Of a DNA stretch of 45,578 bases, positions 1 through 45,578 are shown piece after piece (positions within the stretch are counted from its first letter, which is position 1; the number at the start of each line of letters is the position of its first letter). The DNA is from Acidobacteriota bacterium (GTDB lineage Bacteria; Acidobacteriota; Thermoanaerobaculia; Gp7-AA8), in NCBI GenBank assembly GCA_025463165.1, contig JAOBAU010000448.1:1-45578 (forward strand), read 5' to 3'. The notes under the pieces were generated by a model, which saw only the letters and a program-made list of their open reading frames with translations, had not been told where the DNA came from and did not search any database. Both the position numbers and the translations under genes were made by a program.

Positions 1-1
1 G

Positions 2-955
2 TTCATCCAGCACCACTATCGCCACTTCAACGCGGCCGCTTTGCGCGCCGCGGCCGACGACTACATCAAGCACCTGAACGCCGGGAACAAGATGCTGGTC
101 ACGCTGGCCGGCGCGATGTCGACGGCGGAGCTCGGAATCTCGCTCGCCGAGATGATCCGGCAGGACAAAGTACAAGCCAACAGCTGCACCGGCGCGAACC
201 TCGAGGAAGACATCTTCAACCTCGTCGCGCACGATCACTACGAGCGCGTACCGAACTATCGCTACCTCTCCGCGGCCGACGAGAAAAATCTTCTCGATCG
301 CCACATGAATCGCGTCACTGATACCTGCATCCCGGAAGGTGAAGCGATGCGCCGCATCGAATCAGCCGTGCTCAAACACTGGGTCGACAAGGACAAGCAG
401 GGAAAGCGTCTCTTCCCGCACGAGTTCATGTTCGAGATCCTGCGCGACGGCTCGATCGCCGAGTTCTATCAGATCGATCCGAAGGACTCGTGGATGATCG
501 CGGCCGCCGAAAAGAACCTGCCGATGTTCGTGCCCGGCTGGGAAGACTCGACGCTCGGCAACATGTACTCCGGCCACTGCATCTCCGGCGACGTGAAGAA
601 CGTCCACACTGTCCGCACCGGCATTGAATACATGATCGAGCTCGCCGAGTACTACACGAAGACGACCGAGGAGTCGTCGATCGGTTTCTTCCAGATCGGT
701 GGCGGCATCGCCGGCGATTTTCCGATCTGCGTCGTACCCATGCTCCATCAGGATTTGCAGCGCACCAACGTTCCGCTCTGGGGCTACTTCTGCCAAATCA
801 GCGATTCGACGACGAGCTACGGCTCATATTCAGGCGCGGTCCCGAACGAGAAAATCACGTGGGGCAAGCTTGGCGTCGACACGCCCAGCCACGTGATCGA
901 ATCCGACGCCGCGATCGTCGCCCCGCTGATCTTCGCCTACGTCCTCGGCCTCTAA
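2..955 (+). CDS. Deoxyhypusine synthase-family protein (5' truncated by window edge)
   Basis: Frame is open upstream of the listed start (FIQHHYRHFNAA...). C-terminal GSYSGAVPNEKITWGKL resembles the DHS active-site Lys region. Confidence 0.85.
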   Translation, partial: FIQHHYRHFNAAALRAAADDYIKHLNAGNKMLVTLAGAMSTAELGISLAEMIRQDKVQANSCTGANLEEDIFNLVAHDHYERVPNYRYLSAADEKNLLDRHMNRVTDTCIPEGEAMRRIESAVLKHWVDKDKQGKRLFPHEFMFEILRDGSIAEFYQIDPKDSWMIAAAEKNLPMFVPGWEDSTLGNMYSGHCISGDVKNVHTVRTGIEYMIELAEYYTKTTEESSIGFFQIGGGIAGDFPICVVPMLHQDLQRTNVPLWGYFCQISDSTTSYGSYSGAVPNEKITWGKLGVDTPSHVIESDAAIVAPLIFAYVLGL

Positions 956-959
956 AACT

Positions 960-2990
960 TCACTGCGCCGCGATCGCCGCCGTGCTCTTCATCGAGTCGG
1001 CGGCGTTTTTCTTTTTCACGACGACGTCGATCGCCGACGCTCCGCTCGGAACGGAATCGAGTTGCATGACGAGCTTCGTCGCGCTGCCGTTCTTCACCTG
1101 CCCGAGGTTCTTCGCGCGCGGCGTTGCTTCCCAGGTGAGCTCGTCGGGCGAGGCGTTGTAGACGAACACCGTGAACTTGCGCGGCTGGCCGCTCTTCACG
1201 CGCACCGCGGCACTCGGGATGAACATCTCGCCGCCGATCTCGAACGGATAGCCGGCGTTGGTCTGATCGTGCGAGCCGCCCTTCACCATCACCCAGTTGC
1301 CGCCTTCTTCGATGAAAAGCGGCGGCGTGACGGCCACCTCATTCGCTTTCGGAACGACGAGCTCGGAACGCGCGAAACCGCGCGCTTCCGTCTCCGGCAC
1401 GCGCACGAGTGATTTCACCGCGTACGTTCCGGGCGGCACGCTGAGCGTTCCGTAATACTTGATGCCGCTGGCGCGCAGCTTGTCGCCGACCTTCGTCAAA
1501 TCGAGCGACATCTTCTGATAGAGCCGGTCGCGCACGACGCCGGTGTCATCGAATGCGTAGATGAAGATCTCGGCGTTGAGCGTGTTTCCTTTCGCGTTCT
1601 TTGCGAGGTCGGTCCCATTGATCTCGAGGATGACCGGCACCTGCGCGTTCGCGCCGCTGGTTGGAAACGCCGCCGCCAGCGCGGCGACGCCGAGGCCGTT
1701 TTGCGGGATGTCGTTGAGGATGATCTCGGCGTTCGACAGAGAGCGTTCTGCCGCCGTCTCGCCGCCGAGCTCGTAGTAGCCGGCGCGATGCGACGCGCGC
1801 GAACCGGACGGCACATTGACCAGCTTCACTTTCAGGTCGTGGAAGCGGCCCGGCTTCGCGGTCGGCGATTGGAAGCCGAGGACGTAGACGACTTCCTGCT
1901 GGCGCAGCATGCGCGCGAAGTCTTCGCTGATGCTGTTCGAATTGCGGAACACCTCGCCGCCCGTCGGCTTCGACACGAGGAACAGCGCTTCATTCGAATT
2001 GACACGCGTGTTGCCGCTCGTGTCGTTGCGCGCGCCGGTCTGCAGATCGCTGTTCACGCGCACGCCCTGAATGTCGAACGCGTTGAGCACGACATCGGAG
2101 CCGCGAAAGATGCGCGCCATCTCATCGATGATCGTCACGCTGCTCGAGCTGCCGTAGCGCGCATCGGAATCGACCGTGTACGCCTGACCATTCAGCACCG
2201 CTTCGTTTTCTTTTCGCACTTCGTCGCTCGATCCGGGACCGCGTCCCTGCACCAGCTTCGGATCGAACCCTTCCGACAGGAGGATGACCTGCTTGCGGCC
2301 TGAAACGGCGCGCAGCGTTCTGGCGAGATTGCCGAGCGTCGTCAGCTGCTTCTCGATGCGGCCGCGATTGAATGCGTCGTTGCTCCGGCTGACACCGCGA
2401 GAGATTTCCTGAACCTGTTCGGCCGCGGCACCGCGGCCGCCTTTCAGGTTCTGCTCCTTCGCGTCGTACGTCGTCGTCCCTGCGATCTGCAGCGGATCGG
2501 TTCCATGAAACGTCTGCGGATTGCTGATCGCGCTCGTCAGGAGATCGCGATCGGTGGTGAACGCGGTCGTCAGGCGATAGCCCTTCTCCGCGTCAATCGT
2601 CGCGATGGCGACGAGATCGCGCGGACGGACACTCGTCTGCAGGAACGATCGCGCCGCGTCCTGCGCGCGCACCATCGACGCGGGCGACGAATACGTCAGA
2701 TCGAAGAGCAGCATGAAGTTGCGGCGCGCCGCGGGGTTCAGCGGGGAGATCGCTTTTACCGATTCTTCCGATGCGAAGTCGATCTTGTCGAACGATGTCA
2801 CGCTGACCGGTTTGCCGTCGTCGATGAGCTGAAAGTTCGCGGCCGTCAGTCCGCGCACCGGATTGCCGTCGCGATCGACGACCGTTACCGGCACCTCGAC
2901 GATCTGGACGTTCACCGTCTCTTTCACCTGCGCGAAGAGCGGCGCACCAATGACGGCCAGCAGCAGCAAACGGCTCAGAATCGCTTTCAT
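960..2990 (-). CDS. VWFA-related (acidobacterial type) secreted protein
   Basis: Signal peptide, then VNVQIVEVPVTVVDRDGNPVRGLTAANFQLIDDGKPV and FMLLFDLTYSS; SD-like GGTGGAG before ATG. Confidence 0.85.
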   Translation of the reverse strand: MKAILSRLLLLAVIGAPLFAQVKETVNVQIVEVPVTVVDRDGNPVRGLTAANFQLIDDGKPVSVTSFDKIDFASEESVKAISPLNPAARRNFMLLFDLTYSSPASMVRAQDAARSFLQTSVRPRDLVAIATIDAEKGYRLTTAFTTDRDLLTSAISNPQTFHGTDPLQIAGTTTYDAKEQNLKGGRGAAAEQVQEISRGVSRSNDAFNRGRIEKQLTTLGNLARTLRAVSGRKQVILLSEGFDPKLVQGRGPGSSDEVRKENEAVLNGQAYTVDSDARYGSSSSVTIIDEMARIFRGSDVVLNAFDIQGVRVNSDLQTGARNDTSGNTRVNSNEALFLVSKPTGGEVFRNSNSISEDFARMLRQQEVVYVLGFQSPTAKPGRFHDLKVKLVNVPSGSRASHRAGYYELGGETAAERSLSNAEIILNDIPQNGLGVAALAAAFPTSGANAQVPVILEINGTDLAKNAKGNTLNAEIFIYAFDDTGVVRDRLYQKMSLDLTKVGDKLRASGIKYYGTLSVPPGTYAVKSLVRVPETEARGFARSELVVPKANEVAVTPPLFIEEGGNWVMVKGGSHDQTNAGYPFEIGGEMFIPSAAVRVKSGQPRKFTVFVYNASPDELTWEATPRAKNLGQVKNGSATKLVMQLDSVPSGASAIDVVVKKKNAADSMKSTAAIAAQ

Positions 2991-3010
2991 CGTTTCTCCA
3001 CCTGTTGGAT

Positions 3011-5057
3011 TTACTTGACGACCAGCGCCACGCTCGCTTTGCGCGCGTCGCCCGATCCTTTTTCGCGTACGGTCACTTCGAAACTGGAGCTTCCGGTCGC
3101 GAGTCCCTGCGGCGCGAGCTCGAAGACGAGCTTGGTCAGCTCGGCATCACGCGCGCGCACCTGCGATACGACGGACGGCGTGACGACGGCGCCGCCGGCG
3201 TGGGTCTCGAACGTCATCTCTTCCGCATTCGCGTTATAGACGAAGAGCGCGTATTTGCGGCGCTCCCCGTTCTTTACACGCGCCGCGGAGCTCGGCATGA
3301 ACGGCGCGCCGTTGAGCATGAACGGATACGCGGCGCCGCTGCGATCGTGGGACGCGCCGTGCACGAGCAGCCACTCCGACGGTTCGTCGAAGAAGAGCGG
3401 CGGCAACACGGACACGTCATCGGCGTGCGGCACGACGACATCGACGCGCGCGTAGCCCTTGCGATCGCTGTCGATGACGCGAACGAGACTCTTCACCTCG
3501 TAGCGACCTTCCGGAAGACTGAGCGTCGCGTAGTACTTGATTCCGCGGGCGCGAAGCTGCGCGCCGAGTTTGTCGACGTCGAGTGTCAGCCGCTGATAAA
3601 GACGATCGCGCACGAGCCCGTCCTGATCGAACGCGTAGATGAAGACGTCCGCAAGCGCCGTCTTCGCGCGCGCGGAGTCGAGCAACGACGCGCCGTCGAT
3701 CTCGAGCACGACCGGCACCTGCGCCTGCGTTCCCGACGTCGGAAACGCGGCCACCAGCGCATCGACATGAACGTCGGTTTGCGCGATGTCGTTCAGCACG
3801 ATCTCCGCGTTCGTCAGCGATCGTTCGAGCGCGGTCTGCATTCCCGCTTCGTAGTAACCGGCGCGATGAAAAACGTGGGTGCCGCGCGGCGCGTCGAGCA
3901 GCCGCACCTTCAACTCGTGAAACGTCCCCGGCTTTTCCGACGCGGCACGAAACGCGAGAACGTAGACGACTTCCTGCGCGCGCAGCATGCGATTGAGATC
4001 GTCGCCGAGATCGTTGGAATTCTGAAAGACGGCGCCGCCGGTCGGGTTGGCGACGAGGAAGAGCGCTTCGTTCGAGTTGATCTGCGCGCCGTGCGCGAGA
4101 TCGTTGTTCACGCGAACGCCCTTCGTGTCGATGGCGTGCAGCACGACGTCGGCGGCGCGAAACTCATACGCCATTCGCCGAAGCGCGGCCTGTGTGTCGG
4201 ACGTGCCGTATTGCGCGTCGGGATCGGTGCGCCACAACTCGCCGTTGAGAATCTGCTCGAGCTCTTCACGCTGCTCGGCGGTCGAACCGGCTTCACGTCC
4301 GCGCACGAGGCGCGGATCGAAACCGTCGGAGAACATGATGATCTGCTTGCGGCCTGGCAGCGCGCGCAACGTCTTCGCGAGATCGGCCAGCGCGCCGAAC
4401 TGCCGGATGACGCGCGTGCGCATGAACTGATCGTCGAGCCGCTGCTGCTGCTTCATCACTTCCTGAAAAAGAATCGCTCCTTCGTCGACGCGACCCGATG
4501 GCATCTCGCCCGGACGCGACATCGCGGTCACGTCGACGAGCGGCGTGCCGGCGATCTGCAGCGGATCGTTCCCGCGGAAGGATCGCGGATTGGCGATCGC
4601 GGCGTTGAGCAGATTGCGATCGGTCGTGAACGCGGTGAGCGTTCGAAATCCGCGATCGGCATCGACGGTCGCCACGCCGATCAGGTCGCGGCGCCCTGAG
4701 CCACGCACGAGAAAATCGCGCGCGGCGTTTTGTGCTTTCGCGATCGACGTCGGCGAGGTGTACGAGAGATCGAAGAGGAGGAGGAAGTTGCGTCGTGCGA
4801 CCGGATTCAAACGCGACAGCGATTTCACCGACTCGAACGATGCGAAGTCGATCGCGTCGAACGCGGTGATCGACTGCTTTCGACCACTGTCGAGCAGCTC
4901 GAAATTCGCCGCCGTCAGTCCGCGCACCGGCTGTCCGTCGCGATCGACGACCGTGACCGGCACCTCGACGACGTGAACGTTGACGCTCTCCTGCAGTTGC
5001 GCGCGCGCCGCGCCTGCAATCAGCAGCGCGACACACGCAATACGAGCAAGCGGCATC
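3011..5057 (-). CDS. VWFA-related (acidobacterial type) secreted protein, tandem paralog
   Basis: Collinear with the 960..2990 product. Start placed at MPLARIACV (5057) because CAGGAGA lies just upstream; the ORF-track start is 5077. Confidence 0.83.
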
Positions 5058-5110
5058 AGGATCTCCTGACGCGACATCTTAGGAGAGTCGCGCCTGCCCG
5101 CGCGACTCCG

Positions 5111-5749
5111 TCACTGTTTCGTGATGGCGCCGGCGTCGCTGCGCAGCATCCCATGCCGCAGAATTCGCGAAATCTCGCCCACAACCGCCTCGGTATCTTT
5201 CCCGAAATGCTCTTTGACGCCGAAGATGATCTCGATTGAAAAGTAGTTATAGAAGATGCGCGTGGCCAGCATGACGGCTGCAGACGGCGACAATCCTTCC
5301 TGCAATTTCGCTTTCAGCTCGTCTTCCATGTGATGCGATTTCAGGAAGGATTCGAACCGGCTCGACATGTCCGCATAGAACTTGCGAATGTGCGAACCAT
5401 CGAACTCGACGACGTCGACGTAAATCAATGCGACGTGATCGCGATATTCAGCAACCGTCTCGCGCGCCGCATGTCCGAGCTCTTCGAGATTTTCGGGAAA
5501 CGTGCCGCCGGCCAGCGCGCGATTGAATGGAAAGTCCGGCGTCGACATCGCCTGGAAATACTGATCGAGCAACTCGCGGAAAATCGTCTCTTTGTCCGGG
5601 AAGTGGTGATAGACGTTCCCTTTGGAAACGCCGGCCGCCTCGGCGATGTCACGGACGCTCGTCGCTCCATACCCGTGATGGGAAAAAAGCTTCAGCGCCG
5701 CGTCCAGGATCTGCGCGCGGCTCCGTTCAGAGCGTTCTTCCTGGTTCAT
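5111..5749 (-). CDS. TetR/AcrR family regulator
   Basis: N-terminal HTH: RAQILDAALKLFSHHGYGATSVRDIAEAAGVSKGNVYHHFPDKETIFRELL. Start trimmed from the longer ORF. Confidence 0.92.
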   Translation of the reverse strand: MNQEERSERSRAQILDAALKLFSHHGYGATSVRDIAEAAGVSKGNVYHHFPDKETIFRELLDQYFQAMSTPDFPFNRALAGGTFPENLEELGHAARETVAEYRDHVALIYVDVVEFDGSHIRKFYADMSSRFESFLKSHHMEDELKAKLQEGLSPSAAVMLATRIFYNYFSIEIIFGVKEHFGKDTEAVVGEISRILRHGMLRSDAGAITKQ

Positions 5750-5756
5750 TGAATCC

Positions 5757-7196
5757 TCAGTGTATCGCTTCGCGCAGCTTCGCTTTTTCGACCTTTCCGT
5801 ATGGCGTGCGCGGAAGTACATCGATGAATACGTACCGTTTCGGTAACTTGTACTTTGCAATGCGCGCGGCGAGGTATGTTTCGAGCTCTTCCTGCGCCGC
5901 GCGTCCGACGATGAATGCGACGGCGACTTCGCCCCAGACGTCGTCCGGCACCGGCACGATCGCGGCGTCGGCGACGAGCGGATGGGTGACCAGTTCCGCT
6001 TCGATCTCGGCCGGATAAACATTGACGCCGCCGCTGATGAACATCTCTTTGCGGCGGCCGGCGATGAAAAAGAATCCGTCGGCGTCGCGGCGCGCGAGAT
6101 CGCCGGTATGAAACCAGCCGTCGTCGCCATACGCCGCGCGCGTCGCCTCTTCGTTGTTCCAGTAACCGCTGCTGACGTGCGGTCCGCGAATCGATATCTC
6201 GCCGATCTCGCCTTCCGCGACTTCGTTGCCATCGCCGTCGATCAGGCGCACTTCGGTGAAGAGCATCGGCCGTCCAATCGAGCCCGGCTTCTGCGCCGCA
6301 TCCTCGACCGTCATCGTGAAGCAGTTCACGCCGACCTCGGTCATGCCATAGCCCTGCTTCATCGGCACGCCGCGCGCGAGATACGCCTGCTGAATGTACG
6401 CGGGCAGCGGCGCGCCGCCGCTGATGAACCAGCGGATGTGACCGAGATCGGCGGCTGCAAATCCGGGATCGTCCATCAGCAGCTTCCAGATGGTCGGGAC
6501 GCCGAGTACGACCGTGCAGCGTTCGCGTTCGATCGTCGGCCAGACGACGCGGGCGTCGAAGTTTTTGTGCAGCACGATCGTGCCGCCGACGCTGAAGATC
6601 GGGATGAGAAACGCCGCAACGCCGCCGGCGTGATACAGCGGCGTGAAGATCGGACTGACGTCGTCCTCGCGCAGTCCCCAGTTCACGGCGGTGTTGTAGC
6701 CGTTCCACCAGAGCTGGCGTTTCGGGATCATGACGCCTTTCGGTTTGCCGGTCGTGCCGGAGGTGTAGAGGAGACAGTAGGTCGATTCGGCGTCACTTCG
6801 AAGTGGCGCGCATGTTCCTTCACCACTGCGCAACTCGCGGATGCCGACCGGCAGATCGAGCTTCGCGAACTCTTCACCGGCGAACAGCACCTTCATCGTG
6901 CAGTCTTCGATGATGCCGCGCAGTTCGTGCTCCGTCGCGCGAGTCGACAGCGGTACGACGATCGCGCCGCACTTTGCGGCGGCGAAGAAGAACGCGAGGA
7001 ACTCGACGCAGTTGTACGCGAGGATTCCGTAGCGATCGCCGGCGGCAACTCCCGCTTCGCGCAGCGTGACGGCCGCGGCCTGCGCGCGGAGATCGAGATC
7101 GCGATACGTCAGGCGCGCGCCGCTCTCGATCTCGACGAGGGCGAGCTTGTCCGGCGTGATGCGCGCGCGCTCGGCTAGCAGGTCCCCGTCAAACAT
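5757..7196 (-). CDS. Class I adenylate-forming enzyme (acyl-CoA synthetase-like)
   Basis: P-loop LLYTSGTTGKPKGVM, GYGMTEVGVN, GDLARRDADGFFFIAGRRKEMFISGGVNVYPAEIE, PRTPYGKVEKAKL. Confidence 0.93.
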   Translation of the reverse strand: MFDGDLLAERARITPDKLALVEIESGARLTYRDLDLRAQAAAVTLREAGVAAGDRYGILAYNCVEFLAFFFAAAKCGAIVVPLSTRATEHELRGIIEDCTMKVLFAGEEFAKLDLPVGIRELRSGEGTCAPLRSDAESTYCLLYTSGTTGKPKGVMIPKRQLWWNGYNTAVNWGLREDDVSPIFTPLYHAGGVAAFLIPIFSVGGTIVLHKNFDARVVWPTIERERCTVVLGVPTIWKLLMDDPGFAAADLGHIRWFISGGAPLPAYIQQAYLARGVPMKQGYGMTEVGVNCFTMTVEDAAQKPGSIGRPMLFTEVRLIDGDGNEVAEGEIGEISIRGPHVSSGYWNNEEATRAAYGDDGWFHTGDLARRDADGFFFIAGRRKEMFISGGVNVYPAEIEAELVTHPLVADAAIVPVPDDVWGEVAVAFIVGRAAQEELETYLAARIAKYKLPKRYVFIDVLPRTPYGKVEKAKLREAIH

Positions 7197-7987
7197 GCGA
7201 TGAAGCGCTCCGGCTGCTGGCGATGCGGAATGTGCGCGGCTCCGTCGATGACATGCAGCTCCGCTCCTTCGATTTTTTTCTGCAGCGCTTCCGCGTATTC
7301 GAGCGGCAGCACGCCATCGTCTTTCCCCCAGACCAGTTTCACCGGCACGCGCAGCTCGGCGAAACGGCCGTCGAGCAGATGCGGCACGATGTTGGTCTGC
7401 ATGACGCGCAGCATCGGCGAGCCGTTGGCGCGCGCGAGGAACGCATCGATGACGAACTCCGGCGTCGCGTCGGCGGGACCGTTCACCGCGCGCATCATCA
7501 CCGCGGCCTGTTCGCGCGTGTTCGCAATCAGCGGCACCGAGATCGGCCACGACATCCCGCTCGAATCTTCGAGCACGAGTCGCGTGATTCGCGTGGGATG
7601 ACGCAGCGCGTACAACATGCTCATCCAGCCACCCATCGAATTGCCGACGAGCGTCACCGGGCCGTCCGTTTCGCGATCGATGATCGCGGCGAGATCGTCG
7701 ACGACTCGCATCAGATCGATCGGACCGTCGAGCGGTGCGCTTTCGCCGTGTCCGGCGAGATCGGGAACGATCAGCCGATACTTCGCGGCCAGCGCGGGAA
7801 CGACCGCCGCCCACGTTCCGGCCTGGTCGTTGACGCCGTGTACGAGCACGATCGTGTCGGTGCCGTTTCCGCCGCTGAACCAGACGCGTCCCTCTTCTTC
7901 GTGGCGCGTCAGTCCCGACGTCGAAAGCGACGCGCGCGTGGCGGCGATAAACGTTGCGATCGGATCGACAGCAGTTGAATCAGGCAA
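7175..7987 (-). CDS. Alpha/beta-fold hydrolase
   Basis: IVLVHGVNDQAGTW, nucleophile elbow LVGNSMGGW, late VIDGAAHIPHRQQPERF. Confidence 0.9.
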   Translation of the reverse strand: MPDSTAVDPIATFIAATRASLSTSGLTRHEEEGRVWFSGGNGTDTIVLVHGVNDQAGTWAAVVPALAAKYRLIVPDLAGHGESAPLDGPIDLMRVVDDLAAIIDRETDGPVTLVGNSMGGWMSMLYALRHPTRITRLVLEDSSGMSWPISVPLIANTREQAAVMMRAVNGPADATPEFVIDAFLARANGSPMLRVMQTNIVPHLLDGRFAELRVPVKLVWGKDDGVLPLEYAEALQKKIEGAELHVIDGAAHIPHRQQPERFIACLTGTC

Positions 7988-9008
7988 GGAGTCGCTCCTC
8001 GTTTTTCGGCAGGCGAAATGCGACCGCGGCCTGGTTGTAGCCGACGCCCGAGCCGATCAGCACGACGAGCTCGCCGCCACGGATTTTCTTCTGCTGCAGC
8101 GCGTCGTGAAAGGCCATCGGGATGCACGCCGAACCGGTGTAGCCCCATTTCTCCATCACCGTGTGCGTCTTCTCCATCGGAAGGCCGAGATCCTTCATGA
8201 CCAGCTCGATCGTTGGCTTGCGCACCTGCGTGAAGATCAGAAAGTCGATTTCATCGACGGCGAAGCCGCCGTTCTTCGCGACGGCGCGAACGAGCTTCGG
8301 CCAGCCGTCGTTGTTGATCTCGGGCGGATAGCGCTCGACCATCTTCACGCGCGTCCGTCCGTTTGCGAATGAATCGGCAGTGATTGGCTCGACGGTGCCG
8401 CCGGCCTGAATCAGCCAGTTGCGATGCAGAGTTCCATCGGCCGCGAACGCCGCGGCGATGAAGCCCGGCTCGCTGCTCCGCTCGAGGATCGCCGCGCCGG
8501 CGCCGTCGCCGTAAAAGAACGTCATCGGATCGTCGGGATCGGCGAGCTTGCGCATCAGGTAGACGCCGACGACGAGCACCGTCTTCAGCGACGGATTCGT
8601 CGCCATCAGACCGGCGGCGTTCGCGAGTGCGGTCGGAAACGACGCGCACGCGCAGGCGACGTCGAACGTGCCGGCGTTCTTCGCGCCGAGCTTCGACTGC
8701 AGCACGACCGAGGTGGCCGGCGTGATGTAGTCGGGTGAATCGGTTCCGAGAATGATGAGGTCGAGCTCTTCCGGGCTGCGGCCGGCACGCGCTAGCGCCT
8801 GTTCCGCGGCGCGCTGCGCGAGATCGGACGCCGCCCATTCGGACGGTGCGTGCCAGCGGCTGCGAATGCCGCTCGCCGCTTCCATCTTGTCGACGAACGT
8901 CGGCGCAATCTCGCTGAAGCGTGCGCGCAACTGATCGTTCGTCACTTCCGTTTCGGGAAGATACGACGAAGTCGCGACGATGCTCGCGTATCCGCGCTCA
9001 GGTGCCAA
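7980..9008 (-). CDS. Ketoacyl-ACP synthase III-like (thiolase fold)
   Basis: FDVACACASFPTAL aligns with the FabH Cys motif; GDGAGAAIL; C-terminal GSGVGYNQAAVAFRL. TTG start with GGGGGA upstream is inferred; ORF track gives 9080. Confidence 0.88.
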   Translation of the reverse strand: MAPERGYASIVATSSYLPETEVTNDQLRARFSEIAPTFVDKMEAASGIRSRWHAPSEWAASDLAQRAAEQALARAGRSPEELDLIILGTDSPDYITPATSVVLQSKLGAKNAGTFDVACACASFPTALANAAGLMATNPSLKTVLVVGVYLMRKLADPDDPMTFFYGDGAGAAILERSSEPGFIAAAFAADGTLHRNWLIQAGGTVEPITADSFANGRTRVKMVERYPPEINNDGWPKLVRAVAKNGGFAVDEIDFLIFTQVRKPTIELVMKDLGLPMEKTHTVMEKWGYTGSACIPMAFHDALQQKKIRGGELVVLIGSGVGYNQAAVAFRLPKNEERLLA

Positions 9009-9726
9009 GGACGAGTCCCCCGTCAACGGACAAGACCGTGCCGTGAATGAACTTCGCAGCGTCAGACGCCAGCCAGACATACGCGTTGGCGATGTCGTCC
9101 GGCTCGCCGAGCATCCCGAGCGGCGCTTTCTGCGCCATCGTGTCGAGTACTTTTTGCGGCATCGCTTTGATCATGTCGGTGGCGATGAAACCGGGCGCAA
9201 CGGCGTTCACGCGAATGCCGAATTTCCCCAGCTCGCGCGCCCACGTCTGCGTAAAACTGATCACGCCCGCCTTCGTCGCCGCGTAATTCGTCTGCCCGAA
9301 ATTTCCGTAGAGACCAACGATCGACGACGCGTTCAGCACGACGCCGCCTCGCTGTTTGATCATCTGCGGCACGACGGCGCGCGTGCAGACGAAGACACCT
9401 TTGAGGTTGACGTTGACGACGGCATCGAACGTCGCGTCATCCATGGTCGAGACGATCTCGCCATCCTTCACTTTCACCAGCTGCGCGTCGCGCACGATGC
9501 CGGCGTTGTTCACGAGCACGTCGATGCGTCCGTGCTGCGCGAGCACTTCGGCCACCGCAGCGTCGATCGATTCACGACTGGTGACGTCGATGCGCGGTTC
9601 GCTCGAGACGTCCCATACGACGACCTTCGCTCCTTCATCAGCGAAGCGTTCGGCGGTGGCGCGGCCGATTCCTGCCGCGCCACCGGTGACGATGACGACT
9701 TTGTCGCGGAGCCCACTCGGGATCAC
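8998..9726 (-). CDS. SDR oxidoreductase, FabG-like
   Basis: VTGGAAGIGRATAE, VNNAGI, SSIVGLYGNFGQTNYAATKAGV, PGFIATDM; GTG start. Confidence 0.93.
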   Translation of the reverse strand: MIPSGLRDKVVIVTGGAAGIGRATAERFADEGAKVVVWDVSSEPRIDVTSRESIDAAVAEVLAQHGRIDVLVNNAGIVRDAQLVKVKDGEIVSTMDDATFDAVVNVNLKGVFVCTRAVVPQMIKQRGGVVLNASSIVGLYGNFGQTNYAATKAGVISFTQTWARELGKFGIRVNAVAPGFIATDMIKAMPQKVLDTMAQKAPLGMLGEPDDIANAYVWLASDAAKFIHGTVLSVDGGLVLGT

Positions 9727-12476
9727 TAGAACACCCAGCGAAGACCGAGCTGGAACTCGCGAGAGGGCAACGTCGCGCGCGCAACGCCGTAGTTCGGGTT
9801 CGGGACATAGACCGCCGCCGGATTGGTGATGGTCGGACCGCTCAGGAACTGCGCGCCGTTGATCGACTGCACGTCGTAGTTGACGACGTTTGTGATGTTG
9901 AACGCTTCAGCGATCGCTTCGACCTGGCCCCAGCCGATCGCGAATCCCTTCGTCAGACGAAGCGAGAGCTGGCGGAACGGCGGACCGTTCTCGGTGTTGC
10001 GGCCGACGCCGGCCGGACGATCGGAGTTCTTGCCGTCGCCGTTGTAGTCGTAGCCGAGGCGATGCGTCCACGGCTGGCCCGAACCGTACTCATAGATCGG
10101 CGCGACGACGATTCCGTACGGCGCGTGGAACACGCCGCTGAGCACGATGCGGTAATGCTCGTCGCCGCGCGCGCGACCGTATTCGGAGTTGATGTTGGCG
10201 GGATCGTTCGGATAGCCGGTCGGGAAGTCGGGGCTGAAGTCGTCGCTGATGTTGTCCTTGTCGGCGATGGTGAGCGACGCCGTGACGAGATCGTTCTTCC
10301 GCACCGAGCCGTTGAGGCTGACGACGAGCGCGCGATAACGCGAGCGGCCGTCGTTCGTGTACATGTTGATCTGATCGTAGGCGGTGTTCGGGCGAACGTG
10401 AGTGGCGTTGCCGCTCCAGTTCACGTCGCGAATGACGATCTCGTGCTCGCCTTTCACGTAGACCGCTTCGGTATCGAGATAGAGACGCGAGTCGCCGAGC
10501 TTCATCGTGTAGCCGAGCGATGCCTGCGTCGCTTCCGGCGACTCGAAGTCGGGCGCGAGCAGCGCGATGGCCGGCTTCGAAACGATGCCGGTGGTGCGCG
10601 GGTTGTTCGGATCGAGCGCCAGAGTCGGGAAGCCGAGGAGCGCGCCGTTGATGCGCGTGAAGGTGACGCGTCCGGTCTCACCGTTCTGCTGCAGTTCGGT
10701 CAGCGCCGGGACGAGCAGGAAGCGGCCGGTGAAGCGGCCCGCGCCGCCGCGAACGACGCTCGTGCCGTCGCCGCGCAAGTCGTAGTTGAAGGAAAAACGC
10801 GGCTGATAGTTGTTCGTGTCGCGCTTGCGCGGCTTCGGAATCAGCGCGTGGTGGAAGCCGGCGTTGTTGCCGTTCGTGTCGAGGTCGTAGCGGAGACCAA
10901 GGTTGACGAGGAGCTTCGACGACGGACGCCACGCATCTTCGACGAAGGCGCCGTAGAGATTCGTGGTCGTGTCGACGTCGGCGGAGCCGACGCCGTACGC
11001 GTACGCGAGCGGCAGCGCTTTCGTATCGGTCAGATAGATGAAGAGCCCTTCCTGATACGTGTCGATGCGCAGGCGCTCGGAAACGTGCTGCAGCGAAATG
11101 CCGCCTTTGAGGTCGTGCGAGCCGTTGCCGGCGGCGAGATGGTGATGCAGCGTGTCGCGCAGCTCCCACGTCGAACCGTCGCCGAGGAGATCGCCGAGGA
11201 TGTTCGAGCCGGTCATCAGGGTGTTGCCGGACGAGTACCACTCCGCGACACCGTTGGAATTCGTCGGCTCAAAAAAACGGCGCGTGCCGTATTGCGCACG
11301 CGCCTCATTCGAAGTCGAGCTGGAGATGAACGTGTTGTGCTCGAAGGTGGCGTTCCAGTTTTTCCGTTCGAGCGTCTGGCCGTACGAAGCGTCCGCGACG
11401 CCGCCGACGCGGAAGTTGTCTTCGCTGTAATTTTCGTAGACCGCTTTGAGGCCGGCCGTCATCGTGGCGCTGAGGTTCGTGTCGAGGCTGCCGAAGACGA
11501 GCGTCTGATTGAATGGATGCGAAAGGTCGGCGGCCTGCGATGCGAACGCGCCGCCCGGACGATAGAGGACGATGCTCTTCTCGTTGATCTGCTCGACGGA
11601 GCCGAAGTAGAACAACTTGTCGCGCATGGCGGGACCGCCGATCGTGAAGCCGAGCTGGCGGCGCGAGTAGTCATCGTTCTTCTTCAGGTCGAGCGCGCCC
11701 TGCGAACGGAGTGCGCTGTCGCGGAAGAAACCGAAGACGCTGCCGCTGATGTCGTTCGTGCCCGACTTGGTGACGATCGAGAGCGCGCCGCCGGCGGAAC
11801 CGCCGATCTCCGTGTCGAAACGATTCGTGATGACGCGGAACTCGCGCACGGCGTCCTGACTGAAACGCGCGCGGGCCAGACCGTTGACCTGATCGGTGAG
11901 ATCGACGCCGTTCACGAAGATCGTGGTCTGCGATGCGTTGCCGCCGGCGCCGACGACCGGTCCGCCGTTGATGAAGCGGAAGCCGCCGCGCTCGCGCTGC
12001 ACGCCGGGCGCGATGAAGGCGAGGCGCTGGAAGTCGCGATCGGCGACCGGCAGCGCGGCGATCTGCTCGGGCAGAATGTTCGTCGAGCTGTCGGTCTTCA
12101 TGACGTCGACGATCGGCGACTCGGCGCTGACGGTGATCGTCTCGCTCGACTGCGCGTGCATGGCGACGCTCAGCTTCGCTTCCTGTCCGACGCGAATGGC
12201 GAGGTTCTGTTCGGCAACGGGCGCGAATCCCTCGAGCGTGAACTGCACGCGATAGTTGCCCGGCGTCAGCGCGAGGAAGCGCGCAGTGCCTGCCGAATCG
12301 GTGACGGCCGTTGTCGTGAAGCCGGTCTCCGGCCGCGTGACCGTGATCGTCACGCCCGGCAACGGCGAGCGCGCCTGATCGAGCGCGATCGCTTCGATGG
12401 AGCCTTTGTCGATCTGAGCAAGAAGGTTGATTGACGTGAGAAGGAGGAACGCGAGGAGCACCGCCGTTTTTCGCAT
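9726..12476 (-). CDS. TonB-dependent receptor, Oar-like with N-terminal carboxypeptidase-regulatory-like domain
   Basis: GSIEAIALDQARSPLPGVTITVTRPETG..., plug domain ADRDFQRLAFIAPGVQ...IFVNGVDLTDQVNG, GGSAGGALSIVTKSGTN, C-terminal QLGLRWVF; SD AAAGGA before ATG. Confidence 0.92.
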   Translation of the reverse strand: MRKTAVLLAFLLLTSINLLAQIDKGSIEAIALDQARSPLPGVTITVTRPETGFTTTAVTDSAGTARFLALTPGNYRVQFTLEGFAPVAEQNLAIRVGQEAKLSVAMHAQSSETITVSAESPIVDVMKTDSSTNILPEQIAALPVADRDFQRLAFIAPGVQRERGGFRFINGGPVVGAGGNASQTTIFVNGVDLTDQVNGLARARFSQDAVREFRVITNRFDTEIGGSAGGALSIVTKSGTNDISGSVFGFFRDSALRSQGALDLKKNDDYSRRQLGFTIGGPAMRDKLFYFGSVEQINEKSIVLYRPGGAFASQAADLSHPFNQTLVFGSLDTNLSATMTAGLKAVYENYSEDNFRVGGVADASYGQTLERKNWNATFEHNTFISSSTSNEARAQYGTRRFFEPTNSNGVAEWYSSGNTLMTGSNILGDLLGDGSTWELRDTLHHHLAAGNGSHDLKGGISLQHVSERLRIDTYQEGLFIYLTDTKALPLAYAYGVGSADVDTTTNLYGAFVEDAWRPSSKLLVNLGLRYDLDTNGNNAGFHHALIPKPRKRDTNNYQPRFSFNYDLRGDGTSVVRGGAGRFTGRFLLVPALTELQQNGETGRVTFTRINGALLGFPTLALDPNNPRTTGIVSKPAIALLAPDFESPEATQASLGYTMKLGDSRLYLDTEAVYVKGEHEIVIRDVNWSGNATHVRPNTAYDQINMYTNDGRSRYRALVVSLNGSVRKNDLVTASLTIADKDNISDDFSPDFPTGYPNDPANINSEYGRARGDEHYRIVLSGVFHAPYGIVVAPIYEYGSGQPWTHRLGYDYNGDGKNSDRPAGVGRNTENGPPFRQLSLRLTKGFAIGWGQVEAIAEAFNITNVVNYDVQSINGAQFLSGPTITNPAAVYVPNPNYGVARATLPSREFQLGLRWVF

Positions 12477-12495
12477 CGTTAGTCCTTTTTAAACC

Positions 12496-12533
12496 AGTCC
12501 TGAGTCCTGAGTCCTTGGTCCTGAGTGCTCGAC
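12496..12533. repeat. Solo arm of a heptad-built repeat (AGTCCTGAGTCCTGAGTCCTTGGTCCTGAGTGCTCGAC)
   Basis: Two differences over 38 nt from the left arm at 14766-14803; no long complementary arm adjacent. Confidence 0.85.
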
Positions 12534-12567
12534 GCGTCGAGAGCGCAAACTTCTCGCTACTTGCAGT

Positions 12568-12579
12568 CCGACCGGTCGG
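12568..12579. promoter_or_regulatory. Perfect palindrome CCGACCGGTCGG, candidate TetR-family operator
   Basis: Self-complementary 12-mer just downstream of the predicted TSS of an operon that ends in a tetR gene. Confidence 0.6.
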
Positions 12580-12596
12580 TTTGTTGTATGGCGCGA

Positions 12597-12625
12597 ATGT
12601 TAGGTTCGCCAGGCGCGTCTGTCAA
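12597..12625 (-). promoter_or_regulatory. Sigma70-type promoter TTGACA-N17-TAACAT for the TonB receptor operon
   Basis: Exact TTGACA (12625-12620) and TAACAT (12602-12597) on the minus strand with a 17-nt spacer. Confidence 0.65.
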
Positions 12626-12636
12626 GAACCTAAAAA

Positions 12637-12720
12637 GGTGCTGAGTGCTGAGTTCTGAGTGCTGAGTCAAAGCGGCTCGGTCATCCCCGACTCAGCACTC
12701 AGCACTCTGCACTCAGCACC
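12637..12720. repeat. Inverted repeat made of GAGTGCT-type heptads (32-nt arms, 20-nt loop)
   Basis: Arms 12637-12668 and 12689-12720 are complementary with 2 mismatches. Confidence 0.9.
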
Positions 12721-12750
12721 CCGTGTGTGGGAGGCGGGTATGATTTACGG

Positions 12751-13503
12751 ATGTTCAAACGCATCGGAAACCTCTTCCGCGGTTTCTTCGGCCTCTTCGT
12801 CTCCGGCGTGGAGCGTCGCAATCCGGAGGCGCTGCTCGAAGTGGAGAAGGAAAATCTTCGGAAGCAGATCGCGAGCTACAACCAGGGGCTCGCCGCGCAC
12901 GCGGGACTCTGCGAACGCCTGATGACGCAGGTCCGCAAACTCGAAACGGACGAGCGCGACGCGCGCGCGAAGACCGCCGCGAATCTGCGCGCCGGCAATC
13001 GCGAGATCGCGGCGCAGCACGCGCTGCGGCTGCAGAGCATCACGGAAAATCTCGCCGAGACGCGGCTGCAACTCGAGCATGGCGAGACGACCTATCGCGA
13101 GCTGATCAAGGCGCGCGACGTTGCCGTGAAAGCGGCACAGATCAAGCTCGCATCGCTCAAACATTCGCTCGACGATCTCAAGATCAAGCGCGCCACGGCC
13201 GAGCTGACGGAGATGGCGTCGGGGATGATCACGACCATCGGCGGCTCCGGCGACACGCTCGATCGTCTGCATACGATGGTCGAGGAAGAGCGCGAGAAAG
13301 CGGCCGGACGCGCACGCGTAGCGCGCGACACATTGTCGACCTCCGAGCTGGCGATGAAAGAGGAAGAGCAGCGAGCGCTTGAAGCGCAGGCGCTCGATGA
13401 GTTCGAGGCGCGCGAAGGCTACGCAATCGAGGGGACCGGCACCGCGACGACGGAAGGGGCGCTGCCGCACGCCGTCGATGTGAAGCTGATCCCGCCGAAG
13501 TGA
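12751..13503 (+). CDS. PspA/IM30-like coiled-coil protein
   Basis: MFKRIGNLFRGFFGLFVSGVERRNPEALLEVEKENLRKQI... then long coiled coil, size typical of PspA. Confidence 0.75.
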   Translation: MFKRIGNLFRGFFGLFVSGVERRNPEALLEVEKENLRKQIASYNQGLAAHAGLCERLMTQVRKLETDERDARAKTAANLRAGNREIAAQHALRLQSITENLAETRLQLEHGETTYRELIKARDVAVKAAQIKLASLKHSLDDLKIKRATAELTEMASGMITTIGGSGDTLDRLHTMVEEEREKAAGRARVARDTLSTSELAMKEEEQRALEAQALDEFEAREGYAIEGTGTATTEGALPHAVDVKLIPPK

Positions 13504-14117
13504 TCAGCGGGCTGGAGCTCGTCGGACTGGCGCTGCTGGCCGGCGCCGCCGCGACGATGTGGGTGCGTAACGCCGAGGCGCGATTTCGGGCCATGCATAC
13601 GCTGCCGCCGAGTGAGCATGATGCGGCGCTGCGTCAGCTCGGTACGCCGGCGCGCGATCGCGCGAAAGCACTGCTCGCGAAATGCGCGAAGACGCTCGCG
13701 GCGTATGGAACATCCGACGATCTCGTCATCGATGGCAATCGCCGCGCGCTCGAAGAGCTGACGCGGATGCACCTTCGCCTGCTCACCGCGCATCGCGAGA
13801 TCGTCACGCTCGACGTCGTGAAGGACGCGCCGTCGCTGCGCAAACAGATCGCATCAGCCGAGACGTCAATCGCCGTCGCCGAATCAGAGGAGTTGCGCGA
13901 ATCGCGCGCCGCGACGGCGGCGATTCTTCGTCGCCGGCTCGACAACGTGACGCGTCGCGAGACGCTCCTCGCGCAGATCGAGAGCGACCTCGAGCGGATC
14001 GAAGCGCAGGTCGATCTGGCGCTCGAAGACGCGACACTGAATCGCACGCCCGCGCCGGTCTCGCATTCGATCGAGCTCGCAAGCGGACTCTTCGACGAAA
14101 CGCTGCGTCAGGCATAG
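13500..14117 (+). CDS. Hypothetical protein with N-terminal TM segment and coiled coil
   Basis: GTG start overlaps the PspA-like TGA (GTGA); ISGLELVGLALLAGAAATMWV then helical, charged sequence. Confidence 0.7.
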   Translation: MISGLELVGLALLAGAAATMWVRNAEARFRAMHTLPPSEHDAALRQLGTPARDRAKALLAKCAKTLAAYGTSDDLVIDGNRRALEELTRMHLRLLTAHREIVTLDVVKDAPSLRKQIASAETSIAVAESEELRESRAATAAILRRRLDNVTRRETLLAQIESDLERIEAQVDLALEDATLNRTPAPVSHSIELASGLFDETLRQA

Positions 14118-14128
14118 AATCCCGCCGC

Positions 14129-14761
14129 ATGTCCCTCCTCGCTCAACGCAAGAACCCCAGTGCGCCGCCTCGCCTCGACGGAAAAGAGGTGCTCGTCGGT
14201 CCCGATCCGAGCGTCTCCCGCGTGAAAGGCGTGATGTTCGGCGCGCGCAAACAGTTTCTGGTCGACACCGTCGGCGAGGAAGGTCTCGGCCGCGTCATCG
14301 CACGACTTTCACCGCGCACCGCCGGCTACGTAAAGACGCCGCTGGCGTCGAGCTGGTGCGAGTTCGAATCGCTGGTCGAGCTCGACCGCGCGATCTACGA
14401 CGAGCTGAAAGCGAAGCATCCGAACGTGCTCGCGCTGATCGGCGCCGCATCCGCGGAGCTCGGCATCGGCAAGGTGTACAAATCGCTCGACAGCACCGAA
14501 CTGCTGAAGTTCCTGGAGAGCATCGCGCTCTTTCACACGCAGTATCAAAAGTTCGGCCGCGTAAAATTCGAGAAGACGCCAAATGGCGGCCGAATGATCT
14601 ACACCGACTACCCCTGCTACTCCCCCATCTTCTGCGCCAGCGCCCTCGGCTTCTTCCTCGAGTCCATCCTCCGCCACGGCGGAACCGATCCGAGCGTGAA
14701 CGAGACGAGATGCCAGACGCATGGGGATGCGAGTTGTACGTTTGAGATGGCCTGGAGATGA
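14129..14761 (+). CDS. V4R/heme-NO-binding-like (DUF2378-like) protein
   Basis: C-terminal ALGFFLESILRHGGTDPSVNETRCQTHGDASCTFEMAWR resembles the V4R Cys-containing tail; start trimmed to the ATG after TAGAAT. Confidence 0.55.
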   Translation: MSLLAQRKNPSAPPRLDGKEVLVGPDPSVSRVKGVMFGARKQFLVDTVGEEGLGRVIARLSPRTAGYVKTPLASSWCEFESLVELDRAIYDELKAKHPNVLALIGAASAELGIGKVYKSLDSTELLKFLESIALFHTQYQKFGRVKFEKTPNGGRMIYTDYPCYSPIFCASALGFFLESILRHGGTDPSVNETRCQTHGDASCTFEMAWR

Positions 14762-14765
14762 AGCG

Positions 14766-14860
14766 AGTCCTGAGTCCTGAGTCCTTAGTCCTAAGTGCTC
14801 GACCCACAACGCGTCCTTCGTCGTCGAGCACTCAGGACTAAGGACTCAGGACTCAAGACT
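14766..14860. repeat. Inverted repeat made of GAGTCCT-type heptads (38-nt arms, 19-nt loop)
   Basis: Arms 14766-14803 and 14823-14860 complementary with 2 mismatches; ends directly at the ATG at 14861. Confidence 0.92.
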
Positions 14861-16192
14861 ATGTTCAAGCAGTTCTACCTCCCCTGCCTCGCCCAGGCCT
14901 CCTACGCCATCGCGTCGAACGGCGAAGCAGCCATCGTCGATCCGCGTCGTGATGTCGATGAGTACATCGATTTCGCGCGCGACAACGGCCTGACGATTCG
15001 CTACGTCATCGAAACGCATCTGCATGCCGACTTTGTGAGCGGGCATCGCGAGCTGGCGGAGCGGACGGGGGCGGAGATCGTGTTTGGGACGAGGGCTGGC
15101 GCGGAGTTGCCGCATCGCGCGGTGCGTGATGGCGATGTTTTGCGTGTTGGTGAGCTGGAGTTGCGTGCGCTGGAGACGCCGGGACATACGCCGGAGTCGG
15201 TCTCGTGGCTCGTCGTTGAAGACGGCCTGCCGCGACGGGTGCTGACGGGCGACACGTTGTTCATCGGCGACGTCGGGCGTCCCGATCTCGCCGGGTCGCG
15301 CGGGTTCACTTCGGAGCAGATGGCGTCGATGCTTTACGACTCGCTGCACGACAAGCTGCTCGCGCTTCCTGACGACGTTGAAGTCTGGCCGGCGCATGGC
15401 GCGGGCTCGGCGTGCGGACGGAACATCTCGAAGGAAACGTCGTCGACGATCGGCGTGCAGCGGCGGACGAACTACGCGCTCGCGCCGATGTCGCGCGAGG
15501 AGTTCGTCAACATGATGACGACCGGCATCTCCGCGGCACCGGCGTACTTTCCGTACGACGCTGAGCTGAATCGCCGCGGCGCGCGTCCTCTGTCCGAACT
15601 GACTGCGAAGCCGCTCGCTGCCGATGAGATTCGCGCGATGCACGCAACGATCCTCGACGTTCGAGACGCGGCGTCATTCGGCGGAGGTCACATCGCCGGC
15701 GCGATCAACATCGGTCTCGATGGGCAGTTCGCATCATGGTGCGGCACGCTGCTTCGCTCCGATGCGACGCTCGTCGTCTTCGCAGCGTCCGCGGAGAAGG
15801 CATCCGAAGCGGTGATGCGGCTCGCGCGCATCGGCTACGAAAACGTCGCCGGTTACACGACGTCACTCGATGGCTTCGACCTCGAATCGCTCGAACAGTT
15901 GAGCGTCGCGCAGCTACACGACACATCGCTGCGCGTCGTCGATGTCCGCGGTCCCGGCGAGTACACAGCCGGACACGTTCCCGACGCGATCAACATTCCG
16001 CTGCCGGAGCTTTCCGCGCGTGTCGACGAGCTCGAGCGCGATGTAACGCTCGCGGTCATCTGCGCCGGCGGCTATCGCTCGTCGGCCGCTGCCAGTCTGC
16101 TCGCGCAGGCCGGATTCGCGCACGTCATCAACGTTGCCGGCGGCACATCGGCATGGATCCGCGAAGGATTCGCGACCGAAACGTCAGGCTGA
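14861..16192 (+). CDS. MBL-fold hydrolase with two rhodanese domains (persulfide dioxygenase-like)
   Basis: THLHADFVSGH, TPGHTPESV, LTGDTLFIGDVGRPDL, WPAHGAGSACG; rhodanese domains, the second with VICAGGYRSSAA. Confidence 0.92.
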   Translation: MFKQFYLPCLAQASYAIASNGEAAIVDPRRDVDEYIDFARDNGLTIRYVIETHLHADFVSGHRELAERTGAEIVFGTRAGAELPHRAVRDGDVLRVGELELRALETPGHTPESVSWLVVEDGLPRRVLTGDTLFIGDVGRPDLAGSRGFTSEQMASMLYDSLHDKLLALPDDVEVWPAHGAGSACGRNISKETSSTIGVQRRTNYALAPMSREEFVNMMTTGISAAPAYFPYDAELNRRGARPLSELTAKPLAADEIRAMHATILDVRDAASFGGGHIAGAINIGLDGQFASWCGTLLRSDATLVVFAASAEKASEAVMRLARIGYENVAGYTTSLDGFDLESLEQLSVAQLHDTSLRVVDVRGPGEYTAGHVPDAINIPLPELSARVDELERDVTLAVICAGGYRSSAAASLLAQAGFAHVINVAGGTSAWIREGFATETSG

Positions 16193-17038
16193 CGTGATCT
16201 CGACGTCGACGTGCTGACGTCGCATCAGCATCCGCTCGAGCAGCGCCACGCGCGCGATCAACTCTGATTGTCCGCGCAGCAACGCCTCGATCTCCATCTC
16301 CGCTTTCAGGTTCACCTGATAGTCGTTCTCGGCGAGGAGCTTGTCCTTCATCGACTGCCGGTTCTGACTCATCATGATGATCGGCGCCTGCAGCGCGGCG
16401 ACCGTCGACAGACAGAGATTCAGCAGGATGAACGGATACGGGTCGAAGTCCGCTTTTCGCGCGATGTTCGCGCCCATCCAGATGGCCATGATGAAAGTGA
16501 ACAGGCCGATGAACGGCCATGAGCCGCCGAACGCCGCGACGCGATCGGCCACGCGCTGACCGAACGTCAGCGCTCCTTCCTGCTCTTCGAGCACGTTGCG
16601 CGAGACCTGCCGCGACATCAGCTCGTTCGTCTGCCGCAGCCGATCGCTCAGCTCGGAGATGATGCGCAGCGACGCCGCCGGATTCTTGTTGAGGAAGTCG
16701 GCGAAGTCGTCGCGATCGAGCCGCACGAGCCGTGACGGCTTAATCGCTGACGCCGTCGCCGATCGCGGCGCCCCGTCGAACAGCGAAAGCTCGCCGAAGA
16801 ACTGTCCCGGATAGAGACTGGCCAGACTGACTTTCGTCCGCCCTTCGCCGTACGAGATGTCGACCGCGCCGTCTTCGATGATGAAGAGCGACGAGCCTTC
16901 TTCGCCCTGGCGGAAGATCACGTCGTCCTGCGCGTACGAGATTTCCTCGAGACGCGCCACCAGCGATTCCAGATCGTCGGCGGTCAGCGACTCGAAGATC
17001 GGAATGTTCGCGAGCAACTCCTGACGGGACATCGACAT
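16184..17038 (-). CDS. Cyclic nucleotide-binding domain plus DUF1003 membrane protein
   Basis: CNMP-like LYPGQFFGELSLFDGAPRSATASA; DUF1003-like FGGSWPFIGLF...FDPYPFILLNLCLSTVAALQAPIIMMSQNRQ. Confidence 0.9.
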   Translation of the reverse strand: MSMSRQELLANIPIFESLTADDLESLVARLEEISYAQDDVIFRQGEEGSSLFIIEDGAVDISYGEGRTKVSLASLYPGQFFGELSLFDGAPRSATASAIKPSRLVRLDRDDFADFLNKNPAASLRIISELSDRLRQTNELMSRQVSRNVLEEQEGALTFGQRVADRVAAFGGSWPFIGLFTFIMAIWMGANIARKADFDPYPFILLNLCLSTVAALQAPIIMMSQNRQSMKDKLLAENDYQVNLKAEMEIEALLRGQSELIARVALLERMLMRRQHVDVEITSA

Positions 17039-17066
17039 GCGAATGAGATTAGCAGATGAGCCGGCC

Positions 17067-18869
17067 TCAATCCTCCGCGAGCCGCCGCGCGTGCGCGCTC
17101 AACAGGTCGCTGCGCGTGATGATCCCGACCACGCGCCGCGGCGCATCGCGCTCGACGACGGCCAGCCGTCCGACGTGCTCGCGCACCATGTGATCGGCGG
17201 CATCGCGCAGCGATGAATCCGGAAACACAATCGCCGGCGGACGATGAATCAGCGCACCGATCGGCGTCGACGCGTCGCGGCCGAGCACGTCGCGGCGCGT
17301 GATCATGCCGAGAAGATTTCCGTCGCCGTCGACGACCGGAAAGCCCTGATGCGAATTGACGATCGCCGTCACTTCGCCGAGCGTCTGCGAATTGCGGAAC
17401 GTCACGACGTTTCGCGAGCAGGCGTCGCCGACCGCAATTCGATCGAGGTAATCCGCCGAGTATTCGCTCGGCACGCGCACGCCGCGCCGCGCGAGCTTCT
17501 CCGTCATGATCGTGTTGCGCATCAGCAGCGACGAAACGAGATAGCCGGCCGTGCAGCCGGCCAGCAGCGGCAGCAATCCGATCGGCTGCAGCGTCGTCTC
17601 GAACGCGAAGACGACCGATGCCAGCAACGCTCGCGACGCGCCGGCGAACATCGCCGCCATGCCGACCAGCGCGCAGATGCGCACGTCGACGCCGACCGAG
17701 GGAAATGCGCGCGCGGCGACTTCGCCGAGGACGACTCCGGCGCCGCCGCCGATCGTGAAAAGTGGCGCCAGCGTTCCGCCCGACGTACCGCTGCCGAGCG
17801 AGATCGACCATGAGATGAATTTGAAGATGCAGAGGATGAGCACCGCTTTGCCGGCGATATGTCCGGAGACGAGTCCTTCGATGTTGTCGTAGCCGACGCC
17901 GAGCGTGTGCGGCGCGAAGATGCCGACGGCACCGACGGCGAGCCCGCCGATGGCCGGCCACCACATCCAGTGAATCGGCAGATGTTCGAACAGATCTTCG
18001 ATCCAGTAGACGGCGCGCGTGACGTAAACGGAGAGCCAGCCGACGAGCGCGCCGACCAGCGCATACATCGCCAGCGCTTCTTCCGTCGGCCGCGCCAGCA
18101 GCGGCATCGCGAAGATCGGCGCGGTGCCGGCGTACGCCATGCGCACGGCGGTCGCCGTCACACTCGCAAGCGCGACAGGAACGAGCGACCGCGGACGGAA
18201 CTCGAACAGCAGCAGTTCGACCGCGAGCAGCACGGCGGAAACGGGCGAGCCGAACGTCGCCGCCATACCGGCCGCGGCGCCCGCGGCGAGCAGCGTCTTC
18301 CGCTCCTGGGCCGTCATCTTCAGCACCTGACCGACCAGCGATCCAAGCGCGCCGCCGGTCGCAATGATCGGTCCTTCTGCGCCGAACGGACCGCCGGTGC
18401 CGATCGAGATCGCCGCCGACAACGGCTTCAGAAACGTGACGCGCGCCGGGATGCGACTCTCGTTGAGCAGCACCTGCTCCATCGCTTCCGGGATGCCGTG
18501 GCCGCGAATCGCTTTCGAGCCGTAGCGCGCCATCACGCCTACGAGCAGGCCGCCGATGACCGGAATGAAGAGCACGAGCCAGCCGAGGTGATTGCCGGCC
18601 GGCGAAACGAGCGCGGTGGAGAAGCGCCCGTAAAACGCGAGGTTCGTGACGATGCCGATCAGCGCGACGAGAATTTGCGCGATGAAGCCGGTGACGAACG
18701 CGAGCAGCATCGCCCACATGCAGATGACGACGACGCGTTTGTCGATGAGCGATCGCTCGGCGGGGATGCGCGCCGCTTCGATGGAATCGGCCATAGACGG
18801 AGCGACCGGCAATCCGTCGCTCGTCGCGCCGCGCTCCACTTCCAGTTCAGATGCTTCGTGCTTTTTCAT
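17067..18869 (-). CDS. ClC-family chloride channel/antiporter with C-terminal CBS domains
   Basis: RGHGIPEAMEQV, GGPFGAEGPIIATGGALGSL, GSGTSGGTLAPLF, two C-terminal CBS repeats. Confidence 0.93.
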   Translation of the reverse strand: MKKHEASELEVERGATSDGLPVAPSMADSIEAARIPAERSLIDKRVVVICMWAMLLAFVTGFIAQILVALIGIVTNLAFYGRFSTALVSPAGNHLGWLVLFIPVIGGLLVGVMARYGSKAIRGHGIPEAMEQVLLNESRIPARVTFLKPLSAAISIGTGGPFGAEGPIIATGGALGSLVGQVLKMTAQERKTLLAAGAAAGMAATFGSPVSAVLLAVELLLFEFRPRSLVPVALASVTATAVRMAYAGTAPIFAMPLLARPTEEALAMYALVGALVGWLSVYVTRAVYWIEDLFEHLPIHWMWWPAIGGLAVGAVGIFAPHTLGVGYDNIEGLVSGHIAGKAVLILCIFKFISWSISLGSGTSGGTLAPLFTIGGGAGVVLGEVAARAFPSVGVDVRICALVGMAAMFAGASRALLASVVFAFETTLQPIGLLPLLAGCTAGYLVSSLLMRNTIMTEKLARRGVRVPSEYSADYLDRIAVGDACSRNVVTFRNSQTLGEVTAIVNSHQGFPVVDGDGNLLGMITRRDVLGRDASTPIGALIHRPPAIVFPDSSLRDAADHMVREHVGRLAVVERDAPRRVVGIITRSDLLSAHARRLAED

Positions 18870-19333
18870 TTTCCCTTTCGCTCTTCAAAGAACATTGGCG
18901 CCGGCGACGTGTCGGAATCGAGCGATGCGACGATCTTCTCGAATGTCTTCGCGAACGCCGCACGTTCGCGCGCCGGCAGTGCCTCGATCGCTTCAATGAG
19001 TCGTTCCTGCGCGATTGGCGGCGCTTTGTGAAGCGCTGCCTGCCCGCTTCGTGTCAGCGTCAGCACCAGCCGCCGCGCATCGTCGGCATGCCGCTCGCGC
19101 GCCACGAATCCCGCCTCGGACAGCCTGCTGACGACCACCGAGACCGAGCTTTGATCGGTGCGCGTTCGCTCCGCGAGATCGCTCAGCGACTGCTCGGGCG
19201 TTCTGCCGAGCTCCGCGAGCACGAAGAGCTGCGCGGCGGAGAGTCCCGTGTACGTTTGTGCGGCGCGATCGGCGACGCGCAGCAGCCGCACCAGACGGCG
19301 GATCGATTCAAGAATTCGACGGCTGTCATTCAT
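18866..19333 (-). CDS. MarR-family regulator
   Basis: LSAAQLFVLAELGRTPEQSLSDLAERTRTDQSSVSVVVSRLSEAGFVARERHADDARRLVLTLT; stop overlaps the ClC start (ATGA). Confidence 0.92.
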   Translation of the reverse strand: MNDSRRILESIRRLVRLLRVADRAAQTYTGLSAAQLFVLAELGRTPEQSLSDLAERTRTDQSSVSVVVSRLSEAGFVARERHADDARRLVLTLTRSGQAALHKAPPIAQERLIEAIEALPARERAAFAKTFEKIVASLDSDTSPAPMFFEERKGK

Positions 19334-19399
19334 TACATGGGAGCCCAACCATTGCGGCGGCAAACAACTTCCCGCCATCGGCCGTAAAATCCTCACGTA

Positions 19400-20635
19400 A
19401 TGCATGCCGCGCTCCTGTTGATGGCCGCCGCGCTCGCCGAGCTGTACGTGCCGGTGAGCGGCGACGCGACGTTGCGCGTCGTCAATCCGACCGAGCAGCG
19501 CGCGACCGTCACCATCGAATTTCTCGAGACCGCGGCGCTCGCACCATCGAAGACGACGCGCGCAACGCTGGCGCCCGGCGAAGAGTTGCGCTGGAACGCG
19601 TCCGGCTTCGGCGCGGCGCGCATCGTGATGAGCGAGCCGCTCACCGTGAACGGCGGAACGCTCTTCAATGCGGAGAAAGCGATTGCCGGCAGCACGCTCG
19701 ACGGACGACAGACGTCGATCGGCGTCGTGAACCCCGCGAACGCGGAGGTCGTGATCGGCATCGAGCTGACGCGCGATCGCGACTTCGTCGATCGCGTGTC
19801 GATCGTCGTTCCCGCGCGCGGCACGCGTTTCATTCGACTCGATCGACTGTTCGATGCGGCTGGCGATCGATTGACCTTCACGTCGTCGCAACCGGTGGTG
19901 ATTTTCGGCTATGACGAAGAACACGCAACGTTCGCGGCCGCGACGGCGACGACACGTCATCGCGTCGTCGCCGTCGCGCCAACACCGCAGCCACAGCCGC
20001 AGCCACAACCTTCGACGCCGGAGACGATCGTCATCACTCCCTCGAAAGATGCCACGCTTTACAACGAAGACGGCTCGCTCGCGAACGGCGCCGGCATTCA
20101 CTTCTTCTCCGGCACGACGAACAACGCGCAGGTCCGCCGCGCACTGCTGGCGTTCGACGTCGCATCGAAGATTCCGCCCGGCAGCACGATCACGCGCGCG
20201 TCGCTGACGATGCACATGACGCGCACGATCGCCGGAAAAGAGCCGATGCAGCTCCGCCGCCTGCTGGCCGACTGGAGTGAAGGAACGTCGAATGCCGGCG
20301 GCGCGCGCGACGGCATCGGGACGCAGGCGAAAAACGGCGACGCGACATGGATTTTCGCGTCGTTTCCCGACAGGCGCTGGAACAAACCGGGCGGTGATTT
20401 CGACGCGGCCGCCGATGCGTCCACCGACGTCAGCGACTTCGCCAGCTACACGTGGGGAACGTCGGCGTCGATGGTGGCGCGCGTGCAATCCTGGGTCGAT
20501 CAGCCGGCCACGAACTTCGGCTGGCTGCTGCTCGGTCAGGAGGCGGCGGTGAGGACGGCGAAGATGTTCGACAGCCGCCAGAACTCGGTCGAAGCGAATC
20601 GCCCGTCGCTGACGATCGAGTTCACGAAACCGTGA
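19400..20635 (+). CDS. Secreted DNRLRE-domain protein
   Basis: ITPSKDATLYNEDGSLANGAGIHFFSGTT...RRALLAFDV and C-terminal SVEANRPSLTIEF; PQPQPQPQP linker. Confidence 0.75.
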   Translation: MHAALLLMAAALAELYVPVSGDATLRVVNPTEQRATVTIEFLETAALAPSKTTRATLAPGEELRWNASGFGAARIVMSEPLTVNGGTLFNAEKAIAGSTLDGRQTSIGVVNPANAEVVIGIELTRDRDFVDRVSIVVPARGTRFIRLDRLFDAAGDRLTFTSSQPVVIFGYDEEHATFAAATATTRHRVVAVAPTPQPQPQPQPSTPETIVITPSKDATLYNEDGSLANGAGIHFFSGTTNNAQVRRALLAFDVASKIPPGSTITRASLTMHMTRTIAGKEPMQLRRLLADWSEGTSNAGGARDGIGTQAKNGDATWIFASFPDRRWNKPGGDFDAAADASTDVSDFASYTWGTSASMVARVQSWVDQPATNFGWLLLGQEAAVRTAKMFDSRQNSVEANRPSLTIEFTKP

Positions 20636-20684
20636 ATTTCATCGTGCTATCCTGCCATTACTTCGGCAGCTGAGGATCACCCAT

Positions 20685-21221
20685 TTGACTGATGACAAAC
20701 GCACGCTCGACGCTTCGAACGAAGCGTTCGACGAGCGCAGCATCGCCAGAAAGTACGGACTGAAAGAGCTCGTCTATCCGGACTCCGAGCAGACGAAGAC
20801 GCTCGCGCAATTTCTCGGCAACGCCGTCGAGACCGCCCGCTGCGGACCGGTGCCGAAAATGGCCGTGATGGTGATGCTCGAGTTTCTGCAGGCGGTGCTC
20901 AACCGGCAGCACATCACCAAAGGACCGCGCATGTCGCACGATGAGTTCGACCTGCTGCAGACGCCGTACTACCTCGCGGCGCGCATCGTCGCCAAGATCG
21001 TGCGCGAGCGAAAAGACCTCGCGGAGTCGCGCGGCAAGCTCTATCAGACGACGTACGTCAGCCTCAACCAGTTCATCGAATTACTGCGCAGCCTCCTCGA
21101 TCCCGGCTGTTACTGGCTGCGGATGCGCACGATTCCGGAGGGGGTCGTCGAAGCGATGTCGGCGCTGCAGGAGTTCGCGCTCGCCTATCCGGAGCTCCGC
21201 CGCAAAGGGCGGGCGCTGTAA
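20685..21221 (+). CDS. Conserved hypothetical protein
   Basis: TTG start with GAGG upstream; open frame between same-strand genes; no recognised family. Confidence 0.6.
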   Translation: MTDDKRTLDASNEAFDERSIARKYGLKELVYPDSEQTKTLAQFLGNAVETARCGPVPKMAVMVMLEFLQAVLNRQHITKGPRMSHDEFDLLQTPYYLAARIVAKIVRERKDLAESRGKLYQTTYVSLNQFIELLRSLLDPGCYWLRMRTIPEGVVEAMSALQEFALAYPELRRKGRAL

Positions 21222-21226
21222 GCGCA

Positions 21227-21826
21227 GTGCCGAAGCGCTACGACAAAGCGTATTTCGACCGCTGGTATCGCGGCCGCAATCGCGTCAGCACGCCCGCCGA
21301 AGTGCGGCGCAAAGTCGTCCTCGCCGTTTCGATCGCCGAGTATTTTCTACGGCGTCCGATCCGCAACGTGCTCGACGTCGGCTGCGGCGAAGGCGCCTGG
21401 CTTCCGCATCTCCGCGCTCTCCGCCCCCGCGTCTCATACCTCGGGCTCGACCCGAGTGATTACGTCGTGGCGCGCTTCGGCAAAAAGCGCAATATCCGGA
21501 AGGCCGCATTCGGCGAGCTGCCGTCGCTCCATCTCGACGATTCCTACGATCTGATCGTCTGTGCGGATGCACTGCATTACGTCCCGGATACCGAAGTGGC
21601 GCCGGGCATTCGCGAGCTCGTGCGTCTGCTCGATGGCGTGGCGTATCTCGAAGTGCTGACGAAAGAGGATGAGATCGTCGGCGATCTCGACGCGCTCATG
21701 CAGCGGCCGGCAGCGTGGTATCGAAAGACGTTCACGGCGGCGGGATTGATTCCGGTCGGACCATTCACCTGGTCCGCGCCCGAGCTCGCTCCGACATTTG
21801 CTGAGCTCGAATCGCCCGCCCGCTGA
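21227..21826 (+). CDS. Class I SAM-dependent methyltransferase
   Basis: Motif I VLDVGCGEGAWL, then YLGLDPSDYV, YDLIVCADALHYV. Confidence 0.88.
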   Translation: MPKRYDKAYFDRWYRGRNRVSTPAEVRRKVVLAVSIAEYFLRRPIRNVLDVGCGEGAWLPHLRALRPRVSYLGLDPSDYVVARFGKKRNIRKAAFGELPSLHLDDSYDLIVCADALHYVPDTEVAPGIRELVRLLDGVAYLEVLTKEDEIVGDLDALMQRPAAWYRKTFTAAGLIPVGPFTWSAPELAPTFAELESPAR

Positions 21827-21864
21827 CCCAAATTCAGGCAGGAAATTCGCACCGCGTCGCGGCC

Positions 21865-21984
21865 ATGAACGCTCTCGCTCTCATCACTCTCAACGGCTGG
21901 AATGTCGCGGGTTTAACGGCCGCCACCGTCGCGTCGTTCGCTGTCGTATGGGTTTCGATCAAGCTCGAAAAGCCGTACCGGTAA
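21865..21984 (+). CDS. Candidate 39-aa single-TM small protein (not in the ORF track)
   Basis: ATG to TAA reads MNALALITLNGWNVAGLTAATVASFAVVWVSIKLEKPYR: one hydrophobic helix and a positive tail. Confidence 0.5.
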   Translation: MNALALITLNGWNVAGLTAATVASFAVVWVSIKLEKPYR

Positions 21985-22054
21985 CGGACGCGTTACGCGT
22001 AACTGTCACATTCTCCTGGCGTAGTTCTGCCGGGCAGAGGTGTACATTCCTTCC

Positions 22055-23284
22055 ATGTCCGGCAACCGTCGTGCGTTGCAAATCGTCCTCGCTCTCCTCA
22101 TCACCATCGTCGCCGCGGCGCTGATCGTCACCTGCACGACGAGCTCGCCGAAGGCGCACAAGAGCGTCGTCGCGAAGCAGCCGATCGCCGCGCCGACGGC
22201 AACTTGTGCCGCCATCGATCCGCTGCCGCCCGCGGAACCGTCGCGAAACGTGCCGACGCTCGCCGAGGCCGCGCAGAGTGCGATCGATCGGCGAGTGAAA
22301 GCGCTGGCCGGCGAGCTCGCGTCGATGTGGACGCGCAATCCGGAAGAGCTCGTGGCGGTCGTCGATGACGCGGCGAAGAGCGATCCGCGCTCGCCATCGG
22401 TGACATTGCTGCTCGCCATCGCGCACGCGGAAACGAACGGCAAGATCCTCGACGTCTCCGAGGCGGGAGCGGTCGGGCTCGCGCAGGCGACGCCGGTGGC
22501 GATTCGCCAGGAAGCGCTCGACGGCAAGATGTTCGTCACTGCCGACTACCTCACCGGCTCGCGCGCCTACATCATGAAGAAGCCGCTTGGCGACGCCGAC
22601 ACGATCGCGTCGATGCTGCTGACGAAAGATGATGCGAAGCGCCGTGCTCGCGCGAAGCGTCTTCTCGTTTCGGCGTTAGAGCTGCGACGTGAAGGAGTCG
22701 ACGAGCTGGCGTTGCTCGATCGCTTCGCGTCGCCGCACTACGCCGCGAGCATCGAGCGCGCCGACGAGCACAACCTGACCCGCCTTCGCGAATTGAAGAA
22801 GCTCATCGCGCAGCGCGACAAGCGCGCGCTTCGTCGTTACCGCGACAACGTGCGCGGCGAATACCGGTCGCTGAAACAGACGCAGGTCGTCGCATGGAAG
22901 CGCTATCAGGATGACCTCATCGCCGCGCGCGACCGCGCGCTGGAAGAGCACTACGGCCGCAGCGCCGCGGTCGTGAAGAAGGAGCGGCCGTACGAGGCCG
23001 GCGAATACCTCGCGTCCGAGCTCGATCTCCGTTTCTCCGCGCGGCAGATGGCAGCGTTTCTCGTGCGCCATCTCGAACGGAAGTCGGACGAAGCGCGCCT
23101 GCTCGCCGATACCGACGACGACGATCGCATCGAAGAGATGACCGCCGCGCTCTACAACGGAGGCTCGCACAACGTGAAGCGAATGCTCGCCGGACTCATC
23201 GCATCGCTGCCGGAAACGCAGCACTACATGCGCAAAGTGCCGCAAACGCGGCGGCGGCTCGACGCCACCATCGCCTCGCGGTAA
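22055..23284 (+). CDS. Lytic transglycosylase-like (SLT domain) membrane-anchored protein
   Basis: N-terminal TM; LLLAIAHAETNGKILDVSEAGAVGLAQATPVAIR; TAALYNGGSHNV. Confidence 0.78.
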   Translation: MSGNRRALQIVLALLITIVAAALIVTCTTSSPKAHKSVVAKQPIAAPTATCAAIDPLPPAEPSRNVPTLAEAAQSAIDRRVKALAGELASMWTRNPEELVAVVDDAAKSDPRSPSVTLLLAIAHAETNGKILDVSEAGAVGLAQATPVAIRQEALDGKMFVTADYLTGSRAYIMKKPLGDADTIASMLLTKDDAKRRARAKRLLVSALELRREGVDELALLDRFASPHYAASIERADEHNLTRLRELKKLIAQRDKRALRRYRDNVRGEYRSLKQTQVVAWKRYQDDLIAARDRALEEHYGRSAAVVKKERPYEAGEYLASELDLRFSARQMAAFLVRHLERKSDEARLLADTDDDDRIEEMTAALYNGGSHNVKRMLAGLIASLPETQHYMRKVPQTRRRLDATIASR

Positions 23285-23359
23285 AAACAGGGGGTCAGGT
23301 CTGGAAACTTAAGTTGGAGAGTAACTAACTTAAGTTTCCAGACCTGACCCCCTGTTTTT
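23283..23359. terminator. 33-bp perfect inverted repeat with 11-nt loop, candidate bidirectional terminator or REP-like palindrome
   Basis: Arms AAAAACAGGGGGTCAGGTCTGGAAACTTAAGTT (23283-23315) and its exact complement (23327-23359), between convergent genes with A/T tracts at both ends. Confidence 0.9.
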
Positions 23360-23362
23360 TTG

Positions 23363-25234
23363 CTACTTCACGTCCGCTTCGGGCAGCTGCTGTTCCGGAT
23401 TGAAGTCCGGCAGGATCGCGGCGGTCGACGGCATTCCGCGGCGCGGAGGCTGCGGGCCGTCGTAGCGATTCGGCGTCGAGGTTCCCGGACGCATCACGAG
23501 CATCGTCAGGAAGAAGACGTTGTAGACCGGAATCCAGAGGCGCCAGTAGTCGCGGCCGGGACGATCGATATCGTGCAGACGCCGCACCGAGAAGATGCCG
23601 GTGAGCACGAGCGACGCGGTGATGATCGCGATGATTGCGAGAGTCGGCGTGCTGATGTGCGTGCGGTACTTCCAGACTTCCCACGTGAAGAACGCGCCGA
23701 GCGCCGAGATACCGAAGAAGGCCAGCGCGAATACGGCGCGGCCTTTCCGTCCCGCATAGACGATCGCGCGCAGGCCGTACGCCGCGTAGACCTCGAGTCC
23801 GACCACGAGCCAGACGAAGAAACGCATCCACGAGCTCGGCGGCAGGTAGTACGCGAGTCCGATGCACGAGAGCGCGCCGAGAATCGGGAAGAGATACGTT
23901 CCGCCGGGAACGCGGAACGGCCGCGGGCGATTCGGATCCTTGATGCGCAGGATCATGATGCCCATACAGACGAGGATGAACGCGAAGAGCGTCCCGATGT
24001 TCGTCAGGTCGACCATCTCGTCGAGCGACGTGAACATCGCGGTCACACCAACGCCGATGCCGGTGATGATCGTGGCGACGTGCGGCGTGCCGTACTTCGG
24101 ATGCACTTTCGCCATCCAGCCCGGCAGCAGTCCGTCGCGCGACATCGCGAAGAAGATGCGCGGCTGGCCGAGCTGAAAGACGAGCAGCACGGCGGTGTGT
24201 GCGACGACCGATCCGAGCGCGACAACGCCGATCATCCAGTTCGGCATCGACACGTACTTCATCGCCAGCGTCAGCGGCTCGGCCTGCTCGGTCGACAACG
24301 TCTTGACCAGTGCGTGATACGGAATCAGTCCGGTGAAAATCGCCGCGATGAAGGCGTAGATGATCGTACAGACGATCAGCGATCCAATGATCCCGATCGG
24401 CATGTCCCTCGTCGGATTCTTCGCCTCCTCGGCGGTCGTCGAGACCGCATCGAAACCGATGTACGCGAAGAAGACGATCGCCGCGCCGGCGCCGATTCCC
24501 TTGAAGCCGTTCGGCGCGAACGGGTGCCAGTTCTCGGGACGAACGTACTTGAAGCAGACGATGACGAAGAACGCGAGGACGACCAGCTTGATCGCCACCA
24601 TGACGAAGTTGAAGCTCGCCGATTCGCGAATGCCCCAGACGAGAACGACCGTGATCGCGGCCACGATCAGCAGTGCGAAGAGATTGAAGATGATCGGAAA
24701 GCCGAAGATGTGCGGCGCCGACGCGACGACGTCCGGCATCTTGCGAATGGCGGTGCCGTAATCGACCGACAACCAGAGCGGAATCTTGATCTTGAATCCG
24801 GCGAGGAACGTATTGAAGTAGTTCGCCCACGAGATGGCGACGGCCACGTTGCCGATCGCGTATTCGATGATGAGATCCCAGCCGATGATCCACGCCACCA
24901 GCTCGCCGAGCGTCGCGTACGAATACGTGTACGCGGAACCGGAGACCGGCACCATCGAAGCGAACTCGGCGTAGCAGAGCGCCGTGAACGCGCAGACGAT
25001 CGCCGTCAGCACGAACGAGAGCATCAATGCCGGACCGGCGCCGGGACGAAGGTGATCGCCGGCCGCCGCCGTGCCGATCGTCGCGAAGATGCCGGCGCCG
25101 ATGATCGCGCCGACACCGAGCGCGACCAGGTTCCACGGACCGAGGACCTTCTTCAGTTGATGACCTTCCTGATGCGTCTCCGCAACGAGGTCATCCAGCG
25201 ATTTCGTGCGCAACAGTTGACTGATGAGTGACAT
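23363..25234 (-). CDS. APC-family amino acid permease
   Basis: GIFATIGTAA, CYAEFASMVPVSGSAYTYSYATLGELVAWIIGWDL, FFAYIGFDAVSTTAEEAKNPTRDMPIGII. Confidence 0.93.
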   Translation of the reverse strand: MSLISQLLRTKSLDDLVAETHQEGHQLKKVLGPWNLVALGVGAIIGAGIFATIGTAAAGDHLRPGAGPALMLSFVLTAIVCAFTALCYAEFASMVPVSGSAYTYSYATLGELVAWIIGWDLIIEYAIGNVAVAISWANYFNTFLAGFKIKIPLWLSVDYGTAIRKMPDVVASAPHIFGFPIIFNLFALLIVAAITVVLVWGIRESASFNFVMVAIKLVVLAFFVIVCFKYVRPENWHPFAPNGFKGIGAGAAIVFFAYIGFDAVSTTAEEAKNPTRDMPIGIIGSLIVCTIIYAFIAAIFTGLIPYHALVKTLSTEQAEPLTLAMKYVSMPNWMIGVVALGSVVAHTAVLLVFQLGQPRIFFAMSRDGLLPGWMAKVHPKYGTPHVATIITGIGVGVTAMFTSLDEMVDLTNIGTLFAFILVCMGIMILRIKDPNRPRPFRVPGGTYLFPILGALSCIGLAYYLPPSSWMRFFVWLVVGLEVYAAYGLRAIVYAGRKGRAVFALAFFGISALGAFFTWEVWKYRTHISTPTLAIIAIITASLVLTGIFSVRRLHDIDRPGRDYWRLWIPVYNVFFLTMLVMRPGTSTPNRYDGPQPPRRGMPSTAAILPDFNPEQQLPEADVK

Positions 25235-25301
25235 GTGTGCGGCGAATGATAGGGGAATTGCGGCGGCCGCGGCACTGGAACCGCATACAATCTCGCGACA
25301 G

Positions 25302-25829
25302 ATGCGCGGGCAGATGTGGATGGCCGGAATAGCGCTGGCGATGGTCGGATGTGCATCGACATCGTCGTCGGTACGCCAGTGCTCGCAGCTCAGCGGACTC
25401 TACGAGCCGTCATCGTGCGTCCAGGAAGAGCCGAAACCACTCACCGATCTGCAGCTTCCCGACGGCACGCCGCTCGCCGGCGTGAAACTTCTCACCGTCG
25501 AACAGAAGTCGTGCAATGAAGTGCGCATCGTCTCGAGCGGCCGCGCCGACATCGTCCTCCGTCCGGACGACGACGATCGCGTGACGTGGGACGACAACGG
25601 CGCGCTCGCCGGCGGCTCGGAACCGAAGAACAGCTTCGTCCCGATCGCCGCCGCCATGCGCTCCTTCCGCGAGTGGCGACTGTCGCGCTCGAACTCCGGC
25701 ACCGGCCTCACCTACAGCGACGCACGCGAAGAGCGCGGCATGGCACTGCTGCTGATCCCGTTTCGCAATCGCATCGCCGCGACGTGTGAGTGGATCCGCG
25801 TCGCCGCAACGTCGCTCATCAAACCTTAG
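25302..25829 (+). CDS. Putative lipoprotein of unknown function
   Basis: MRGQMWMAGIALAMVGCAS lipobox; no recognised domain. Confidence 0.65.
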   Translation: MRGQMWMAGIALAMVGCASTSSSVRQCSQLSGLYEPSSCVQEEPKPLTDLQLPDGTPLAGVKLLTVEQKSCNEVRIVSSGRADIVLRPDDDDRVTWDDNGALAGGSEPKNSFVPIAAAMRSFREWRLSRSNSGTGLTYSDAREERGMALLLIPFRNRIAATCEWIRVAATSLIKP

Positions 25830-27159
25830 GTCGCGATCACGAACTCTGCGCCGCCACCGGCGCGGTTGCGCAACCCGTACGTGAATCCGTGATTGGTCAG
25901 GATCTCCTGGACGATGGTGAGTCCGAGGCCACGGCCTTCGCGCTTCGTGGTGAAGAACGGCGTGAAGAGATCGGGGACGACGTCATCGGCGATGCCGGAA
26001 CCGCTGTCGGCGACGATCAGCGTGCCTTCGCGGAGCGTGATGTCGATCGCACCGTCAGCATCAATCGCATCGATGGCGTTGCGGATGATGTTGACGACGA
26101 CCTGCTCGAACTGATGCTCGTCGGCGTCCGCGATGCTTTCATCGGCATCGACCGCGATCGTGATGCCGCGCGACTCCGCTTCCGGCCGCATCAGCGCGGC
26201 GATCCGCGCCACGACCGCGTCGAGACGGATCGGCGCACGATGCGGCGGCGGAATGCGCACGACGTCGGCGAACGCGCTCATGAAGCGATTCAGCGCATCG
26301 ATCCGCGATGAGGCGATGGTCAATGCGTTGACGAAATCGCTCCGATCGCTTTCACCAACCTGCGGCGCGTAACGCAGCGACGAATCGATCAGCGAGCGGA
26401 CCGCGCCAACGGAGTTGTTCACTTCGTGCGACATCATCCGGATCAGCTTCTCGTACGCCGCTTTCTCCGACAGCCGCAGCTCGTCGGTCATCTCATCGAT
26501 CAGGAAGAACGTCTTCGAAAAGCCGCGATCGCGAAACTCGGCACGCCAGATTTTCATCCGTCGCGGTCCGGCCTGCGTGACGAGCCGCGACTCGCCGGGT
26601 GCGAGCGATCGCAACTCGGTCATCAGCTCCGGCGTCATCAGCGCTTTTGCCGCCGGATTCAGCTCGGCCGCATTTTCGTCGAAGTCGCAGATGACGATGC
26701 CGGACGGCGACGATTCGACGACGCGCGCGAAGAAGTGATGCTGCTCTTCGACCTTCAGCCGCTCTTCACGCAACCGGTCGATCATGCCGTTGTAGACGCG
26801 GATCAGATCGTCCATCTCCGGCTGTCCGACCGGCACGAAGCGCGACGTGAAATCGCGTTCGGCGATCAGTTCCGCACCGGTGCGAATGAGATCGAACGGC
26901 ACGAACAGCGCGATGACGAGCCGATAGCTGACGACGATCGAGAGGATGAAGAGCGCTTCGACGCCGAAGAGCAGCAGCCGGTTCTCCATCAGCACGAAGA
27001 GCGCCGCCGTGGCGATGATGAGATGCAGCGCGACGAAGTAGATGGCGATCTTGCCGCGGAGCGTAAGCGGGCCCGGCCCGCGGCGCTGGTTCGCATAGCG
27101 TCGGCGACCGGCTTCGCGGCGGATCATCGCCGCGTGCTGTGCCGCTTCGACTTCGTCCT

Positions 27160-27163
<4 letters not shown>
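25826..27163 (-). CDS. Sensor histidine kinase (HAMP/PAS type)
   Basis: H-box MSHEVNNSVGAVRSLIDSS, N-box NIIRNAIDAI, VADSGSGI, TKREGRGLGLTIV; GTG start overlaps the RR stop. Confidence 0.92.
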
Positions 27164-28532
<1,369 letters not shown>

Positions 28533-28536
<4 letters not shown>

Positions 28537-29729
28537 TCGTAGCGAAGCGCCTCCGCCGGCTCCACGACCGACGCCAGCCAGCTCGGGTATGCGGCGCAAA
28601 GTAGCGTGATCGCGTAGATCAGAACAAGCGCGGCGACCAATCCGAACGTGAAGATCGGCGGCGAGACGAGCGCGAAGACACCGAGGATCGGCAGCTGCAG
28701 CACGATCACCACCGCCACCACCACGGCCAGCGTCGACAACAACGCCACCTCGGCGAGGACCTGTCTCCTTACATCCGCGCCGCTCGCGCCGAGCGCGCGG
28801 CGCAGGCCGAGCTCGCGCGTCCGCCGCGTGACGTTCTGCCACAAGACGCCGGTCAATCCGAGCGCGACCATCGAGATCAGGAAGAGCGCGACGATGCCGA
28901 GGATGATGATCGGTGAAAGGCGTGACTGAAGCATCATCGTGCGCATCGAATCCATCCGGCGGATCCGGAACGACGCGGTCGGCTCAACGGCGTGCAGCCG
29001 CTTCGTCATCTCCTCTTCGATCTGCGCCGGAGTGCCGGGCTGCAGCCGCACGAGGATGTTGCGCGGCACGCGTCCCTTGACCACAAACGACGTGCGCGCG
29101 AACGCCATGTTCACGCCGGCGGTCGAGATCTCGCCGTTCTTGCGATACGCCGGCACCACGCCGACCACGCGCGAGACGACGTCGCCATCGGTGTCGAATT
29201 TCTGTCCGATCGGATCGCGGTCGCCGTACATCGCCTTCGCCAGATCGGCGTCGATGACCATCGGCTTGAACGTCGCCGCATCATCGTCGGGACGAAACCA
29301 GCGGCCGCGGATGACCTTCATCTGCATCGTGTTCGCGTACGAGTCTGAGACCTCGTCGCGCGTCAGATCGATCTTCTTTCCATCGATGACCCACGTGCCC
29401 GACGACGTCGAGTTGCCGTACGGCGGCGTCATGCCGGTGGCGGCATCGACGACCTGCGGAAAGCTCTTCACTTCGTTGAGCAGCTTCTGCATCGTCGGAC
29501 GGAACTCGCTGTCGTCCTCATTCGGATCGGGCTCGTGTCCGTTCGTGTCGAAGCGAATGACCCAGACGTTCTGCCACGCGAATCCGAGCGGATCGTTCCA
29601 GCGCGAAATGACGGCCGTGACGGCGGTGAGCACGACGAAGATGACGAGGAACGAGAAGAAGATCTCGGCCATCACGAGCGAGTTCGCACGCTTGCGATGC
29701 CAGACCAGTTTCAGCAGATGACGCGTCAT
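28533..29729 (-). CDS. ABC transporter permease (MacB/FtsX type)
   Basis: N-terminal TM, MacB-like periplasmic region (QMKVIRGRWF..), LGLTGVLWQNVTRRTRELGLRRALGA. Confidence 0.9.
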
Positions 29730-30967
29730 TACATACCTCCGCGAAGAGCGTTGACGGGATTGAGGCGCGCCATGCGCCAGGCGGGATAGACGCCGGAGAA
29801 GATGCCGAAGAAGACGGCGATGAGCATGCCGTAGCCGAAGATGCGAAGGTTCAGATCGAAGCGCATGTCGGGAAGCAGGTCGGCGCCGTTCAGCACCTGG
29901 ATGGCGATGGCGGCGAGCACGAATCCGATCACGCCGCCGACGACGGTGATGACGACGTTCTCAAAGATGAACTGCGACATGAGCGCGCGGCGCGGCGCGC
30001 CGAAGGCTTTGCGCACGCCGATCTCCGACGCGCGCTCGAGCGTGCGGCTGAGATTCAGCGTGATGAGATTCAGCGCCGGCAGCGTCATGAACAGCACGCC
30101 GGCGAGCACGAGGATGAGCGCGAGAATGAACGGCGCGCGATCGCGGAACTTCGTGCCGGCGAACATCCCGCGCGCCGACGCTTCGAACGTCGAGTCGAGT
30201 CCCGCCTGCACCTGCGTGAAGGTCTTCGGATCGGGAGACTGCACCCGCCGGATGACGGCGGCGAAATCGCGCTTCAGGCGCGGCAGATCGCCGCGGCTCT
30301 TCGCCATCACGATTGCGTTGAAGTCGCCGACGAACTCGTCGCGATAGGTCGACGAGCGCATCGTGCCGATCGGCGCCCAGATCTCCGCGTATGCGGCGAT
30401 CCGCGTCAGCGCGACCGACGGCACCACGCCGATGATGCGGAAGCGATCGCCTTCGACCTCGATCGTCTTTCCGATCGCGGACGCCCTGCCGAACAGCTTC
30501 GCGCGGAGCTTGTCGCTGATGACCGCGACGTGCGCGCCGGCGTCATCCTCCTGCTGCGTGTACGGGCGTCCTTCGAGAAAGGTGAAGTCGCAGATGCGCC
30601 AGTAGCCGCCGTCGGTGCGCTTGAAGAACGTGTCGATGCGTCCGTCGCCGAGGTAGAGGCGGGTCTGCCGCGCTTCGCTGTAGATTGAGGAGGCTTCGAT
30701 GCCGGGCAGCGGACGAACGTAGCGATTGAGAAAGCCGTAGCCGGGATTCGTCGTCATCGTGGCGGTCGGTCCGACCTGCGCGATGGACAGGACGCAGAGC
30801 ACGCGATCGAAACGGCTTTCGGGCGTGCGCGGCGAGTAGACGTTGTCGAGCACGGCCGTCGCCACCATCAGCACGAGCAGCGTGACGCTGATGCCGAAGA
30901 GCGAGATGAAGGTGAAGAACTTGCGCCGCGCAAGAACCTTCAGGGCGAGTTTGAGTTGCGTTTTCAT
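29729..30967 (-). CDS. ABC transporter permease (MacB/FtsX type)
   Basis: LNLITLNLSRTLERASEIGVRKAFGA...MSQFIFENVVITVVGGVIGFVLA. Confidence 0.9.
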   Translation of the reverse strand: MKTQLKLALKVLARRKFFTFISLFGISVTLLVLMVATAVLDNVYSPRTPESRFDRVLCVLSIAQVGPTATMTTNPGYGFLNRYVRPLPGIEASSIYSEARQTRLYLGDGRIDTFFKRTDGGYWRICDFTFLEGRPYTQQEDDAGAHVAVISDKLRAKLFGRASAIGKTIEVEGDRFRIIGVVPSVALTRIAAYAEIWAPIGTMRSSTYRDEFVGDFNAIVMAKSRGDLPRLKRDFAAVIRRVQSPDPKTFTQVQAGLDSTFEASARGMFAGTKFRDRAPFILALILVLAGVLFMTLPALNLITLNLSRTLERASEIGVRKAFGAPRRALMSQFIFENVVITVVGGVIGFVLAAIAIQVLNGADLLPDMRFDLNLRIFGYGMLIAVFFGIFSGVYPAWRMARLNPVNALRGGM

Positions 30968-31632
30968 CAGGCCACCTGCCGGCCATCAAAGAGCCGCACG
31001 ATCCGGTTCGTCTGCTTCGCGAAACGGTCGTCGTGCGTCACCATCACGATCGTCGTTTTGTCGTCGCGGTTGAGCGTGTGGAGGATCTCCATGATCTCGT
31101 CGCCCATCTGCGAATCGAGGTTGCCGGTCGGCTCATCGGCGAGGAGCACGCGCGGACGTCCGACGATCGCGCGAGCGATTGCGACGCGCTGCTGCTGTCC
31201 GCCGGAAAGCTGCGTCGGGAAGTGATGCACGCGCGACGCGAGTCCGACGCGATCGAGCGCCGCAAGCGCCAGCCGGCGACGTTCCGCCGATCCCATCTTC
31301 CGATACAGCAGCGGAATCTCGACGTTGTCGACGACGGTCAGATCGGGCACGAGGTGGAAGCTCTGAAAGACGAAGCCGAGCTTCTCGTTGCGCACCTTCG
31401 AGAGCTTTTTGTCGCCCGATTTGCCGAGCGCTTCGCCGTCGAGGGCCAGCGTACCGGAGCTCGGCGCGTCGAGCAGTCCGATCAGGTTGAGCAGCGTGCT
31501 TTTGCCGCAGCCCGACGGCCCCATGATCGAGATGAACTCGCCCTGCGTCACGTCGAGATTGATGTTCTGCAGCGCCAGCGTTTCGACGCGTTCGGTCCGG
31601 TACACCTTGTCTACGTTTTCCAGTCTGATCAT
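30967..31632 (-). CDS. ABC transporter ATP-binding protein (LolD/MacB type)
   Basis: Walker A GPSGCGKSTLLN, signature LSGGQQQRVAIARAI, Walker B VLLADEPTGNLD. Confidence 0.96.
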   Translation of the reverse strand: MIRLENVDKVYRTERVETLALQNINLDVTQGEFISIMGPSGCGKSTLLNLIGLLDAPSSGTLALDGEALGKSGDKKLSKVRNEKLGFVFQSFHLVPDLTVVDNVEIPLLYRKMGSAERRRLALAALDRVGLASRVHHFPTQLSGGQQQRVAIARAIVGRPRVLLADEPTGNLDSQMGDEIMEILHTLNRDDKTTIVMVTHDDRFAKQTNRIVRLFDGRQVA

Positions 31633-31639
31633 GCTTTCC

Positions 31640-32884
31640 TCACTCGAGCCGGAGCTTTTTGACGCCCGCGTAATCGGTCATGTTCGAGATGACGACCTCG
31701 TCGCCTTCGCGGAGGCCGCCCGTCACTTCAATCGTTTCTTCGCCCGCCAGTCCCCACTGCGCCGGCACGCGAACGAGCTCGTCGCCGCGGACGACGAAGA
31801 CCTCTTCGCGCTCGCCCTGGCCGAGCGCGCCGCGGCGCACGCGCAGCGCTCCGTTGCGGCGGCCGGTGATGACGAAGACGTCGGCGCGCAGGTTGTTGCG
31901 CAGCTTCGCGTGCGACGGCGCGGCGAGATCGACGTAGAAACGCGCGATGCCGTTCTCGATGCGCGGATCGATTCCCGCGATCGTGCCGTCGACGAGCGTC
32001 GAGTCATCGATCCGCACGCGCGCCGGCATGCCGGCGGAGAGCTTCGCGACGTGTACGTCGGAGATCGTGGCGACGACGCGGAACGACGAGAGATCAGCGA
32101 TGCGCGCCACGACGTCGCCGCGGCGAATCGTCGCGCCGGCATCCTGCACCGCCCACGTCACGACGCCGTCGCGATCGGCGCGCATCATCGCCAGTCCAAC
32201 CTGGCGGTTCGACTCGGCCAGCTCTTTGCGCAGCGTGCGCAGCTCCATCGCCGAGCCGGCGAGCTGCGCTTCGGCGTTTCGTTGCGCACGCGTCAGCGCT
32301 TCACCGAGTTGCGTGAGCTCGATGTCGGTCTTCTTCACCGCGGTCGCCGCGGCGAGATTTTCCTGGGCGGTGATCAGCCCTTCGCGGCTCAGCTTCGCGT
32401 TCTGTTCCGCTTTGAACGCGACGATCTCGCGGTCGAGTTTTTTCTGCTCGAGCTGCGCGCGCAGCGTGGCGATCGTCTCTTCGACGCGCAGCCGCAGCTG
32501 GGCTTCTTCGCTTTCTTTCTGCGCGACGCGATCGGCGAGCCGCTCGGCATCGAGTCGCGTCGCCGAGGTGTCGAGCGCGATCACTTCGTCGCCGGCGCGA
32601 ACGCGATCGCCGGCGCGGCGAACGATGCGAAGCACGCGCGCTTCGACGGGGCTGGAGACGACCTGCTCAGTCGCGGGGACGACGGTGCCGCTCGCCTGCA
32701 GCGACGCGTCAACCGCGCCGCGCTCCACGCGCGCCGTCTGAATGTTGCGGCGCTTCACCGACGGGCGCAGCCACTGCACCGTCGCCGCGAATGAAAACGC
32801 GATCGCCGCAATCGCGACGATCACCGTCGCCGTCCGCCGGATGACGCGCCGTCGCCGAATGTCTGCTGTGATTTCCCGATCCAT
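31640..32884 (-). CDS. HlyD/RND-type periplasmic adaptor
   Basis: N-terminal TM, VERGAVDASLQASGTVVPATEQVVSSPVEARVLRI, coiled-coil hairpin, DGVVTWAVQDAGATIRRGDVVARI. Confidence 0.92.
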   Translation of the reverse strand: MDREITADIRRRRVIRRTATVIVAIAAIAFSFAATVQWLRPSVKRRNIQTARVERGAVDASLQASGTVVPATEQVVSSPVEARVLRIVRRAGDRVRAGDEVIALDTSATRLDAERLADRVAQKESEEAQLRLRVEETIATLRAQLEQKKLDREIVAFKAEQNAKLSREGLITAQENLAAATAVKKTDIELTQLGEALTRAQRNAEAQLAGSAMELRTLRKELAESNRQVGLAMMRADRDGVVTWAVQDAGATIRRGDVVARIADLSSFRVVATISDVHVAKLSAGMPARVRIDDSTLVDGTIAGIDPRIENGIARFYVDLAAPSHAKLRNNLRADVFVITGRRNGALRVRRGALGQGEREEVFVVRGDELVRVPAQWGLAGEETIEVTGGLREGDEVVISNMTDYAGVKKLRLE

Positions 32885-32900
32885 GCTGAGCGCCGTTCAT

Positions 32901-32916
32901 AGCGAAGCGGCTGCCA
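32901..32916 (-). promoter_or_regulatory. Candidate sigma54 promoter TGGCAGCCGCTTCGCT
   Basis: GG-N10-GC spacing kept against TGGCACG-N4-TTGC, upstream of a cassette encoding its own NtrC-family activator. Confidence 0.4.
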
Positions 32917-33080
32917 GCTTATTTGCACGTATTTTCAATGAGTTAGCTGCCGCGGCGTGTACGGAGTCGAACGCTGGTGTTCGAAATCGGACAACGCCGG
33001 TGCGTCGCCGCCTCGAGCTCGTAAAGAATGCGAGTCGTGATCACACAGCACGGCGGCAGTGGCGGTAAACTCCGCGGATC

Positions 33081-34550
33081 ATGACCGCAATCAGCACGTA
33101 CCCTGACGTTCGCAATTACATCGGCGGAGCATTTGTCGACGCCGGCGACCAGAAGCACCTCGACGTTTACTCGCCCATCGACGGCAGCGTGATCTCGCGC
33201 GTTCCGCTCTCCGCCGCCGAAGAAGTCGACCGCGCCGTCGCGGCGGCGAAGAAAGCATTTCCCGCCTGGTCGGCGACGCCGATCAAAGAGCGCGTCCAGG
33301 TTTTCTTCCGCTACAAGACGCTGCTCGAACAGAACATCGATGAGCTGGCGCGACTCGTCACCGCGGAGAACGGAAAGATCGACAGCGAAGCGCGCGCCGA
33401 GGTGTTGAAGTCAGCGGAGCTGACGGAGTTCGCCTGCTCGCTGCCGCAGATCACCGCCGGCGAAGTGCTCGAAGTGAGCCGCGGCGTCGAATGCCGCATC
33501 GAGCGTTATCCGGTCGGCATCGTGGCGTCGATCACGCCGTTCAACTTCCCGAACATGGTTCCGAACTGGACGATCCCGAATGCGCTCGCCCTCGGAAACT
33601 GCATGATCCTCAAACCGTCCGAGCTCGTGCCGCTCAGCGCCGGCCGCATCGCCGAGCTGCTGCGCGAAGCCGGTCTGCCCGACGGCGTGCTGAACATCGT
33701 GCACGGCGGACAGCAGACGGTCGAAGCGATCTGCGATCACCCCGGCATCGAAGCGATCACGTTCGTCGGCTCGACGAAAGTTGCGAAGATCGTCTATCGC
33801 CGCGGCACGCAGAATCTGAAGCGCGTGCTCGCACTCGGCGGCGCGAAGAATCACCTCATCGTGATGCCGGACGCGGAGCCGGAGATGACGTCGTCGAACG
33901 TCGTGGCGTCGATGGCGGGCTGCGCCGGCCAGCGCTGCATGGCAGCATCCGTGATGAAGGCGGTCGGCAAGACCGATCACATCATCGACAAGATGGTGAA
34001 CATCGTTCGCTCGATGGTTCCCGGCAAGCATCTCGGGCCGGTGATCTCGCGCGAAGCGAAAGAAAAGATCGAGGCGTACATCACCGAAGCGGAGCAGCAG
34101 GGCGCGAAGGTGCTCGTCGACGGGCGCGGTTACGTCGTGCCGGGTAAAGAAGAGGGTTACTACGTCGGCCCGACGCTGATCGATCATGTGAAGCCGGAGA
34201 TGCGCATCGCGCAGGAAGAGGTGTTCGGTCCGGTGATGGTGATCATCCGCGCGGACAACGTCGATGAAGCGATTCGCGTGCAGAACAGATCGCCGTACGG
34301 CAACGCGGCGAGCGTCTTCACGGAGAGCGGCGGCATCGCCCGTCACGTGATGGAGAAGGCGAGCGCGGGCATGGTCGGCGTGAACGTCGGCGTTCCGGTG
34401 CCGCGCGAGCCGTTCTCATTCGGCGGCTGGAACGATTCGAAGTTCGGAGCCGGCGACATCACCGGCCGCGGCTCGATCGAGTTCCTGACCAAGCCGAAGA
34501 AGATGACGACGAAGTGGTCGAAAGAAGCCGGCGTCAACTGGATGTCGTAA
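33081..34550 (+). CDS. mmsA: Methylmalonate-semialdehyde dehydrogenase (CoA-acylating)
   Basis: NYIGGAFVDAG, PFNFPNMVPNWTIPNALALGNCMILKPSE, GCAGQRCMAASV, MVGVNVGVPVPREPFSFGGWNDSKFG. Confidence 0.95.
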   Translation: MTAISTYPDVRNYIGGAFVDAGDQKHLDVYSPIDGSVISRVPLSAAEEVDRAVAAAKKAFPAWSATPIKERVQVFFRYKTLLEQNIDELARLVTAENGKIDSEARAEVLKSAELTEFACSLPQITAGEVLEVSRGVECRIERYPVGIVASITPFNFPNMVPNWTIPNALALGNCMILKPSELVPLSAGRIAELLREAGLPDGVLNIVHGGQQTVEAICDHPGIEAITFVGSTKVAKIVYRRGTQNLKRVLALGGAKNHLIVMPDAEPEMTSSNVVASMAGCAGQRCMAASVMKAVGKTDHIIDKMVNIVRSMVPGKHLGPVISREAKEKIEAYITEAEQQGAKVLVDGRGYVVPGKEEGYYVGPTLIDHVKPEMRIAQEEVFGPVMVIIRADNVDEAIRVQNRSPYGNAASVFTESGGIARHVMEKASAGMVGVNVGVPVPREPFSFGGWNDSKFGAGDITGRGSIEFLTKPKKMTTKWSKEAGVNWMS

Positions 34551-34618
34551 CAGACTCGGCGTCAGGCGCTAATTCCGCCGTTATTGACTCGCGCATATGA
34601 CGGACGTAAGTTCGTCGC

Positions 34619-35242
34619 ATGCGAAAACTGCCTGTCGTACTGCTCCTCTCGCTCGCCGCGTTTCCGCTCGCCGCTCAATCACTCGATCGCGCCGCTCCGC
34701 AGCGGGCGGCGCGAATCGAGCTCATCGCGCAATACGACGCGCTCGCCGCGCTGCCGATGGTCGATCGTATGCGCGATTTGCGCGCGCTGCCGCCGGACGT
34801 GCAGCAGGCGCTCTGGACGAAGCACGTGCAGGTATTTCTGCACGATCATCCGAACCTGACCGCGGAACAGCGTTCTGTCGCGATGGAAGGAATCGGCCTG
34901 CTCGAGACGCGCGTGATCGAAGCCTCATGCTCCGCCGATCCGGAACAGTCAGCGGCCGCGCAGTCAGCACTTCGTCAGCTCAATCAACACGCCACCCTGC
35001 TCCTCGGCACCGAACTGACGAAGGCAGCGTTCTATCGTTTCGGTCCGCCCGAGCTCCCGTCGCCGCAGAACCGTTTCGCCTCAGTGACCGTCGGCTTCGA
35101 TCTGCCGTCTTGTGACTGCGCAACCGACGGCGACTGCAGCGATCCGCTCCTGCACTGCATCTCGCGTCCGCACGACTGCGTCGCGGTCGCGAACTCCTGC
35201 GGTCCATTCAGCGACATCGCCTGCGTCGCGCTCTGCCACTAA
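34619..35242 (+). CDS. Secreted protein with C-terminal eight-Cys module, fulvocin C-related
   Basis: Signal peptide MRKLPVVLLLSLAAFPLAAQS, helical pro-region, C-terminal CDCATDGDCSDPLLHCISRPHDCVAVANSCGPFSDIACVALCH; Cys order and spacing close to fulvocin C as remembered. Confidence 0.75.
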   Translation: MRKLPVVLLLSLAAFPLAAQSLDRAAPQRAARIELIAQYDALAALPMVDRMRDLRALPPDVQQALWTKHVQVFLHDHPNLTAEQRSVAMEGIGLLETRVIEASCSADPEQSAAAQSALRQLNQHATLLLGTELTKAAFYRFGPPELPSPQNRFASVTVGFDLPSCDCATDGDCSDPLLHCISRPHDCVAVANSCGPFSDIACVALCH

Positions 35243-35248
35243 CGTGAA

Positions 35249-35282
35249 TCGGACCGCGGCCGTGATCATGGCCGCGGTCCGA
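35249..35282. terminator. 13-bp perfect hairpin downstream of the fulvocin-like gene
   Basis: TCGGACCGCGGCC / GGCCGCGGTCCGA with an 8-nt loop; no T-tract. Confidence 0.6.
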
Positions 35283-35311
35283 AGAACCGTTAGCGCGACG
35301 TCTTTACCGGG

Positions 35312-35344
35312 AACGCCGGCCGCTTCATCGCCGGTGCCGGCGTT
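35312..35344. terminator. Hairpin between convergent genes, near the 3' end of the tricorn-like gene
   Basis: AACGCCGGC (35312-35320) and GCCGGCGTT (35336-35344) are perfectly complementary. Confidence 0.45.
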
Positions 35345-35355
35345 GCGGGCAACTA

Positions 35356-38300
35356 CTACATCACTACCGCGATGGCGCGATCGAGCTGCGGATCGCGGCC
35401 GGCGATGACATCAGCCGGCGTCTGCTCCACCTCGATATCGGGCGCCACTCCTTCGTTCTCGACCTTCCATCCCTCCTCGGTCCAGAAGCCGAAGTTCGGG
35501 GCGGTGATGTTGCCGCCGTCCATCAGATCGGGGAAGCCGAGGATGCCGACGAGACCGCCCCAGGTGCGGCGGCCGATCAGCGGACCGATGTTGAGCTTGC
35601 GGAACATCCACGGCAGGAGATCGCCGCCGGAGCCGGCGTTCTCATCGATCAGCATCACCTTCGGACCCTGAATCGATGCGAGCGGCGTCTTCATGTCGGC
35701 GCCGTAACGCGTCGCCCAGTTGGCGATGAACGGACGATTGAGAATGTCGATGTAGTAATCGGGGAACGAGCCGCCGCCGTTGTAGCGCTCATCGAGAATG
35801 GCCGCTTCGCGATTCGCCTGCGGGAAGAAGTAGCGGCGGAACGATTCGTAGCCTGCGGTGCTCGTGTTCGGCAGATAGACGTACGCGACGCGGCCGTTCG
35901 TCTTCTCGGTCACGTAGCGGATGTTGTTCTCGATCCACGCGCGGTTGCGGAGGTTCGACTCGTTCTCGATCGGCACGACCTTCACGACGCGCGAGCCGCT
36001 GCCGTCGGCGTTCGGTCCGACCGTGATGTCGACGATGCGGCCGGCGGTACGCTCGAACCGCGCGTAGAGATTGTCGGGATAGCGAAGCTCTTTGCCGTCG
36101 ACGGCGAGCAGATATTCACCTTCGCGAACGTCGACGCCCGGCTCGGTCAGCGGCGCGCGCAGCTCCGGGTTCCAGTTCAAACCGCCGTAGACCTTCGCGA
36201 AGCGATAGCGATTGTTGTCGACCTTGTAGTCGGCGCCGAGCAGCCCGCCGGGAATCGTGTCGACGTTGGCGAGTGACTCGCCGCCGGTCAGATACGAGTG
36301 GCCGACCGACAGCTCGCTCGCCATCGCGCGCATCAGGCGATTGAGATCCTGTCGCACGGAAACGTCGCCGAGCATCGCGGCGTATTTGTCGTGCATCGCC
36401 TTCCAGTCGACGCCGTGCATGGCCGGGTCGTAGAAGTAGTCGCGATTGATGCGCCACGCTTCGTCGAAGATCTGCTTCCACTCGGCGGTCGGCTCGATCT
36501 TCACCGCGATCTGGTCGATCGGCAGCGGACGCTTCGACATGTCGACCTTGTCGCCGAGGTCGGCGATCGACCAGCGATTGCCGGCCTTGACCAGGATGCG
36601 CTTGTTGTCGCGCGAGACTTCGAAGCTGTCGCAGCCGTCGAGCAGCGTCTCTTCTTTCCGCTTCGTCAGATCGAAGCGCATCAGGTTCATGTCGAACTTG
36701 TCGTCGTGGATCTCCGGGCTGGTCGCCTTCAGATAAAGCAGCTGACCGCTCTTCGCCACCGCGAGATCGGAGTAGATCGCCTGCGGCACCGGCAGCGCCT
36801 GAATGCGCTGCGAAAGACGCTCGAAGTCGATGACGACCTTCACGTCCTTTGACTCTTCCTTCTTCTCATCCGACTTCTTCTTGTCATCGGACTTCTCGGC
36901 GGTCTCGTCGGCCTTTTTGGCCGCTTCCTCGTCGCTCTCTTTCGCCAGCGGCGAGACGACACCCTTCGGCAGCACTGCCATGTAGATCGCGCTCGTCGCG
37001 CGGAGATCAGTGTTCGAAAGCGCGAACCAGTCTTCGACCGGACCGGCGTTCGTCGACGCGAGGAAGTAGAGGTACTTGCCGTTCGGATCGAAGACCGGCG
37101 ACATCGCGTCGCTGTAGCCGTCGGTCACCGGCGACGAGCTCTTCGTCGCCACCGACCAGACGTGAACGGTGTGGAAGAAGTTCTGCGAGTTGCTCGTGTA
37201 TGCGAGCAACTTCGAATCGGGCGACCAGTTGTGATCGAGGTCGCGGAACGGACCGTACATCGTATTCTGCGAGATCTTCGTCGACGTTCCCGACGCAACG
37301 TCGAGCACGTAAACGGAGCGGGAGTTGTCGAGATAGCTGATCAGTTTTCCGTCCGGCGACCACTTCGGATTCTCGTAAAAGCCGGCGCCATTCAGTTTGA
37401 TTTTGCGAACGTCGCCGCGTCCATCCTGCGGCGCGATGCGCAGCTCGTATTCGCCGGTTTCATCGGTGAACCACGCGATCGATTTGCCGTCCGGCGACCA
37501 GATCGGCGAGCGGTCGTTCGCGCCGGGCGACTGCGTCAGATTGCGGTCGTCGCCTTTCTCCGCCGGCAGCGTGAGGATCTCGCCGCGATACTCGAGGACG
37601 GCGCGCTGTCCGGCCGGCGACAGCGATGCGCCGCGGATGTACTTCGCTCCCTTCACGAAGCGCGGACGCGTTTCGATGAGGTCGGCGGCGACGCCGATCT
37701 TCAGGCGCGTGTCGCGTGCGGCGGCCGGCTCGTAAAGATGAAGGTAGCCGGCCTGTTCGAAGATCAGCTTTCCGGCTCCGCCATTCACGGACGTCACCGG
37801 GAAGTCCGAGTACTTCGTCAACTGCCTGACTTCTTTGCTGCCGCGATCGAATGAGTAGAGATTGAACTCGCCATTGCGATCGGAGCGGAAGTAGAGCGTG
37901 TCGCCGATGAAGATCGGATCGGTGTCGTTGCTGCGCGTGGCCGGCTGCGGGACCTGTTCGACGGCGTTCGTGGCGACGTCGAAGAGGAAGATGCGCGCGG
38001 TCGCGCCGCCGCGATAGCGCTTCCACTGCGCGAACGCTTCGCGCAGCGGGACGAACGCGATCGTTTTTCCATCCGGCGAATACGCGGCGGTCGACGCGTT
38101 CGGAATCGGGAGCTTGGTGACCGCGCCGCCACCGACCGGTACCGTGAAGAGCTGCTGGTAGCGACGCGTGTAGACCTCGCGCGGCGAGGTGAAGAGAATC
38201 GACTTGCCGTCGGGCGTGAAGCCGAGGACGGCGTCGGTATCGGGATGCCACGTCAGACGCTTCGGCACACCGCCGGCGGCGGGCATCACATAGACGTCGA

Positions 38301-38565
38301 CGTTCCCTTCGTACGAACCGCTGAACGCGAGCAGCGATCCGTCGGGCGAATAGCGCGGCAGCGTTTCGACGCCGGGATGCGACGTCAATCGCCGCACGCC
38401 GGAACCGTCGAGGTTCGCGGCCCAGAGGTCATTCGCATATCCGAACGCGATGCCGTTCGCGCCGACGGTCGGCGTCGTGAGCAGCCGCGTGTCGGTGGTG
38501 TTGACGGCGAGAAGCGGAAGTGCGGCGGCGAGCAGGAAGAGCAGGCAGAGGCGTGCCGATTTCAT
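35356..38565 (-). CDS. Tricorn protease-like S41 peptidase with beta-propeller repeats
   Basis: Repeated PRYSPDGSLLAFSG / PKWSPDGKLISYLDN; KSDDKKKSDEKKEESK linker; C-terminal VMLIDENAGSGGDLLPWMFRKLNIGPLIGRRTWGG. Start at MKSARLCLLFLL. Confidence 0.93.
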   Translation of the reverse strand: MKSARLCLLFLLAAALPLLAVNTTDTRLLTTPTVGANGIAFGYANDLWAANLDGSGVRRLTSHPGVETLPRYSPDGSLLAFSGSYEGNVDVYVMPAAGGVPKRLTWHPDTDAVLGFTPDGKSILFTSPREVYTRRYQQLFTVPVGGGAVTKLPIPNASTAAYSPDGKTIAFVPLREAFAQWKRYRGGATARIFLFDVATNAVEQVPQPATRSNDTDPIFIGDTLYFRSDRNGEFNLYSFDRGSKEVRQLTKYSDFPVTSVNGGAGKLIFEQAGYLHLYEPAAARDTRLKIGVAADLIETRPRFVKGAKYIRGASLSPAGQRAVLEYRGEILTLPAEKGDDRNLTQSPGANDRSPIWSPDGKSIAWFTDETGEYELRIAPQDGRGDVRKIKLNGAGFYENPKWSPDGKLISYLDNSRSVYVLDVASGTSTKISQNTMYGPFRDLDHNWSPDSKLLAYTSNSQNFFHTVHVWSVATKSSSPVTDGYSDAMSPVFDPNGKYLYFLASTNAGPVEDWFALSNTDLRATSAIYMAVLPKGVVSPLAKESDEEAAKKADETAEKSDDKKKSDEKKEESKDVKVVIDFERLSQRIQALPVPQAIYSDLAVAKSGQLLYLKATSPEIHDDKFDMNLMRFDLTKRKEETLLDGCDSFEVSRDNKRILVKAGNRWSIADLGDKVDMSKRPLPIDQIAVKIEPTAEWKQIFDEAWRINRDYFYDPAMHGVDWKAMHDKYAAMLGDVSVRQDLNRLMRAMASELSVGHSYLTGGESLANVDTIPGGLLGADYKVDNNRYRFAKVYGGLNWNPELRAPLTEPGVDVREGEYLLAVDGKELRYPDNLYARFERTAGRIVDITVGPNADGSGSRVVKVVPIENESNLRNRAWIENNIRYVTEKTNGRVAYVYLPNTSTAGYESFRRYFFPQANREAAILDERYNGGGSFPDYYIDILNRPFIANWATRYGADMKTPLASIQGPKVMLIDENAGSGGDLLPWMFRKLNIGPLIGRRTWGGLVGILGFPDLMDGGNITAPNFGFWTEEGWKVENEGVAPDIEVEQTPADVIAGRDPQLDRAIAVVM

Positions 38566-38645
38566 GCGCGGGAGTGTAACTCCGGCACCGCGATGCGTCA
38601 GCGTTCCGTCATCAATGCGACACAGGATTGTGATCGCTGCCGTCG

Positions 38646-40127
38646 TCAGTCGCGCGGCTTCGCGATCTTCATCAACGCGTAATAGACAACGAGCGCCACG
38701 CCGAACCCGACGAACCACGCGTAGTCGTACAGCCCTTTCATCGACGGCACGAATCTCCCGATCCACGCGAAGAAGCAGGCGATCAGCGTCGCGACGACCG
38801 CGCGCCAGTTCCATCCCTTCGCATACCGATACTCGCCGGTTTCGCGATAGAGATCGGGCAGCGCGAGGTTCTTGTCGCGGATCAGCCAGTAATCGGCGAT
38901 GAGCACGCCGGCAATCGATCCGAGACCGCCGGAGTAGGCGACCAGCCAGTCGAAGATGTAGCCCGATGGATCGGCGATCAGCCGCCAGGGCTGCATGATG
39001 ATGCCGAGGATGCCGGTGATCAGGCCGCCGGTCCGGAACGAGATCCATTTCGGGAAGGCGTTCGCGAAATCGTTCGCGGGCGAGACCACATTCGCGGCGA
39101 TGTTCACCGACAGCGTCGCGACCACGATCGTGAACATCGAGATCGCGATCACCCACACCTGCGTGAAGTGGCCGACGAGCACGATCGGATCCCACAGCTC
39201 GCTCATTTTGGACTGCGGATAGATGACGACGGCGGCGGACGTGATGATCACCCCCATCGCGGCGAAGAGCGTCATCGTCGACGGCAGCGCGACCGACTGT
39301 CCGATGACCTGCTCGCGCTGGCTGCGGCCGAAGCGGGTGAAGTCGGGCATGTTCAGCGACAGCGTCGCCCAGAAACCGATCATGCCGGTCAGCGACGGAA
39401 TGAAGACCGGCCTGAACTCTGCCCACGTCCGGAGCTTGCCGGGATGATCGATGAGATATCCGAGTCCGCCGGCGCGCCAGACCGCCCACGCGAGGAGCAG
39501 CGCGGTCATGACGAGCACGAATGGCGCGGCCCAGTTCTCGACGCGGCGCAGCAGATCCATGCCGCGATAGATGATGTAGATGTTCATCCCCCAGAAGAGC
39601 ATGAAGGAGAACCATTGCGTCGTCGGGTGACCGCCGAATGAACCGAGGAGGTTCGTCCAGCCGGGGACGATCGCGCCGAAAAGTGTTTGCAGCGCCTGGC
39701 CGCCGATCCACGCCTGAATACCGAACCAGCCGCAGGCGACGATCGCGCGCATCAGCGCGGGAAGATTCGAACCGTACGTGCCGTAGGCAGCACGCGCGAA
39801 GACGGGAAACGGGATCCCGTACTTCGTGCCGGGATGCGAGTTGAGCAGGATCGGGATGAGCACGATGATGTTGCCGAGGAGGATGGTGAGGAGCGCCTGC
39901 CACCAGTTCATGCCCGAGCTGATGAGAGCCGACGACATCATGTTCGTCGGGATGCAGTGCGCCCTCGAGATCCAGAGCGCGGCGTAGTTGTAGGTCGTCC
40001 AGTCGCGCTTCGCCACCGGCACCGGCGCGAGGTCTTCGCTGTAGAGCGGGCTCGATTCGATCGAGGTGTGGTCGCGCAACTCGACGCGGCCATCGTCGTG
40101 CTGGATCACTTCTGCTGTGTTCGGCAT
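38646..40127 (-). CDS. NCS1-family transporter (cytosine/uracil/hydantoin/allantoin type)
   Basis: KRDWTTYNYAALWISRAHCIPTNMMSSALISSGMNWWQALLTILLGN, LNSHPGTKYGIPFPVFARAAYGTYG. Confidence 0.94.
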   Translation of the reverse strand: MPNTAEVIQHDDGRVELRDHTSIESSPLYSEDLAPVPVAKRDWTTYNYAALWISRAHCIPTNMMSSALISSGMNWWQALLTILLGNIIVLIPILLNSHPGTKYGIPFPVFARAAYGTYGSNLPALMRAIVACGWFGIQAWIGGQALQTLFGAIVPGWTNLLGSFGGHPTTQWFSFMLFWGMNIYIIYRGMDLLRRVENWAAPFVLVMTALLLAWAVWRAGGLGYLIDHPGKLRTWAEFRPVFIPSLTGMIGFWATLSLNMPDFTRFGRSQREQVIGQSVALPSTMTLFAAMGVIITSAAVVIYPQSKMSELWDPIVLVGHFTQVWVIAISMFTIVVATLSVNIAANVVSPANDFANAFPKWISFRTGGLITGILGIIMQPWRLIADPSGYIFDWLVAYSGGLGSIAGVLIADYWLIRDKNLALPDLYRETGEYRYAKGWNWRAVVATLIACFFAWIGRFVPSMKGLYDYAWFVGFGVALVVYYALMKIAKPRD

Positions 40128-40130
40128 GGC

Positions 40131-40165
40131 GGCGATTGTAGCGCGGCGCTGAACGTACAATCGCC
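40131..40165. promoter_or_regulatory. Divergent promoter region: inverted repeat GGCGATTGTA-N15-TACAATCGCC with a TACAAT box on each strand
   Basis: Arms 40131-40140 and 40156-40165 perfectly complementary; TACAAT lies 7 nt (minus) and 8 nt (plus) before the two start codons. Confidence 0.6.
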
Positions 40166-40169
40166 GGTC

Positions 40170-41867
40170 ATGAAACGACTGCTGCTCGCCGCTCTGATCA
40201 CGCTCGCCGTCGCGCTTCCCGCATTCGCCGCATCGAAAAAAGCACCGGCGAAACCGTTCTCCGTCGTCGAAGCATCGATCACCGACATGCAGGCGGCGCT
40301 GCGCGACGGCCGCGTCACATCGCACGAGCTCGTGCAGCAATACCTCACCCGCATCGCGACGTACGACGCGAAGCTGCACGCCGTCATCACCGTCAATCCG
40401 CGTGCACTCGAAGAGGCTGACGAGCGCGATCGCGAGCGCGCCTCCGGGAAGATTCGCGGTCCGCTGCACGGCATTCCGGTCGCGCTGAAAGACAACATCC
40501 ATACGACCGACATGCCGACCACCGGCGGCGCGCTGGCGTTCGCCGAGCTCGTGCCGCCGTACGAAGCGACGATCACGAAGAACCTGCGCGATGCCGGCGC
40601 GATCATCATCGCCAAGACGCAGATGACCGAGCTCGCCAACTGGGTCGCCGGCAATCCGTCGATGCCGAACAACTACAACTCGCTGAATGGCTACGGCTTC
40701 AATCCGTACGATCCGCGACGCGATCCGCGCGAGGCGACGAACGATGGACGTCCCGTGCTGAACACCGGCGGCTCGAGCTCGGGCGTCGGCACCGCGGCGA
40801 GCTTCTGGGCGGCGAACGTCGGGACGGAAACGTCGGGTTCGATTCTCAGTCCGTCGAACCAGAACATGCTCGCCGCCGTGAAGCCGACCGTCGGCCGCAT
40901 CTCGCGCTACGGCGTCATCCCGATCACCGCCGATCAGGACACGCCCGGCCCGATGGCGAAGTTCGTCACCGACGCCGCGATCATGCTCGGCGCGCTCGAA
41001 AGCGCATCGCCCGATCCGAACGATCCGGCGACGAAGAACTGCGCGCCGGTGCGCGACTACACGCAATTCCTGAAGAAGGATGGATTGAAGGGCGCACGCA
41101 TCGGCATTCCACGCGTCGGCTATTACGACAAGATCACGCTCCCCGGCACCGACAAGCCGCGCGGCGGACTGAATCCCGAGCAGACGAAAGCGATGAACGA
41201 GGCCATCGAAGTGCTGAAGCAGCAGGGGGCGGTGATCGTCGATCCGGCCGACATCCCGTCAGTCGTCGACAAGGATCCGAAGAACAACTTCTGGCTGTGG
41301 GGCGTCTGCGGCGACATGGATGACGTCAAAGAGAAGAAATGCTCCGTCGATCTCGCGTATGGAATGGAGCGCGATTTCAACGCGTGGCTGAAGTCGCTCG
41401 GAGATCGCGCGCCGGTGAAGTCGCTCACCGATCTGCGCGAATGGAACACGAATCATTCGAAGGCGGGGGCGATCAAATACGGACAGTCGCTGCTCGACAT
41501 CTCCGATGCGATGGATCAGGAGCTGTTCCGCGCGCGCTACGAATCGGATCGCGCAAACGATCTTCGGCTCACCGCGACGCACGGAATCGACGAGGTGATG
41601 AAGGCGCAGAATCTCGACGCGCTGTTGTTTCCCGGTCCGGGCGGCGCATCGATCGCTGCACGTCCCGGCTATCCGACCGTGATCGTGCCGTTCGCGACGA
41701 TTCCGAATGCGCCGACGCCGGCGTTTCCCGAGACGTTCAAGGCGAAGCCGCAGCCGTACGGAGTCAGCTTCACCGGCATGGCGTGCAGCGAGCCGACACT
41801 GCTGCGTCTGGCGTATGCGTTCGAGCAGGCGACGAAGCGTCGCGTCGCACCGGCTTCAACTCCGTAA
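40170..41867 (+). CDS. Secreted amidase (amidase signature family)
   Basis: Signal peptide; LHGIPVALKDNIHTTDMPTTGG, NTGGSSSGVGTAASFWAANVGTETSGSILSPS. Confidence 0.95.
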   Translation: MKRLLLAALITLAVALPAFAASKKAPAKPFSVVEASITDMQAALRDGRVTSHELVQQYLTRIATYDAKLHAVITVNPRALEEADERDRERASGKIRGPLHGIPVALKDNIHTTDMPTTGGALAFAELVPPYEATITKNLRDAGAIIIAKTQMTELANWVAGNPSMPNNYNSLNGYGFNPYDPRRDPREATNDGRPVLNTGGSSSGVGTAASFWAANVGTETSGSILSPSNQNMLAAVKPTVGRISRYGVIPITADQDTPGPMAKFVTDAAIMLGALESASPDPNDPATKNCAPVRDYTQFLKKDGLKGARIGIPRVGYYDKITLPGTDKPRGGLNPEQTKAMNEAIEVLKQQGAVIVDPADIPSVVDKDPKNNFWLWGVCGDMDDVKEKKCSVDLAYGMERDFNAWLKSLGDRAPVKSLTDLREWNTNHSKAGAIKYGQSLLDISDAMDQELFRARYESDRANDLRLTATHGIDEVMKAQNLDALLFPGPGGASIAARPGYPTVIVPFATIPNAPTPAFPETFKAKPQPYGVSFTGMACSEPTLLRLAYAFEQATKRRVAPASTP

Positions 41868-41895
41868 TGTCATCGTTCTTGCAGTAAGCTTCGTC

Positions 41896-42026
41896 CGGCT
41901 GGGGAGTAGCTACCCTTCGTTGGGCTGATCCGTCGTCAACACGTTGCGAAAGCTTCCGGCGGATCAATCGCGCTGACGCGCGAAGGCGAGACCACCGCGA
42001 TGAATCATCGTGGGGTCTCGCTTTTT
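41896..42026 (+). ncRNA. yybP-ykoY (Mn2+-sensing) riboswitch with terminator expression platform
   Basis: Conserved GGGGAGTAGC (41901-41910), CGTCGTCAACAC, CCGGCGGATCAA, GCTGACGCGCGAAGGCGAGACC; lies before a TerC gene; followed by a hairpin and TTTTT. Confidence 0.9.
41986..42026 (+). terminator. Intrinsic terminator of the riboswitch expression platform
   Basis: GCGAGACC (41986-41993) pairs with GGTCTCGC (42014-42021), inner CGATG/CATCG stem, then TTTTT. Confidence 0.85.
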
Positions 42027-42054
42027 CATTTTGCGCGGCTCCATCGGAGGAACT

Positions 42055-42966
42055 GTGCAACTCGGTATCTGGCCCTGGGTTTTCTTCAACCTTGCTGTCC
42101 TCGCGCTCCTCGCTCTCGACCTCGGCGTGTTCCATCGCAAAGTGCACGTCGTCTCGGTGCGCGAAGCGCTCACCTGGAGCGCCGTCTGGATCGCTCTGTC
42201 ACTCGCGTTCAATGCGCTCGTCTACTTCTGGCTCGGCAGCGGTCCGGCGCTCGAGTTCCTCACCGGATACGTGATCGAGAAGTCGCTCAGCGTCGACAAC
42301 ATCTTCGTCATCGTGCTGATCTTCGCCTTCTTCCGCGTGCCGGCAGAGCTGCAGCACCGCGTCCTCTTCTGGGGCATCCTCGGCGCGCTCGTGATGCGCG
42401 GCGGCTTCATCGCCGCCGGCGCCGCGCTGCTCGAACACTTCCACTGGGTGATCTACATCTTCGGCGGATTCCTCGTCATCACCGGAATCCGAATGGCGCT
42501 CGAACGCGACGAATCATTCGACCCCGCCGACAGCATGATGATGCGCATCGCCAAACGGATCCTGCCGGTGTCGAACGACTACGACGGACAGCGTTTCTTC
42601 ACGCGTGTGAACGGACGCCGCGCCGCGACGCCGCTCCTGCTCGCGCTGCTGATCGTCGAGTCGACCGACCTGATCTTCGCCGTCGATTCGATCCCCGCGA
42701 TCTTCGCGGTGACGTCGAATCCATTCATCGTCTACACCTCAAACGTCTGCGCAATCCTCGGCCTTCGCTCGCTCTACTTCGCACTCGCCGGAATGATGTC
42801 GAAGTTCATCTACCTGAAGCTCGGACTCTCGGCCGTGCTGACGTTCGTCGGCGTGAAGATGCTTCTCGCGGGCGTGTGGCAGATGCCGACGCTGGTGTCG
42901 CTCGGCGTGATCATCGGGATTCTGGCGATTGCGGTGATCGCATCGATGGTGAAGCAGCAGAAGTGA
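42055..42966 (+). CDS. TerC/Alx-family integral membrane protein
   Basis: GYVIEKSLSVDNIFVIVLIFAFF, LLIVESTDLIFAVDSIPAIFAVT, FIVYTSNVCAILGLRSLYF; GTG start with GGAGG 4 nt upstream. Confidence 0.93.
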   Translation: MQLGIWPWVFFNLAVLALLALDLGVFHRKVHVVSVREALTWSAVWIALSLAFNALVYFWLGSGPALEFLTGYVIEKSLSVDNIFVIVLIFAFFRVPAELQHRVLFWGILGALVMRGGFIAAGAALLEHFHWVIYIFGGFLVITGIRMALERDESFDPADSMMMRIAKRILPVSNDYDGQRFFTRVNGRRAATPLLLALLIVESTDLIFAVDSIPAIFAVTSNPFIVYTSNVCAILGLRSLYFALAGMMSKFIYLKLGLSAVLTFVGVKMLLAGVWQMPTLVSLGVIIGILAIAVIASMVKQQK

Positions 42967-43713
42967 TCATCGATTGATGACCATCGAGAACTTGTCGAGT
43001 TGCTGCTCTCCCTTCTCACCCACTCCGTAAAGAATCACTTTGTACGAGCCGGGCGCGAGGAAGGGGCGCGGCACGAGGATGACGAACGTATCGTTGTCGC
43101 GTTCAGCGAGCGGGCCGCTCTTCCACAGCGAACGATCGTGTGCGTCGACGATCTCCAGCTTGTACGCGGAGAAGATCGGTTGCGACATCAGCGGTGTGAC
43201 GAGCGTGTACGCATCGCCGCCGGGCGTCAGCGTTGCGGTCGTTCCTCCGCCGCGATCGCGGTCGTCCGGCGAGAGATATCGCGACTCGGAAGCAACGCGC
43301 GGACGCCCGAGCTCCGATCGCGCCTGCCAGAGCAACGCGCCGAAGGCCAGCGCGATCGCAGCCGCGAGCGCGCTCGTGATGCGCCAGAACTGCAGCACGC
43401 GCGCGCCCGGTTGAACCGGCGCGGGCAGGTACAGATGTTCCTGCAGCGCGCCCCATCGCCGCTTCAGTTCATCATCGGAAACGTAGCCAGGCTCACCCGG
43501 CTTTGCTTCGCCGTCGGGGAACGGCGCGGTCATCGTTTGCGCCAGATCGGGATAGAGGGCCAGCAGTTCGCGAACCCGCTCTTCTTGCTCCGGCGACAGC
43601 TCGCCGCGACTGTACGCGAGCATCTCTCTCGCTGTCGGCGGATCGCCGAGCCGGCCGCGTTCCTCATCGAGCATCCTGCGATGCGCGTCGTGCAATTCGG
43701 ATTTCGTGATCAT
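42967..43713 (-). CDS. Putative anti-sigma factor (single TM), translationally coupled to an ECF sigma gene
   Basis: Cytosolic N-terminus, one TM (ITSALAAAIALAFGALLW), periplasmic C-terminus; ATGA overlap with the sigma gene. Confidence 0.65.
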   Translation of the reverse strand: MITKSELHDAHRRMLDEERGRLGDPPTAREMLAYSRGELSPEQEERVRELLALYPDLAQTMTAPFPDGEAKPGEPGYVSDDELKRRWGALQEHLYLPAPVQPGARVLQFWRITSALAAAIALAFGALLWQARSELGRPRVASESRYLSPDDRDRGGGTTATLTPGGDAYTLVTPLMSQPIFSAYKLEIVDAHDRSLWKSGPLAERDNDTFVILVPRPFLAPGSYKVILYGVGEKGEQQLDKFSMVINR

Positions 43714-44276
43714 TCGTCGTCCTCCGGGAGCTCGTTGTCATCTCCCAGTCGTTCGCGCAGAAGGCGCTTCGCGTCGCGCAGTCTCGAACGCACCGCGTCC
43801 ATCGAGATCCGCAGCGCCTTGCCGATCTCTCCGTATTTGAAATCCTCGAGCCAGAGCTGCATGCACTGGCGTTGACCCGATGGCAGCTCCGCGATCGCGT
43901 CGTGCAGCAGTTTTCGCTGCAGCGCGTCCTGTTGGCGATCGGCGTAGTCGCGCTCCGGCGGTGCGGCCGGCTCGTACTGACTGAAATCGGGATCGTCGAT
44001 ATTGATCGTTTTCGCGCTGCGCTTTGCCGTATGCAGTGACCGCAGCCGATTGAACGCGACGTTCCGCGCGATCGTCTCGAGGAACGCCCATTCGGCTTCA
44101 CCTCGATACTCATCCATCGCTTCAAAGAATTTCAGGAACGTGTCCTGCGCCAGCTCCTCGGCTTCCTCTTCAGGCAACCGGAACGCGCGCACGTAGAAGT
44201 AGATGATCCGCCGATAGTACTTCGCGTAAAGTGCGCTGAACCGGTCGCCATCACGGCTGCCAAATCGCGTCGTCAT
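43710..44276 (-). CDS. ECF-type RNA polymerase sigma factor
   Basis: FYVRAFRLPEEEAEELAQDTFLKFFEAMDEYRGEAEWAFLETIARNVAFNRLR; sigma4 ELPSGQRQCMQLWLEDFKYGEIGKALRISMDAVRSRLRDAKRLL. Confidence 0.93.
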   Translation of the reverse strand: MTTRFGSRDGDRFSALYAKYYRRIIYFYVRAFRLPEEEAEELAQDTFLKFFEAMDEYRGEAEWAFLETIARNVAFNRLRSLHTAKRSAKTINIDDPDFSQYEPAAPPERDYADRQQDALQRKLLHDAIAELPSGQRQCMQLWLEDFKYGEIGKALRISMDAVRSRLRDAKRLLRERLGDDNELPEDDE

Positions 44277-44315
44277 CGGCCGGTCTCGTTCCCGCGAGCG
44301 TATCCTGGTTGGCGC

Positions 44316-45578
44316 GTGAAAAAGCTTGTCTTCATTGCCGTCGTCCTCTGCAGCTGCGCAATGGCCTGCCGCAAAGAAGACACGGACGGGGTGAAAGGGT
44401 GGCGCCGTACCACCGAGTCGCGTTTCGCCGGGGTGACGTGGCAGCCGTGTAAGAACGGTCACTGCGCCAACACAGTCGCGACGACGAACCGCTCGTGCAA
44501 CAGTCTGCTTGCCACTCGCGCGGCAGCAGTGAAGCTGTTTCTTTCCAGCGATTCCTGCATCGACCATGCAATCGCCGCCCTCGAGAATTTCGCCGCTGCG
44601 GATACGGCGGCAAGGAGCGATCTGGCCGCGGCGTATTACGCTCGCGCACAACGCGATCAGCAACCGCTCGATCTGCTCCGTTCTCTCGATGCGGCAGAGG
44701 GCAATGCAGCTCCCGCGCTCTTCAATCGCGCACTCGCGCAGGAAGCGCTCGGCCTCAGCGAAGACGCAATCGCGTCATGGCAGCAATTCCTGAAACTCGA
44801 CCGCACCGAATGGACAACTGACGCTCGCGAACACCTCGCGCAATTGCACGCCATCGCAGCGCAGGACGCCACCGCACAATGGAATGACGCGAAGGAAAAA
44901 CTACGCGATGCGTTGCGCCGTCAGGATCGCGCGGCGGTGGCTGCGCTGATCGCGGACCTGCCGTTCAGTGCGCAGAAATACTTCGAGGAAATCGCGCTGC
45001 CGCAATGGGCGGCTGACCCGGCACCGGAACATTTCGACGAGGTGCGCCTGCTGGCGACGGAGTTATCCCAGCGACTGAAGGATCCGTTCGATGTGGAGTC
45101 TATTCAAGCGATCGAGCGTGCGTCGGGCCGGAATGGAATCACGCTGCGTGAGGCGCATCTCCGCCTCGCCGACGCGCGGCGAAATACGCATGTATACAAG
45201 ACGAGGACTGCCGCTGAAGCGTATGCACAGGCGGCGGCGATGTTTGCAAGTGCCGGCAGTCCTTTTCGCCTGCTCGCAGACCTCGGGAACGCCAACTCTC
45301 TCCGGTTCGATCATCCCGATACAGCGCTCGCCATTGTGAACGAGCTCGAGGCAACGGTCCGGAAACGCAACTACCCGCATCTGCTCGCGCGCATTCATGG
45401 CAATCGCTCGAATCTCCTGTTCTATGAAGGCCATCCAATTGAAGCGTTGTCCGATCTGGAGAGTGCGCTCGCCGAATACGAGCCGCTCGGCGATCAGGAA
45501 AGTATCGACAACAATGCCCTCGCGGCGATCGGACTTCACCGAACGGCAGGACAGCTCGACGTCGCGTGGCGCGAGGCT
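44316..45578 (+). CDS. TPR-rich putative lipoprotein, probably N-terminal part of a CHAT-domain protein (3' truncated)
   Basis: GTG KKLVFIAVVLCSCAMACRKED...; frame open to the last base (421 codons); SDLAAAYYARAQ...APALFNRALAQEALGLSEDAIASWQQFLKLD. Absent from the ORF track because it has no stop. Confidence 0.75.
   Translation, partial: MKKLVFIAVVLCSCAMACRKEDTDGVKGWRRTTESRFAGVTWQPCKNGHCANTVATTNRSCNSLLATRAAAVKLFLSSDSCIDHAIAALENFAAADTAARSDLAAAYYARAQRDQQPLDLLRSLDAAEGNAAPALFNRALAQEALGLSEDAIASWQQFLKLDRTEWTTDAREHLAQLHAIAAQDATAQWNDAKEKLRDALRRQDRAAVAALIADLPFSAQKYFEEIALPQWAADPAPEHFDEVRLLATELSQRLKDPFDVESIQAIERASGRNGITLREAHLRLADARRNTHVYKTRTAAEAYAQAAAMFASAGSPFRLLADLGNANSLRFDHPDTALAIVNELEATVRKRNYPHLLARIHGNRSNLLFYEGHPIEALSDLESALAEYEPLGDQESIDNNALAAIGLHRTAGQLDVAWREA

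Follow-up and report, generated by a model that had tools for sequence, protein, structure and literature searches.

The window analysed here, a stretch of 45,578 nucleotides of acidobacterial DNA, carries a gene that on profile comparison is a full-length, divergent member of the annotated family NF033852 ("bacteriocin fulvocin C-related protein"). With a probability of roughly 0.6 it encodes the preproprotein of a fulvocin C-type peptide, which would be exported by Sec, cleaved and secreted as a disulfide-rich antibacterial peptide.

Family membership and precursor layout

In the HMM search proposed in the initial annotation the protein scored 53.8 bits against NF033852, where the curated cut-off is 35, and the match covered nearly the full profile (Table 1). 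Like the family it consists of a pro-region and an eight-Cys module. The pro-region alone (residues 1–162) also matched NF033852 (E 1.9e-6, 28.8 bits, under the 35-bit whole-protein cut-off as can be expected for a part), as well as a family profile made in this analysis without the window protein (1.5e-9), and the family link is therefore independent of any counting of Cys residues. The module alone gave weak scores (0.25 and 0.35), owing to its divergence outside the Cys residues. Taken by itself the window gene is an ordinary, somewhat divergent example of the family. Pfam held no matching family for the window protein, and over 78 members no Pfam family was common to more than one of them, nor was NVEALA among the matches. 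"Bacteriocin fulvocin C-related" is already in use as an annotation term (PMC12333140). The same term is also found on Streptomyces plasmids.

The secreted precursor layout that had been proposed, with an N-terminal signal followed by a helical pro-region, agrees with what was found. The N-terminus is hydrophobic and, judged by eye, typical of a Sec signal, and in a model built on an alignment of 78 sequences (mean pLDDT 82, pTM 0.74) the pro-region, from about residue 20 to 162, is predicted to be helical, with confidence over about residues 31–150, where pLDDT is mostly above 90. The module was modelled with short strands and less certainly (pLDDT 63–77). Compared with the PDB by fold, the model had no match at E ≤ 0.001 (best 0.73), and a sequence search of the PDB gave nothing convincing.

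The exact spacing of the module is CxC-x5-C-x6-C-x6-C-x6-CG-x6-C-x3-C, with CDC starting at 35111, i.e., at residue 165. The initial annotation was right about the position of CDC, the eight Cys and the CG, while its "CG-x7-C" was one residue too long if the Gly is counted separately. In all six frames of the window this pattern was found a single time, and in 40 mononucleotide shuffles not at all. In an alignment of 78 homologues from several phyla, with only 11–26% overall identity to the window protein, none of the eight Cys varies, nor does the Gly following the sixth, and the pattern is thus far beyond chance. Conservation of the module among homologues, on which the original proposal had been made to depend, therefore holds, and as the pattern scan described below demands a motif, the alignment also took in members from motif-free profile searches. 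In 77 members whose spacing could be parsed, CG-x6-C was found in 77 and the terminal C-x3-C in 76. The window protein departs from the family at several other positions. Column 193, just before the sixth Cys, is Gly in 76 of 81 sequences but Ser here; column 204, between the last two Cys, is Gly in 78 of 81 but Ala here; the usual Trp and Tyr of the GCGxxWxY stretch are missing; and the pro-region has an extra Cys (C104). The motif GCGxxWxYxCxGxC, which is common and not defining, is accordingly absent from the window protein, which reads SCGPFSDIACVALC, and membership of NF033852 stands, as other members deviate too.

Table 1. Coordinates of the precursor gene, its parts and its surroundings in the window
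Feature	Position	Strand	Details and basis
Fulvocin C-related precursor gene	34619..35242	+	207 aa; NF033852, E 3.7e-14, 53.8 bits, profile positions 5–149 of 150
Putative Sec-type signal peptide MRKLPVVLLLSLAAFPLAA	34619..34675	+	cleavage at about residue 19–21, by eye
Helical pro-region, residues 20–162, conserved Trp W66	34676..35104	+	alignment, predicted model
Predicted mature peptide PSCDC...ALCH, residues 163–207, 45 aa	35105..35239	+	homology with fulvocin C N-terminus
Eight-Cys module: C165, C167, C173, C180, C187, C194 (G195), C202, C206	35111..35239	+	invariant in 78 sequences
Hairpin, 15-bp perfect stem and 6-bp outer stem	35239..35293	.	-38 kcal/mol, z -6.6
Aldehyde dehydrogenase, methylmalonate-semialdehyde type	33081..34550	+	judged from sequence
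Tricorn-like protease, beta-propeller/PDZ/S41	35356..38650	-	judged from sequence; start within long ORF approximate
HlyD/MacA-like protein, ABC ATPase, two MacB-like permeases, NtrC-type response regulator and further ORF, in a row	25829–32884	-	judged from sequence

The precursor gene lies 68 bp downstream of the aldehyde dehydrogenase gene, on the same strand, and is convergent with the tricorn-like protease gene. Between the convergent genes, beginning at the stop codon of the precursor gene, is a terminator-like hairpin, at which no T-run terminator was found. The base composition of the gene fits its surroundings, GC3 being 0.76 over the gene, 0.86 over the module and 0.85 in the adjacent aldehyde dehydrogenase. 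The direct neighbours include neither an immunity gene nor a dedicated protease, an exporter or a thiol-disulfide partner; for immunity and export this had been noted before. A MacAB-type operon lies about 1.7 kb upstream, past the aldehyde dehydrogenase; it was considered as an exporter (28.5–32.9 kb) and dropped, as there was no family-wide association and no sign of a link. The further ORF in this row perhaps encodes a histidine kinase.

Fulvocin C and the precursor boundary

Fulvocin C of Myxococcus fulvus is a bacteriocin that kills other bacteria. The peptide has been known since 1981 and is 45 aa long, and we know of no activity for any family member except fulvocin C itself. It is a free peptide, and its primary structure has been determined (Tsai and Hirsch, 1981, as cited in PMC8708641). 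Only a few ribosomal peptides of myxobacteria are known, and the fulvocins are named as one group of them (PMC8708641). In the literature searched, mostly without subscription journals, it seems to have been hardly studied since. Fulvocin C shares with the window module the eight Cys in the same order, the CxC start, the CG and the 45-aa length predicted here. Outside the Cys there is little identity, and the resemblance is not clearly significant beyond Cys placement, as 11% of non-Cys shuffles reach the score against the fulvocin C sequence quoted in the initial annotation and 4% that against its myxobacterial homologue.

The 45-aa fulvocin C sequence quoted in the initial annotation served as query. 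It matched NF033852 (1.1e-6) at positions 108–148, the C-terminal end of the profile. A myxobacterial precursor (L132/L154) consists of a signal, a pro-region and a 45-aa end, ANCSCSTASDYCVPLTFCTLGTSCTYTAWGCGTNWVYACNGDCLY, which starts with ANCSC as fulvocin C does and is closely identical to the quoted peptide. Furthermore, a fulvocin C gene broken by a frameshift, its pro-region degraded, is present in Myxococcus sp. CA023 (L049, about 4862–5000, minus strand); its two frames read ANCICSTASDYCPILTFCTTGTACSY and TPTGCGTGWVYACNGDCLY, and over CSTASDYCPILTFCTTGTACSY it is identical to the quoted peptide. These readable genomic copies verify the quoted sequence, and the resemblance to fulvocin C first suggested for the window module is real. 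As the myxobacterial precursor ends in a 45-aa near-copy, fulvocin C is the C-terminal part of an NF033852-type precursor; judged from these genes, such precursors end in a fulvocin C-like peptide of 45 residues, cut off two residues before CxC. The same boundary applied to the window protein gives a predicted mature peptide of residues 163–207, and release from a proprotein, as originally suggested, would follow by homology. The layout of the fulvocin C precursor and its likely cleavage point are hereby fixed. A neutral-ceramidase-like gene is located directly downstream in three myxobacterial fulvocin-type loci (L154, L157, and L049).

At the C-terminus the genomic copies read YACNGDCLY and the quoted fulvocin C YCACNGNFY, so that the quoted peptide ends CG-x5-C-x1-C in contrast to CG-x6-C-x3-C in the window protein, in the family and in the myxobacterial genomic copies. 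The exact fulvocin C C-terminus, searched as a DNA pattern, had no match in the genome collection. From the genomic YACNGDCLY and the family-wide CG-x6-C and C-x3-C it appears that an error at this point is probable in the published C-terminal order or in the version quoted, and a correction of the sequence is suggested.

Thiol-disulfide partners and module exchange

In about 30 loci the gene immediately downstream of the family member, on the same strand and mostly within 150 bp, codes for a membrane protein that has a thioredoxin (ResA/TlpA-like) domain. When the downstream neighbours were scanned, AhpC-TSA was found in 21 of 67, Thioredoxin_8 in 20 of 67, and the ResA model matched 22 of 67, the one case shown being below the model's own cut-off; DUF1573 proteins also recur near members. 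The thiol-disulfide proteins adjoin the members in Bacteroidota and some Acidobacteriota and are fused to them in actinobacteria. The pro-region and module of the actinobacterial and Ktedonosporobacter members are as in the window protein, but are preceded by an oxidoreductase-like DxxCxxC domain and then a Tat-like signal, both of which the window protein lacks. The DxxCxxC domain is weakly DCC1-like (7 of 19 members, best E 0.012) and its fusion to the member was seen at 26 of 31 actinobacterial loci; among the other five L019 has a variant motif, in L024 and L026 the remaining part lies at the locus edge, L044 is masked and L054 is cut off. Most members from actinobacteria and Bacteroidota have a thioredoxin-fold partner, either fused to them or adjacent, as expected of a disulfide-rich product. 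No such partner was found beside the 12 myxobacterial loci, the 4 Gemmatimonadota loci and 8 of the 11 Acidobacteriota loci, including that of the window. General disulfide formation is plausible in the organism, as its genome has two matches to PF13462 (DsbA-like); no VKOR was found in it. ABC transporter ATPases near members (7 loci) were not above background by a rough estimate, and the one in L148 resembles LolD.

A plasmid of Streptomyces sp. NBC_00012 carries two members in tandem (L018, 4178–5218 and 5527–6513), the DNA of which is essentially identical over about 800 bp covering the oxidoreductase domain, the signal and the pro-region, while beyond a break a few codons ahead of CxC the modules are only about 50% identical. 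On two further plasmids (L167 and L168), with 99.9% identity to that of NBC_00012, a single gene at this site combines the precursor part of copy 1 and its upstream flank with the module of copy 2 and its downstream flank. On comparison of these plasmids the single gene is the expected outcome of recombination between the identical precursor parts, by either loss or gain of a cassette. In two other tandem pairs the precursors were 72–75% and the modules 44–53% conserved. Among most orthologues, on the other hand, the module is conserved as well as, or better than, the pro-region, so that the pattern reflects exchange or divergence among paralogues and not a general fast change. Exchange of modules behind unchanged precursors supports a toxin-like, disulfide-rich cassette peptide. 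Conotoxin-type prepropeptides have a conserved prepro part and a cassette-like Cys-rich mature part that diversifies; their likeness to the window protein is one of analogy and not of homology.

The family is now tied to thiol-disulfide enzymes, and module exchange is seen between near-identical plasmids; as far as shown by the literature searched, again mostly without subscription journals, neither has been described before. It is tempting to speculate, though the idea stays somewhat short of even odds, that the fulvocin C family forms a system of cassette peptides reaching across phyla, in which a conserved precursor for export and folding, often with its own fused or adjoining thiol-disulfide enzyme, carries exchangeable eight-Cys killing modules. 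The window gene would then be a reduced member of this system, the module of which has diverged and may have a new target.

Mechanism, alternative explanations and distribution

If the window gene follows the route that we favour, the precursor would be exported by Sec, and the helical pro-domain would keep the C-terminal module quiet and aid its folding. In the periplasm the eight Cys would be oxidised, probably to four disulfides, by general oxidoreductases, a protease would cut about two residues before CxC (at 162/163) to give a compact peptide of about 45 aa, and the released peptide would leave the cell and act against other bacteria like fulvocin C. It can now be tested whether the many proteins so annotated are antibacterial peptides that are secreted.

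The orphan position of the window gene, the missing Gly and Trp residues and the degenerate second copy described below leave room for two other explanations. It is conceivable, with about a third of the likelihood given to secretion, that the module is never released and stays, stapled by disulfides, as the C-terminal domain of a protein in the periplasm or at the surface, structural or redox in function, fulvocin C being a special case. Lipoprotein-type signals, recognised by eye in Bacteroidota members, would suit such a domain, as would a thioredoxin-like partner serving in a redox relay and the few members with two pro-domains in tandem; yet fulvocin C is a free peptide according to the source cited above, its homologue starts exactly at the module boundary, and paralogues retain the pro-region while swapping the module. 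Slightly less likely still is a decaying copy, descended from an active member and drifting in this lineage. Such drift is suggested by the loss of G193, G204 and the usual Trp, by the lack of a partner gene, by a second copy in the genome that has lost part of its module and by the scarcity of the gene in the same taxonomic family, but the frame is open, all eight Cys are intact, the pro-region is recognisable and GC3 is normal for the region.

That the product is a pheromone-like secreted signal and not a killing peptide seems improbable. Some signals are small peptides of variable sequence that are secreted and processed, but next to family members no receptor or kinase family turns up repeatedly, and fulvocin C has been described as a bacteriocin. 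A Cys cluster that binds metal in place of forming disulfides is very improbable: eight Cys may bind metal clusters, but the protein is presumably exported, thiol-disulfide partners occur across the family, and to our knowledge the invariant CG-x6-C-x3-C spacing matches no known metal site.

A pattern scan for GCGxxWx(Y/F)xCxGxC with one genome per species gave 98 stretches, about 70 of them true members, from Actinomycetota, Bacteroidota, Acidobacteriota, Myxococcota, Gemmatimonadota, Chloroflexota, and Pseudomonadota. Members are rare and unevenly scattered, which speaks for the reading favoured above: they occur in 9 of 396 genomes in the phylum of the window, 14 of 195 in that of myxobacterium G421, and 3 of 248 and 2 of 247 in samples of Bacteroidota and Actinomycetota, one match in each of these samples being the query genome itself. 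Among 17 genomes of the taxonomic family to which the window belongs, only one other has the gene, and phage records and viral contigs contained no relatives. In the second family copy in the window's genome (G000:C47:6398-6934, L153) the Cys module is cut short and the signal peptide lies in a different frame; this copy is either degenerate or an assembly error. In some Acidobacteriota members, namely that of L150 (336 aa), L005/L149 and L113, the pro-domain is repeated in tandem before one Cys module, and proteins with the pro-domain and without the Cys module also occur (L011, L012, and the upstream ORF of L068).
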